DNA of 64,000 bases from Vulcaniibacterium thermophilum (GTDB taxonomy: Bacteria; Pseudomonadota; Gammaproteobacteria; Xanthomonadales; Xanthomonadaceae). The first letter of the stretch is position 1. Each line of letters begins with the position of its first letter. Shown here piece after piece: positions 1 to 64,000 of the stretch. The translations under genes and the position numbers were made by a program. The notes beneath the pieces are model-generated. The model had not been told where the DNA came from and did not search any database. It saw only the letters and a list, made by a program, of their open reading frames with translations. The stretch spans positions 1 to 64,000 of the forward strand of contig NZ_VOHJ01000008.1 in assembly GCF_007923255.1 (NCBI RefSeq), read 5' to 3'.

Positions 1-1
1 G

Positions 2-493
2 GTGCCGGCGCCCGGCGAGATCGCGCCGGCCCCGGCCGCCGCGCCCGGCATGCCCGGCGTGCCCGCCGCCACCGCGACGCAGCAGGCGCCCGCCGCCGGC
101 GATTCCGCCGACGCCGCGCCGATCGCGCCCGAACAGGCGGCCGACGTGGTGCGCCAGTACCACGCCGAGATCGACCGCGGCGCGTTCGACCGCGCCTACG
201 CGCTGTGGGCGGAAGGCGGCGCGGCCAGCGGCCAGTCCGCCGAGGCGTTCGCCTCCGGGCTGCGCGACATGGTCGACATCAGCGCCGACGTGCGCGCGCC
301 CGCGCGGCTGCGCAGCGGCGCCGGCGTGCTGTACATCGAAGTGCCGGTGTCGGTGGCGGTGGAATACCGCGACGGCCGCAGGCGCCGGCTGGAAGGCGCC
401 TACCTGCTGAAGCGCTCCACCCAGCCCGGCGCCACCGACGAGCAGCGCCAGTGGCGCATCAGCTCGGCCCTGCTGCGCGAGGTGACGCCGTGA
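2..493 (+). CDS. hypothetical protein, C-terminal part (5' end outside window)
   Basis: I do not recognise this family. The frame is open to the window edge, so the true start probably lies upstream; the GTG at position 2 is only the first available codon. The visible protein has an Ala/Pro-rich linker of about 45 residues followed by a compact domain beginning QAADVVRQYHAEIDRGAFD and ending in WRISSALLREVTP. The helix-then-sheet pattern, with a small-residue-rich helix and a final tryptophan-containing strand, resembles NTF2/SnoaL-like folds, but that is only an impression. Its TGA stop overlaps the GTG start of the next gene by 4 bp, so the two are probably co-translated. Confidence 0.6.
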   Translation: MPAPGEIAPAPAAAPGMPGVPAATATQQAPAAGDSADAAPIAPEQAADVVRQYHAEIDRGAFDRAYALWAEGGAASGQSAEAFASGLRDMVDISADVRAPARLRSGAGVLYIEVPVSVAVEYRDGRRRRLEGAYLLKRSTQPGATDEQRQWRISSALLREVTP

Positions 494-1161
494 GGCCCGT
501 GCTGGCCGCGGCGCTGACGCTCGCCTGCGCCGGCTGCATGCGCGAGGCGTCCACCGCTTCCGCGGCGGCGCCGCCGGCGGGCGAGGAGGTGGTCGCGCCC
601 GCGCCGCGCGACGACGCCTGGCGCCTGCCGGGCCCGTTCGCGCCCGGGATCACCGTCGACGCGCTGCGCGCGCGGTTCGGCGCCCGGCACGTGCGCATTG
701 CCGAGGTTCCCCTCGGCGAGGGCGATGTCGAACGCGGCGTCGTGCTGTTCCCCGACGATCCGACCCGCCGCGCCACGCTGTATTTCCACGACCCGGACGC
801 GCTGCTGGGCCTGGCGTCGGTGCGCGTCGACGATGCCGGCTCGCGCTGGCGGCTCGAGCCGGGCGTCGCGATCGGCATGAGCGGCCACGCGCTGGTGCGC
901 CTCAACGGCGCGCCGCTCAGCTACACCGGCTTCGACTGGGACTACGGCGGACGCGTGATCGACTGGCACGGCGGCGCGCTCGGCGCAGGTCCGCTGCGCT
1001 ACCACGTCACGCTGTCGCTGGACGCCGGCGAGCCGACCGTCGAGGTGCCGAGCGGCGATGCCACCTTCCGCAGCGACGATGGCCGCTACCAGCCCGCGTT
1101 CGCGCGTGCACGGGTGTCGGAGATCGGCGTGTCCTGGCCCGCGCCGGGCGCGGCGGAGTAG
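490..1161 (+). CDS. putative lipoprotein of unknown function
   Basis: GTG start at 490 overlaps the stop of the preceding gene (GTGA). The N-terminus has a short hydrophobic segment ending LTLACAGC, which fits a lipoprotein signal peptide with the final Cys as the lipid-modified residue, although the lipobox is not ideal. The mature part of about 200 residues contains WRLPGPFAPGITVDALRARFG, a pattern seen in small periplasmic proteins that compare a position or charge term, followed by beta-rich sequence. No catalytic motif is visible and I do not assign a function. It ends 7 bp before the convergent DUF5916 gene. Confidence 0.7.
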   Translation: MRPVLAAALTLACAGCMREASTASAAAPPAGEEVVAPAPRDDAWRLPGPFAPGITVDALRARFGARHVRIAEVPLGEGDVERGVVLFPDDPTRRATLYFHDPDALLGLASVRVDDAGSRWRLEPGVAIGMSGHALVRLNGAPLSYTGFDWDYGGRVIDWHGGALGAGPLRYHVTLSLDAGEPTVEVPSGDATFRSDDGRYQPAFARARVSEIGVSWPAPGAAE

Positions 1162-1168
1162 CCGCGTC

Positions 1169-3418
1169 TCAGAGCTCGAACCGGTAGGACAGCTTCACCA
1201 GCAACTGCTCGCTGTCGCGCAGGTCGAACGCCTCGCCGAAGTGGCGGTAGACGTCGTAGCGGTTGTCGGGCGCTTCCTCCAGCATCGAACCGCCGCGCAC
1301 GTAGGCGACGTAGAGGTACGACAGCGGCGCCAGTTCGTAGCGGTAGCGCACCTGGAAGCCCAGCGTGCGCAGCGCGAAATCGGGCACCGCCTCGTCCACC
1401 GCGCGCGCGCGGCGGTCGGCGCCCACCCGCCACACCTGTTCGGTCCGCGCGTCCAGGCCGATCGCCTCCAGCCGCACGCGCAGTTCCTGGCGGTCGTCGA
1501 CCAGCCAGGTCATGCCCGCATCGACGTGCAGCGTCTCGGCATCGAACGTGGCCAACCGGTTGCCGCCGCGCCACAGCAGCCAGTCGGGATTGCGGGTGTA
1601 GCGCACCGAGGAGAAGAAGCTGAGGCGGTCGTCGACGTGATAGGTGGGCTCGAGCACGAGCTCGATCGCGCCGTCGTCCGGACCGCCGAGCCCCTCGGCG
1701 AAATAGCGCGCGCTGCCGTACCACGCCCAGTGGCCGCGCCGCGGCCGGAAGCGCTCGGCGAACAGGAACAGCTTGGCCGGCATCCGCACCACGCCGTTGC
1801 CGCGCAGGATCAGATCGTCGTGGCCGTCGGTCCAGCCGGCCAGCTCGATGTACTGGTTGCCGCCGTCGCGGCGCTCGCTCTGGCGGCCGATCGCGAACGC
1901 GTCGGCGATGTGCACGCCGCCGTCGGTGGAGCGGTGCGAGACCGCGAAGCGCCAGTCGTGCGAGTTGTACGGCGAGTCGTCCGGCAGGTCGGTCAGCCGC
2001 CGCGCGCGTTCGTAGCGGACGTAGTTGAAGTCGTTGCGTTCCAGAAAGCCGAAATCGTTGAGCTGCAGGCCGTCGCCCAGATGCAGCGCGAACAGTTGTT
2101 CGCGCCAGCCGTTGTCGAGCTCGTGGTCGATACGCACCTGCGCGCCGCTGTCGTCCACGCGCGCGCCGACCTGTTCCACGCGCGAGCCGACCAGCACGCT
2201 GCGCACGTTCCAGCGTGCGTCGGGTCGCCAGCGGTGTTCGAGCGAGAACACGTCCGCGGTGCGGTCGAAGTGCGGACGCTCGACCCGGGTCAGCATCGCG
2301 CCCAGCCCGTGGCGTTCGCTGTCGCGCGTGGCGCGCAGCGCGTAGAAGTCGCGGCCGGCGTCGTCGTCCTCGGTGGCGGCGAACACGCCGTAGCCGAACC
2401 CGGCCGCGCTGCCGTTGAGCTTCACCGCCGCGCGCACGTCGCCCGCGCCGCTGCCGTCGTCGGCGGCGCCGCCGACGCGGCGCGTGTAGATCAGCCGGTT
2501 GGCGCCGTTGAGGCCGCCGAACGGCACGTCGAAATAGCTCTGGTTCTCGGTGAAGAACGGCCGCTTGTCGTTGAAGAACGTCTCGATCGCGCCGAAATTG
2601 ACCACCAGTTCGTCGCTTTCGACCTGGCCGAAGTCCGGATTGAGCGTGGCGCTGAGCTGGAACTGCCCGCTCGGCTTCCAGAACACGTCGGCGCCGGCGT
2701 CGAAGTCGGTCTCGCCGCCGACCTTGTCGTACAGCCCGACCACGTACGGAGTGACCGCCAGCAGCGACTGGCTGTACTGCGGGATCTCGACCCGCTCCAG
2801 CGCCGAGAGGAAGCGCGGCTCGACGAACGTCACCGCCGGCCAGGCCATCCGCTCGCCGGTGGCGCCGATCACGCGGTCGAGCGACAGGCCGATCGTGCGC
2901 GTGCCGCCGTCGGCCTTGCGCATCGGCGCGATGTGCCACGGCAGCAGGATCTCCGCGTACCAGGCCTGCGCGTCCTCGCTCACCGCGTGCCGCCAGTCGC
3001 CGTCCCAGTCGTCGTTGAACTGGTTCTCGTTGGTGATGGTGGTGTCGATGATGCTGTCCGACAGCAGCAGGGTGAAGTTGTAGCCGGTGCGGCCGTCGCC
3101 GTCGAAATCGACGTAGACGTTGACGCGGTCCATCGGTCCGCCCTGGTCGCGCTGCGCGCGCTGGCGGGTGCGCGGCACCTCCGGCGGCTGCTCGGCGCGC
3201 ACGGCGATCGCCAGCCCCTCCGGCGTGGCCAGCACCCAGGCCTCGGTCGGATGGCGCGCCCGCTCGCGCGAGAGCGGCTGCACCATGCGGAAATCGGTGA
3301 TGTGCCGCGCGCCCTGCCATTCGGCCGGGTCGATGCGGCCGTCGATCTCGACCGCCCCGGCGTGCGGAGCGATGGCGGCGAGGGCGGCCGCGACGGCCAG
3401 GGCGAGCGGTGCGCGCAT
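1169..3418 (-). CDS. DUF5916 domain protein with N-terminal CBM9-like domain
   Basis: A protein of 749 residues. The ATG at 3418 was chosen because it is followed directly by a signal peptide (MRAPLALAVAAALAAIAPHA, cleavage near AGA-VE). Upstream in-frame sequence is not protein-like, and there is no strong ribosome binding site. After the signal comes a carbohydrate-binding-module-9-like domain beginning IDGRIDPAEWQGA, about 200 residues, and then the long beta-rich DUF5916 domain with repeated Asp/Arg/Tyr-rich strands ending YRFEL. A C-terminal aromatic residue and this composition are typical of outer-membrane beta-barrels. The family is common in Xanthomonadaceae and Bacteroidetes; its substrate is not known to me. 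Convergent with the lipoprotein gene, 7 bp apart. Confidence 0.85.
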   Translation of the reverse strand: MRAPLALAVAAALAAIAPHAGAVEIDGRIDPAEWQGARHITDFRMVQPLSRERARHPTEAWVLATPEGLAIAVRAEQPPEVPRTRQRAQRDQGGPMDRVNVYVDFDGDGRTGYNFTLLLSDSIIDTTITNENQFNDDWDGDWRHAVSEDAQAWYAEILLPWHIAPMRKADGGTRTIGLSLDRVIGATGERMAWPAVTFVEPRFLSALERVEIPQYSQSLLAVTPYVVGLYDKVGGETDFDAGADVFWKPSGQFQLSATLNPDFGQVESDELVVNFGAIETFFNDKRPFFTENQSYFDVPFGGLNGANRLIYTRRVGGAADDGSGAGDVRAAVKLNGSAAGFGYGVFAATEDDDAGRDFYALRATRDSERHGLGAMLTRVERPHFDRTADVFSLEHRWRPDARWNVRSVLVGSRVEQVGARVDDSGAQVRIDHELDNGWREQLFALHLGDGLQLNDFGFLERNDFNYVRYERARRLTDLPDDSPYNSHDWRFAVSHRSTDGGVHIADAFAIGRQSERRDGGNQYIELAGWTDGHDDLILRGNGVVRMPAKLFLFAERFRPRRGHWAWYGSARYFAEGLGGPDDGAIELVLEPTYHVDDRLSFFSSVRYTRNPDWLLWRGGNRLATFDAETLHVDAGMTWLVDDRQELRVRLEAIGLDARTEQVWRVGADRRARAVDEAVPDFALRTLGFQVRYRYELAPLSYLYVAYVRGGSMLEEAPDNRYDVYRHFGEAFDLRDSEQLLVKLSYRFEL

Positions 3419-3705
3419 GGGAGGCTTGATGCGGACGTGGAAAGACCCGCGCAGCCTAGGCCGTTCCGGGCACGCGTCCGAATGGCTTAAGTCATGCCAA
3501 CCTTGGCGAGAGTCCCTGCATCGTCCGGCGCAGCGCCGGCCACCGGCGCGCCTGCCCGCCGGGGCGAGCGCATGCCGTGACGTTGCCGTCGCTTGCATGC
3601 GCTTCGATCGATGGCGGCGCGCGCACCCGGCAAGCGATCTGGCCATGTTTGCGCGTGCACGGTGCGCCCGCGAAACTAGCGCTTGGACCTCGTCGCGGAG
3701 ACTCG

Positions 3706-5376
3706 ATGCCCCATCACACCTCGCTCATCACGCTGTTGGTCGCCGCCTTCGTCGCTGCGTTCGTGCTCGGCGCGCTCGCGCGTCGTGTCCACCTATCGCC
3801 GATCGTTGGCTATCTGCTGGCCGGGGTGGCGGTCGGCCCGTTCACGCCGGGATTCGTCGCGGACGAAACTTTGGCACCTCAACTGGCCGAACTCGGCGTG
3901 ATCCTGCTGATGTTCGGCGTGGGCCTGCACTTCTCGTTGCGCGATCTACTTCAGGTTCGTGCGATTGCGCTGCCCGGCGCGGTCGCGCAGATCGCAGCGG
4001 CGACTCTGCTCGGCTGGGGCCTGGCGCGGTGGCTGGGATGGTCCAACACCGCGGGCATCGTGTTCGGCCTTGCCCTATCGGTGGCCAGCACGGTCGTGCT
4101 TTTGCGCGAACTCGAGCAGCGGCGCCTGCTCGACACCGCGCGCGGCCACATCGCCGTCGGATGGCTGATTGTGGAGGATGTGGCCATGGTGCTGGCGCTG
4201 GTCCTGTTGCCGGCACTGGCGGGCGGTGGAGGCGAAAGCACCAAGGAAGGTTCGTTGCTGCTGGCATTACTGGCGACATTCGCCAAAGTGGGCGGTTTCG
4301 TCGCGGTCATGCTGCTGTTCGGCCGCCGAGTGATTCCTTGGGTGCTTGAGCGCATTGCCGCGACTGGCTCACGCGAACTGTTCACGCTAAGCGTGCTGGC
4401 GATAGCGCTCGGCGTTGCGTTCGGTTCTGCGATGCTGTTCGGCGTGTCGTTCGCGCTTGGCGCGTTCTTTGCAGGACTGGTGCTCAGCGAGTCGGAATTC
4501 AGCCATCAAGCCGCAAACGAAACGCTGCCGCTGCGCGACGCGTTCGCGGTCCTGTTCTTCGTATCGGTCGGCATGCTGTTCGATCCAGGCATCCTGATCG
4601 AGCGTCCGCTGGATGTGGTCGCGACCTTCCTGATCATTGTGCTGGGCAAATCGGTCGCGGCATGGCTGATCGTGCGCGCGTTCGGGAAGGACAACACCAC
4701 CGCTCTGCTGATCTCCGCCAGCCTCGCCCAGATCGGCGAGTTCTCCTTCATCCTCGCCGGGCTCGGCATGCAGCTCGAAGTACTGCCGCGTGACGGCTAC
4801 GACCTCATTCTCGCTGGCGCGCTGATGTCGATCATGCTCAACCCGCTGCTGTTCGGCTGGGTGCAGCGGCACGAGCGGCTCGCCGAACGGACCGCGCCGC
4901 GCGAGCCGACGCCGGTGCCGCCCGACCTGCGCGAGCACGTGCTGATCGTCGGCTACGGCCGCGTCGGCAGCGAGCTGGCGCGCCTGCTGCACGCGCGCGG
5001 CGTGCTGGTGGTGGTGATCGACGGCGAGGACGACCGCATTGACCACGCGCGCGCCGCCGGCCTGCTCGCCATCCGCGGCAACGCGGCCGACGTGCGCGTG
5101 ATCGGCGAGGCCGCGCCGGAGCGCGCACGGATGGCGTTGCTGGCGATCCCCAACGCGCTGGAAGCGGGCGAGATCGTCGCCGCACTGCGCGCGGCCAACC
5201 CCACGCTGACCGTCGTCGCGCGCGCGCACAGCGACGCCGGCGTGCGCCACCTGCTCGAACACGGCGCCGACGGCGCGGTGATGGCCGAGCGCGAACTCGC
5301 GCACAGCCTCGCCGAGATGGTGCTGGCCACGCCCGACTATCGCGGCAGCCGGCACCTGCCGCCGGCGACGCTGTAG
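3706..5376 (+). CDS. ybaL: YbaL/KefB-type monovalent cation:proton antiporter (CPA2)
   Basis: A protein of 556 residues, essentially the length of E. coli YbaL. Residues 1 to about 390 are a chain of hydrophobic helices typical of the CPA2 exchanger domain, including the conserved GVILLMFGVGLHFSL and FFVSVGMLFDP stretches. From about residue 410 a TrkA-N nucleotide-binding domain begins with HVLIVGYGRVGSELARLL, a Rossmann GxGxxG motif that gates transport in response to NAD(H). The predicted role is K+ or Na+ efflux in exchange for protons at the inner membrane. The ATG at 3706 follows a GCGGAG ribosome binding site; longer in-frame versions lack a hydrophobic start. Base composition in the membrane half is visibly lower in GC than in the TrkA-N half. 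Confidence 0.88.
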   Translation: MPHHTSLITLLVAAFVAAFVLGALARRVHLSPIVGYLLAGVAVGPFTPGFVADETLAPQLAELGVILLMFGVGLHFSLRDLLQVRAIALPGAVAQIAAATLLGWGLARWLGWSNTAGIVFGLALSVASTVVLLRELEQRRLLDTARGHIAVGWLIVEDVAMVLALVLLPALAGGGGESTKEGSLLLALLATFAKVGGFVAVMLLFGRRVIPWVLERIAATGSRELFTLSVLAIALGVAFGSAMLFGVSFALGAFFAGLVLSESEFSHQAANETLPLRDAFAVLFFVSVGMLFDPGILIERPLDVVATFLIIVLGKSVAAWLIVRAFGKDNTTALLISASLAQIGEFSFILAGLGMQLEVLPRDGYDLILAGALMSIMLNPLLFGWVQRHERLAERTAPREPTPVPPDLREHVLIVGYGRVGSELARLLHARGVLVVVIDGEDDRIDHARAAGLLAIRGNAADVRVIGEAAPERARMALLAIPNALEAGEIVAALRAANPTLTVVARAHSDAGVRHLLEHGADGAVMAERELAHSLAEMVLATPDYRGSRHLPPATL

Positions 5377-5416
5377 CCGGTCCGCGGGGTCTCCTTCTTA
5401 TTTGCCAGGAGAGCGC

Positions 5417-6133
5417 ATGGCGCACATCGTGTTCCTCACCGGTGCGGGGATGTCGGCGGAGAGCGGCATTCCGACTTTCCGCGACGCGCTCACCGGCCTG
5501 TGGTCCCGGTTCGATGCCGAGCGGCTGGCGACAGCGGCCGCGTTCCGACGCGACCCGGCTATGGTCTGGGGCTGGTACCGCTGGCGCGCGGCGCGGGTCA
5601 TGCAGGCGCAACCGCACGCCGGCCATCGCGCGATCGCCGCGCTGGAAGCCCACGGCCATCGCGTCGAGGTGATCACGCAGAACGTCGACGACCTGCACGA
5701 ACGCGCCGGCAGCACGGGCGTGGTGCATCTGCACGGCGAACTGCTGCGCTCGCGCTGCATCGACTGCGGGGCGGGCGAACACCCCGACCCGATCGTGCGA
5801 CCGCCCGCGGACGGCGCGCGAGAGGAGCCGCCGCGCTGCGCTGCGTGCGGCGGCCTGATCCGACCGGGCGTGGTCTGGTTCGGCGAGGCGCTGCCGGTCC
5901 AGGCCTGGTCCCGCGCGCAGGACGCGCTCGCAGCGTGCGACCGCGTGGTGGTGGTCGGCACTTCCGGGTTGGTGCAGCCGGCGGCCTCGCTGCCGGCGCT
6001 GGCGCGTGCGCTCGGCAAGCACGTGCTCGAGATCAACCCGCAGCGCAGCGGCGTGACGGAGGATGCCGACGAACACTGGGCGCTGCCCGCGAGCGAAGGC
6101 CTCGTGCGGCTGCTCGAACGGCTGCGCGGCTGA
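5417..6133 (+). CDS. cobB: NAD-dependent protein deacylase, sirtuin class III (CobB)
   Basis: A protein of 238 residues. The NAD-binding motif GAGMSAESGIPTFRD is at residues 8-22, the TQNVDDLHERAG motif near 94, and the catalytic histidine lies in VVHLHGELLRSRC. A structural zinc site is formed by CIDC and, later, CAAC. The segment WYRWRAARV contains the Tyr-x-x-Arg pair found in SIRT5 and E. coli CobB, so removal of acidic acyl groups (succinyl, malonyl) as well as acetyl is likely. ATG 5417 has an AGGAG ribosome binding site 5 nt upstream; the alternative TTG at 5402 does not. It lies 40 bp after ybaL and may be transcribed with it. Confidence 0.92.
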   Translation: MAHIVFLTGAGMSAESGIPTFRDALTGLWSRFDAERLATAAAFRRDPAMVWGWYRWRAARVMQAQPHAGHRAIAALEAHGHRVEVITQNVDDLHERAGSTGVVHLHGELLRSRCIDCGAGEHPDPIVRPPADGAREEPPRCAACGGLIRPGVVWFGEALPVQAWSRAQDALAACDRVVVVGTSGLVQPAASLPALARALGKHVLEINPQRSGVTEDADEHWALPASEGLVRLLERLRG

Positions 6134-6216
6134 GCCGCCAGGCGACAGTGACTTCCTGCAGTAGGCCGCGCGGCCGCGCGCGCTCACGCTCACGCCCCCC
6201 GCCATCGAGACACGCC

Positions 6217-7305
6217 ATGCGGCTGCCCGTTCTGTCCGTCGCCACCCTCCTGCTGCTGGCCGCGTGCACCGATGCGCGCGCCGACGCGCCGTTCCGCCAG
6301 GACTACCGCACCACCGAGGTGGCCGACGGCGTGATCGCCTTCGTCGCCGACGAATCGCCCGGCGGCGTCGTGCAGGGCAACATCACCGTGATCGCCGGCG
6401 AGCGCTACAGCGTGGTGGTCGATTCGGGCCAGTACCCGGCGCTTGCGCGGCGCATCGTCGAGGACGTGCGCGCACGCGGTTTGCCGCCGGTGAAGTATCT
6501 GGTGAACACCCACTGGCACGGCGACCACCTGCTCGCCAATCACGTCTTCAAGGACGCATGACCGGAGCTGGTGGTCCTGCAGCACGCGCAGACCGCGCGC
6601 GCCGGTGCGCGCAACTATGCCGACTGGCATGCCAAGGCGCAGGGCTACGGCCGCCTGCCCGACGAGCTGGAGGCGGCCGCCGCGCGCGGCACCAGCGCCA
6701 AGGGCGAGCCGCTGAGCGAGGAGCAGCGCGCCGGCAACCGCACCCACGCGGCGCTCCTGCGCCAGTGGCTGGCCGCGGGCGGCATGCAGACGCGCTGGGC
6801 GCCGCCCGATCTGACGTTCGGCGAGGGCATCGATCTCGAGCTCGGCAACCGCACGGTCTCGGTACGCCACCTCGGCCGGGCCAACACGGCGGGCGACGTC
6901 GTGCTGTGGGACGAGCGCACGCGCACGCTGGTGACGGGCGACATCGTGGTCGCGCCGACGCCGTACTCGTTCGGCTCCTACCACTCGGACTGGATCGGCA
7001 CGCTGGCGCGCCTGCGCGCGATGAAGCCGGCGCGCATCGTGCCCGGCCACGGCCTGGTGATGGGCGACGACGCCTATCTGCAGCAGCTCGCCGCGCTGCT
7101 CGAGGAGACGCGCCGCCAGGTGCGCGCCGGGCGGCACGCCGGCAGGACGCTCGAACAACTGCGCGCCGGGATCCGCCTGCCGGAGTTCGAGGCGCGGTTC
7201 GCCGGCACCGATCCCGCACGCATCCGCGCCTTCCGCGCCTTCTTCCTGCAGCCGGGCATCGAGCAGGCCTACAAGGAAGCCCGCGGCGAGACCTGGCTGG
7301 AGTGA
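6217..7305 (+). pseudogene. MBL-fold metallo-hydrolase, interrupted by in-frame TGA
   Basis: Two open segments in the same frame join into one MBL-fold protein. The first (6217-6561) has a signal peptide with a possible lipobox (LLLLAACTD) and the metal-binding motif NTHWHGDH, and stops at TGA 6559-6561. The second continues directly with PELVVLQHAQT and carries the later motifs of the fold (NTAGDVVLW, TGDIVVAPTPYSFG, PARIVPGHGLVMGD), ending at 7305. A single base change from TGG (Trp) to TGA would explain the break. A GTG at 6571 could restart translation, but that fragment would lack the HxHxDH site. Either a real nonsense mutation or a sequencing error is possible. Convergent with clpB. 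Confidence 0.8.
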
Positions 7306-7315
7306 GGTTGCCGGA

Positions 7316-9901
<2,586 letters not shown>

Positions 9902-9937
9902 TGGGGACTCCCCCGAAGAAAGCGGAAACCGAGTTGC

Positions 9938-9966
9938 AGATGCGGCGCGCGGCGGCCGCTTTCAAG
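9938..9966 (-). promoter_or_regulatory. sigma32 (RpoH)-type promoter of clpB
   Basis: Read on the minus strand: CTTGAAA (9966-9960), a 14-nt spacer, then CCGCATCT (9945-9938). This is one mismatch from the heat-shock consensus CTTGAAA-N13-15-CCCCATnT, and it sits about 37 bp before the clpB start, as expected for a chaperone gene. Confidence 0.75.
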
Positions 9967-9989
9967 CAGCCGGCGACCGGCGGCGGCAC

Positions 9990-10018
9990 CTTGAAACCGG
10001 CGCCGCGCAGCCCAATCT
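9990..10018 (+). promoter_or_regulatory. sigma32-like promoter facing the trehalose operon
   Basis: Plus strand: CTTGAAA (9990-9996), a 14-nt spacer, then CCCAATCT (10011-10018). Spacing and sequence mirror the clpB promoter on the other strand, and both are followed by GC. The predicted start near 10025 would leave a leader of about 55 nt before otsB. The assignment to sigma32 is by pattern only. Confidence 0.5.
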
Positions 10019-10079
10019 GCGAGCGCCGCGGGACGCCGTCGACCTCGCGCTTACATCCGCCTGTCCACCCTATGTGCAC

Positions 10080-10850
10080 ATGGCGACGACGAATCCGAAC
10101 GACCTGCCACCCCCGCCGCCGCTGGCCCCGGACTGGGCGCTGTTTCTCGACGTGGACGGCAGTCTCCTCGAGTTCGCGCCCACCCCGGACGGCGTGCGGG
10201 TTCCCGACGAGCTGATCGCCACTCTGGGCCGCCTGCAGCAGCGGCTGGAAGGCGCGCTGGCGCTGGTCAGCGGGCGCTCGCTGGCGCAGTTGGATCGCCT
10301 GTTCGCGCCGTTGCGGCTGCATGCGGCCGGCCTGCACGGCCTGGAGCTGCGCGGCGCGCCGCCGCCGTCGCCGCCGGCGGCGTTGGCGGGCGTGCGCGAG
10401 AGCGCCGAGGCGGTCGCGCGCGACTTTCCGGGCGCGCTGGTGGAGGACAAGGGCGCCGCGCTCGCGCTGCACTGGCGCACCGCGCCGGAGGCCGCTCCCG
10501 CGCTGCGCGCCGCGGCCGAGGCCGCGCTCGCCGCGCTTCCCGGTTACCGCCTGCAGCCGGGCGATCACGTCGTCGAGGTGCGTCCCGACGGCGCCGACAA
10601 GGGCGCGGCGGTGGACCGCATGCTGGCGCAGCCGCCGTTCCGCGGGCGGGTGCCGGTGTTCGTGGGCGACGATCTCACCGACGAGGACGGCTTTCGGCGC
10701 GTGCGTGCGCGCGGCGGGCTCGCCGTGCTGGTCGGACTGCGCCGTCCCACCCACGCCACCCATGCGCTGGCCGACCCCGCCGCGGTGCGCGCCTGGCTGC
10801 GCGCCGGCGCGATCGACGCCCCGCACCCCCTCCAGGAGGCCCTCGGATGA
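10080..10850 (+). CDS. otsB: trehalose-6-phosphate phosphatase
   Basis: A protein of 256 residues of the HAD superfamily. The nucleophile motif [11 protein letters not shown] is near residue 22, [12 protein letters not shown] provides the second motif, and the Mg-binding [11 protein letters not shown] is near residue 198; all three are diagnostic of OtsB. It removes phosphate from trehalose-6-phosphate in the cytoplasm, the last step of trehalose synthesis. The ATG at 10080 starts MATTNPND; an in-frame GTG two codons earlier is an alternative. Its TGA overlaps the ATG of the GH15 gene (ATGA), so translation is probably coupled. First gene of otsB-GH15-otsA. Confidence 0.95.
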
Positions 10851-12640
10851 CCCGCCCGCCCACTTCCGCCTCGCTCGATCTGGGTGTGGTCGGCAACGGC
10901 AGCGTCGCCGCGCTGATCGATCCGCGCGGCCGCGTGGTCTGGGGCTGCGTGCCCACCTTCGACGGCGATCCGGTGTTCTGCGCCCTGCTCTCGCCCACCC
11001 GGCACGAAGGCGGCGATTACGCCATCGAGCTGGAGGATTGCATCGCCTCCGAGCAGGCCTACGTGCCCAACACCGCCGTGCTGCGGACGGTGCTGCGCAA
11101 CGCGCGCGGCGATGCGATCGAGATCGTCGATTTCGCACCGCGCTGGCGCGAGTTCGGCCGCTTCTACCATCCGGTGATGCTGATGCGCCGCGTGCGCCCG
11201 CTGGCCGGGCAGCCGCGCGTGCGCGTGGTGCTGCGGCCGCTGTGCGAATACGGCGCGCGGCCGCCGGAGGTGACCTGGGGCAGCAACCACATCCGCTACG
11301 TGGTGCCCGATTTCACGCTGCGGCTCACCAGCGACGTGCCGGTGCGGTTCGTGCTCGATGCGCTGCCGTTCGTGCTCGACCGCGATCTGCACCTGATCCT
11401 CGGCCCCGACGAAACGCTGACCCGGCCGATCGGCGCGTACGTGCGCCTGGCCGAGGAGAACACCGTCAACTACTGGCGCGAGTGGGTGCGCAATCTGTCG
11501 ATTCCGCTGGAATGGCAGGACGCCGTGATCCGCAGCGCGATCACCCTCAAGCTGTGCCAGTACGAGGAGACCGGCGCGATCGTCGCCGCCATCACCACCT
11601 CGATCCCGGAAGCGCCGCACACCGTGCGCAACTGGGACTACCGCTACTGCTGGCTGCGCGACGCCGCCTTCGTCGTGCGCGCGCTCAACCGCCTGGGCGC
11701 GACGCGCACGATGGAGGAATACCTGCGCTACGTGTTCAACCTGGCCACCACCGACGGCACGCTGCAGCCGCTGTACGGCATCGGCTTCGAAGGGCGGCTG
11801 GCCGAGGAGGAGGTGCCGACGCTGGCCGGCTACCGCGGCATGGGGCCGGTGCGGCGCGGCAACCTGGCGTGGATCCAGAAGCAGCACGACGTGTACGGCT
11901 CGGTGGTGCTGGCGTCCACCCAGTTGTTCTTCGACCAGCGGCTTTCGCCGAGCGGCGACCGCGCGATGTTCGCACGGCTGGAGCCGCTGGGCGAATGCGC
12001 GGCGCGCCTGTTCGACCAGCCCGATGCCGGCCTGTGGGAGTTCCGCGGCCGCGCCGAAACCCACACCTACTCGGCGGCGATGTGCTGGGCCGCGTGCGAC
12101 CGTCTGGCCAAGATCGCGCAGCATCTCGGCCTGCCCGAGCGCGCCGCCTACTGGCGCGCGCATGCCGACCGCATGCACCGGGTGATCGTCGAGGCGGCGT
12201 TCAACGCGCAGCGCGGCCATTTCGTCGATGCCTTCGGCGGCGAGCGGCTGGACGCCTCGCTGCTGCTGCTGGCCGATCTGGGCTTCGTCGCGCCGCACGA
12301 TCCGCGCTTCGTCGCCACGGTGGAGGCGATCGGCCGCGACCTGCGGCGCGGCAACGGGCTGTTCCGCTACATCGCGCCGGACGATTTCGGCGTGCCGGAG
12401 ACCAGCTTCACCATCTGCACGTTCTGGTACGTCGACGCGCTCGCCGCGATCGGCCGCTACCAGGAGGCGCGCGACCTGTTCGAGACGGTGCTCGCGCGCC
12501 GCAACCCTCTGGGACTGCTGTCCGAGGATCTCGCCTTCGAGGACGGCGAGCCGTGGGGCAACTTCCCGCAGACGTATTCGCACGTGGGCCTGATCACGGC
12601 CGCCATGCGGCTCAGCCGCCCCTGGCAGGACGCGATCTGA
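10847..12640 (+). CDS. glycoside hydrolase family 15 protein (glucoamylase/trehalase type)
   Basis: A protein of 597 residues with no signal peptide, so cytoplasmic. The N-terminal beta domain (about 1-230) leads into the (alpha/alpha)6 barrel, recognised by [19 protein letters not shown], the GH15 signature, and by the C-terminal [19 protein letters not shown], which holds a catalytic glutamate region and the conserved GNFPQ-x-xSH motif. GH15 enzymes of this bacterial branch include glucoamylases, and trehalases in mycobacteria. Here it is translationally coupled to otsB and followed 73 bp later by otsA, so it most likely acts on trehalose or an alpha-glucan linked to trehalose turnover. Specificity cannot be read from the sequence. 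Confidence 0.9.
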
Positions 12641-12713
12641 AGGCGCACGTCCCCCGGCCGCCGGCCACGCCCGCGCGCGCGCCGGCGGCGACAACCTGGA
12701 AGGAGGTACTGCG

Positions 12714-14165
12714 ATGAGCCGCCTGGTGATCGTATCCAACCGTGTCGCCGTCCCCGGCGAGTCCCGCGCCGGCGGCCTGGCCGTCGCGCTGCGCGCCGCG
12801 CTGGCCGAAACCGGCGGGCTGTGGTTCGGCTGGAGCGGCAAGATCGACCCCGACCGCTCCGGCTTCGTGCGCGAGCAGAGCGAGGGCAACATCCGCTACG
12901 TGACGATGGACCTGTCGCGGCGCGACCACGAGGACTACTACAACGGCTTCGCCAACCGCACGCTGTGGCCGCTGCTGCACTTCCGCATGGATCTGGTCGA
13001 CTACAGCCGCGAGACCTACGCCGGCTACCTGCGCGTCAACGCGCTGTTCGCGGAGAAGCTGGCGCCGCTGCTGGCGGACGACGACATCGTCTGGGTGCAC
13101 GACTACCACCTGATTCCGCTCGCCAAGCTGCTGCGCGAGAAGGGCGTCAGGGCGCGGCTGGGCTTCTTCCTGCACGTGCCGATGCCCTCCTCCGACCTGC
13201 TCGCCGCGCTGCCGGATCACCGGCGCCTGTTCGAGGGCCTGTCGCAGTACGACCTGGTCGGCTTCCAGACCGACCGCGACCTCGAGCGCTTCCAGGACTA
13301 CGTGCGCCTGTTCGGCGGCGGCCGCGTGGTGGAACCGGGCGTGCTGGAGGCGCCGGGCGGGCGCCGCCTGCGCGCCGGCGCCTTCCCGATCAGCATCGAC
13401 ACCGCGCACATCGCGCGCCAGGCCGAGGCCGCGGTCGGCAAGGCCAGCGTCAAACGGTTGCAGGCCAGTCTCGCCAACCGCGCGCTCGCCATCGGCGTGG
13501 ACCGGCTCGACTACTCCAAGGGCCTGCCGGAACGCTTCCGCGCGTTCGAGCGTTTCCTCAAGCGCCATCCGCAGCACGTGGGCCGGCTCACCTTCCTGCA
13601 GATCGCGCCGGTCTCGCGCGGCGAGGTCGCCGAATACCGCTCGCTGCGCAACGAGCTGGAACAGCTCGCCGGCCACATCAACGGCAGCCACGCCGAACCC
13701 GACTGGACGCCGGTGCGCTACGTCAACCGCAACTACCCGCACCCGACCCTGACCGGCTTCTACCGGCTGGCGCAGGTCGGCCTGGTGACGCCGTTGCGCG
13801 ACGGCATGAACCTGGTCGCCAAGGAATTCGTCGCCTCGCAGAACCCCGACGATCCCGGCGTGCTGGTGCTGTCGACGTTCGCCGGCGCCGCGCGCGAGCT
13901 GGACGCCGCCCTGCTGGTCAACCCTTTCGACATCGACGGCGTGGCCGATGCGATCGCGCGCGCGCTGCTGATGCCGCGCGCCGAACGTCGCGAGCGCTGG
14001 CTTGCGATGATGAAGAAGCTGCTCGCCCACGACATCACGCACTGGCGGCGCAGCTTCCTCGATGCGCTGCGCGACGCCGAGCGTCAGTTCGACTTCGATC
14101 CGCTGATCGTCGCGCCGCGCTGGAACGGCAGCAGCAGAAGCATCAGCGCCGCCAGGACGATGTAG
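12714..14165 (+). CDS. otsA: trehalose-6-phosphate synthase
   Basis: A protein of 483 residues, glycosyltransferase family 20. Visible family motifs: WFGWSGK near residue 41, [11 protein letters not shown] near 126, [26 protein letters not shown] near 263 and [13 protein letters not shown] near 362. These form the UDP-glucose and glucose-6-phosphate binding sites. A strong ribosome binding site (GGAAGGAGG) lies just before the ATG. It makes trehalose-6-phosphate for OtsB. The last 82 bp overlap the 3' end of the convergent permease gene; the final residues ([13 protein letters not shown]) are not typical of OtsA and may be a tail read through the opposing gene. Confidence 0.96.
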
Positions 14166-15685
14166 GCGCCGGCGAACTGCAGGGCGATCGTGCGCTGCAG
14201 GCCGTCCAGCGCGCCCGGCCACTGCAGCGCGCCCTGCGGCTGCACCGAGTGGATGACGCCGAACAGCGTCGCCACCGCGCCCACCGCCAGGAACGCCGCC
14301 GCGCGCGCGAGCCGGCGGTCGATCATCGCCGCCACCGCCGAGGTCCACAGCATCGCGGTGATGATGAAGCCGTTGCCGAGCGTGGCGACGACCGCCAGCT
14401 CCGGCAGCCCGTGGCCGTCCAGCGCGGTGCTGAGCTGGGCGAAACGGTCCGGCGCGATCCACGCCGGATTGCCGACCTTGATCGCCAGCATGTACGCCAC
14501 CGACGGCAGAAAGCCCAGCACCATCGCCGGCGCGTGCTCGCGCGGCGTGGCCTGGAAGGCCTGCACGGTGATGTCGATCGCCACGTACACGATGATCGGC
14601 GCCAGCACCGCCAGCGGCAGCCACTGCACCAGACCCGCGACCACGCCCAGCATGCCGCCCACGCCGATGAACACGCCGGTCAGCAGCGTGTAGCCGCTGC
14701 GCGCGCCCATGTGCTTGTAGGCGGGCTGCCCGATGTACGGCGTGGTTTGCGCGACGCCGCCGCACAGGCCGGCGACCAGCGTCGAGACCGCCTCGGTGAG
14801 CAGCACGTCGCGGGTGCGGTAGTCGTCGCCCGCCGCGCGTGCGCTTTCGCTGACGTTGATGCCGCCGACCACCATCAGCAGGCCGAACGGCAGCAGCAGC
14901 GGCAGATAGGGCACGGTGTCGGGCAGCCGCTCCAGGAAGCCGAGGCTCGGCCACGGCAACGCCGGCCGCAGCGGCGCGGGCTGCGGCCAATGGAAACCGG
15001 GCGCGCCGAGGCCGGCCGCGCCGAGACCGTAGTACAACGCGGTGCCGATCAGGAACACCGCGAACACGCCCGGCAGACGCAGCGGCAGGCGGCCCTTCGC
15101 GACCAGCACGAACAACAGCAGCCCGAGCGTGGCGAAGCCGACGACTGGCGAGCGCATCGCCTCCACCAGCGGCAGGAAGCCCATCAGCACCAGGGCGATG
15201 CCGGCGATCGAGCCGAGCAGCCCGGCGCGCGGCACCGCGCGCGTCACCGCTTCGCCGACGAAGGACAGCGCGAACTTCAGCGCCCCCATCACCATCAGCG
15301 AGGCCATGCCGAGCTTCCACGTCGCCATCGCCGCGGCATCGGGCGTCATGCCCTGCTGGCGGTAGGCGACGAACGCGGGCCCGAGCACCAGCAGCGCCAT
15401 GCCGATGCTGGTCGGCGCATCCAGACCCAGCGGCATCGCGGTGACGTCGTCGCGCCCGCTGCGCGCGGCCAGACGGCGCGCCATCGCGGTGTAGATCGCG
15501 TTGCCGACCAGCACGCCGAGCGCGGTGCCGGGAAACATCCGCGTGAACACGACCTCGGCGGGAAACCCGAAGATGCCGATCAGCGCGGCGGCGATGAAAC
15601 CGAGGATCGACAGGTTGTCGACCACGAGGCCGAAGAAGCCGTTGAGATCGCCGGCGACGACCCAGCGCGGACGCGATTGGCGCAT
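14084..15685 (-). CDS. NCS2-family (xanthine/uracil-type) permease
   Basis: A protein of 533 residues with about 12-14 hydrophobic segments. The start MRQSRPRWVVAGDLNGFFGLVVDN, the GNAIYTAMARRLA loop and the GGINVSESARAAGDD loop are typical of a bacterial branch of NCS2/SulP-like transporters annotated as permeases of unknown substrate. The predicted role is inner-membrane uptake of a nucleobase or related anion; the substrate is not determined. ATG 15685 has a purine-rich GGGGG ribosome binding site. The gene ends inside the otsA coding sequence on the other strand (overlap 14084-14165). It is unrelated in function to its neighbours as far as I can see. Confidence 0.8.
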   Translation of the reverse strand: MRQSRPRWVVAGDLNGFFGLVVDNLSILGFIAAALIGIFGFPAEVVFTRMFPGTALGVLVGNAIYTAMARRLAARSGRDDVTAMPLGLDAPTSIGMALLVLGPAFVAYRQQGMTPDAAAMATWKLGMASLMVMGALKFALSFVGEAVTRAVPRAGLLGSIAGIALVLMGFLPLVEAMRSPVVGFATLGLLLFVLVAKGRLPLRLPGVFAVFLIGTALYYGLGAAGLGAPGFHWPQPAPLRPALPWPSLGFLERLPDTVPYLPLLLPFGLLMVVGGINVSESARAAGDDYRTRDVLLTEAVSTLVAGLCGGVAQTTPYIGQPAYKHMGARSGYTLLTGVFIGVGGMLGVVAGLVQWLPLAVLAPIIVYVAIDITVQAFQATPREHAPAMVLGFLPSVAYMLAIKVGNPAWIAPDRFAQLSTALDGHGLPELAVVATLGNGFIITAMLWTSAVAAMIDRRLARAAAFLAVGAVATLFGVIHSVQPQGALQWPGALDGLQRTIALQFAGAYIVLAALMLLLLPFQRGATISGSKSN

Positions 15686-15770
15686 GGCAACCCCCTTGGA
15701 AGCCGAGCGCGCAGGTTACGGCAGGACGCGCCCGCGCGCCCCTGCGGCGGCGCGGTTCGCGCGGGTCGCG

Positions 15771-15792
15771 GCAGGAGCGCTTCAGCCGCGAC
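15771..15792 (+). repeat. REP palindrome, GCAGGAGCG...GCCGCGAC type
   Basis: An imperfect palindrome, close to the GTAGGAGCGGCTTCAGCCGCGAC repeats common between genes of Xanthomonadaceae and pseudomonads. Related copies lie at 36026-36047 and 62110-62133. It occupies the 185-bp gap between the permease start and the pgeF end; nothing else was seen there. Confidence 0.6.
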
Positions 15793-15870
15793 CGGAAGCG
15801 CCCCACAGCGCGATCGCCGCCATAGCCGCGCCTGCGCCGCCTCGCGGCGAGGCGTCCAGGCGCGTGCGGC

Positions 15871-16626
15871 CTACCGCGCGATCCAGACCAGCGTCGCCAT
15901 CCGCCCGGTGCGCGCGTCGCGGCGATGCGAGAAGAAGCGGTCGGCGTCGGCGATGGTGTCGAACCCGCCGCCGTGGATGCGCCCGTCGCGCAGGCCCGCG
16001 CGCTGCAGGCGTCGCCGCGCCAGCGCGTACAGATCCACGCGCCAATGCCCCGGGCGCGTCGGCACGAACGCCGCGGCCGCGCCGGCATCGTCGGCGACGA
16101 ACGCGTCGCGCACATCGGCGCCGACCTCGTAACTCGCCGGTCCCGCCGCCGGCCCCAGCCAGGCTTGCAGCGACTCGGGTTCGGCATCCATCGCCGCCAC
16201 CGTGGCCTCCAGCACGCCGGCCGCGAGCCCGCGCCAGCCGGCATGCGCGGCGCCGATCGCGCGCCCTGCCGGATCGCACAGCACGACGGGCAGGCAATCG
16301 GCGGTGAGGATGGCCAGCACCACGCCGGGCACGCCGGTCACCGCCGCGTCGGCCTCCGGCTCGTCGGCCGCCGGCGCGTCGAAACGCAGCACGCGGGTGC
16401 CGTGCACCTGCCGCAGCCAGCACGGCGGTGACGGCAGCCGCGCGTGTTCGACCAGCAGCGCGCGGTTGCGCTCCACGCGCGCCGGATCGTCGCCGTCCGC
16501 AGCGTGGCGGTTGCCGAGATTGAAGGCGTCGAACGGCGGCGGCGACACGCCGGGCCCGTAGCGCAGCGTGGTCAGCGCGCGCACGCCGGGCGGTGCCGGC
16601 CAGTCGGCCTCGATCCACGCGCTCAC
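15871..16626 (-). CDS. pgeF: PgeF/YfiH-type purine nucleosidase-like protein (multicopper oxidase-related)
   Basis: A protein of 251 residues of the YfiH/DUF152 family. Conserved motifs: [10 protein letters not shown] near residue 69, [20 protein letters not shown] near 90-110, [19 protein letters not shown] with the metal-ligand histidine, and [10 protein letters not shown]. The family was long called polyphenol oxidase or laccase; PgeF in E. coli is implicated in editing L-Ser out of the peptidoglycan precursor, and other members act on purine nucleosides. The GTG start at 16626 overlaps the rluD stop (GTGA), the usual pairing for these two genes. Confidence 0.88.
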
Positions 16627-17597
16627 GCGCGCCCCGCATCGACGGCGGCCTGCGTGTCCGCGCGCAGCAGCGCGACCAGCCGCTGCATGTCCTCCGGCAT
16701 CGGCGCGCTGCAGCGCACCGGTGCGCCGGTCACCGGATGCGCGAACTCGAGCGTCTCCGCGTGCAGCGCCTGCCGCCTGAACCCGCGCAGCGCCTCGACC
16801 AGCTCGGGCGTGGCGCCGCGCGGTAGCTTCAGCGGCCCGCCGTACAGCGGATCGCCGACGATCGGATGCTTCAGGTGCGCCATGTGCACGCGGATCTGGT
16901 GGGTGCGGCCGGTTTCCAGCCGGCATTCCAACAGCGTGTGCACGCGGAAGCGCTCGCGCAGGCGGTAGTGCGTGATCGCCTCGCGGCCGTCGTCGCGCAC
17001 GGCCATCCGCAGGCGGTCGCGCGGGTGGCGGTCGATCGGCGCGCGCGCAGTGCCGCCGGACACCAGCGCGCCGACCACGATGGCGAGGTACTGGCGGTGC
17101 ACCTCGCGCTCGGAGAGCTGCTCGACCAGCGCGGTGTGCGCAGGCAGGGTGCGCGCCACCACCATCACGCCGGAAGTGTCCTTGTCGAGGCGGTGGACGA
17201 TGCCGGCGCGCGGCAGGTTCGCCAGGCCCGGATCGCGGTGCAGCAGCGCGTTGACCAGCGTGCCGGCGGGGTTGCCGGCGCCCGGATGCACCACCAGCCC
17301 CGGCGGCTTGTCGATCACCAGCAGGTGCTCGTCCTCGTACAGCACCTGCAGCGGAATCTCCTGCGGCGCGTCGTGCGTCTGCGTCTCCAGCACGGCTTCG
17401 ACGGTGACGGTCTCGCCGCCGAGCACCGGATCGCGCGGCCGCACCGTGCGCCCGTCCAGCTTGGCGTCGCCCGATTTGATCCACGCCGCCAGCCGCGAAC
17501 GCGAATACTCGGGAAACAGTTCCGCCAGCACCGCGTCGAAGCGGCGGCCGGCGGCGTGATCGGGAACGGTGGCGCGAAGGACGGTCGGCTCGGTCAT
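16623..17597 (-). CDS. rluD: 23S rRNA pseudouridine synthase RluD
   Basis: A protein of 324 residues. An N-terminal S4 RNA-binding domain ([20 protein letters not shown]) is followed by the catalytic domain with [17 protein letters not shown], whose Asp is the nucleophile, and the [20 protein letters not shown] motif. RluD makes the pseudouridines of helix 69 in 23S rRNA, important for ribosome function. The gene is divergent from bamD and overlaps pgeF at its 3' end. rluD-pgeF facing bamD is a conserved arrangement in gammaproteobacteria. Confidence 0.96.
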
Positions 17598-17652
17598 CGG
17601 GGCGGCGGGACGCGGTTCAGGGGCCGCTCGCGCGGGCAGTGGGGCCGGCCTG

Positions 17653-17658
17653 TATTAT
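17653..17658 (+). promoter_or_regulatory. probable -10 element of bamD promoter
   Basis: TATTAT, preceded directly by TG, in the 93-bp gap between divergent rluD and bamD. No convincing -35 hexamer is visible. The spacing to the bamD ATG (33 nt) is suitable. Confidence 0.4.
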
Positions 17659-17690
17659 GGCCGTTCACGTCCCGCTTCCGCGTCCACGCC

Positions 17691-18548
17691 ATGACCCCAC
17701 GCCCCGCCGTCACGCGCCTGCTGCTCCTGCTCCTGCTCGTCGCCTTCGCCACGAGCGGCTGCGCGCGGCTGAAGGGCATGTTCAAGGACGAGGACGCCGA
17801 CGAGAACCAGCCGGTCGAGACCCTTTACGAGAAGGGCCACCGCTCGATCCGCAACGGCAACTGGGACAACGCCGAACAGACGTTCCGCCGCCTGATCGCG
17901 CAGTACCCCTACGGCCCGTACACCGAGCAGGCGCTGATGGAAACCGCCTACGCGCAGTACAAGGCCGGCAAGTACGAGGACGCGATCAGCACCATCGACC
18001 GCTTCATCCGCACCTATCCGACCCACCGCCACATCGCCTACCTGTACTACCTGCGCGGTCTGGCGAACTCGCGGCGCGACACGGTGTTCCTGCAGCGCGT
18101 GTGGCGGCTGGACGTGAGCCGGCGCGACCTGTCCACCCCGCAGCAGGCCTACAACGACTTCCAGCTCCTCACCGAGCGCTATCCGAACAGCCGCTACGCC
18201 GCCGACGCGCGCGAGCGCATGGTCGCGCTGCGCAACACCTTCGCGCGCCACGAGATCGACGTCGCGCTGTATTACCTGCGCCGCGGCGCCTACGTGGCCG
18301 CCGCGCAGCGCGCGAAGAACGTGCTGGAGACCTACCCGCAGAGCCGGTACCAGAACGACGCCGTCGCGCTGCTGGCCAAGGCCTACCACGGTCTCGGCAA
18401 CGAGACGCTCGCCGCCGACGCCGAGCGTGTGCTGAAGGCGAACGCGCCCGATCACGCCTACTTCTCCGGCGACTGGCCCGACTATCCGAGCCGCCTGCAC
18501 AAGCTCAACCCGTTCGCGGGCGAGAAGTCCCCGCTCGACACGCGCTGA
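17691..18548 (+). CDS. bamD: outer membrane assembly lipoprotein BamD
   Basis: A protein of 285 residues. The signal peptide ends ATSGC, placing the lipid-bearing Cys at about residue 24. Five TPR-like repeats follow, for example YEKGHRSIRNGNWDNAEQTF and ALMETAYAQYKAGKYEDAIS. BamD is the essential lipoprotein partner of BamA that recognises and inserts outer-membrane beta-barrels. ATG 17691 gives a proper lipoprotein signal. A downstream stretch of about 220 bp (18549-18767) before phzF holds no recognisable gene or signal. Confidence 0.95.
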   Translation: MTPRPAVTRLLLLLLLVAFATSGCARLKGMFKDEDADENQPVETLYEKGHRSIRNGNWDNAEQTFRRLIAQYPYGPYTEQALMETAYAQYKAGKYEDAISTIDRFIRTYPTHRHIAYLYYLRGLANSRRDTVFLQRVWRLDVSRRDLSTPQQAYNDFQLLTERYPNSRYAADARERMVALRNTFARHEIDVALYYLRRGAYVAAAQRAKNVLETYPQSRYQNDAVALLAKAYHGLGNETLAADAERVLKANAPDHAYFSGDWPDYPSRLHKLNPFAGEKSPLDTR

Positions 18549-18767
18549 TTCCGGCGCGCCGTCTCGTTCGCCGCGCCGCGACGCGCGGCCGCACGCGCGC
18601 GGCACCGATCCGCTGCGGACGCGGCCACGACGCCTCGCCGCGGCGACCGGCCGCTCCCGCCGTCGCGCACCGGCGCCCCGTGGCGCACGACGCGCAACGC
18701 AGCGTGACGCGCATGCGCATTGCCTCGCGCGGCTCCAGCGTGTGGTCCGCATCCGGAGACCGCCGCC

Positions 18768-19622
18768 ATGGCCATCGAAATCCTGCGCTACGCCGCCTTC
18801 ACCGACCGCCCCGAGGGCGGCAATCCTGCCGGCATCGTGCCCGACGCCCGCGGCCTGGACGATGCGCGGCGCCTGGCGATCGCCGCCGAACTGGGCTATT
18901 CGGAAACCGCCTTCCTGGAGCCGCGCGGCGCGCGCGAGTACGACGTGCGCTACTTCAGCCCGCTCGCCGAGGTGCCGTTCTGCGGCCACGCCACGATCGC
19001 CGCCGCGGTCGCGCTCGCCGAGCGCGACGGTCCGGGCGGCCTGCGCTTCCGCACGCGCGCGGGGCTGGTGCCGGTCGAAACCGACCGGGTCGACGGCCGC
19101 ATCCGCGCCACGCTGACGAGCGTGGCGCCGCGGGTCGAGCCGGTGCCGCCGGCCTTGCTGACGCAGGCCCTGCAAGCGCTGCGCTGGCGCAGCGACGAGC
19201 TCGATCCGGCGCTGCCCGCGCGTATCGCCTACGCCGGCGCGCGCCACCTGATCCTCGCCGCCTCGAGCCGCGAACGCCTCGCGCGCTTGGATTACGACTT
19301 CGACGCGCTGCAGGCGGCGATGCTGGAAGCCGACCTGACCACGGTCGCGCTGATCTGGCGGCAGACGCCGCACGTGTTCCACGCGCGCAATCCGTTCCCG
19401 GTCGGGGGCGTGGTGGAGGATCCGGCCACCGGAGCGGCCGCGGCCGCGTTCGGCGGCTATCTGCGCGCGCTGGCGCTCGTCGACCCGCCCGCGCAGATCA
19501 CCATCCACCAGGGCCACGACATGGGCCGCCCGAGCCGGATCGAAGTGACGATCGACGCCACGCGTCCGGAAATCCGCGTCGGCGGCGGCGCGGTGCGGCT
19601 CGCGGAGACGACGGTCGGGTGA
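18768..19622 (+). CDS. PhzF-family isomerase/epimerase-like protein
   Basis: A protein of 284 residues with the PhzF double hot-dog-like fold. Recognisable are DRPEGGNPAGIV near residue 10, LGYSETAFLE with the catalytic Glu, VRYFSPLAEVPFCGHATIAAA and VEDPATGAAAAAFGGYL. PhzF in phenazine producers isomerises trans-2,3-dihydro-3-hydroxyanthranilate, but most bacterial members, including this isolated one, have unknown substrates. No other phenazine gene is nearby, so phenazine synthesis should not be inferred. ATG 18768 has a CGGAGA ribosome binding site. Convergent with nadE, 15 bp apart. Confidence 0.88.
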   Translation: MAIEILRYAAFTDRPEGGNPAGIVPDARGLDDARRLAIAAELGYSETAFLEPRGAREYDVRYFSPLAEVPFCGHATIAAAVALAERDGPGGLRFRTRAGLVPVETDRVDGRIRATLTSVAPRVEPVPPALLTQALQALRWRSDELDPALPARIAYAGARHLILAASSRERLARLDYDFDALQAAMLEADLTTVALIWRQTPHVFHARNPFPVGGVVEDPATGAAAAAFGGYLRALALVDPPAQITIHQGHDMGRPSRIEVTIDATRPEIRVGGGAVRLAETTVG

Positions 19623-19637
19623 GCCGGACGCGCCGCC

Positions 19638-21266
19638 TCAGCCGCGATAGCCATTGCTGATCGGATAGCGCCGCTCGCGGCCGAACGCGCGCCGCGACAC
19701 CTTCGGTCCCGGCGCCGCCTGGTGCCGCTTCCACTCGCCGATGCGCACCAGCCGCAGCACCTTGTCGACGGTGGCGGCATCGAAGCCGGCGGCGACGATC
19801 TCCTCGCGCGACTGCTCCTGGTCGACATGGCGCAGCAGGATGGCGTCGAGCACGTCGTACGGCGGCAGCGAGTCCTGGTCGGTCTGGTTCGGCCGCAGCT
19901 CGGCCGACGGCGGGCGTTCGATCACGCCCATCGGGATCACCGGATCGCCCACCGTGTTGCGCCAGCGCGCCAGCCGGTACACCTCGGTCTTGTAGACGTC
20001 CTTCAGCGGCGCGTAGCCGCCGCACATGTCGCCGTAGATCGTCGCGTAGCCGACCGCGTATTCGCTCTTGTTGCCGGTGGTGAGCAGCAGCCCGCCGAAC
20101 TTGTTGGCGAGCGCCATCAGCAGCGCGCCGCGGCAGCGCGACTGCAGGTTTTCCTCGGCGACGTCGGGATCGCGCCCGGCGAACGGCTCGGCGAGCGCGT
20201 CGAGGAAGCCCTGGAACGGCGCCTCGATCGGAATCGTCAGCAGCCGCACGCCCTGCTCGGCGCACTGCTCGGCGGCGAGGTCGTTCGACAGGTCCGCCGT
20301 GTAGCGCGACGGCAAGCGCACCGCGGTCACGCGGTCGGCGCCGAGCGCATCGACCGCGATCGCCAGCACCAGCGCCGAATCGATCCCGCCGCTCAACCCG
20401 AGCCACACGCGATCGAAGCCGTTCTTGCGGCAGTAGTCCTGCAACCCGCGCACCAGCGCGCGCCAGGTCAGCGCCTCGCGCGATTCGTCGCCGTCCTCCT
20501 GCCATTGCAGCGGCAGGAAGCGGCGCGCCTGCGCGTCGTAGTCGGCCACCAGCCACTGTTCGACGAACGCCGAGGCCGCCGGATGCACGCGGCCGTCGCC
20601 GTCGGCCAGCACCGACGCGCCGTCGAACACCAGCGCGTCCTGCCCGCCCACCAGGTTGAGATAGGCGATGCCGACCCCGTGCTCGCGCGCGCGCTCCTCC
20701 AGCAGGCAGTCGCGCTGCACGTGCTTGTCCTGCTCGAACGGCGAGGCGTTCGGCACCACCACCACGCGCGCGCCGGCGGCGACGGTGTCCGCCAGCGGCT
20801 CGGGAAACCAGACGTCCTCGCAGATCAGAAGCCCGACCGGCACGCCGGCGACCTCGAACACGCACGTCTCCCCGTCCGGATCGCGCGCGAAGTAGCGGCG
20901 CTCGTCGAACACCGCGTAGTTCGGCAGCTCGCGCTTGCGGTAGGTGTGCGCGAGGGCGCCGTCGCGCAGCACGCTCGCCGCGTTGTAGACCACCGCGCCG
21001 GCGCTCTCCGGCCAGCCCACCACCGCCACGATCCCGCGCGCGGCCTCCGCCACCTGTCGGATCGCCGCCTCGCAATCGGCCAGGAAGCTCGGGCGCAGCA
21101 GCAGGTCCTCCGGCGGATAGCCGCTGATCGCGAGCTCCGGAAACACCACCAGGTGCGCGCCGTACTCGTCGCGCGCCTCGGCGATCATCGCCGCGATGCG
21201 CTCGGCATTGGCGTGCACGGCCCCGACCGGGAAATCGAACTGCGCCAAGGCGATACGGAGCGTCAT
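19638..21266 (-). CDS. nadE: glutamine-dependent NAD+ synthetase
   Basis: A protein of 542 residues with two domains. The N-terminal nitrilase-type amidase (about 1-250) releases ammonia from glutamine: Glu in FPELAISGYPPEDL, Lys in YRKRELPNYAVFDE, Cys in LLICEDVWFPE. The C-terminal synthetase has the PP-loop SGGIDSALVLAIAVDALG near residue 280 and TTGNKSEYAVGY. It converts deamido-NAD+ to NAD+ in the cytoplasm. ATG 21266 was chosen as it begins MTLRIALAQFDFPVG, the usual start of the amidase. It lies 43 bp downstream of nrdB on the same strand, so it may be read from the nrdAB promoter. Confidence 0.96.
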   Translation of the reverse strand: MTLRIALAQFDFPVGAVHANAERIAAMIAEARDEYGAHLVVFPELAISGYPPEDLLLRPSFLADCEAAIRQVAEAARGIVAVVGWPESAGAVVYNAASVLRDGALAHTYRKRELPNYAVFDERRYFARDPDGETCVFEVAGVPVGLLICEDVWFPEPLADTVAAGARVVVVPNASPFEQDKHVQRDCLLEERAREHGVGIAYLNLVGGQDALVFDGASVLADGDGRVHPAASAFVEQWLVADYDAQARRFLPLQWQEDGDESREALTWRALVRGLQDYCRKNGFDRVWLGLSGGIDSALVLAIAVDALGADRVTAVRLPSRYTADLSNDLAAEQCAEQGVRLLTIPIEAPFQGFLDALAEPFAGRDPDVAEENLQSRCRGALLMALANKFGGLLLTTGNKSEYAVGYATIYGDMCGGYAPLKDVYKTEVYRLARWRNTVGDPVIPMGVIERPPSAELRPNQTDQDSLPPYDVLDAILLRHVDQEQSREEIVAAGFDAATVDKVLRLVRIGEWKRHQAAPGPKVSRRAFGRERRYPISNGYRG

Positions 21267-21309
21267 GCGGTACCTCTGCCAGACCACCAGGCGCGCAGTG
21301 TACCCGCCC

Positions 21310-22326
21310 TCAGAACGCCTCTCCGAACGCCACCTCGCCGCCGATCCCGACCTGGTAGGCCGACACCCGCCGCTCGAAGAAATTGGTCAGCTCCTGCACG
21401 TCCTGCAGCTCCAGGAACGGGAACGGGTTGCGCGCCCCGTACTCCGGCGCCAGCCCGAGCGCGGCCAGGCGCAGGTCGGCGACGTATTCCAGGTACTGGC
21501 GCATCTCCCGGGGCGACAAGCCGTTCACTCCGCCGGACAGCACGTCGTCGGCGAACGCGGCCTCCACCGCCACCGCCTCGTGCAGCATCGCCCGCACCTC
21601 GCGCTCCATCTGCGCGTCGAACAATTCCGGCTCCTCCGCCCGCACGGTGCGGATCACCTCGAAGGCGAAGGCCATGTGCCCGGATTCGTCGCGGAACACC
21701 CAGTTGGTGCCCGCGGCCAGCCCCGGCAGCAGGCCGCGCGAGCGCAGGAACCAGACGTAGGCGAACGCGGCGAAGAAAAACAGCCCCTCGATGCAGCAGG
21801 CGAAGCAGATCAGGTTGAGCAGGAACGCGCGTCGGTTCTCGCGCGTGCGCAGCCGGTCAAGCGCGTGGATCGAATCCATCCAGCGGAAGCAGAACGCCGC
21901 CTTGGCCCGGATCGAGGGGATGTTCTCCACCGCGGCGAACGCCTCGGCGCGGCGCGCCGGGTCCGGGATGTAGGCATCCAGCAGGGTCAGGTAGAACTGC
22001 ACGTGCAGCGCTTCCTCGAACAGCTGCCGCGACAGGTACATGCGCGCCTCGGGCGCGTTGATGTGCTGGTACAGGTTCAGCACCAGGTTGTTGGCCACGA
22101 TCGAATCGCCGGTGGCGAAGAACGCCACCAGGCGCTCGATGAGGTGTCGGTCGGCCGCGGTGAGCTTGTGGCGCAGGTCGTTGACGTCGATGCCGAAGTC
22201 CACCTCTTCCACGGTCCAGGTGTTGCGGATCGCGGCGCGGTACATCTCGTAGAACTGCGGGTAGCGCATCGGCCGCAGCGTGAGTTCGAAGCCGGGGTCG
22301 AGCAGGCGGGTTGGCGCGGTGGACAT
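21310..22326 (-). CDS. nrdB: ribonucleoside-diphosphate reductase class Ia, beta subunit
   Basis: A protein of 338 residues. Metal ligands of the di-iron site can be placed: Asp in FFATGDSIVAN, Glu and His in FEEALHVQFY, with the Tyr four residues after the His in the position of the E. coli radical tyrosine 122; second-half ligands are in CIEGLFFFAAFAYVWF and DESGHMAF. It supplies the tyrosyl radical to NrdA for dNTP synthesis. ATG 22326 has a GGAG ribosome binding site. The 141-bp gap to nrdA (22327-22467) shows no promoter that I can identify. Confidence 0.95.
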   Translation of the reverse strand: MSTAPTRLLDPGFELTLRPMRYPQFYEMYRAAIRNTWTVEEVDFGIDVNDLRHKLTAADRHLIERLVAFFATGDSIVANNLVLNLYQHINAPEARMYLSRQLFEEALHVQFYLTLLDAYIPDPARRAEAFAAVENIPSIRAKAAFCFRWMDSIHALDRLRTRENRRAFLLNLICFACCIEGLFFFAAFAYVWFLRSRGLLPGLAAGTNWVFRDESGHMAFAFEVIRTVRAEEPELFDAQMEREVRAMLHEAVAVEAAFADDVLSGGVNGLSPREMRQYLEYVADLRLAALGLAPEYGARNPFPFLELQDVQELTNFFERRVSAYQVGIGGEVAFGEAF

Positions 22327-22467
22327 CGGAATCTCCGGAAGAAGGGAGCAGGAACGACGCGGCGGCCACGTCCGTGTGCGCGGCCGACCTCGCAACCGCC
22401 GCGTCGCCCCCGCAGGGTCGAATCCCCTCCCCGCGCATGGGGATGGGGAGCGGGTTGCGGCCCGCGC

Positions 22468-24918
22468 TTACTGGCAGGCCTCGCAGCTCTCGGGGTTCTC
22501 GAGCGAGCAGGCCAGCGACTGTTGCGGCGTGTAGGCCCCCGCCGCGCCCACCGTCGCCTTGGCGATGCGCGTGGCCGGGCGCGAGCGCAGGTAGTAGGTG
22601 GTCTTCAGGCCGCGCTTCCACGCGTACATGTACATGGACGAGAGCCGGCCGATGTTCGGGCTCTCCATGAACAGGTTCAGCGACTGCGACTGGTCCAGGT
22701 ACGGCCCGCGCGCCGCGGCCAGGTCGATCAGCGCCTTCTGCGGCAGCTCCCACGCGGTGCGGTAGATCGCCTTGAGCGCGTCGGGAATGCCCGGCACGTC
22801 CTGGATCGAGCCTTCGGCGAGCTTGATCGCATCGCGCACCTCCGCGGTCCACAGGCCGAGCTTCTTCAACTCCTCCACCAGATAACGGTTGACCTGGAGG
22901 AAATCGCCGGAGAGCGTCTCGCGCTTGAACAGGTTGCTCACCTGCGGCTCGATGCACTCGTAGCAGCCGGCGATCGAGGCGATGGTGGCGGTGGGCGCGA
23001 TCGCCACCAGCAGCGAGTTGCGCAGGCCGTGGCGGGCGATGCGCGCCTTCAGCGCCGCCCACGCCTCCGGCTCGCCCGGGGTCACGCCCCACAGGTCGAA
23101 CTGCAGCAGTCCCTGCGCGGCGCGGGTTTCGGCGAAGGCCGGGTGCGGGCCGTGCCGTTCGGCCAGTTCGCACGAGGTTTCCAGCGCATGGCGGTAGATG
23201 CGCTCGGCGATCTGCGTCGAAAGCGCCAGCGCCTCGGGCGAGTCGAACGGCAGGCGCAGCCGGAAGAACACGTCCTGCAGGCCCATCACCCCCAGCCCCA
23301 CCGGCCGCCAGCGCAGGTTGGAGCGGCGCGCCGACTCGATCGGATAGAAGTTCAGGTCGATCACCCGGTCGAGCTGCCGCACCGCGATGCGCACGGTCTC
23401 GGCCAGGCGGTCGAAATCGAAGGCGGGTTTGCCGTCCTCGTCGGTGCGCAGGTGCTGGCCGAGGTTGATCGAGCCGAGATTGCACACCGCGGTCTCGTCC
23501 CGCGACGTCACTTCCAGGATCTCGGTGCACAGGTTCGACAGGTGCACGGTGCGGCCGGGGCCGACCTGGTTGCAGGTGCGGTTGGCCGTGTCCTTGAACG
23601 TCATCCAGCCGTTGCCGGTCTCGCCCAGGGTCTTCATCATCCGCGCGTACAGCTCGCGCGCGGGCAGCGTCTTCACCGCCAGGCCCTGGCGCTCGGCCTG
23701 CTCGTAGGCGCGCTCGAAGGCCTCGCCCCACAGGTCCGGCAGCTCCGGCACCGTGCCCGGGTCGAACAGCGACCACGGCGCGTCGGCCTCCACCCGGCGC
23801 ATGAACAGGTCCGGCACCCAGTTGGCCAGGTTCAGGTGGTGGGTGCGGCGCATCTCGTCGCCGGTGTTGTCGCGCAGCTCCAGGAACTCCTCGATGTCGG
23901 CGTGCCAGGTCTCCAGGTAGATGCAGGCCGCGCCCTTGCGCTTGCCGCCCTGGTTCACCGCGGCCACCGAGGCGTCGAGGGTCTTCAGCCACGGCACGAT
24001 GCCGTTGCTGCGGCCGTTGGTGGAGCGGATCAGCGCCCCGCGTGCGCGGATCCGCGAGTACGCCAGACCGATCCCACCGCTGAACTTGGACAGCTGCGCG
24101 ACCTCGCCGTAGCGGGCATAGATGTCGGCCAGCGTGTCCTGCGGCGAGTCCAGCAGGAAGCACGAGGACAGCTGCTCGTGGCGGGTGCCGGCGTTGAACA
24201 GGGTCGGCGAGCTCGGCAGGTAGTCGAGCGAGGACATCAGCCGGTACAGCTCCAGCGCCTCGGCCGGGGTCTCGGTCAGCGCCACCGCGATGCGCATGAA
24301 GAACTGCTGCGGGGTCTCGATCACGCAGCGCCTGTGCGGATGGCGCAGCAGGTAGCGGTCGTACAGCGTGCGCAGGCCGAAGTACTCGAAGCGCAGGGTC
24401 TGCGCCGGGTCCACCGCGTCGTTGAACTTGCGCGCATGGGCCTGCACCGTGTGGTGCACGCGGTCGCCGATCAGGCCCAGTTCGTGGCCGAGCGCGATGG
24501 ACTGCGAGAACGAATGCACGCCCAGGCCGGTCACCTCCTTGTCCACGTAGGCGGCGAGCAGGCGCGCGGCCAGGCGCGCGTACTGCGGTTCCTCGGCGGT
24601 GAACGCGGCGGCGGTGCGGATCGAGAGCTCGTCCAGCTCGCGGGTGGTGGCGCCGTCGTAGATGCCGGCGATGGTCTTCAGCGCCACCCGCATCGGGTCT
24701 ATCTCGTCGAGCCCGAACGCCCAGCGCTGCACCGCGCGCACGATCTTGTTCACGTCCACCGGCTCGCGGCGGCCGTCGCGCTTGGTGACGGTCATGGTCG
24801 CGGGCTGGTGCGGCGGGGTCAGCTGGAACGCGGATTGCGCGGCGCGCGGTTCGGGCGCAGGCGCGCCGGCGTCGCGCCGGACGGCCTGCGCCAGGTCGGT
24901 TTCGGTCAGGGAATGCAT
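22468..24918 (-). CDS. nrdA: ribonucleoside-diphosphate reductase class Ia, alpha subunit
   Basis: A protein of 816 residues. An N-terminal ATP-cone (TVTKRDGRREPVDVNKIVRAV, about residues 42-130) gives allosteric control; the catalytic barrel contains SSCFLLDSPQDTL and the radical-site motif SNLCTEI. The C-terminus ends with a Cys-x-x-Cys pair (CEACQ), used for thioredoxin or glutaredoxin re-reduction. It reduces ribonucleoside diphosphates to deoxy forms with NrdB. ATG 24918 follows a GGAGAGG ribosome binding site which lies inside a hairpin (24927-24947). A long leader of about 430 nt with a cobalamin riboswitch precedes it. Confidence 0.97.
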   Translation of the reverse strand: MHSLTETDLAQAVRRDAGAPAPEPRAAQSAFQLTPPHQPATMTVTKRDGRREPVDVNKIVRAVQRWAFGLDEIDPMRVALKTIAGIYDGATTRELDELSIRTAAAFTAEEPQYARLAARLLAAYVDKEVTGLGVHSFSQSIALGHELGLIGDRVHHTVQAHARKFNDAVDPAQTLRFEYFGLRTLYDRYLLRHPHRRCVIETPQQFFMRIAVALTETPAEALELYRLMSSLDYLPSSPTLFNAGTRHEQLSSCFLLDSPQDTLADIYARYGEVAQLSKFSGGIGLAYSRIRARGALIRSTNGRSNGIVPWLKTLDASVAAVNQGGKRKGAACIYLETWHADIEEFLELRDNTGDEMRRTHHLNLANWVPDLFMRRVEADAPWSLFDPGTVPELPDLWGEAFERAYEQAERQGLAVKTLPARELYARMMKTLGETGNGWMTFKDTANRTCNQVGPGRTVHLSNLCTEILEVTSRDETAVCNLGSINLGQHLRTDEDGKPAFDFDRLAETVRIAVRQLDRVIDLNFYPIESARRSNLRWRPVGLGVMGLQDVFFRLRLPFDSPEALALSTQIAERIYRHALETSCELAERHGPHPAFAETRAAQGLLQFDLWGVTPGEPEAWAALKARIARHGLRNSLLVAIAPTATIASIAGCYECIEPQVSNLFKRETLSGDFLQVNRYLVEELKKLGLWTAEVRDAIKLAEGSIQDVPGIPDALKAIYRTAWELPQKALIDLAAARGPYLDQSQSLNLFMESPNIGRLSSMYMYAWKRGLKTTYYLRSRPATRIAKATVGAAGAYTPQQSLACSLENPESCEACQ

Positions 24919-24926
24919 GCGGCTGT

Positions 24927-24947
24927 CCTCTCCAGTGGGTGGAGAGG
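24927..24947 (-). promoter_or_regulatory. hairpin sequestering the nrdA ribosome binding site
   Basis: On the minus strand CCTCTCC (24947-24941), a 7-nt loop, then GGAGAGG (24933-24927): a perfect 7-bp stem whose 3' arm is the Shine-Dalgarno sequence of nrdA, 8 nt before the ATG. It is a natural translational expression platform for the riboswitch upstream. Confidence 0.7.
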
Positions 24948-25131
24948 AAGCGAAAGCGGCGCGACCCGCGGCGAGCCCGAAGCCCCGCCGCGCGAGCACC
25001 GGCCCTCGCCCCCTCGGGCGAGCCGGCGTTGCGCACGGCGGAAACGGACGGAACGCGGACGGCACCCCGCCCGCGCTGCGACCGCGTCCTCCCGCGAGGA
25101 ACGCCTGGCCAAGCGGACGTCGGCACGACGT

Positions 25132-25347
25132 CCGGTCGCGGCAGGTCTTCGGGCTTCCGGGCGGAGCGGCGGGTGCCGCCGGCCTACTGCGCGTCGCTTC
25201 CCGGCCATGTGCCTGGCCAGTGCCTGATGACGCGGGTCGTTCCCGGTTACCGCTGCGGGGCAGCTCCGGAATTGGCCTTCGCCCCGCGGGACGACAGACC
25301 GCACCGGATTCCCATTTCAGCCTCCCCCTGGCGGGGTTCGGCACCAG
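25132..25347 (-). ncRNA. cobalamin (B12) riboswitch in the nrdA leader
   Basis: Read on the minus strand, conserved blocks of the cobalamin aptamer appear in order: GGTGCC (25345-25340), AAATGGGAAT followed by CCGGTGC (25317 downwards), the GCTGCCCCGCAGC block near 25268-25250, a GGCACTGGCC-type arm, and the terminal B12 box GCCCGAAGACCTGCC (to 25140). A short P1 helix can form between CTGGT at 25347-25343 and ACCGG at 25136-25132. Transcription should start at about 25350 from the promoter at 25358-25386. Binding of adenosyl- or another cobalamin is expected to repress the downstream class Ia ribonucleotide reductase. Confidence 0.88.
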
Positions 25348-25357
25348 CGACGACCAC

Positions 25358-25386
25358 AAGATAGGGGGATCATCCGTCCAGGTCAA
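25358..25386 (-). promoter_or_regulatory. sigma70-type promoter of the riboswitch-nrdAB transcript
   Basis: On the minus strand TTGACC (25386-25381), exactly 17 nt, then TATCTT (25363-25358). The predicted start falls right at the 5' end of the cobalamin aptamer. Confidence 0.7.
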
Positions 25387-25505
25387 CACAACATGCGGCA
25401 TTCAGGCTGCCTGGATGTCGCGCACCGCCTGCTCGATCTGGCGCGGATCCACGCCACCGACCACCAGTCGCATGGAGTGGCGACGAGCGATTCACCCCCA
25501 AAGCG

Positions 25506-25531
25506 AAGGCCGCCCGAAGGCGGCCTTTTTT
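25506..25531 (-). terminator. terminator hairpin after sucD (may work in both directions)
   Basis: A 9-bp stem, AAGGCCGCC against GGCGGCCTT, 25 bp downstream of the sucD stop. On the minus strand the loop is the very stable C(UUCG)G tetraloop but the tail (TTCGCTTT) is a weak U-tract; on the plus strand six T residues follow. The stretch 25387-25505 between it and the nrdA promoter holds only a possible 23-codon minus-strand frame. Confidence 0.65.
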
Positions 25532-25555
25532 CCAACTCTGGCGGTGGTGCCGCCG

Positions 25556-26431
<876 letters not shown>

Positions 26432-26443
26432 TGCATTGTCCCT

Positions 26444-26506
26444 GTAGGGCGGGCCTCGGCCCGCCGTTGAAGAGTGAGGAGGAGCGTCGGGCCAGGCCCG
26501 CCCTGC
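26444..26506. repeat. inverted pair of REP palindromes inside the sucCD operon
   Basis: GTAGGGCGGGCC-TC-GGCCCGCC at 26444-26465 and, in inverse orientation, GGGCCAGGCCCGCCCTGC at 26489-26506. The GTAG head followed by a GC-rich hairpin matches the general REP design. The pair fills most of the 81-bp sucC-sucD gap, ending about 12 bp before the sucD start on the minus strand. Confidence 0.7.
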
Positions 26507-26512
26507 GATGCG

Positions 26513-27682
26513 TCAGGCGGCCCGCTTGACGGCCTCGACCGCCTTCTTCGCGCCGTCGTTGATGTCGTCGGCCGGCGTGATCGCCAGGCCCGAGTTCTTC
26601 AGCAGCTCCTTGCCCGCCTCGACGTTGGTGCCTTCCAGGCGCACGATCACCGGCACCTTGACGTCCACTTCCTTGACCGCGGCGATGATGCCCTCGGCGA
26701 TCATGTCGCAGCGGACGATGCCGCCGAAGATGTTGACGAAGATCGCCTTCACCTTGTCGGACGAGAGGATCAGCTTGAACGCCTCGGTGACGCGCTCCTT
26801 GGTGGCGCCGCCGCCGACGTCGAGGAAATTCGCCGGCTCGCCGCCGTTGAGCTTGATGACGTCCATCGTCGCCATCGCCAGGCCCGCGCCGTTGACCATG
26901 CAGCCGATGTTGCCGTCCATGGTCACGTAGTTGAGGTCGTGCTGGCTGGCCTTGACCTCGGTCTCGTCCTCCTGGCGGATGTCGCGCATGGCGACCAGCT
27001 CCGGATGGCGGAACGAGGCGTTGTCGTCGGAGTTGATCTTGCCGTCGAGCACGGCCAGATCGCCGTTGGTGAGGATCGCCAGCGGATTGAGTTCCACCAG
27101 CGACAGATCCTTCTCGTTGAACAGCCGGTACAGCCCCAGCATGATCTTGGTCAGCTGGCCGACCTGCTTGGCGTTCAGGCCCATCGCGAAGCCGAGCTGC
27201 CGGCACTGGAACGGCTGCAGCCCCTGCACGTAGTTGACGTGCAGCGTGTGGATGGCCTCCGGATTCTCCTCGGCGACCTTCTCGATCTCGACGCCGCCCT
27301 CGGCGGAAGCGATGAAGGTGATCGCCTTGCTCGCGCGGTCGACCAGCACCGACAGGTACAGCTCCTTGGCGATGTCGGTGGCCTGCGTCACCAGTACGGT
27401 GTCCACCGGCAGCGCGACGCCGGCCGTCTGGTAGGTGGCCATACGCGTGCCCAGCATCGCCTGCGCGTACTCGCGCACCTGATCCAGCGTCTTCGCCAGC
27501 TTGACGCCGCCGGCCTTGCCGCGGCCGCCGGCGTGGATCTGCGCCTTGACCACCCAGAAGTCGCCGCCGATCGCCTTCGCCGCGTCGACCGCCTCTTCCG
27601 GCGTGCGGGCCACACGGCCGGCCGGCACGGCGATGCCGTAGTCGGCGAACAGCTGCTTTGCCTGATATTCGTGGAAATTCAT
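26513..27682 (-). CDS. sucC: succinyl-CoA synthetase beta subunit
   Basis: A protein of 389 residues. An ATP-grasp domain starts [20 protein letters not shown] and includes [20 protein letters not shown]; the C-terminal flavodoxin-like ligase domain has [18 protein letters not shown]. It binds nucleotide and succinate in the SucCD tetramer. First gene of sucCD, divergent from pilS; the gap of 158 bp holds the -10 element of pilS. sucCD next to pilSR is typical of Xanthomonadaceae. Confidence 0.98.
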
Positions 27683-27828
27683 GCGTCACCGAGGGGAGTG
27701 AACCGGGAGCGCCGCCGCGAGCGGGCGGGCGCATGAGCCCGCCATTGTCGCCGATTCGGGCGCGCCGGGGCAAAAGACACCCGCCCGCGCGGGCCCGCTC
27801 GTCCGTGCGGCCGCGCGCGCCGGGCCCC

Positions 27829-27834
27829 TATACT
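27829..27834 (+). promoter_or_regulatory. -10 element before pilS, implying a leaderless transcript
   Basis: TATACT ends 6 nt before the only plausible pilS start, GTG 27841, so transcription should begin at or next to the start codon. No clear -35 hexamer and no ribosome binding site are visible. Confidence 0.45.
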
Positions 27835-27840
27835 CGCGGC

Positions 27841-29454
27841 GTGCCGCCCTCGACCGCCGCCGTGGCCACGCCCACCGCCGCCCTGCGGCGCGAGCTGCAT
27901 TTCTTCACGCTGTACCGGCTGCTGGAAGCGGCGCTGCTGGCGCTGCTCGTGTTCGGTCCGTTCCTCGACCGGCAGCGCGCGCCGCTGCTCGGCACGATCA
28001 CCGCCGTCACCTACGCCGTGGTCGCGCTGGTGCTGTTCGCGCTCGGCCGCCACGGCAAGGTCGCCACCCACGCCGCGGTCGGCATCTGCGCCGACCTGGC
28101 CGCCGCGGCGCTGGCATCGCAGGCGCTGCCGGGCGCGGCGACCAGCATCATGGTGATGCTGCTGTTCAACGTGGCCGCAGCGGCCCTGCTGCTGCCGCTG
28201 CGGCAGGGGCTGGCGGTGGCGCTGGGCGCCACCGCCATCGTCATCGGCGACTGGGGCTGGGCGGTCCTCACCCGCGGCGGCGAACCGAGCCTGCTGGAAC
28301 CGGTGATGTTCGGCCTGGTGTACGTGGCCACCGCGCTGCTGACCAGCTTCGTCGGCCGCGAGATGCGCGCAAGCCAGGACCTCGCCGAGCGCCGCGCCGC
28401 CGAGGCGGCCAATCTCGCCGAGGTGAACGAGCTGATCCTGCGTCGCCTGCGCACCGGGGTGCTGGTGGTGGACGGCCGCAGCCACGTGCGGCTGGCGAAC
28501 GAGGCGGCGATGCTGCTGCTCGGCGAGAACGGCGACCGCAGCGAGCCGGCGCCGCACGCGGTCGATCTCGCCGCCGCCGCGCCCGAGCTGTGCCGCCGGC
28601 TCACGCGCTGGCGCATCGACGGCGAGGTGGACGAGACGCCGCTGAAGCTCGCGCCCGACCTGCCGGAAGTGGTGCCGCGCTTCGCGCGCCTGCTGGCCGG
28701 CAGCGACCAGGTGCTGATCTTCCTCGACGACGCGTCGCTGGTGTCGCGCCGCGCCGAATCGATCACGCTCGCCACCCTCGGCCGCTTCGCCGCCAGCCTC
28801 GCGCACGAGATCCGCAACCCGCTCGCCGCCATCAACTACGCCGTGCAACTGCTGCAGGAGTCGCGCCAGATCCCGCTCGAGGACCGCCGTCTGCTCGACA
28901 TCATCCGCCAGCAGGGCACCCGCATGAACAACATCGTCGAGAACGTGCTGGGCATGGCGCGACGCGAGCCGGCCAAGCCGGAGCACATCGAGCTGGTCGG
29001 CTTCGTGCGCCAGTTCGCCGCCGAGTACGGCGCGCTGCATCCGCTCGAACAGGACCGCCTGCACGCGGACAGCGCGGAGGAGCGCGTCGATGCGCTGTTC
29101 GATCCGCGCCAGTTGCACCAGGTGCTGACCGTGCTGGTCAACAACGCGCTGCGCTACGGGCGGCAACCGGGCGAAGCCGCCGACGTCACCCTGCGCGTGG
29201 ATCGCGATCCGCTGGGCGCGCCGGTGATCGATGTCGTCGATCGCGGTCCGGGCGTGAGCGATGCCGCAATTCCGCACCTGTTCCGCCCCTTCTTCACCAC
29301 CTCCGGTCACGGCACCGGGCTGGGCCTGTACATCGCGCGCGAGCTCTGCCGCGCCAACCAGGCCAGCCTCGATTACGTGCCCTCCAGCACCGCCGGAAGC
29401 CGCTTCCGCGTCCGCCTGTCCACCGCCAGCGCGCTGCTCGCCGCCGCAGGCTGA
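27841..29454 (+). CDS. pilS: type IV pilus sensor histidine kinase PilS
   Basis: A protein of 537 residues from GTG 27841. Six hydrophobic segments occupy about 25-175 (LLEAALLALLVFGPFL, AVVALVLFALG, IMVMLLFNVAAAALLLP and others), then a PAS-like region, the HisKA motif FAASLAHEIRNPLAAINYAV with the phospho-acceptor His near residue 323, and the HATPase motifs NNALRYG, DRGPGV and GTGLGLYIA. It phosphorylates PilR to control pilin expression in response to pilin level at the inner membrane. No ATG is available in the frame; no ribosome binding site precedes the GTG. Confidence 0.93.
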   Translation: MPPSTAAVATPTAALRRELHFFTLYRLLEAALLALLVFGPFLDRQRAPLLGTITAVTYAVVALVLFALGRHGKVATHAAVGICADLAAAALASQALPGAATSIMVMLLFNVAAAALLLPLRQGLAVALGATAIVIGDWGWAVLTRGGEPSLLEPVMFGLVYVATALLTSFVGREMRASQDLAERRAAEAANLAEVNELILRRLRTGVLVVDGRSHVRLANEAAMLLLGENGDRSEPAPHAVDLAAAAPELCRRLTRWRIDGEVDETPLKLAPDLPEVVPRFARLLAGSDQVLIFLDDASLVSRRAESITLATLGRFAASLAHEIRNPLAAINYAVQLLQESRQIPLEDRRLLDIIRQQGTRMNNIVENVLGMARREPAKPEHIELVGFVRQFAAEYGALHPLEQDRLHADSAEERVDALFDPRQLHQVLTVLVNNALRYGRQPGEAADVTLRVDRDPLGAPVIDVVDRGPGVSDAAIPHLFRPFFTTSGHGTGLGLYIARELCRANQASLDYVPSSTAGSRFRVRLSTASALLAAAG

Positions 29455-29518
29455 ACGCGCCCGCGCTTGGCCGGGCGCGGCGCGTTGAGCTATCGTGCGG
29501 CGAGGGGAGAAAGACAGA

Positions 29519-30934
29519 ATGGTCCAGCACACCGGCGCGCAGCACAGCGCCCTCATCGTCGACGACGAACGCGACATCCGCGAGCTCCTGGTGATGGCGC
29601 TCGGCCGGATGGGCCTGCGTTGCGACACCGCGTCCAGTCTCGCCGAAGCGCGCGGCCATCTGGCGCGCGAGCGCTATGCGCTGTGCCTGACCGACATGCG
29701 CCTGCCCGACGGTTCCGGCATCGACCTGGTCGCCGAGATCAGCGCGCGCCACCCGAACACGCCGGTGGCGATGATCACCGCGTTCGGCAACGTCGATGCG
29801 GCGGTCGAGGCGCTCAAGGCGGGCGCGTTCGATTTCGTCGCCAAGCCGGTCGACCTGAACGTGCTGCGCGACCTCGTCCGCCATGCGCTCGATCTGCACA
29901 AGGGCCGGCGCAGCACGCGCGACACCGTCGCCGAGCGCCTGTACGGCCGCTCGCCGGCGATGACGGTGCTGCGCGACACCATCGCCAAGGTCGCGCGCAG
30001 CCAGGCGCCGGTCTACATCGCCGGCGAATCGGGCGTCGGCAAGGAACTGGTGGCGCGCACCATCCACAGCGAAAGCCCGCGCGCGCGCGGCCCGTTCGTG
30101 CCGGTCAATTGCGGCGCGATCCCGGCCGAACTGATGGAGAGCGAGTTCTTCGGCCACAAGAAGGGCAGCTTCACCGGCGCGCACGCCGACAAGCCCGGCC
30201 TGTTCCAGGCCGCCGACGGCGGCACGCTGTTCCTCGACGAGGTCGCCGAGCTGCCGCTGCCGATGCAGGTCAAGCTGCTGCGCGCGATCCAGGAGAAGTC
30301 GGTGCGCCCGGTCGGCGCCAACGTCGAAGTGCCGGTCGACGTGCGCATCCTGTCGGCCACGCACAAGGATCTCGCCGCGCTGGTCGCCGAGGGCCGCTTC
30401 CGCCAGGACCTCTACTACCGCATCAACGTCATCGAGCTGCGCGTGCCGCCGCTGCGCGAGCGCCAGGAGGATCTGGCGGGCCTGGCCGAGCGCATCCTCG
30501 AACGGCTCGCGCTGCAGCAGGGCCGCGCCGTGCCGCGCCTCGGCGAGGACGCGCTCGCCGCGCTGCGCGAATACCCGTTCCCCGGCAACGTGCGCGAGCT
30601 GGAGAACATCCTCGAACGCGCGATGGCGCTGTCCGACGGCAACGAACTCACCGCCGCCGACCTGCGCCTGCCGCGCCCGCTTGCGCCCCTGCCCACCGCC
30701 GCCCCCTCGCCGCCGACGCATCCCACGCTCAAGCCCGGCGCCGTCGACCCGCGCACCCTGAGCCCGCGCGACACCGGCACCAGCGCCCTGCCCAGCTTCA
30801 TCGAGGAAATCGAGCGCGCGGCGATCGTCCAGGCGCTGCAGGAAAACCGCTACAACAAGACCAAGACCGCCGCCGCCCTCGGCATCACCTTCCGCGCCCT
30901 GCGCTACAAGCTGAAGAAGCTGGGGATCGAGTAG
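29519..30934 (+). CDS. pilR: sigma54-dependent response regulator PilR
   Basis: A protein of 471 residues. Receiver domain first (LIVDDERDIREL; phospho-acceptor Asp in LCLTDMRLPDGSG), then the AAA+ sigma54-interaction domain with Walker A GESGVGKE near residue 170, the GSFTGA loop that contacts sigma54, and LFLDEVAELPL. A Fis-type HTH closes the protein (NKTKTAAALGITFRALRYKL). It activates pilA from a sigma54 promoter; one is present at 31319-31334. ATG 29519 follows GGGGAGA and fits the receiver start better than the earlier in-frame ATG at 29495. Confidence 0.96.
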   Translation: MVQHTGAQHSALIVDDERDIRELLVMALGRMGLRCDTASSLAEARGHLARERYALCLTDMRLPDGSGIDLVAEISARHPNTPVAMITAFGNVDAAVEALKAGAFDFVAKPVDLNVLRDLVRHALDLHKGRRSTRDTVAERLYGRSPAMTVLRDTIAKVARSQAPVYIAGESGVGKELVARTIHSESPRARGPFVPVNCGAIPAELMESEFFGHKKGSFTGAHADKPGLFQAADGGTLFLDEVAELPLPMQVKLLRAIQEKSVRPVGANVEVPVDVRILSATHKDLAALVAEGRFRQDLYYRINVIELRVPPLRERQEDLAGLAERILERLALQQGRAVPRLGEDALAALREYPFPGNVRELENILERAMALSDGNELTAADLRLPRPLAPLPTAAPSPPTHPTLKPGAVDPRTLSPRDTGTSALPSFIEEIERAAIVQALQENRYNKTKTAAALGITFRALRYKLKKLGIE

Positions 30935-31318
30935 GCGCCTCGCCCTCGCAGCCCCCTGCGGCATTGCCGCTGCGCCCGCGTCCGATTCCTCCTGCCCCCC
31001 CCCCGCAGCGATCCGCGCACTGGCGTCACGTAGGCGCCGACCGCTGCCCGACCCGGCTCGCTCCGCGGCAACCACCAAGCTCGCCGCTGCGCGCACGCCG
31101 CCGCGCAGGCCCGATCCTGCGCAATGTCCGGCACGCCTCCTGCAGGTGCGGCACGGCACCGCACGCTCCCGCGAACGGCCGCTCATCCACCGTGAGCCCT
31201 GCCACGCCGGTCAGGATGTGACGCGCCGCGTCAGGCCGGCGGTCGACATCGCGCGCGGACGCCGACCTTCGTGATCATCGTCACCCCGGCCCCGTGGCCC
31301 CAAGCGCGATTCCCAGGT
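30935..31318. other. intergenic region between pilR and the pilA promoter
   Basis: About 380 bp without a gene that I can support. It contains a run of ten C residues (30995-31004) and would be the place for PilR binding upstream of the sigma54 promoter, but I could not define sites with confidence. Confidence 0.5.
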
Positions 31319-31334
31319 TGGCACGCCTTGTGCG
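31319..31334 (+). promoter_or_regulatory. sigma54 (-24/-12) promoter of pilA
   Basis: TGGCACGCCTTGTGC: the invariant GG (31320-31321) and GC (31332-31333) are separated by exactly 10 nt, and the -24 half is a full match to TGGCACG. Transcription should start near 31345, giving a leader of about 86 nt. It lies directly downstream of pilR, the expected activator. Confidence 0.85.
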
Positions 31335-31430
31335 TATGATCGGGTGCACGTGCTCGCTGCACGGGCGCCCGAAGGACCTCATCCAGGTCAGCGGGCACGT
31401 GATGTCCAACCACTCCTAGGGGAAAACCTC

Positions 31431-31865
31431 ATGAAGAACCAGCAAGGCTTCACGCTGATCGAACTGATGATCGTGATCGCGATCGTCGCCATTCTGGTGG
31501 CCTTGGCTCTGCCGGCCTATCAGGACTACACCATCCGCGCCAAGGTTGGTGAAGGCCTGGCGCAGGCCGCCGCGGCCAAGACGGCCGTTGCGGAAGCCGC
31601 TGCGTCCTGCGCGACCGGTCTCGCCGGCGTCGAGGGCGGCGGCACCGGATGCGATACTGGTTATACGTTCGCTGGCACCGAGTACGTTGACAGCATCACG
31701 ATCGCTGAAGGCGGCGAAATTACCGTCAACACCCAGAATACTGGCGCCTCGACTGACCCCGTGCTGACGCTGACCCCTGCGCAAGCCACCCAGGATGACC
31801 CTGTGACTTGGACCTGCACGTCGACGGCCGCCAAGGCATCGCACGTTCCGGCTACCTGCCGGTAA
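31431..31865 (+). CDS. pilA: major type IV pilin
   Basis: A protein of 144 residues. A six-residue leader MKNQQG is cleaved before Phe by PilD, leaving [20 protein letters not shown] with Glu5, the classical type IVa pilin helix. The globular part carries Cys at about residues 60 and 73 and a C-terminal disulfide pair (WTCTS...ATCR) bounding the D-region, similar to Xanthomonas pilins. A ribosome binding site AGGGGAAA lies 8 nt upstream, and a strong terminator follows at 31884. Only one pilin gene is present here. The base composition is lower in GC than in neighbouring housekeeping genes. Confidence 0.95.
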
Positions 31866-31883
31866 CCGAGCAGAGAGCAGACA

Positions 31884-31913
31884 AGCCCCGGCAGCGATGC
31901 CGGGGCTTTTTTT
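31884..31913 (+). terminator. rho-independent terminator of pilA
   Basis: A 10-bp stem AGCCCCGGCA / TGCCGGGGCT with loop GCGA, followed by a run of T. It separates the highly expressed pilin message from pilB. Confidence 0.9.
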
Positions 31914-32042
31914 GTGATAGGCACACGCTTTGTCCTTTGATCCCACACCAACTTCCTACTTGTTCACACAAGCGGCACAGTCACGGTGTACGGCAATGCG
32001 GCTTTGGAGTAGGCTCCTAAGGGGGAGTTGATTGGGGCAACG

Positions 32043-33773
<1,731 letters not shown>

Positions 33774-33778
33774 GTCCC

Positions 33779-35032
33779 ATGGCCGCCTCCCGTTCCGTTG
33801 CCAAGCCCGAGACCGTCCGCCGCGCGGAGGCCCTGCCCATCTTCGTGTGGCAGGGCACCGACAAGCGCGGAGTGAAGATGAAGGGCGAGGTGCCCGCGCG
33901 AAATGCCAACCTGGTGCGGGCCGAACTTCGTCGACAGGGAATCACGCCGACGGTTGTTAAGCCGAAGCCGAAGCCACTTTTCGGCGGAGCTGGGCGGGCC
34001 ATCACACCTCGTGACATTGCGTTTTTCAGCCGCCAGATCGCCACGATGATGAAGTCGGGCGTACCGATCGTCACTTCGATGGAGATCCTCGCGGGCGGCC
34101 AGAAGAATCCCCGCATGAAGTCGCTCATCAATACGATTCGCGCCGATATCGAGAGCGGCTCATCGTTGTACGAGGCTTTGAGCAAACATCCGGTTCAGTT
34201 CGACGAGCTGTACCGCAACCTGGTGCGTGCAGGCGAATCCGCGGGTGTACTCGAGACGGTACTCGACACGATCGCCACCTACAAGGAGAACATCGAGACG
34301 CTGAAGGGAAAGATCAAGAAGGCGATGTTCTACCCCGCGATGGTCGTCGCGGTTGCCATTCTTGTCAGCTCTATCCTTCTGATCTGGGTCGTCCCGCAGT
34401 TCGAAGAAGTCTTCAAGGGCTTTGACGCGGACCTGCCTGCTTTCACCAAGATGATCATCGCAATGAGCGATTTCATGATCTCGTGGTGGTGGCTCATGTT
34501 GCTAGGGACCGTCGGCTTGGTCGTCGCTTTCATCATGCTTAAAAAGCGCTCGCCTGCTTTCGCCCATTTCCTTGATCGCACAGTGCTTAAAGTTCCTGTG
34601 ATCGGGCAGATCATGCACAACGCCGCCATCGCCCGTTTTTCGCGGACGCTTGCCGTCACGTTTAAGGCCGGCGTGCCGCTCGTCGAGGCGTTGGATTCGG
34701 TTTCGGGCGCAACCGGCAACATGGTGTACACGGAAGCGGTCCGCCGGATCCGCGACGATGTCGCCGTGGGCTATCAGCTCAACATGGCGATGAAGCAGAC
34801 CAATCTGTTTCCGCACATGGTGGTACAGATGGCAGCGATCGGCGAAGAGGCTGGCGCGCTGGATGCCATGCTGTTCAAGGTGGCTGAGTACTACGAGCAG
34901 GAAGTGAACAACGCGGTGGATGCATTGGCCAGCCTGATCGAGCCGCTGATCATGGTCTTTCTTGGCGTCTTGGTCGGCGGCATGGTGATTGGCATGTACC
35001 TGCCGATCTTCAAGCTCGCCGGCGCGGTCTGA
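33779..35032 (+). CDS. pilC: type IV pilus inner membrane platform protein PilC
   Basis: A protein of 417 residues with two GspF/T2SSF domains: the first around ITPRDIAFFSRQIATMMKSG (residue about 75 on), the second around FSRTLAVTFKAGVPLVEALD (about 285 on). Three transmembrane segments are visible (AMVVAVAILVSSILLIWVV, WWLMLLGTVGLVVAF and a C-terminal one at PLIMVFLGVLVGGMVIGMYL). It couples PilB to pilin insertion. Starts 5 bp after pilB; much of its coding sequence is lower in GC than the flanking genes. Confidence 0.95.
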   Translation: MAASRSVAKPETVRRAEALPIFVWQGTDKRGVKMKGEVPARNANLVRAELRRQGITPTVVKPKPKPLFGGAGRAITPRDIAFFSRQIATMMKSGVPIVTSMEILAGGQKNPRMKSLINTIRADIESGSSLYEALSKHPVQFDELYRNLVRAGESAGVLETVLDTIATYKENIETLKGKIKKAMFYPAMVVAVAILVSSILLIWVVPQFEEVFKGFDADLPAFTKMIIAMSDFMISWWWLMLLGTVGLVVAFIMLKKRSPAFAHFLDRTVLKVPVIGQIMHNAAIARFSRTLAVTFKAGVPLVEALDSVSGATGNMVYTEAVRRIRDDVAVGYQLNMAMKQTNLFPHMVVQMAAIGEEAGALDAMLFKVAEYYEQEVNNAVDALASLIEPLIMVFLGVLVGGMVIGMYLPIFKLAGAV

Positions 35033-35050
35033 CGGAGCGCGGATCGCTCG

Positions 35051-35911
35051 ATGGCATTCCTCGACCAGAACCCCGGCCTCGGGTATCCGCTCGCGGCCGG
35101 GTTGGGGCTGCTGGTGGGCAGCTTTCTGAATGTGGTGATCCTGCGCCTGCCGCCGCGGCTGGAGTGGCAGTGGAAACGCGATGCGCGCGAAGTGCTGGAG
35201 CAGCCGGACGTCTACGATCCGCCGCCGCCCGGGATCGTGGTCGAGCGTTCGCATTGCCCGCACTGCAAGCGGGTGCTGCGCTGGTACGAGAACATCCCGG
35301 TGCTGAGCTACGCGTTGCAGCGTGGACGCTGCCGCGGCTGCGGCGCGCGCATCTCGCTGCAGTATCCGCTGGTGGAACTGCTGACGATGCTGCTGTTCCT
35401 GGTCTGCGTCTGGCAGTTCGGGTTCGGCTGGCAGGGCTTCGGCGCGATGGTGTTCACCGGGTTCCTGATCGCGCTTTCCGGCATCGATCTGCGCACCCAG
35501 TACCTGCCCGATTCGCTGACCCTGCCGCTGATGTGGCTCGGCCTGGTGGCGGCCTCCGACAACCTCTACATGCCGGTGAAGCCGGCCCTGCTCGGCGCCA
35601 TGGTGGGCTATCTCAGCCTGTGGAGCGTGTGGTGGCTGTTCAAGCAGCTCACCGGCAAGGAGGGCATGGGCCACGGCGACTTCAAGCTGCTCGCCGCGAT
35701 CGGCGCCTGGGTGGGGCTGAAGGGCATCCTGCCGACGATCCTCGTGTCTTCGCTGGTCGGCGCCGTCGTCGGCTCGATCTGGCTGGCGATGAAGGGACGC
35801 GACCGTGGCACGCCGATCCCGTTCGGGCCGTATCTGGCGATCGCCGGGTGGATCGTGTTCTTCTGGGGCGGAGAGCTGATCGACGCCTATCTGCGCTGGG
35901 GCCTCGGCTGA
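35051..35911 (+). CDS. pilD: prepilin leader peptidase / N-methyltransferase
   Basis: A protein of 286 residues. The N-terminal cytoplasmic loop holds the zinc tetra-cysteine site (HCPHCKRV and RCRGCGAR), and the two catalytic aspartates lie in SGIDLRTQYLPD and the GxGD-type motif GHGDFKLLAAIGAW. Several transmembrane helices follow. It cleaves the PilA leader and N-methylates the new Phe1. It ends the pilABCD block and starts 18 bp after pilC. Confidence 0.96.
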   Translation: MAFLDQNPGLGYPLAAGLGLLVGSFLNVVILRLPPRLEWQWKRDAREVLEQPDVYDPPPPGIVVERSHCPHCKRVLRWYENIPVLSYALQRGRCRGCGARISLQYPLVELLTMLLFLVCVWQFGFGWQGFGAMVFTGFLIALSGIDLRTQYLPDSLTLPLMWLGLVAASDNLYMPVKPALLGAMVGYLSLWSVWWLFKQLTGKEGMGHGDFKLLAAIGAWVGLKGILPTILVSSLVGAVVGSIWLAMKGRDRGTPIPFGPYLAIAGWIVFFWGGELIDAYLRWGLG

Positions 35912-36025
35912 GCACCCTGGGGGCTTGATGCGCAGTGGGCGCGGCCCGAGCTCGCAAGGCGATCCCGGTGCCGGGCGCGGCCTGCGGTCGTGGGCCGGGG
36001 TTGGACGATCGCTTCGGGCGGCGGA

Positions 36026-36047
36026 TCGCGGCTGAAGCCGCCCCTAC
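36026..36047 (-). repeat. REP palindrome; its GTAG head contains the coaE stop codon
   Basis: On the minus strand it reads GTAGGGGCGGCTTCAGCCGCGA. The coaE stop TAG (36046-36044) is the TAG of the GTAG head, so the gene ends inside the repeat. It faces the 3' end of pilD across about 115 bp with nothing else recognised. Confidence 0.7.
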
Positions 36048-36652
36048 ACGGTCGCGAGGGAGCGGTAGCGGCGATCGAGGGCGGCCACGTGGCCGGCAAG
36101 CGCCAAGGGGTTGCCGTCGTTGACCAGCACGTCGTCGGCGATGGCCAGGCGTTGCGCGCGCGACGCCTGCGCGTCCAGCATCCGCTGCGCGAGGCCGGCG
36201 TCGATACCGTCGCGAAGCATCAGACGCGCGCGCTGCACGTCGGTCGGCACGTCGATGACCAACACCCGCTGCAGCCACGGGTAGGCCTCGCGCCCGGCTT
36301 CGGCGAGCAGCGGGATCATCGCGACGGCATACGGTCCGGGCGCGGCCCGGCAGGCTTGCCGCATCGCCTCGCGCACGCGCGGATGCACGATCGCCTCCAG
36401 CGCGCGGCGCGCCTCGGGATCGCCGAATACGCGGCGGCGCATCGCCGCCCGGTCGAGCGCGCCGGTGGCGTCGAGCACCTCGACGCCGAAGCGCTCGATC
36501 AAGGCGGCGAGCCCGGGCGAGCCGGGCGCGACGGCCTCGCGCGCGGCGAGGTCGGCATCGACGACCACGACCCCGAGACGTTCGAACTCGCGGCCGACCG
36601 TGCTCTTGCCGGATGCGATGCCGCCGGTGAGGCCGACCACGTATTCGCTCAT
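36044..36652 (-). CDS. coaE: dephospho-CoA kinase
   Basis: A protein of 202 residues from ATG 36652, which gives the usual start MSEYVVGLTGGIASGKSTV with the P-loop at residues 9-16. Later DPEARRALEAIVHPRV and ATP-binding sequence support CoaE. It phosphorylates dephospho-CoA, the last step of coenzyme A synthesis. Upstream in-frame ATGs at 36673 and 36679 follow a GGAAGGG ribosome binding site and would add 7-9 residues, so the true start is open. The stop codon is within a REP palindrome. Confidence 0.93.
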   Translation of the reverse strand: MSEYVVGLTGGIASGKSTVGREFERLGVVVVDADLAAREAVAPGSPGLAALIERFGVEVLDATGALDRAAMRRRVFGDPEARRALEAIVHPRVREAMRQACRAAPGPYAVAMIPLLAEAGREAYPWLQRVLVIDVPTDVQRARLMLRDGIDAGLAQRMLDAQASRAQRLAIADDVLVNDGNPLALAGHVAALDRRYRSLATV

Positions 36653-36833
36653 GCGGGCTTCGAAACGGGGCATGGGCATGCCCTTCCGCGGCGATTATCC
36701 CCGCTGCCGCAGGGGAAGGAGCGGATCCGTGCCCACGGGCTCCCGCCGCTGCGCTCGTCCCGAGCCTGTCGATGGACCCGAGCGCCGGTCGCGAGGTCGC
36801 AGGTTCCAAGAATCGCGCAGACGACGCGAGACC

Positions 36834-37929
36834 TCACGGCCACAGCCCGCGGATCGCCGCGATCCCCTGCGCGCCGTGGCGGCGCGCCTCCGCGAGGTCG
36901 CTGCGATCCAGGCCGCCGATGGCGTAGATCGGCAGCGCGACTTCCGCGCGCAACGCCGCGAATCCGTCCCAGCCGAGGCCGGCCTGTCCCGGATGGCTGG
37001 CCGTCGGCTTCACCGGGCCGAGCACGACGAAGTCGCAGCCGAGCGTCTCGGCGGCGCGCAGCTCGTCGAGGTCGTGGCACGACGCCGCGAGCGGCTGTCC
37101 GGCCGCGATCGGGCGCACCCACAGCGAACGCAGTTGCGTCGCGCGCAGATGCAGGCCGATGCCGAGCTGCTGCGCCAGCCGCACGTCGCCGTTCACCAGC
37201 ACCTCCGCACCGGCGGCGCGGCACCGGAGCGCCGCCTGCCGCACGAGCGGGTGCCAGCGCGCGGGCTCGGCGTCGGGGGCGCGCAGTTGCACGCGGCGCA
37301 CGCCGGCGGCGAGCGCGCGATCCAGGGCCGCCAGCCATGCGGCCTCGTCGTCGCCGGGCGCGGGCGTGACCAGGTACTCGGCCGGCTGGCGCAACGCCGC
37401 CACCACCGGCCGGTCCGCCGGCGGCATCGCGTACTGGTGCAGCTTGTGCGGCGGGACCCACGCCAGCGCCTGCCCTTCGCGCCCGCGCACGACGCCGCTC
37501 CACGCCGCCAGCTCGCGCACGTCCAGCCGCAGGTGTTTGTCGGGATAGCGCTGCGGTACGCGGATCACCGGCGCGCCGGGTTCGATCTCGATCCCGAGCT
37601 CCTCGCGCAATTCGCGCGCGAGCGCGCCTTCGGCGGTTTCGCCGGGCTCGCGCTTGCCGCCCGGAAACTCCCACAGCCCCGCCAGATCGCGGCCTTCCGT
37701 GCGTCGCGCCAGCAGGATGCGCCCGCGCGTGTCGCGGATGACGGCGGCGACGACGTCGATGGCGCGGGATTCGGAAGTCAGGAGTCGGGATTCGGAAAAG
37801 CGGCCGTCCTGGCGGTGATGCCGCCCTGGCGGTTCCGCTGACGCTGCACCGTCGTCGCGATCCGGGCTGCCTTGCGTTCGGGGGGCACTCGAATCCCGAA
37901 TGCCCGATCCCGAATCCGAAGCCCGGCTC

Positions 37930-37946
<17 letters not shown>
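36834..37946 (-). CDS. Nudix hydrolase fused to thiamine-phosphate-synthase-like domain
   Basis: A MutT-type Nudix domain: [19 protein letters not shown] leads into the Nudix box [24 protein letters not shown] (about residues 94-118). It is followed by a TenI/ThiE-like barrel ([43 protein letters not shown]). Fusions of this kind are found in gammaproteobacteria and are thought to sanitise 8-oxo-dGTP; the role of the ThiE-like part is not settled. No ATG, GTG or TTG is available close to the Nudix domain. The only start in frame is ATG 37946, inside the end of secA, so residues 1 to about 62 would be read through a heptamer-repeat element. That leader may not be part of the native protein. 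Confidence 0.8.
37765..37919. repeat. inverted heptamer element, secA-nudix junction
   Basis: Left block 37765-37796, four to five degenerate units of CGGGATT type; right block 37892-37919, four units of AATCCCG type, the reverse complement. The 95-bp spacer is unlike those at the other loci. The element lies within the N-terminal leader of the Nudix reading frame. Confidence 0.65.
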
Positions 37947-40656
<2,710 letters not shown>

Positions 40657-40695
40657 GGAGGGATCCGGAAGGGTGGACGGCGCGGGGCCGCGACC

Positions 40696-40725
40696 ACAAA
40701 CGAAAACAGGGCGCCGGGCGCCCTG
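40696..40725 (-). terminator. terminator after the M23 peptidase gene
   Basis: On the minus strand CAGGGCGCC-C-GGCGCCCTG followed by TTTTCGTTTG. It lies about 77 bp downstream of the M23 stop and 40 bp before the secA start, separating the two units. Confidence 0.7.
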
Positions 40726-40801
40726 CTTCCAAGGTGAAACCGAGTCAGGCGAACCGCATTCTAGCGTGGTGGCGCCGGGCCGCGAATCAAGTGCCCGGGC
40801 C

Positions 40802-41713
40802 TCAGCGCCGCAGCGGCGACTGCTGGCTGAGGAACTTGCGCGGATCCACCACGCGGCCGTTCTCCCACACTTCGAAATGGACGTGGGCGCCGGTCGAGCG
40901 GCCGGTCGAGCCGGCCTTGGCGACTTCCTGCCCCGCCCGCACCAGATCGCCCACCCGGCGCGTGAGGCGCGAGTTGTGCGCGTAGCGGGTCACGTAGCCG
41001 TTGCCGTGATCGACCTCGATCACGTTGCCGTAACCGGCGCGCGCGCCGGCGAAGCTGACCACGCCGTCGGCCACTGCCAGCACCGGATCGCCGACGTCGG
41101 CCTCGAAATCGATGCCCTTGTGGAACTGGGTGCCGCCGCCGAACGGATCGGCGCGGCCGCCGAACCCGGAGGTGACGTAGCTGTCGGAGATCGGCGCGCG
41201 CGAGGGCACCGCGTTCATGTCGAGCTGGCGGTTGAACAGCAGCGCTTCCAGCACGGAGAGCTGCTCGCCCGAGGCGCCGAACTGAGCGTCGAGCCGCGCC
41301 ATCCCCTGCTCCAGCTCGCGCCGGGAGATGTCGCGCACGGGACCGGCGCCACCGACGCCGACCGGCCGTTCGAAATCGAACTCGCCGTCCTGCAACTGGC
41401 CGATGCGGGTCAGGCGCTCGCCGAGCGCGTTGAGACGGTTGGCTTCGGCCTGCAGCTCGCCGAGGCGGGCGGCCAGCGCGTTGAGTTCGCGCTGCGCGCC
41501 GCGGCGGGTGGCTTCCAGCTCGGCCTGCTGCTGGCGCAACTGCGCGCGCAACTGAACGTTCTCGGCGGCGCTCAGCCCGGCGCCCATCAGCAATCCCGAA
41601 AGGAGTACGCTGGCGAACGCGAGCGCCGGCCTGCGCGCGGCGAAGTCGCCGGCGATCTGCAGGTACCGCCCGAAGCCGGTACGCGACGTCTTCATCACGG
41701 GTCGTTTGAGCAT
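40802..41713 (-). CDS. M23 family metallopeptidase (cell wall endopeptidase type)
   Basis: A protein of 303 residues with one N-terminal transmembrane helix ([20 protein letters not shown]), a coiled coil (about 55-110, [20 protein letters not shown]) and a C-terminal M23 LytM domain. Metal ligands are visible in FHKGIDF and GAHVHFEVW. The arrangement matches periplasmic endopeptidases or EnvC/MepM-like factors that trim peptidoglycan cross-links. ATG 41713 is 8 bp from the divergent dciA start; ATG 41695 (MKTSRTG) is an alternative. Neither has a strong ribosome binding site. Confidence 0.88.
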
Positions 41714-41721
41714 TGTCCTCG

Positions 41722-42171
41722 ATGTCCGATTCCCGATCCCCGCGCCGTCCGGCCCCGCAGCCCGCGCTCGATGCGCTGCTGAAGGAACCCGCCGGCGACG
41801 TCGTCCGCCGCGCCCTGTGGCTGGACGAACTGGACCGTCGGTTGCGCCCCTGCCTGCCGGAGCCGCTGGCCGCCCATGCGAGGCTGGCCAACGTCGACCG
41901 CAACAGGCTCGTGTTCGTCGTCGATGCTCCGGTGTGGCGCGCCAGACTGCGGCTTGCCGCGCCGGAGATCCTCGACGCAGCCCGGTCCTTCGGGCTGGGT
42001 GCGACGGAACTGGTGGTCAGGACCGCCCTCGACTGCACGGGATCCCGGCCGGCCGCTCCCCTTCGGCCACACCGAAGCCTCGCACCCAGATCGGCCGAGA
42101 CGCAGGAAGCCCTGCGCGCGGCCCTGGCGTCGCTCTCGTCCGCGGATCCCGAGCCAGGCGACGCCCCCTGA
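41722..42171 (+). CDS. dciA: DciA-type replicative helicase loader (DUF721)
   Basis: A protein of 149 residues. The DUF721 core, about residues 15-100, has LWLDELDRRLRPCLPEPLAAHARLANVD and NRLVFVVDAPVWRARLRLAAPEIL, resembling the N-terminal KH-like domain of DciA, the ancestral loader of DnaB helicase. In Pseudomonas the gene also lies between lpxC and secA, supporting the call. ATG 41722 is used; TTG 41713 is the other option. The tail after residue about 100 is rich in Ala, Arg and Pro. Confidence 0.82.
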   Translation: MSDSRSPRRPAPQPALDALLKEPAGDVVRRALWLDELDRRLRPCLPEPLAAHARLANVDRNRLVFVVDAPVWRARLRLAAPEILDAARSFGLGATELVVRTALDCTGSRPAAPLRPHRSLAPRSAETQEALRAALASLSSADPEPGDAP

Positions 42172-42286
42172 CCGGGCCGCCCGGCGTGCCGGGGCGGACG
42201 AAGGGGGGATGCTACTGGGGTGCACCCGCCGGGGTGTTAACTCCCGGGCCCGGTTCGCTAGAAATCCGTTAAGAATGAGTTAAACG

Positions 42287-42310
42287 CTCACCTGGGGTTC
42301 ACAAGGTGAG
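42287..42310 (-). terminator. hairpin after lpxC, weak terminator candidate
   Basis: CTCACCT and AGGTGAG form a 7-bp stem with a 10-nt loop, 34 bp after the lpxC stop. The following CGTTTAACTCATT is only moderately U-rich on the minus strand. Confidence 0.4.
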
Positions 42311-42343
42311 ACGTCGGTCCGGCGTGAAGCGGCCGTGGGCCGG

Positions 42344-43255
42344 TCAGGCGTAGGCGGGCATGCCGTAGTGGACCGGCAGGGGATCCACCGGCGCCGGGAA
42401 GCTGACCTCCTCCCATGCCTCGCGCTCGGCGAGCAGGGCCCGGACCAGCCTGTTGTTGAGCGCGTGGCCGGACTTGTAGCCGGCATAGGCGCCGAGGACC
42501 TGGTGACCGGCGAGGTAGAGATCGCCGACCGCGTCCAGGATCTTGTGGCGGACGAACTCGTCGGCATAGCGCAGGCCGTCGTCGTTGAGGACGCGGAACT
42601 CGTCCAGCACGATCGCGTTGTCCATCGAACCGCCGAGGCCGAGGTTGCGCTCGCGCATGTACTCCAGATCGCGCATGAAGCCGAACGTGCGTGCGCGGCT
42701 GACCTCGCGGATGTAGGTCTCGGTGGAGAAGTCCACCACCGCGTGCGACTGCGTGGGCGGGATGGCGGGGTGATCGAAGCGGACCGTGAACTCGAGGCGG
42801 AAGCCGTCGTACGGCGTGAACCGCGCCCACTTGTCGCCCTCGCGCACTTCCACCGGGCGGGTGACGCGGATGAAGCGCTTGGGGGCGTCCTGTTCCTCGA
42901 TGCCGGCCGACTGCAGCAGGAACACGAACGGCCCGGCCGAGCCGTCCATGATCGGCACCTCGGCCGCGGACAGCTCGATGCGGCAGTTGTCGATGCCGAG
43001 GCCGGCCAGCGCGGACAGCAGGTGCTCGACCGTCTGCACCTTCGCCGGACCGCACGCCAGGCCCGTGCACAGCACGGTCTCGGCGACCAGGTCGGCGCGC
43101 GCCGGCACGTCGGTCGGCGGTTCCAGATCGACGCGGCGGAACACGATGCCGGTGTCCACCGGCGCCGGGCGCAGGGTGAGGAAGACCTTCTGCCCGCTGT
43201 GCAGCCCCACGCCGGTGGCGCGGATCACGTTCTTGAGGGTGCGCTGTCGGATCAT
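42344..43255 (-). CDS. lpxC: UDP-3-O-acyl-N-acetylglucosamine deacetylase LpxC
   Basis: A protein of 303 residues. Zinc ligands are in [15 protein letters not shown] (His near 78) and [14 protein letters not shown] (His and Asp near 237-241); the catalytic His is in [10 protein letters not shown] near 264. It performs the committed step of lipid A synthesis. The start [21 protein letters not shown] is canonical. It ends the dcw cluster; 280 bp separate it from ftsZ upstream (43256-43535), in which no gene was found. Confidence 0.98.
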
Positions 43256-43535
43256 GGCGGGCAGCCTCCCGCGCGACGGCGGAAAACCTGGACGGGGGTA
43301 TCACGGCGACCGTGAAGAGGCCGGAGAGGGTAGCACGGGGGTCGCTGAACCTGAACGGAAGAGTCCAGTGTCGCGGCCGGATGGTGCGTCCCATCGCCGG
43401 AAGCAAAACGGCCGGTCGGCACGTGCCGACCGACCCCAACGCCCGGACGCGCCGGGCAAGGCGGAGAAGCGGTCGCGGCGCCGGCCGTCGTCCGCCTCGC
43501 GGCGGAACGACGACCCACGGCGTGGCGGGCGGAGC

Positions 43536-44741
43536 TCAGTCCGCCTGCCGACGCAGGAACGCCGGGATGTCCAGGTAGCTGGCGTCGTTGCCGAAATCGG
43601 CCACCGCCGGCGCGGAGGCCTCGACTCGGCCGCGCAGGCTCCCGGCGAAGCCGGGCACGGCCGGCTCCATGCGGTCCATCGCCGAGAACTCCGGCTGGCC
43701 GGTGGTGGCGTTGCGTACCAGTTGCACCGGCGCGCGCTGGTATTCGCGCTCGCCGCCGCGCACGCTCTGGCGCGTGGTCGCGCGGTTGAGGCCGGTGGCG
43801 ACCACGGTGACGCGCACCTCGTCCTGCATGTCCGGATCGAGCACGGTGCCGATGACGACGGTGGCGTCCTCGCTGGCGAAGTTCTCGATGGTGCGGCCGA
43901 TCTCGTCGAACTCCGCCATCGTGAAGTCGGAGCCGGCGGTGATGTTGACCAGGATGCCGTTGGCGCCCGCCAGGTTGACGTCGTCGAGCAGCGGGTTCTG
44001 GATCGCCGCTTCCGCCGCCGCCTGCGCGCGGTCGTCGCCGCGGGCGGAACCGGTGCCCATCATCGCCAGGCCCATCTCGCTCATCACCGTGCGCACGTCG
44101 GCGAAGTCGACGTTGATCAGGCCCGGGCGCACGATCAGGTCGGCGATGCCCTGCACCGCGCCGAGCAGCACGTCGTTGGCGGCGCGGAACGCCTGGATCA
44201 TGGTCGCGTTGCGGCCGAGCACGGTGATCAGCTTCTCGTTCGGGATCGTGATCAGCGAGTCGCAGTGGTGCGACAGCTCCTCGATGCCCTTCAGCGCCAC
44301 CTGCATGCGGCGGCGGCCCTCGAACGGGAACGGCTTGGTGACCACGGCGACGGTGAGGATGCCCATCTCCTTGGCGAGCTGCGCCACCACCGGCGCGGCG
44401 CCGGTGCCGGTGCCGCCGCCCATGCCGGCGGTGATGAACACCATATCGGCGCCGGAAAGCGCGTCCATGATGCGCTCGCGGTCCTCGAGCGCGGCCTGGC
44501 GGCCCACTTCGGGGTTCGCGCCCGCACCGAGGCCCTTGGTGACGTTGCTGCCGAGCTGCAGCTGCAGCTTGGCGCCGCAGTTCTTGATCGCCTGCGCGTC
44601 GGTGTTGGCGGTGATGAACTCCACGCCGTCGACGCTGCTGTTGACCATGTGCGCGACCGCGTTGCCGCCGCCGCCGCCCACGCCGATGACCTTGATCACC
44701 GCGTTCGGGGCCATCTTCTCGACCAGTTCGAAATGTGCCAT
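43536..44741 (-). CDS. ftsZ: cell division GTPase FtsZ
   Basis: A protein of 401 residues. The GTP-binding tubulin signature GGGTGTGAAPVVAQLAK is near residue 107, the T7 loop NVDFADVRTVM near 207, and the C-terminal peptide DIPAFLRRQAD that binds FtsA and ZipA closes the protein. It forms the cytokinetic ring. The ribosome binding site GGAGGACGAGG precedes ATG 44741. The 219-bp gap to ftsA is unusual in this cluster and holds a heptamer element. Confidence 0.99.
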   Translation of the reverse strand: MAHFELVEKMAPNAVIKVIGVGGGGGNAVAHMVNSSVDGVEFITANTDAQAIKNCGAKLQLQLGSNVTKGLGAGANPEVGRQAALEDRERIMDALSGADMVFITAGMGGGTGTGAAPVVAQLAKEMGILTVAVVTKPFPFEGRRRMQVALKGIEELSHHCDSLITIPNEKLITVLGRNATMIQAFRAANDVLLGAVQGIADLIVRPGLINVDFADVRTVMSEMGLAMMGTGSARGDDRAQAAAEAAIQNPLLDDVNLAGANGILVNITAGSDFTMAEFDEIGRTIENFASEDATVVIGTVLDPDMQDEVRVTVVATGLNRATTRQSVRGGEREYQRAPVQLVRNATTGQPEFSAMDRMEPAVPGFAGSLRGRVEASAPAVADFGNDASYLDIPAFLRRQAD

Positions 44742-44764
44742 GTCCTCGTCCTCCGCTTGGTGGC

Positions 44765-44947
44765 CGGGAATCGGGAATGGGGAATCGGAAATCGATTCCG
44801 CGTTCTCCGTTCCGGCGTCTTTGTGTGTGTTGTCTACTCGGGGCCTACCTGCTTCGCGTTGCCGCTTGCGCCTGCTGCTCTTGCTCTTCCGATTCCCTGT
44901 TCCCTGTTCCCTATTCCCTGTTCCCTGTTCCCGACTCGCGATTCCCG
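44765..44947. repeat. inverted heptamer element, ftsA-ftsZ gap
   Basis: Left block 44765-44792: four units (CGGGAAT, CGGGAAT, GGGGAAT, CGGAAAT). Right block 44892-44947: eight inverted units of ATTCCCT, GTTCCCT and ATTCCCG type. A 99-bp spacer lies between them. It fills most of the only true intergenic gap of the operon; a transcript could fold the two arms together just before the ftsZ ribosome binding site. Confidence 0.85.
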
Positions 44948-44960
44948 TTCGCCGCCACGC

Positions 44961-46196
44961 TCAGAACTCACCGCGATACCAGTTCTTGAGCTTCGCCAGC
45001 AGCCCGCCGGCGCGCCCGGTCGACAGCACCGGGCGCCGCGGGTTCTCGATCTGGCTGCCCATCAGCAGCAGGCCGACGCCGGTGGCGTGCACCGGGTTGC
45101 CCACCACTTCGCCGAGGCCGGTGACGTGCTGCGGGATGCCGACGCGCACCGGCATCTGCAGCATCTCCTCGGCCAGCTCGACGACGCCTTCCATCTTGGA
45201 AGCGCCGCCGGTCAGCACCATGCCGGCGCGCACGTGCGGCTCGAAACCGCTGCGGCGCAGCTCGGCCTGCACCATCTCGAAGATCTCCTCGTAGCGCGCC
45301 TGCACCGCCTGCGCCAGCGAATGGCGCGGCATCCGGCGCGGCGGACGGTCGCCCACGCTCGGCACCTGGATGCTTTCCTCGGCGGTCGCCATCTGCGCCA
45401 GCGCGCAGGCATAGCGCACCTTGATCTGCTCGGCCTCGGGCGTGGGCGTGCGCAGCATGTGCGCGATGTCCTCGGTGACCTTGTCGCCGGCGATCGGCAG
45501 CGAGGCCGAGTGCGCGATCGCACCCTGCACGAACACCGCGATATCGGTGGTGCCGGCGCCGATGTCGACCAGCACCACGCCGAGCTCCTTCTCGTCGGCG
45601 GTCAGCACCGCGGTGCTGGAGGCGAGCACGCTCAGGATCAGGTCGTCGACCTGCAGGCCGCAGCGCTGCACGCACTTGGTGATGTTGGCCGCCGCCGACT
45701 GCGCGCACACGACGAGGTGGGCGTGCACCTCCAGCCGCACGCCGGTCATGCCGACCGGGTTGCGGATGCCTTCCTGCGAGTCGTCCAGCACGTAGTCGCG
45801 CGGGATCGCGTGCAGGATCTTCTGGTCGGCCGGGATCGCCACCGCCTTGGCCGCCTCCAGCACGCGTTCGAGATCGCCGTAGGTGACCTCGCCGTCGCGG
45901 ATCGGCGCGATGCCCTGAGAGTTGCGGCACTGGATGTGGCTGCCGGAGATCGAGGCGTACACCGAGCGGATCTCGCAGCCGGCCATCAGCTCGGCCTCCT
46001 CGACCGCGCGCTGGATCGACTGCACGGTCGATTCGATGTCGACCACCACGCCGCGCTTGAGCCCGCGCGATTCGTGGCTGCCGATGCCGATCACCTCGAT
46101 CGGATTGCCGGGCGAGTACTCGCCCACCAGCGCCACCACCTTGGAGGTGCCGATGTCGAGGCCCACGATCAGCGATTTGTCGCCCTTGCGGTTCAT
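44961..46196 (-). CDS. ftsA: cell division actin-like ATPase FtsA
   Basis: A protein of 411 residues of the actin/HSP70 fold: phosphate 1 motif IVGLDIGTSKVVALV near residue 9, phosphate 2 motif GVVLVDIGAGTTDIAVF near 204, adenosine motif VLTGGASKMEGVVELAEE near 337. The C-terminal GGLLAKLKNWYRGEF is the amphipathic membrane-targeting helix. It anchors FtsZ filaments. The ATG overlaps the ftsQ TGA (ATGA at 46196-46193). Confidence 0.98.
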   Translation of the reverse strand: MNRKGDKSLIVGLDIGTSKVVALVGEYSPGNPIEVIGIGSHESRGLKRGVVVDIESTVQSIQRAVEEAELMAGCEIRSVYASISGSHIQCRNSQGIAPIRDGEVTYGDLERVLEAAKAVAIPADQKILHAIPRDYVLDDSQEGIRNPVGMTGVRLEVHAHLVVCAQSAAANITKCVQRCGLQVDDLILSVLASSTAVLTADEKELGVVLVDIGAGTTDIAVFVQGAIAHSASLPIAGDKVTEDIAHMLRTPTPEAEQIKVRYACALAQMATAEESIQVPSVGDRPPRRMPRHSLAQAVQARYEEIFEMVQAELRRSGFEPHVRAGMVLTGGASKMEGVVELAEEMLQMPVRVGIPQHVTGLGEVVGNPVHATGVGLLLMGSQIENPRRPVLSTGRAGGLLAKLKNWYRGEF

Positions 46197-47029
46197 GTCG
46201 TTGGTCGGGAATCGGGAATAGGGAGTCGGGAATCGATCGACGGGACGAAGGCGCGAGCGACACGGGGTTCGGGCGGCGGCGTGGCGGAGCGGCTCCGGGA
46301 TGCGGCCTTCCCGGCTCCCGACTCCCCATTGCGGGTTTCCGGACGCCAGGCCAGCGCGAAGCCGTTGGTGTAGCGAAGATCCGCACGCTCCAGCCGCTGT
46401 CCGCCGGCCAGCAGGCGCGGCAGCAGGCGGGTGAAGCGCGCCAGGCGCGGGCGCACTTCGCTGCGGCCGAGCACCACCTGGGTGCCGGTGTGCAGGGCGA
46501 GCGACCAGCTACCGCGCTTGTCCAGCCGCACCTCGCGCACGCGCAGGCCGATCGGCGCGAACAGCGCGCGCGATTCGTTGTAGACCGCGACCACGTCGCG
46601 CACGCGCGCGTCCGGGCCGTCGAAGCGCGGAAGGTTCGCGGGCACGCGCCCGCGACCCGGATCGAACAGCCGGCCTTCGGTGGACAGCACGCGGTCCTCG
46701 CCCCAGCGCGCGAACGGTTCGTGCTCGTCGACGATCACTTCCAGCACGTCGGGCCAGCGCTTGCGCACTTCCGCGCGCGCCACCCACGGCAGGCGCGCGA
46801 CCGCCGCCTGCGCCCGATCCAGCGGCACCGCGAAGAAGCCGCGGCGCGCGTACGGCACCAGCGTCGCGCGCAACTGCGCTTCGCTCACGTGCTCGAACTC
46901 GCCCGTCACCCGCAGCCGGCGCAGCGGCCACTGCTCGGCGCCGATCCAGCCGTTGAGCACGGCCACGACCGGCAGCGCGACCAGCGCCAGCGCGATCAGC
47001 CAGGTGAGCAGGCGCAGCAGCGCGGTCAC
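46193..47029 (-). CDS. ftsQ: cell division protein FtsQ, with repeat-derived C-terminal tail
   Basis: A protein of 278 residues from GTG 47029, which overlaps the ddlB stop (GTGA). One transmembrane helix ([19 protein letters not shown]), then the POTRA domain starting [20 protein letters not shown] and the beta domain. The family part ends at about residue 233 ([11 protein letters not shown]). The last about 45 residues ([14 protein letters not shown], then Arg/Ser/Pro-rich sequence, then [13 protein letters not shown]) are encoded by the heptamer element. FtsQ bridges FtsA-side and FtsBL in the periplasm, and such a basic, proline-rich tail is not usual. Confidence 0.92.
46206..46327. repeat. 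inverted heptamer element within the ftsQ 3' end
   Basis: Left block 46206-46233: four units (CGGGAAT, CGGGAAT, AGGGAGT, CGGGAAT). Right block 46307-46327: three inverted units (CTTCCCG, GCTCCCG, ACTCCCC). The 73-bp spacer differs from other loci. The whole element is coding for the C-terminal tail of FtsQ on the minus strand. Confidence 0.75.
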
Positions 47030-47993
47030 GGGCGCGCGCCTCCCACCGACGTCTCGAGGATGCGCCAGCACAGCTCCTCGAACCCGATGCCGAGCTGGCG
47101 CGCGGCCTTCGGCACCAGCGAGTGGCTGGTCATGCCCGGCGCGGTGTTCACCTCGAGCAGGTAGAGCCGGCCGCTGGCGCGGTCGCGCATCACATCCACG
47201 CGTCCCCAGCCGCTGCAGCCGGCCGCCTCGAAAGCCGCCAGCGCGATGCGGCGGATCTCTTCTTCCGCGGCGCCGTCGAGGCCGGGGCACAGGTACTGCG
47301 TGTCCTCGGCGACGTACTTGGCGTGGTAGTCGTACCACTCGCCCTTCGGCACGATGCGGATCGACGGCAGCGCGCGGTGGATGTCGCCGTCGCGCAGGAT
47401 GCCGACGGTGAGCTCGTCGCCGACGATCAACTGCTCCATCAGCAGCTCACCCGGGTACTGCGCGGCGAGCGCCACCGCCCCGTCGAGCCCGGCGTCGTCG
47501 AATACCCGCGACACGCCGACGCTGGAGCCCTCGCAGGACGGCTTGACGATCACCGGCAGGCCGAGTTCGCGCGCGGCGGCGTGCACGTCGGCGCCCTTGG
47601 CGAGCCGCACGTAGCGCGGCGTCGGCAGACCGAGCGACAGCCAGACCTGCTTGGTGCGGATCTTGTCCATCGACAGCGCCGAGCCGAGCACGTCGGAACC
47701 GGTGAACGGCACGCCGAGCGCGGTCAGCAGCCCCTGCAGCACGCCGTCCTCGCCGCCGCCGGCGCTGCCGTGCAGCACGTTGAAGACGCGGTCCACGCGC
47801 CCGCCGCGGATCGCCTCGATCAGCGCCGGAATGCCGTCGACCGCGTGCGCGTCGATGCCGCGCGCGCGCAGCGCCTCGAGCACGTTGCGGCCGGAGTCGA
47901 GCGACACCTCGCGCTCGGAACTGGTGCCGCCCATCAGCACGGCGACGCGGCCGAACACCGCGGGATCGGCGAAACGCGGCGGCGAGAAGGAAG

Positions 47994-47997
<4 letters not shown>
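47026..47997 (-). CDS. ddlB: D-alanine--D-alanine ligase B
   Basis: A protein of 323 residues, ATP-grasp fold. Visible are [19 protein letters not shown] near the N-terminus, [19 protein letters not shown] for ATP binding and [19 protein letters not shown], the metal and D-Ala site. It makes the D-Ala-D-Ala dipeptide used by MurF. The GTG start 47997 overlaps the murC stop and the stop overlaps ftsQ. murB, often found beside ddlB, is absent here. Confidence 0.96.
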
Positions 47998-49450
<1,453 letters not shown>

Positions 49451-49454
<4 letters not shown>

Positions 49455-50527
49455 GCGGCCGTCTCCGAAGTTTCGATGACGATCCGGGCGACGCGCTCGG
49501 CGGCGTCCGGCCGCGCCAGCGCGCGGGCCGCGTCCGCCATCCGCAGCAGCGTCCCGCGCGCGGCGCATTCGCCGATCTCCCGCACCAGCCGCTCGGCGAG
49601 ATCGCCGCCCTGCGGCAGCAGGCGCGCGGCGCCGTGTTCGACCAGGTATTCGGCGTTGCGGGTCTGGTGGTCGTCGACCGCCTGCGGGAACGGCACCAGC
49701 AGGCTGCCCACGCCGGCGGCGCACAGTTCGGCCAGCGTCAACGCACCGGCCCGGCACACCACCAGGTCCGCCCAGGCGTAGGCCTCGGCCATGTCGGCGA
49801 TGAACGGTTCGACGGCGGCGGCCACGCCGGCGTCGCGGTAGGCGCGTTCGGCCTCGGCCAGCAGCTTCTCGCCGCACTGGTGGCGCACTTCGACCGCGTG
49901 CGTCAGCCGCAGCACGGCGAGCGCCTGCGGCACCGCGGCATTCAGCGCGCGCGCGCCCTGGCTTCCGCCCAGCACCAGCAGGCGCAGCGGCCCTTCGCGG
50001 CCGGCGAAGCGCTCGGCCGGAGGCGGCAGCATCGCGATCTCGTCGCGCACCGGATTGCCCACCGCCTCCTCGCGCGCGAACGTGCCGGGGAAGCCGGTCA
50101 GCACGCGGGCGGCGAACCGCGCCAGCACGCGGTTGGTCATGCCGGGCGCGCGGTTCTGCTCGTGCACCAGCAGCGGCACGCCGCACAGCCGCGCCGCCAG
50201 TCCGCCGGGGCCGGCCGCGAAGCCGCCGAAGCTGATCACCGCGCGCGGCGCGTGGCGGCGGATCAGCCGGCGCGCGGCACGCACCGACGCCGCCAGCGTG
50301 AACGGCGCGCGCAGGAGGGTGCCGACGCCCTTGCCGCGGATGCCGCGCACGTCGATGGTGTCGATGTCGATGCCATGCGGCGGCACCAGGCGCGTTTCCA
50401 TGCCGCCGGCGCTGCCGATCCAGCGCACCGGCACGCCGCGCGCGCGCAGGGCATGGGCGGTCGCGATCGCCGGGAAGATATGCCCGCCGGTGCCGCCGGC
50501 GAGCAGGATCACGGGACGGCCCTTCAC
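49451..50527 (-). CDS. murG: lipid II synthase MurG
   Basis: A protein of 358 residues from GTG 50527. The N-terminal glycine loop [17 protein letters not shown] and [16 protein letters not shown] bind lipid [15 protein letters not shown] and [20 protein letters not shown] with [13 protein letters not shown] bind UDP-GlcNAc. It transfers GlcNAc to lipid I at the inner membrane face. Overlaps ftsW by 4 bp. Confidence 0.98.
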
Positions 50528-51810
50528 GGCGTCACCCCCAGCGTCGGTTCGATGCGCTGACGCAGGCGGCTGGTGCCGCGCAGCGGCGTCACCGCCGCCG
50601 CCGGGCGCGCCGGCTCGCCCGCGGGCGCGGCCGGCGCGGGTGCGGCGGCCGCCTCGCTGCGGCGCAGCGCGACCTGGCGCTTGGCGCGATCGAGTTCGTA
50701 GGACACGCGCAGCAGCAGACCGAGCGCCGCGCAGGTCATCACCACGCTGGAGCCGCCGTAGGACACCAGCGGCAGCGTCAGCCCCTTGGTCGGCAGCATG
50801 CCGAGGTTCACGCCGATCGAGACGAAGCTCTGCAGCCCCATCCACAGCGCGATGCCGAACGCGACGTAGCCGGCGAAATAGCGGCGCATCCGCACGCATT
50901 CGTAGCCGACCCACAGCGCGCGGCCGACCAGCAGGGTGAACAGCGCCACCACCAGCAGCACGCCGGCGAAGCCGAGCTCCTCGCCGATCACCGCGAGGAT
51001 GAAGTCGGTGTGCGCCTCGGGCAGGTAGTTGAGCTTCTGCACCGAGGCGCCGAGCCCGACGCCGAACCACTCGCCGCGTCCGATCGCCATCAGCGCGTTG
51101 GCGAGCTGGTAGCCGTCGCCGAACGGATCCTTGAACGGATCGGTGAATGAGGTGATGCGGCGCATGCGGTAGGGCTCGGCGATCGCCACCGCGGCCAGCG
51201 CCGGCAGCAGCAGCAGCACCGGCCCGAACATGCGCGGCATGTTCACCCCGCCCAGCACCAGCATGCCGCCGGCGATCGCCAGCAGCAGCGCCGAGGAGCC
51301 GAAGTCCGGCTGCAGCAGCAGCAGCACCACGAACAGCAGCACCACGACGAGCGGCTTGAGCATCGCCGGCCAGGTGGCGCTGACCTCCTCGCTGTAGCGC
51401 TTGAGGTAGCTCGCCATCCAGACGATGAAGAACACCTTGACCGCCTCGACCACCTGGAAGTTGGACACGCCGAGGTTGATCCAGCGCCGCGCGCCCTTCA
51501 CCGTCGCCCCGATGCCGGGGAGCAGCACCGCGACCAGCAGCGCCAGGCATACCGGCAGCAGCCACTGGGCGTACTTCTCGATCGTCTTCAGCTCCATCCG
51601 CATCACCAGCAGCGCGGCCACGGTGCCGGCGCCGATGAACATCAGGTGGCGGGTCAGGTAGTAGTACGGCGAGGCCGCCTGCGCGACGCCGCTGGAGCCG
51701 ACCATCACCACGCCCAGGCAGGCGAGCGCGACGATCGCGGCCAACAGCCACGCGTCGAAGCGGCCTCCGATCGCCTCCAGTCGCAGCGCCTGGCGGGTGC
51801 CGACATCCAT
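50524..51810 (-). CDS. ftsW: lipid II polymerase FtsW (SEDS)
   Basis: A protein of 428 residues with about ten transmembrane helices. SEDS-family landmarks: [51 protein letters not shown] and [13 protein letters not shown]. With FtsI it polymerises septal peptidoglycan. The C-terminal about 45 residues are Ala/Pro/Arg-rich and cytoplasmic. Its ATG shares one base with the mraY stop (TGATG). In many gammaproteobacteria murD lies between mraY and ftsW; here they are fused directly. Confidence 0.97.
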
Positions 51811-52895
51811 CAGCGCACCTTCAACGTGGCCAGGCCGACCAGCACCAGCACCACCGAGATGATCCAGAAGCGCACGATCACGCGCGGTTCCGGCCACCCC
51901 TTCAGTTCGAAGTGGTGATGGATCGGCGCCATGCGGAACACCCGCTTGCCGGTCATCTTGAACGACGCCACCTGGATCATCACCGACAGCGTCTCGATCA
52001 CGAAGATGCCGCCCATCACCACCAGCACCAGTTCCTGGCGGACGATGACGGCGATGGTGCCGAGCACGGCGCCCAGCGCGAGCGCGCCGATGTCGCCCAT
52101 GAACACCATCGCCGGATAGGTGTTGAACCACAGGAAGCCGAGGCCGGCGCCGGCGATCGCGGCGCAGATGATCACCAGCTCGCCCGCGCCGGGGATGCTC
52201 GGGATCTGCAGGTAGTTGGAGAACACCGCGTTGCCCGAGGCGTACGCGAACACGCCGAGCGCGCAGGCGACCAGCACGGTCGGCATGATCGCCAAACCGT
52301 CGAGGCCGTCGGTGAGGTTGACCGCGTTGGAGAAGCCGACGATCCAGAAATAGGCGATCGCCACGAAGGTGACGCCGACCAGCGGCAGCGCCACCGCCTT
52401 GAAGAACGGGATGTAGAACGTGGTCGCCGCCGGCACGTCGGCGGTGTAGAACAGGAACAGGCCGGCGCCGAGCCCGAACAGCGACTGCAGCGCGTACTTG
52501 GTGCGCGAGCGCATGCCGTTCGGATCGCGGCGGACGATCTTGATCCAGTCGTCCCACCAGCCGATCCAGCCGAACGCCAGCATCACCACCAGCACCAGCC
52601 AGACGTAGCGGTTGCGCAGGTCGCCCCACAGCAGCACCGAAGCGGCGACCGTCAGCAGGATCAGCGCGCCGCCCATGGTCGGCGTGCCGGCCTTGGAGAA
52701 ATGCGACTGCGGGCCTTCCTTGCGGATCGGCTGGCCGCCCTTGAGCTGCGCCAGCCGCCGGATCACCGCCGGCCCCCACCACAGCGAGAGCGCGAGCGCG
52801 GTGAGCGCGGACAGGATGCCGCGGAAGGTGAGGTAGTTGAACAGACCGAACAGGCTCTGCAGCTGTTCCAGCCAGCGCGCCAGCTCAAGCAGCAT
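51810..52895 (-). CDS. mraY: phospho-MurNAc-pentapeptide transferase MraY
   Basis: A protein of 361 residues, ten transmembrane helices. Signature segments: [12 protein letters not shown] near residue 70, the catalytic aspartates in GWWDDWIKI near 113, [13 protein letters not shown] near 190 and the [10 protein letters not shown] histidine loop near 325. It makes lipid I by transferring phospho-MurNAc-pentapeptide to undecaprenyl phosphate. The start overlaps murF by 11 bp. Confidence 0.98.
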
Positions 52896-54282
52896 GATCG
52901 TCCCCCTTCCCCTCGGCCGCGAGCAGGGCCGTCACGATCCGGTCCATCGCGCTGCCGCGCGACCCCTTCACCAGCACCCGGACGCCGCCGCCGGCAGCGG
53001 CCAGCGCGGCGCGCAAGGCCTGCGCCAGCGCATCGTGGCTGTCGAAATGCGCGCCGCCCGCGCCGAACGCGTCGACCGCGTGCGCGCTGAGCTCGCCCAG
53101 CGCGAACAGCCGTGCCACGCCGGCCGACCGCGCACGACGGCCGGCCTCGCCATGCAGCGCGGCGGCGTCGGCGCCGAGCTCGCGCATGTCGCCCAGCACC
53201 AGCCAGGCCGCCTCGCCGGTCGCACGGCAGGTTTCGGCCAAGGTGTCGATGCCGGCGGCGAGCGAGCCCGGGTTGGCGTTGTAGCTGTCGTCGATCAGAT
53301 GCGCGCCGCCGGGCAGGCGGTGCGTCACCAGCCGTCCGGCCACCGGCCGCGCCGCGGCGAGCCCGGCGGCGATGGTCGAAAGCGGCACGCCGAGGCCGAG
53401 CGCGAGCCCCGCCGCGGCGAGCGCGTTGCGCACGTTGTGGCGGCCGGCCATGTGCAGTTCCACCGGCGCCTCGCCCTGCGGTGCGACCAGCACGAAACGC
53501 GAGCCGCCGTCGAACGGCTCGATGTCGCGCGCGGTGAGGTCGGCGCTGTGGTCCAAGCCGAACCAGAGCAGGCGCCGGCCGTGCGCGCGCTCGGCGAAGT
53601 ACGGCGCGAAAGCGTCGTCGGCGTTGATGACGGCGGTGCCCTCCGGCGGCAGCGCGTCGTAGATCGCGGCCTTGGTGTCGGCCACGCCGAGCAGGCTGCC
53701 CATGCGCTCCAGATGCGCGGGCGCGATGTTGTTGACGATCGACACGTCGGGACGCGCGATCGCGCACAGGTAGGCGATATCGCCCGGCTTGCCGGCGCCC
53801 ATCTCGTAGACCGCGAACTCGGCGTCCTCCGGGGCGTCGATCACCGCCAGCGGCAGGCCGATCTCGTTGTTGCGGTTGCCGGGATTGGCGTACGCGCGGC
53901 CGGCGCGCTCGAGGATGGCGTGGACCAGCGTCTTGACGCTGGTCTTGCCGTTGCTGCCGGTGATCGCCACCACGCGCGTGCGGCGTTCGCGCTGCATCGC
54001 GGCGGCCAGATCGGCGAGCGCGCGCTCGGTGTCGGCGACGACGACCTGCGGCAGGTCGGCATCCACCTCGCGCGCCACCAGCGCCGCGGCCACCCCGCCG
54101 CGCGCCGCGGCGGCGACGTGATCGTGACCGTCGAAACGCGCGCCCCTGAGCGCGACGAACAACGGCGCGCCCGTGGCCGGCAAGGCGCGGGTGTCGGTGC
54201 AGACCGCGTCCACCGTGCGGTCCTCGCCGCGCACACGGCCGCGCGCGATGCGGGCGATGTCGGATAGCCGCAGCGGCCTCAT
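52885..54282 (-). CDS. murF: UDP-MurNAc-tripeptide--D-Ala-D-Ala ligase MurF
   Basis: A protein of 465 residues. The P-loop [17 protein letters not shown] is near residue 105, followed by [36 protein letters not shown] and [15 protein letters not shown], all typical of MurF. It completes the UDP-MurNAc-pentapeptide. Overlaps murE (ATGA) and mraY. Confidence 0.98.
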
Positions 54283-55754
54283 GCGCGGATCTCCAGCGCG
54301 CGGCGCGCCACTTCGGTGTCGTCGAACGGGTGCTGCACCCCGGCGATCTCCTGGTACGGTTCGTGGCCCTTGCCGGCGATCAGCACCACGTCGTGCGGGC
54401 CGGCCCCGGCGATGGCGGTTTCGATGGCGACGCGGCGGTCGCGTTCGACGACGACCCGCTCCGGCGCGCGGAAACCGGCGCGGATGTCGGCGACGATCGC
54501 ATCGCCGTCCTCGTGGCGCGGGTTGTCGTCGGTGACGACGATGCGATCCGCCAGTCCCTCGGCGATCGCCGCCATCTGCGGACGCTTGCCGCGGTCGCGC
54601 TCGCCGCCGCAGCCGAATACGCAGATCAGTCGGCGCGCGGCATGCGGGCGCAGCGAGCTCAGCGCCTGCTGCAGCGCGTCCGGCGTGTGCGCGTAGTCGA
54701 TCACCACCAGCGGCCGCACGCCGTCGCCGCCGAGCCGGTTCATCCGTCCGTGCACCGGCTGCAGTTGCCCCAGCCGTTCGGCGATGTACGGCGCGGGCTC
54801 GTCCAGCGCATACAGTGCGCCGGCGACCGCGAGCAGGTTGTCGACATTGAAGCGCCCCAGCAGCGGCGAGCGCACGGGGAAGCGCTCGCCTTCGATGTCG
54901 AGCGTGAACGCAAGGCCGGCGGCGTCCGGACGGATGTCGCTGGCGCGCAGCTCGGCCAGCGGCTGGCCGCGCGAACTCACGCCGATCGCGCGCAGGCCGC
55001 CCGGCAGGCGGGCGAACAGCTCGCGGCCGAAGCCGTCGTCGAGGTTGATCACGGCCGCCTGCAGCCCGGGCCAGGCGAACAGCTTCGCCTTGGCGGCGCC
55101 GTAGCGCGCCATGTCGCCGTGGTAGTCGAGGTGGTCGCGGGTGAGGTTGGTGAACACCGCGACGTCGAAGTGCACGCCGTCGACGCGGCCCTGGTCGAGC
55201 GCGTGCGAGCTGACTTCCATCGCCAACGCCTGCGCGCCCTCGTCGTGCATGCGCGCGATCAGCGCGTGCAGCGGCAGCACCAGCGGGGTGGTGAAGCCGG
55301 TCGGTTCGACGCGTCCGTACAGGCCGGCGCCGAGCGTGCCGATGGTGCCGCAGGTGCGGCCCATGCGCGTCCACGCCTGCGCGAGCAACTGCACGGTCGA
55401 GGTCTTGCCGTTGGTGCCGGTGACGCCGACCACGTCCATGCGCGCGGTCGGCCGGCCGTAGAAGCGGTCGGCCATCTCGCCGAGCCGCGCGCGCAGCCCG
55501 GGTACGGCGACCGCGCCGCGCGGCAGCGCGATGCCGGGCGGCACCGGCGGCTCGTACAGCACGATCGCGGCGCCGGCCGCCTGCGCATCGGCGGCGAACT
55601 TCAGCCCGTGCGCGCCGAACCCGGCGATGGCGACGAACGCATGCCCCGGACGCACCGCGCGGCTGTCCTGCGACAGCCCGGTGATCGTCAGCCCGGCCGG
55701 AATGGCCGCCACGTCCGGCAGCAGCTCCGTCAGCAGCATCGCGCGCGCGCTCAT
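54279..55754 (-). CDS. murE: UDP-MurNAc-dipeptide--meso-diaminopimelate ligase MurE
   Basis: A protein of 491 residues. The P-loop [15 protein letters not shown] is near residue 112, [16 protein letters not shown] near 181, and the DNPR box in [15 protein letters not shown] near 408 indicates meso-diaminopimelate rather than lysine as substrate. It adds the third residue of the stem peptide. Two in-frame ATGs (55754 and 55739) are possible; 55754 overlaps the ftsI stop and is preferred. Confidence 0.98.
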
Positions 55755-57661
55755 CGGCCGGCCTCCGCGGCGGGCGCCGGCAGCGGCGCCCGCACGGTGA
55801 GCGGGGTGGCCGCGGCGAGGTCGTCGACCGGCAGCACCGGGCCGCTCTCGCCGCGCTGCTGGCGCTTCAGGCCATCGGCGGTCTGCGCGGCGATCCAGGT
55901 TTCGATGTCGTCCGGCGCCACGTCCATCAGCCGCAGCGCGCCCTCCATCACCGAGCGGAACACCGGCGCCGACACCAGGCCGCCGAAGTAGCCCTTGGCC
56001 GGATCGGGATCGTCGATCACCACCACCATCGAGAAGCGCGGCGCGTGCGCCGGCACCACGCCGGCGAAGAACGATACGTAGCGGCGCGAGTAGCCGCCGC
56101 TGGCGTTGAACTTGCGGGCGGTGCCGGTCTTGCCGGCGACGTGGTAGCCGAGGATCGCGGCCTGCTCGGCGGTGCCGCCGGGCTCGGTGACGGTCTGCAT
56201 CATCCGCACGATCTCGCGCGCGGTCGGCGCGTCGAGCGCCTCGCGCGCCTCGCCGCGCTGGCCCTTGACGAAGGTCGGCGTCAGCAGGCGGCCGCCGTTG
56301 CCGAGCGCGGCGTAGGCGCGCGCGATCTGCAGCGGCGTGGCCGACAGGCCATAGCCGTAGGACATGGTCGCCTTGGTGGTGCCGCTCCAGCTCGACGGCG
56401 GCGGCAGCACGCCGGACACCTCGCCGGGGAAGCCGCTGCCGGTGGAGCGCCCGTAGCCGAAGCGGCGGATGAACTCGTAGAAGTACTCATCGTTCATCCG
56501 CGCGGCGAGCTTGGCCGCGCCGATGTTGGAACTCTTGGTGATCAGCCCGGTGACGGTCTGGATGCCGTAGTTGCGGTGATCGCTGATGGTGTAGCGCCCG
56601 AGCTGCATGTGCCCGGGCGAGACGTCGATCAGCGTCGCGGGCGTGGCGATGCCGGCCTTGAGCGCGGCGGCCACGGTGATCGGCTTCATGGTCGAGCCCG
56701 GCTCGACCACGTCGGTCACCGCGCGGTTGCGGTGCGCGTCGCGATTGCCGCCGCCGACCGCGTTCGGGTTGAACGTCGGCAGGTTCACCATCGCCAGCAC
56801 CTCGCCGGTGTGCACGTCGAGGATGACGGCGGAACCGGCCTTGGCGCCGGTGCGCTCCAGCGCCGCGCGCAGTTCGCGGTAGGCGAGGAACTGGATGCGG
56901 CGGTCGATGCTGAGCGTGAGGTCCTTGCCCGGCTGCGCGGGGCGCACCAGGTCGACGTTCTCGACGATGCGGCCCTTGTTGTCGCGGATCACCCGCTTGG
57001 CGCCGGGCTTGCCGCGCAGCCACTCGTCGAACGCGAGTTCAAGGCCCTCCTGGCCGCGGTCGTCGATGTTGGTGAAGCCCAGCACGTGCGCCAGCGCCTC
57101 GCCCTGCGGGTAGAAGCGGCGGTACTCGCGCTGCGAGAACACGCCCGGCACGCCGAGCGCGAGGATGCGGCGCGCTTCGTCGGGGTTGATGCGGCGCTTG
57201 AGGAAGACGAACTCGCGGTCGGCGCGCTGGCTCAGCTTGCGGGTCAGCTCGTCGAGCGGCGCGCCCAGCGCGGCCGCCAGCCGCGGCAGATGCTGCGGGG
57301 CCTTCAGCAGTTCCTGCGGGTTGGCCCAGATCGACTCGACCGGCGTGGACACCGCCAGCGGCTCGCCGTTGCGGTCGGTGATCATCCCGCGCGAGGCCGG
57401 GATCGGAATCTCGCGCAGCGAGCGCGCGTCCGCCTGCCGGCGGTAGAAGTCGTTGTGCACCACCTGCAGTTCGAACGCGCGCACCACCAGCGCCACCGAG
57501 CACAGCGCCAGCGCGCCGCCGACGATCTTCAGCCGGCCACGAAGATCGAACTGCGGCCGGCCGCGCAGCGGGCCTATGCCGCGCGCGCCGTCGCCGCCGC
57601 GCAGCCGTTCGCGCAGACGGTTCAGCAGCGAGTCGCGGGCGGAATCGCGTCGGCCGTTCAC
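55751..57661 (-). CDS. ftsI: septal transpeptidase FtsI (PBP3)
   Basis: A protein of 636 residues from GTG 57661. One N-terminal transmembrane helix ([18 protein letters not shown]), the pedestal domain, then the transpeptidase with the active-site serine in EPGSTMKPI, the SxN motif SSN and the KTGTARKF motif. It cross-links septal peptidoglycan. The C-terminal about 45 residues ([17 protein letters not shown] onward) are Ala/Pro-rich. Overlaps ftsL and murE by 4 bp each. Confidence 0.97.
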
Positions 57662-57924
57662 GGGCGCACCACCACGATCTCGCCGGCCTCGGGAAACTTC
57701 ATGCCGAGACGCTCGCGCGCCACCTGGTCGATCCGGTTGGCCTCGGCCCAGGTCGCCTGCTCGAGCTGCAGCCGGCCGAATTCGATGTTGAGCTCGTCGC
57801 GCTGCTTCTCCAGCCGGGTCAACTGCACGAACAGCAGGCGGTGCTGGTGCCGCGAATACACCACCCCGAGCGCGGAGACGATGTTGGCGACCACCAGCAG
57901 CGTCAGCAGCAGGCGCAGGCTCAT
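57658..57924 (-). CDS. ftsL: cell division protein FtsL
   Basis: A protein of 88 residues: one transmembrane helix ([20 protein letters not shown]) and a leucine-zipper-like coiled coil ([19 protein letters not shown]) ending in the short conserved [15 protein letters not shown]. It forms the FtsQLB complex. Although short, size, topology and place between rsmH and ftsI are decisive. ATGA overlap with rsmH. Confidence 0.95.
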
Positions 57925-59006
57925 GGCGCGTCTCCTGCGCCGAGGTGCGGGAACCGGGAATCGGGAACGGGGAATCGACCGGAAAGCGGGCTGGCGCCCC
58001 CGGTGTCCGGGGACGCGGGCGATGACCCCGCACCTTCGATTCCCGATTCCCGATTCCCGATTCCCAGTTTCTCCGCCACCCGCAACACCGCGCTGCGCGC
58101 GCGCGGGTTGTCGGCGATCTCGGCCTCGTCGGCCTTGATCGCATCGCCGATGGCGCGCAGGGTCGGGGTGAAGTCCGGCACCACCGGCATGCGCCGGCTC
58201 GCCGGCGGCGCCTTGGCGTGGCGGGCGATGAACTGCTTGACGATGCGGTCTTCCAGCGAGTGGAAGCTGATCACCGCCAGCCGCCCGCCCGGCTTCAGCC
58301 GCGCGTGGGCGGCATCGAGCCCGGCCTCGAGATCGCCCAGCTCGCGGTTGATGTGGATGCGGATGGCCTGGAAGCTGCGCGTGGCCGGATGGATGCGGCC
58401 GTCGCCGCGCGGCAGCACGGAAGCGATGAGTTCGGCGAGCTCGCGCGTGCGCAGGATCGGCTGCTGCGCGCGGCGCGCCACGATCGCGCGCGCGATGCGT
58501 CGGCTCTGGCGCTCCTCGCCGTAGCGCCAGAGCACGTCGGCGATCTCGCGCTCGGAGGCGGAGGCCAGCCACTCCGCGGCGCTCTCGCCGGAGGTCGGGT
58601 CCATCCGCATGTCGAGCGGGCCGTCCTTGCCGAAGCTGAAACCGCGCTCGGCGACGTCCAGCTGCGGCGAGGACACGCCGAGATCGAACAGCACGCCGTC
58701 GAGCCCGTCCGCGGTGGCGCTCCAGTCGGCCAGCTCGGCGAAGCTGCCGTGGCGCACCGACACGCGCGCGTCGCCGGCGAACTCCGCCTGCGCGATCGCG
58801 ATCGCTTCCGGGTCCTTGTCCATCAGCAGCAGCCGCCCTTCCGGTCCCAGCCGTTCCAGCACGCCGCGGGCGTGTCCGCCGCGGCCGAACGTGCCGTCGA
58901 GGTAGATGCCGTCGGCACGCACCTGCAAACCGTCCAACACCTGCGCGTAGAGGACGGGGCGGTGGCCGGAGCCGGCATGCGCGCGGTCCATGCCACCCTC
59001 CGTCAT
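57921..59006 (-). CDS. rsmH: 16S rRNA m4C1402 methyltransferase RsmH, with repeat-derived tail
   Basis: A protein of 361 residues, longer than the usual 310-320. The family part has [33 protein letters not shown] for S-adenosylmethionine binding, [19 protein letters not shown] and ends [16 protein letters not shown] near residue 315. The remaining about 45 residues (containing NRESGIE and [17 protein letters not shown]) are encoded by a heptamer element. The TGA still overlaps the ftsL ATG. Methylates N4 of C1402 in 16S rRNA. Confidence 0.96.
57948..58066. repeat. inverted heptamer element within the rsmH 3' end
   Basis: Left block 57948-57975: four units (CGGGAAC, CGGGAAT, CGGGAAC, GGGGAAT). 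Right block 58039-58066: four inverted units (three ATTCCCG and ATTCCCA). The 63-bp spacer is unique. Both arms and spacer are translated as the RsmH tail. Confidence 0.85.
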
Positions 59007-59449
59007 AGCTGCAGGTCGAGCAGCTCGTCGCTCAGATCCTCGTCAGTGATGGTCTGACGGATCTGCGCGTGATGCGCCTGCTCGCTCCACAACTCGAACT
59101 TGTCGCCCATGCCCAGCAGCACGGCCTTCTTCTCGATGCCGACCGCGGCGCGATGGCTGGCGGGAATGCCGATGCGGCCGTTGCCGTCCAGCTCGACATG
59201 GCAGGCGGCGCCCACCAGCTTCAGCTGCATGCTGCGGTTGACCTTCTTGGCCTTCGGCAGCGCGTTGACCTGGTCGCGCACGCGCTCCCAGACATGCACC
59301 GGATACAGGTACAGCGAACCGGCCTCGAACGGGTTGTAGGTGATGACCAGGCGGTTGCCGCACTCGCGCGCGACGAGGTCGCGGTAGGCGGTGGGCACCG
59401 CCAGCCGGCCCTTGTCGTCGATCGTGATGGCGGTTTCGCCCTGGAACAT
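59003..59449 (-). CDS. mraZ: transcriptional regulator MraZ
   Basis: A protein of 148 residues with two SpoVT-AbrB/MraZ domains: [23 protein letters not shown]-type at the start and [20 protein letters not shown] near residue 85. MraZ binds repeated GTGGG boxes before its own gene and tunes the dcw operon. ATG 59449 gives the family start MFQGET; a longer version from 59521 would cover the operator region and is unlikely. Overlaps rsmH (ATGA). Confidence 0.96.
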
Positions 59450-59516
59450 TGCCCGTCCGTCCGGCGCGCCGCTCTCCGGCGGCGTCGCCCTGTCGGTTCG
59501 CCCTGCGGCGAACGTG

Positions 59517-59561
59517 GCCACGGAAAACCACTAAAAACCCGGTTTTCCCTCGGAATGCCAC
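59517..59561 (-). promoter_or_regulatory. MraZ operator: five boxes phased at 10 bp
   Basis: On the minus strand GTGGC, GAGGG, CGGGT, GTGGT and GTGGC begin exactly every 10 bp (plus-strand positions 59557, 59547, 59537, 59527, 59517). Known MraZ sites are GTGGG-type boxes separated by 5 nt. They lie directly downstream of the -10 element, in the mraZ leader. Confidence 0.7.
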
Positions 59562-59588
59562 CTTAGGAGCGCCCCGGAGCGATGTCAA
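59560..59588 (-). promoter_or_regulatory. sigma70-type promoter of the dcw operon
   Basis: TTGACA (59588-59583), a 17-nt spacer, TAAGGT (59565-59560). A perfect -35 and optimal spacing with a weaker -10. The leader to the mraZ ATG is about 105 nt. Confidence 0.75.
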
Positions 59589-59678
59589 CCGCGTTTCCGG
59601 GCTGATTTCCCTTGATCGATCAAAGGCTTGGGCCACACTTCAGAGACCGGTTCAAGAGTCGGCCGGTAGCGTTTGATT

Positions 59679-59697
59679 CGTCTCAGATTGTGAGACG
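59679..59697. promoter_or_regulatory. inverted repeat CGTCTCA-N5-TGAGACG, possible operator
   Basis: A perfect 7-bp dyad in the 335-bp divergent region between the dcw promoter and the haloperoxidase-like gene. A second palindrome TTGATCGATCAA lies at 59612-59623. No regulator can be named. Confidence 0.4.
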
Positions 59698-59923
59698 GAC
59701 GACCGTGCGCCTGGCCGGCAGGCCCGACGCGGAGCGGACGGCACGGCCGAGGCTTGTCGGCGCAGGCCCGGAAGCCATCTGCGCAATCTATCGGGAAGTG
59801 CAGTAGCGATTGCCTGCGCCAACCGAATGCACGACGCCTGCCGCTCACGGGGTGGCGACGCCCCGCGACGTAGGGTGCCGCGCGTCACGCCCACGGGTGT
59901 CGGAAAGCGGGGAGGGAAAGCAG

Positions 59924-61267
59924 GTGGCGCTGGGAGGGATTCCGAAGCCGCGGCGCGTCCTGCTGACCGTCGGTGCGACGCTCCTCGTCGGCCTGGCGGC
60001 GCTGCTGGGGTTTGCCGCGGCACTGCCGAGCGCACCCGATCCGGTCACCGAGTGGAACGCGATCGCGGCGACCGTGACCGGCTCGTTGAATCGCGGGCTC
60101 GCGCGGCAGCGGGCGTTGGCGATGGTGCACCTGGCCATCCACGACGCCTGCAACGCCGTCCGCCCGGTATACGCCAGCTACGGCGGGCCGCCGCCCGCAC
60201 CGGCCGGCGCCTCGGTCGATGCGGCCATCGCCGCCGCCGCGCACGAAGTGCTGCGCGCCACCGTGGAGCGGCCGTCGCCGACGCTCGAGGTGGCCTACTA
60301 CCGCGCGCTGCTGGCCACCCCGCCGGGCGAGCCGCGGCGCGCCGGCGTCGCGGTCGGACGCGAGGCCGCGCGCCGGATCCTGGCGCTGCGCGCGCAGGAC
60401 GGCGCCGATCGCGCCGCGACCGCGCTTCCGGCGGCGCGTGCCGCGCCGGGAACCTGGGAGCCGACCCCGCCGAAACACCTGCCCGCATTGCTGCCGGGCT
60501 GGACGCGGGTCGCGCCGTTCGTCATCCCGCGGGCGGACGCGTTCCGCCCGCCCCCGCCCCCCGCCATCGGCAGCGCCCTCTACGCGCGCCAGTACGAGGA
60601 AGTCCGTCAAATCGGCGCCGAGCGCAGTCCGGCACGCACCCCCACGCAGAGCGACACCGCGCGGCTGTGGGCCCGCGACATCGGCGAGCACTGGAACGCG
60701 ATCGCGCGCGCCGCGGTGAACTCGCAGACGGAAACCCGGCCGCCCGACCCGTTGCGGACTTGGCATCGGGCGCGGCTGTACGCGCTGCTCAACCTGGCCA
60801 TGGCGGACGGTTTCCTGTCCGGATGGGAGGCGAAGTACCACTACCGCTTCTGGCGCCCGGTGACCGCCATCCGCCAGGGCGCGCGCGATGGCAATCCCGC
60901 CACCGCCGGCGATCCGCACTGGTCGCCGCTGCTGCCCACCCCCGAGCATCCCGAGTACCCGTCCACCCACAGCGTGCTGTCCGGCGCCGCCGCGCAGGTG
61001 CTGCGCTGCACGCTCGGCACCGACCAGGCGCGCTTCACCGTGGAGGGCGGCGAGCGCCTCGCGCCGGTCGTGCGCCGGTACGGCGCGTTCTCGCAGGCCG
61101 CGCGCGAAGTGGTCGAGGCGCGCATCTACGCCGGCGCGCACTTCCGTGCCGCCAACGAGGAAGGGCTGCGCCAGGGCGAACGCATCGGCGCGTGGGTGTG
61201 CGAGCGCGCCTTGCCGCCGCTGCGCGCGAGCGCGCCGGCAGCGAATAGGGGCGGAGCCGGCCGGTAA
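59924..61267 (+). CDS. vanadium-dependent haloperoxidase / PAP2-like protein
   Basis: A protein of 447 residues from GTG 59924, preceded by GGAGGG at 59911-59916. An N-terminal hydrophobic helix (LLTVGATLLVGLAALLGFAA) suggests export. All three vanadate/phosphate-binding motifs are present: KYHYRFWRPVTAIR (near residue 305), PEYPSTHSVLSG with Ser and His (near 347) and ARIYAGAHFRAANEEG with Arg and His (near 400). Haloperoxidases and PAP2 phosphatases share this site, so the activity is open; length and spacing of motifs favour the haloperoxidase-like group. The last 15 bp overlap the 3' end of rnpB on the other strand. Confidence 0.85.
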   Translation: MALGGIPKPRRVLLTVGATLLVGLAALLGFAAALPSAPDPVTEWNAIAATVTGSLNRGLARQRALAMVHLAIHDACNAVRPVYASYGGPPPAPAGASVDAAIAAAAHEVLRATVERPSPTLEVAYYRALLATPPGEPRRAGVAVGREAARRILALRAQDGADRAATALPAARAAPGTWEPTPPKHLPALLPGWTRVAPFVIPRADAFRPPPPPAIGSALYARQYEEVRQIGAERSPARTPTQSDTARLWARDIGEHWNAIARAAVNSQTETRPPDPLRTWHRARLYALLNLAMADGFLSGWEAKYHYRFWRPVTAIRQGARDGNPATAGDPHWSPLLPTPEHPEYPSTHSVLSGAAAQVLRCTLGTDQARFTVEGGERLAPVVRRYGAFSQAAREVVEARIYAGAHFRAANEEGLRQGERIGAWVCERALPPLRASAPAANRGGAGR

Positions 61268-61598
61268 GCCGGGTTCTGTCGTGGACAGTCATTCCTCTCG
61301 GCCGCGCATCGCTGCGCGGCTCAAGCAGCCTACCCGGAGGCACCGCGGGCCGCGGCATCGCCTCCCTATTTGGCCTTGCTCCCGGTGGGGTTTGCCGTGC
61401 CGGTCCGTTGCCGGACTCGCGGTGCGCTCTTACCGCACCGTTTCACCCTTGCCTGATCCCTCGCGGGCCATCGGCGGTCTGCTCTCTGTTGCACTTTCCG
61501 TCGGCTCGCGCCGCCCAGGCGTTACCTGGCACCGTGCCCTGTGGAGCCCGGACTTTCCTCGGCATCCGAAGATGACGCGACTGTCTGGCCGACTCCGC
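61253..61598 (-). ncRNA. rnpB: RNase P RNA (M1, bacterial type A)
   Basis: On the minus strand all conserved regions appear in order: CAGACAGTCGC at the 5' side, GAGGAAAGTCCGGGCTCC, GGTGCCAGGTAACGCCTGGG, AGAGCAGACCGCC, AAGGGTGAAACGGTGCGGTAAGAGC, ACCGGGAGCAAGGCCAAATAGG, GGTAGGCTGCTTGAGCC and GACAGAACCCGGCTTA. The 5' GGAGTCGGCC pairs with the 3' GGCCGGCTCC to form P1, which sets the ends at about 61598 and 61253. It is the catalytic RNA that processes tRNA 5' ends. The place between rsmI and mraZ is conserved in relatives. Confidence 0.96.
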
Positions 61599-61604
61599 CT
61601 GGGG

Positions 61605-61610
61605 ATTGTA
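61605..61610 (-). promoter_or_regulatory. -10 element of rnpB; the -35 region is within repeat DNA
   Basis: TACAAT on the minus strand, 6 nt before the predicted RNA 5' end. The -35 position (about 61628-61633) lies inside the heptamer array that begins at 61618 and shows only GATTCC/TTCCCG-type sequence. Confidence 0.6.
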
Positions 61611-61617
61611 CGCGGAT

Positions 61618-61786
61618 CGGGGAATCGGGAATCGGGAATCGGGAATCGGGAATCGGGAATCGGGAATCGGGAGTCGGGAGTCGGGAGTCGGGAGTCGGGA
61701 GTCGGGAGTCGGGAGTCGGGAGCCGGGAGCCGGGAGCCGGGAGTCGGGAGCCGGGAGCCGGGAGTCGGGAGTCGGGAGTCGGGATT
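61618..61786 (+). repeat. tandem array of 24 heptamers (CGGGAAT family)
   Basis: One 8-bp unit (61618-61625) followed by 23 exact 7-bp units. Variants are in blocks: seven ending AAT, seven AGT, three AGC, one AGT, two AGC, three AGT and one ATT. Blocks of identical neighbours indicate growth by local duplication. It starts about 8 bp upstream of the rnpB -10. Confidence 0.97.
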
Positions 61787-61830
61787 CAAGATTTGCCAGA
61801 AAGCTCCTCCTCCGCGTGGGATCGGACGCC

Positions 61831-61926
61831 GTAGGTTGGGCTGAGCCGCAGGCGAAGCCCAACGCCCTGCCACGACACGAGGCGTCGTCGCGATCGATGT
61901 TGGGCTTCGCTCCGCTCAGCCCAACC
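61831..61926. repeat. REP doublet, copy 1
   Basis: GTAGGTTGGGCTGAGC...GAAGCCCAAC hairpin followed, 40 bp later, by the inverse GTTGGGCTTCGCTCCGCTCAGCCCAACC. Nearly identical to the copy at 61968-62066, including the sequence between hairpins (CCACGACACGAGGCGTCGTCGCGA). Confidence 0.9.
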
Positions 61927-61967
61927 GACCGGGCCGGATTGGGGTGTGGGACAGGACGGGCAGCCTC

Positions 61968-62066
61968 GTAGGTTGGGCTGAGCCGCAGGCGAAGCCCAAC
62001 GCCGTGCCACGACACGAGGCGTCGTCGCGACCGATGTTGGGCTTCGCTCCGCTCAGCCCAACCTAC
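61968..62066. repeat. REP doublet, copy 2
   Basis: Same composite as 61831-61926; here both outer heads are GTAG (the right one as CTAC at 62063-62066). The two copies form a direct repeat with period about 137 bp, so one arose by duplication of the other. Confidence 0.9.
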
Positions 62067-62109
62067 CGGGGCCGGATCAGGGGGTCGGGGAGGCGCGGAC
62101 AGTGGGCGC

Positions 62110-62133
62110 GTCGCGACTGAAAGCCGCTCCTGC
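62110..62133 (-). repeat. REP palindrome, GCAGGAGCGGCTTTCAGTCGCGAC
   Basis: Minus-strand copy of the same repeat type as 15771-15792 and 36026-36047, here with GCAG instead of GTAG at the head. Confidence 0.65.
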
Positions 62134-62162
62134 AGGGTCGGGTGCGGCACCGGCCGCCAATC

Positions 62163-62190
62163 GAATCCTAATCTCCCATCCCGAATCCCG
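62163..62190 (-). repeat. four degenerate inverted heptamers at the rsmI 3' end
   Basis: GAATCCT, AATCTCC, CATCCCG and AATCCCG, opposite in orientation to the array at 61618-61786. They include the rsmI stop codon and encode the Gly-rich end of the protein. Confidence 0.5.
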
Positions 62191-63019
62191 CCCCGGCGCC
62201 ATACAACGCCTTGCGCGGCGCCCCGCTCAGCTCGGCGGCGAGCTTGGCCGCGGCCGAGGGCGGCAGGTGCTCGGCCAGGCGGGCGTACAGGCGGCGGCCT
62301 TCGGCGATGCGCGCGGTCTCGTCGTCGCCCGCGCCTTCGACGATGAGCACGAACTCGCCCTTGCGCTGGTCGGCGTCGGCGCGCACGCGGGCGTGCAGGT
62401 CGGCGAGCGGGCCGTCGAGCACGGTCTCGAACAGTTTGGTGAGCTCGCGCGCCAGCACCGCGTGGCGCTCGCCGCCGAACGCCTCCACGCAGTCGGCCAG
62501 GCTTTCCTCGATGCGATGCGCCGACTCGTAGAACAGCAGCGTGCGCGTCTCGCCGGCGAGCTGCTGCAGGCGCTGGCGGCGCGCGGCGGCCTTCGCCGGC
62601 AGGAACCCCTCGAATACGAACCGGTCCGACGGCACCCCGGCCACGCTCAGCGCCGCGATCGCCGCGCAGGCGCCCGGCACGGGCGACACGCGCACGCCTG
62701 CCTCGCGTGCCGCGCGCACCAGCCGGAAGCCGGGATCGCTGACCAGCGGCGTGCCGGCATCGGACACCAGCGCGAGCGACCCGCCCGCCTGCAGCCGTGC
62801 GACGAGCTGCGCGGCCTGCGCCTCCTCGTTGTGTTCGTGCAGCGCCAGCAGCGGCCGCTGCAGGCCGTAGTGCGCGAGCAACTGGCGGGTGCGACGGGTG
62901 TCCTCGGCGCACACCGCATCGGCGGTGCGCAGCGTGTCGAGCGCGCGGGGCGTGAGGTCGCCGAGGTTGCCGATGGGCGTGGCGACGACGTACAGGGTGC
63001 CTGCGGACGGGGAGTTCAT
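62168..63019 (-). CDS. rsmI: 16S rRNA 2'-O-methyltransferase RsmI (C1402)
   Basis: A protein of 283 residues of the tetrapyrrole-methylase fold: GTLYVVATPIGNLGDLTPRAL at the start, CAEDTRRTRQLL, ALVSDAGTPLVSDPGFRLV near residue 80, and ALYGAGAGFGMGD at the end. It methylates the ribose of C1402, the same nucleotide that RsmH modifies on the base. ATG 63019 is used; ATG 63028 is possible. Divergent from lpoA, as in E. coli. The last residues are encoded by degenerate heptamers. Confidence 0.96.
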   Translation of the reverse strand: MNSPSAGTLYVVATPIGNLGDLTPRALDTLRTADAVCAEDTRRTRQLLAHYGLQRPLLALHEHNEEAQAAQLVARLQAGGSLALVSDAGTPLVSDPGFRLVRAAREAGVRVSPVPGACAAIAALSVAGVPSDRFVFEGFLPAKAAARRQRLQQLAGETRTLLFYESAHRIEESLADCVEAFGGERHAVLARELTKLFETVLDGPLADLHARVRADADQRKGEFVLIVEGAGDDETARIAEGRRLYARLAEHLPPSAAAKLAAELSGAPRKALYGAGAGFGMGD

Positions 63020-63107
63020 CGCCGGCATGGTAAGCCGCGACGCCGTCGCCGTGCCGTCCGCACCGACGGGTAGAATCGCCTCATCCCCCGCTTCGCCGCT
63101 GCCCGCC

Positions 63108-64000
63108 ATGCGTCCGATGTCCCGCTCCGGATCGACCGTTCTCGGTTTCGCGCTGATCGCCGTGCTGCTGCTCGGCGGATGCGCGACCGCGCCGCGCGCG
63201 ACCCGCACCGAAACCACCGAGCGCACCGATGCCGCCGCCGGCCAGGCGCGCGCGCTGGCGGCGAAGGCATCGACGCTGGGCGGCGCCGAGCGCAGCGCGG
63301 CGGAGCGGGAGATCGACCGCCTGCTCGGCGAGATGGACAACGCCACCCTGGCGCGCGTGGCGGCGGAGCTGCCGGCCGGCGATCCGCTCTACAACTACGC
63401 CGGGCGCGCGCTGCTGCGCCGCGGGCTGCCGCTGCCGCGACCGTTCGATCGCGGCGAGGGCTGGCGCTTCGCCGCCGGCGCCCCGGCCGAGCGCGATGGC
63501 TATCGCCCGCCGGCCAGGGTCGCCGTCCTGCTGCCGCTGAGCGGCGAGCTGGCCACGCCCGCCGCGCCGGTGCGCGACGGTTTCCTCGCCGGCTACTACG
63601 GCGAGTCGCGGCGGCGACCGGAGGTGCAGTTCTACAACACGGCCGCCGGCGGCGCGTTGGCCGCCTACGAGCGGGCGGTGGCCGACGGCAGCCAACTGGT
63701 GATCGGACCGCTCGGACGCGACGAGGTCGATGCGCTGTTCTCGCGCGGCCAGCTGCCGGTTCCGGTGCTGGCGCTCAATCGCGGCAACGTCCGGCCGCCC
63801 GCGGGGGCGGCGAGCTTCTCGCTGTCGCCGGAGGACGAGGGCAGCGCGGCGGCGGACTATCTGCACGCGCGCGGAGCGCGCCGCGTGCTGGCGATCGCCG
63901 GCGACGACGACGGCCAGCGCCGTGCCGCGCAGGCGTTGCGCGAACGCCTGGCGGAACGTGGCGGCACGGTGGTGGCGATCGTCGGCGAGGCCACCGCCGA
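63108..64000 (+). CDS. lpoA: penicillin-binding protein activator LpoA-like lipoprotein (3' end outside window)
   Basis: 297 codons are visible and open to the window edge. A lipoprotein signal ends LLLGGC (lipid Cys at residue 25). A helical N-terminal region (about 30-125) is followed by a periplasmic-binding-protein-like domain starting ARVAVLLPLSGELATPAAPVR and including QLVIGPLGRDEVDALF and VLALN, as in LpoA/YraM, which stimulates PBP1A from the outer membrane. The rsmI-lpoA divergent pair is conserved. A TAGAAT -10 candidate lies at 63071-63076. The C-terminal half cannot be judged. Confidence 0.88.
   Translation, partial: MRPMSRSGSTVLGFALIAVLLLGGCATAPRATRTETTERTDAAAGQARALAAKASTLGGAERSAAEREIDRLLGEMDNATLARVAAELPAGDPLYNYAGRALLRRGLPLPRPFDRGEGWRFAAGAPAERDGYRPPARVAVLLPLSGELATPAAPVRDGFLAGYYGESRRRPEVQFYNTAAGGALAAYERAVADGSQLVIGPLGRDEVDALFSRGQLPVPVLALNRGNVRPPAGAASFSLSPEDEGSAAADYLHARGARRVLAIAGDDDGQRRAAQALRERLAERGGTVVAIVGEATA

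Follow-up and report, generated by a model that had tools for sequence, protein, structure and literature searches.

The 178-bp gap between the divergent genes clpB and otsB carries, within the 64-kb stretch of DNA analysed here (the window), two sigma32-like sites whose -35 boxes lie back to back with 23 nt between them. The promoter of clpB is genuine and of an ordinary kind. The site facing otsB matches the consensus as well as its partner, is rare in the genome and was found in this genome only, and it is a strong candidate promoter, which RpoH could probably use. In comparison with relatives, the heat link of the trehalose genes looks like a candidate case of a recent gain in this lineage. 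The coordinates of all features are listed in Table 1.

Table 1. Genes and predicted promoter elements around the clpB/otsB gap, in window coordinates.
Feature	Position	Strand	Details
clpB, ATP-dependent disaggregase ClpB, 861 aa	7316..9901	-	NCBIfam NF008118 1520.5 bits (cut-off 1417); TIGR03346 over cut-off
clpB sigma32 (RpoH) promoter	9938..9966	-	-35 CTTGAAA 9966-9960, 14-nt spacer, -10 CCGCATCT 9945-9938, then GC
Sigma32-like site facing otsB	9990..10018	+	-35 CTTGAAA 9990-9996, 14-nt spacer, -10 CCCAATCT 10011-10018, then GC
Window copy of the family otsB motif	10039..10071	+	TCGACC-N5-CTTACA-N10-CACCCT; 28.9 bits, window excluded from training
otsB, trehalose-6-phosphate phosphatase, 256 aa	10080..10850	+	TIGR00685 (T6PP) 134.4 bits (cut-off 68)
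GH15 protein, trehalase/glucoamylase-like, 597 aa	10847..12640	+	TreH1 283.7 bits, below cut-off 820
otsA, trehalose-6-phosphate synthase, 483 aa	12714..14165	+	TIGR02400 598 bits (cut-off 565)

The genes of the locus were assigned with NCBIfam models, and the mirrored copy of the promoter indeed faces otsB-GH15-otsA, as stated in the first-pass annotation. For the GH15 protein, the archaeal-type trehalase TreH1 was the top NCBIfam match; according to the coordinates, the start of its gene overlaps the stop of otsB by 4 nt. A GH15 trehalase-like gene inside a synthesis operon may represent a degrading enzyme. The order otsB-GH15-otsA recurs in many of the family loci fetched, L011 being an exception, and among the 80 top-scoring of at least 595 GH15 places, GH15 genes adjoin ots genes in other proteobacterial classes too. 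At its distal end, otsA overlaps by 82 nt (14084-14165) with the end of a convergent 533-aa frame on the opposite strand, for which no NCBIfam model matched. The window has a G+C content of 71%; the genome comprises 3,075,563 bases in 80 contigs with an estimated completeness of 99.99%.

Sigma32 promoters consist of a -35 box CTTGAA(A) and a -10 box resembling CCnCATnT, separated by a spacer of 13-15 nt. Scored against CTTGAA and CCnCATnT with spacers of 13-15 nt, both sites of the gap match at 13 of 14 positions and both have a spacer of 14 nt. The first-pass annotation had described matched CTTGAAA sites with 14-nt spacers on both strands, each followed by GC, which is exact on direct reading; its description of the clpB side as a textbook sigma32 promoter is likewise borne out by the consensus match, by the matrix score given below and by a sigma32-like site in 31 of 31 divergent relatives. 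Transcription from the otsB-side site would start near 10025, about 55 nt upstream of the otsB ATG. When the 178-bp gap was shuffled with its dinucleotides preserved, 0 of 20,000 sequences exceeded 12/14 on the plus strand (spacers 13-15).

A weight matrix was built from the clpB sites of 40 relatives and run over the 64-kb window, in which the clpB side scored first (28.6 bits) and the otsB side second (22.7 bits). The third-best site, at 49083-49111 (+), reached 21.6 bits; it lies antisense inside a frame which we read as murC-like, and it was taken as a chance match. One chance site of nearly the strength of the otsB side was thus present in 128 kb of strand, so that a single site of such strength is not proof.

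The rarity of the sites was assessed by scanning the whole genome with two patterns. The shared pattern CTTGAAAN{12,16}CCSMATCT had three matches in the 3,075,563 bases and none in the reversed control; the matches lie ahead of groES, clpB and otsB and nowhere else in the genome, two of the three being given in advance, since the pattern was derived from both window sites. The unfitted consensus CTTGAAA-14-CCCCATNT had 11 genome matches with up to two mismatches (control 0), among which three, including both window sites, had one mismatch. Six of the 11 places precede clpB, otsB, hslO, htpX, grpE and erpA, where the score of hslO (Hsp33), 219.5 bits, is below the model cut-off of 244. Of the other five, one falls within a glutaredoxin gene and four lie ahead of genes for a phage-type integrase and for a CxxCxxCC, a DUF1820 and a zinc-ribbon protein. 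Since clpB, hslO, htpX and grpE are heat-shock genes, the unfitted consensus picks up heat-shock genes, with some noise. The matrix gave 28.6 bits for clpB, 27.1 for htpX, 25.7 for groES, 22.7 for otsB, 21.9 for erpA, 18.1 for grpE and 16.7 for hslO. A pattern with a 13-nt spacer was found at seven places including groES (control 0). As a separate observation, the genes for erpA (L185), the CxxCxxCC protein (L180), the DUF1820 protein (L184) and the zinc-ribbon protein (L186) are possible unusual RpoH targets by virtue of the sites before them.

Sigma factors were searched in the genome with profile models. RpoH is present (424 bits, cut-off 323). No RpoS over the model cut-off was found in the genome; the best match, a 683-aa frame with 289 bits against 378.7, is read as an RpoD-like frame. 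Because the genome is estimated to be 99.99% complete and has no RpoS over cut-off, E. coli-type RpoS control of the ots genes seems unavailable.

For the conservation analysis, relatives with clpB and otsB divergent and less than 600 bp apart were collected (n = 32; 31 after removal of a duplicate). OtsB was present in 87 of 149 family genomes, the match in G140 being weak. Further loci were added by a GH15 search of public genome records, in which the 80 best of at least 595 places were kept, and extra upstream DNA was fetched. Three loci that duplicate the window (L002, L003 and L007) were excluded from the counts, and L058 and the GH15-search loci L060 to L116 were excluded from the family counts. 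Upstream sequences identical over the 73 nt before otsB were counted once, which reduced 115 loci to 104.

On the clpB side, a sigma32-like site was found in all 31 divergent loci (four of which, L055, a MAG, L056, L057 and L059, may fall outside the family of the window), with 11, 12 and 13 of 14 positions matching in 10, 17 and 4 loci, respectively; in shuffled gaps, 11/14 or more was reached in 47 of 6,200 cases. On the otsB side, none of the 31 relatives exceeded 10/14, which is the same as in shuffles of those gaps; scores of 7, 8, 9 and 10 were obtained in 2, 15, 9 and 5 loci. The best otsB-side matrix score among them was 11.6 bits, compared to 22.7 bits in the window, and within the gap only L118 has CTTGAA on the strand of otsB, where no -10 box accompanies it. 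In the 72 loci in which clpB is not adjacent or was not seen, the top otsB-side score was 11/14, in one locus. In the closest relative according to OtsB (L008, about 70% identical), the genes stand in the same order and the otsB-side site is missing. As far as visible, in a genus represented by one species, the site thus appears private to this genome. The first-pass annotation had proposed that both promoters be compared across relatives with this gene order; in this comparison the clpB promoter proved to be conserved throughout and the otsB-side promoter did not rise above background in any relative.

In 28 of 42 loci, the clpB leader contains a G+C-rich hairpin 10-11 nt past the -10 box (GCGGC...GCCGC, with changed but paired variants), for instance in L017, L059 and L056. 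It is absent in L008 and is not found at that place in the window (9902-9937, -). The stem length of 6.05 is little above the 5.35 of shuffles (L165 excluded).

In the alignment of the gaps, a different stretch, located just upstream of the otsB start, is conserved. It was described by a fixed-layout model, TCCACC-N5-CTNACR-N10-hexamer, which was trained on the scored loci with the window excluded. A score of at least 15 bits was obtained in 81 of 104 non-redundant loci (the window and 80 of the 103 others), while 23 remained below; shuffled controls, one per locus (n = 104), reached 12.6 bits at maximum. The motif is found with clpB adjacent (27/32, window included) as well as without (54/72). 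Among the 81 motif loci, the hexamer reads CANAAT in 32 and has a different sequence of the form xAxxxT in 44, and 5 fit neither; the CACCCT of the window departs from CANAAT. The ATG follows 6-8 nt past the hexamer in 80 of 81 loci, and a Shine-Dalgarno core precedes the otsB ATG in 2 of 81, compared to 37 of 43 for clpB. In the window copy, the AC cores are 11 bp apart and the -10-like hexamer lies 8 nt before the ATG; no Shine-Dalgarno sequence is visible ahead of this ATG, and a scan for sigma70-like promoters at 9500-10500 gave no match.

Two patterns derived from the motif were searched in genomes. The relaxed core pattern had two matches in the genome of the window, one of them at otsB. 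The strict CANAAT pattern had no match in the window; it was found at nine places in 60 family genomes, five of them at otsB (control 1), and no common theme was apparent among the remaining four. As OtsB was found in 33 of these 60 genomes, most otsB copies, including that of the window, escape the strict pattern. On this narrow evidence, the strict pattern looks mostly tied to otsB.

From the layout of the motif, we infer a leaderless otsB message, and the family otsB promoter is probably leaderless and independent of sigma32. Class II promoters of the OmpR/PhoB type carry, in place of a -35 box, repeats with a period of 11 bp. The family motif may be comparable, as its AC cores are 11 bp apart and its boxes end 10 nt before a -10-like hexamer. 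The layout is fixed in 81 of 104 loci, but the two boxes have only AC in common at the 11-bp distance; perhaps a putative activator of this type acts at the motif.

These results bear on the coupling of the ClpB disaggregase with trehalose that the first-pass annotation had proposed. One part of the proposal is supported, as the site facing otsB fits the consensus no less well than that of clpB; the other is not supported, as the otsB-side site is absent from 31 of 31 relatives. Because the otsB side is not conserved and the relatives share another otsB motif, the coupling is not a conserved arrangement. It would be at most a lineage-specific addition, with predicted activity.

It is possible, if somewhat doubtful, that the match on the otsB side is due to chance or has no function, that otsB is transcribed, as in relatives, only from the motif at 10039-10071 and that there is no heat effect through RpoH. 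The site is missing from all 31 relatives of the same gene order, and a chance site of 21.6 bits does occur in the murC-like coding DNA; moreover, the window was presumably picked out of many windows and genomes. Yet the score of the site was reached by none of the 20,000 gap shuffles, and elsewhere in the genome the shared pattern stands only at groES and clpB. The site furthermore combines a perfect -35 box with a 14-nt spacer like that of clpB, and a genuine sigma32 promoter lies beside it in the gap. A sequence of this kind, however it arose, should bind RpoH polymerase.

The explanation which we favour, and which we hold to be rather likely as a whole, combines an ancestral otsB promoter with a sigma32 promoter gained in the lineage. 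The 178-bp gap would accordingly contain three promoters, two ancestral and one gained. The ancestral sigma32 promoter, whose conservation was demonstrated above, would drive clpB. An ancestral otsB promoter not dependent on sigma32, composed of TCCACC, CTNACR and a hexamer 6-8 nt before the ATG, would drive the trehalose operon and yield a leaderless otsB mRNA, made presumably by the main RNA polymerase and perhaps with an OmpR/PhoB-type regulator. A sigma32 promoter, gained upstream of it by this lineage alone, would read otsB-GH15-otsA from about 10025. Under heat shock, clpB and the trehalose operon would then both be switched on by RpoH, in addition to the ancestral control of otsB, and the trehalose formed could aid refolding by ClpB. 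Use of the otsB-side site by RpoH, heat induction of the operon and the aid of trehalose to ClpB are predictions of this scheme. Two caveats apply. The otsB ATG lacks a Shine-Dalgarno sequence and would lie about 55 nt into a sigma32 transcript, so that this transcript might be translated poorly, and the GH15 partner, which resembles trehalases, would not help trehalose accumulation if it is a trehalase.

Concerning the origin of the gained site, a single template switch could have duplicated the clpB promoter in inverted orientation, in which case the match would reflect copying and not stepwise selection for co-regulation. A gapped local alignment of the two sides spans about 51 bases and scores 27. 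With the promoter boxes fixed and the rest shuffled, this score was reached in 25 (mononucleotide) and 37 (dinucleotide) cases out of 10,000; against the otsB side, the clpB promoters of 42 relatives did not score above 22. Against the clpB side, however, a score of 25 is attained by the unrelated erpA promoter and of up to 24 by clpB promoters of relatives, and the alignment has to be seen against a window of 71% G+C in which the stretch separating the sites is in part self-complementary. Both sides have CTTGAAA, the 14-nt spacer and ATCTGC in common, and the -35 box CTTGAAA itself was found in only 4 of 32 relatives at clpB, the commonest form being CTTGAAT (12). A repeat finder returned one pair of 15-nt arms at 80% for the mirrored geometry, but also two pairs of like quality in another geometry. 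An inverted duplication is thus suggestive from the alignment, though we regard it as rather unlikely; copying would in any case be compatible with use by RpoH. The fuller proposition, that a bacterium lacking RpoS gained heat-shock control of trehalose by a head-to-head copy of the clpB promoter within an 81-bp region of recent origin, is considered unlikely to a greater degree.

The symmetry of the half-sites in the window would also fit a reading of TTTCAAG-N23-CTTGAAA as the inverted-repeat operator of a dimeric clpB regulator instead of a promoter pair. However, CTTGAA occurs on the otsB strand in L118 alone of the 31 relatives, without a -10 box. Pairs of the form TTTCAAG-N{8,38}-CTTGAAA were found in 25 of 395 family genomes, against 14 in the reversed control, and among the 25 pair loci fetched, clpB or otsB was found in the flanks only at the window (a second pair of G181 is outside these 25). 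On these counts, the operator reading was disfavoured and is deemed highly improbable.

The promoter pair resembles known systems in part. According to the available part of the source, RpoH promoters of Pseudomonas aeruginosa contain TTGAA and ccATcT, and clpB is upregulated 10.8-fold (PMC9866376). For Xylella, the available part of a review gives an RpoH-dependent increase of clpB of about 10-fold at 40 °C and terms the heat response unconventional (PMC11764788). The proteobacterial RpoH promoters of E. coli and P. aeruginosa, and that of Xylella clpB, have the same boxes and spacer ahead of clpB; in contrast to these systems, a second such site faces the trehalose operon here. The word ‘trehalose’ does not occur in the main text on the P. 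aeruginosa RpoH regulon (PMC9866376), and in a paper on Salmonella RpoH its single occurrence is in a reference and no ots gene is named (PMC11548764). No ots gene under RpoH appears in the available parts of PMC12117332, PMC4167512 and PMC3188799. Among the matches listed for literature joining trehalose or ots with sigma32, RpoH, ClpB or heat shock, no RpoH-controlled ots gene was found in the parts available.

The trehalose genes of E. coli were reportedly placed under RpoS control, with a role in thermotolerance, by Hengge-Aronis in 1991. In this RpoS-dependent otsBA, otsB and otsA stand together as they do here, in an order which we take to differ from that of the window; unlike E. coli, the genome of the window has no RpoS over cut-off and has a GH15 gene inserted. 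After a shift of E. coli to 42 °C, the otsBA mRNA rises transiently and trehalose accumulates, with the rpoS mRNA hardly changing, as far as stated in the available part of PMC7572479. In Bradyrhizobium, otsCB and otsA are under the stress sigma factor EcfG and supply a chemical chaperone (PMC8092242, available part). This is similar in that a stress sigma factor controls trehalose genes, and different in that EcfG and osmotic stress, not RpoH, are concerned. Rhizobial otsAB has been linked to heat and desiccation tolerance, and the available text states no RpoH control (PMC6604987); otsA and otsB of Xanthomonas citri are induced in planta, where the accessible part of the paper names neither a promoter nor a sigma factor (PMC4986880).

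If active, the otsB-side promoter would be a direct link between RpoH and trehalose. In yeast, Hsp104 is linked with trehalose. Should the mirrored site indeed be an inverted copy of the clpB promoter, the locus would be a bacterial counterpart of this pairing, in which one sigma factor fires both a disaggregase and the supply of a chemical chaperone. With a separate ancestral trehalose promoter and heat control as an add-on in one lineage, the gain of a promoter beside an existing stress promoter would become testable.
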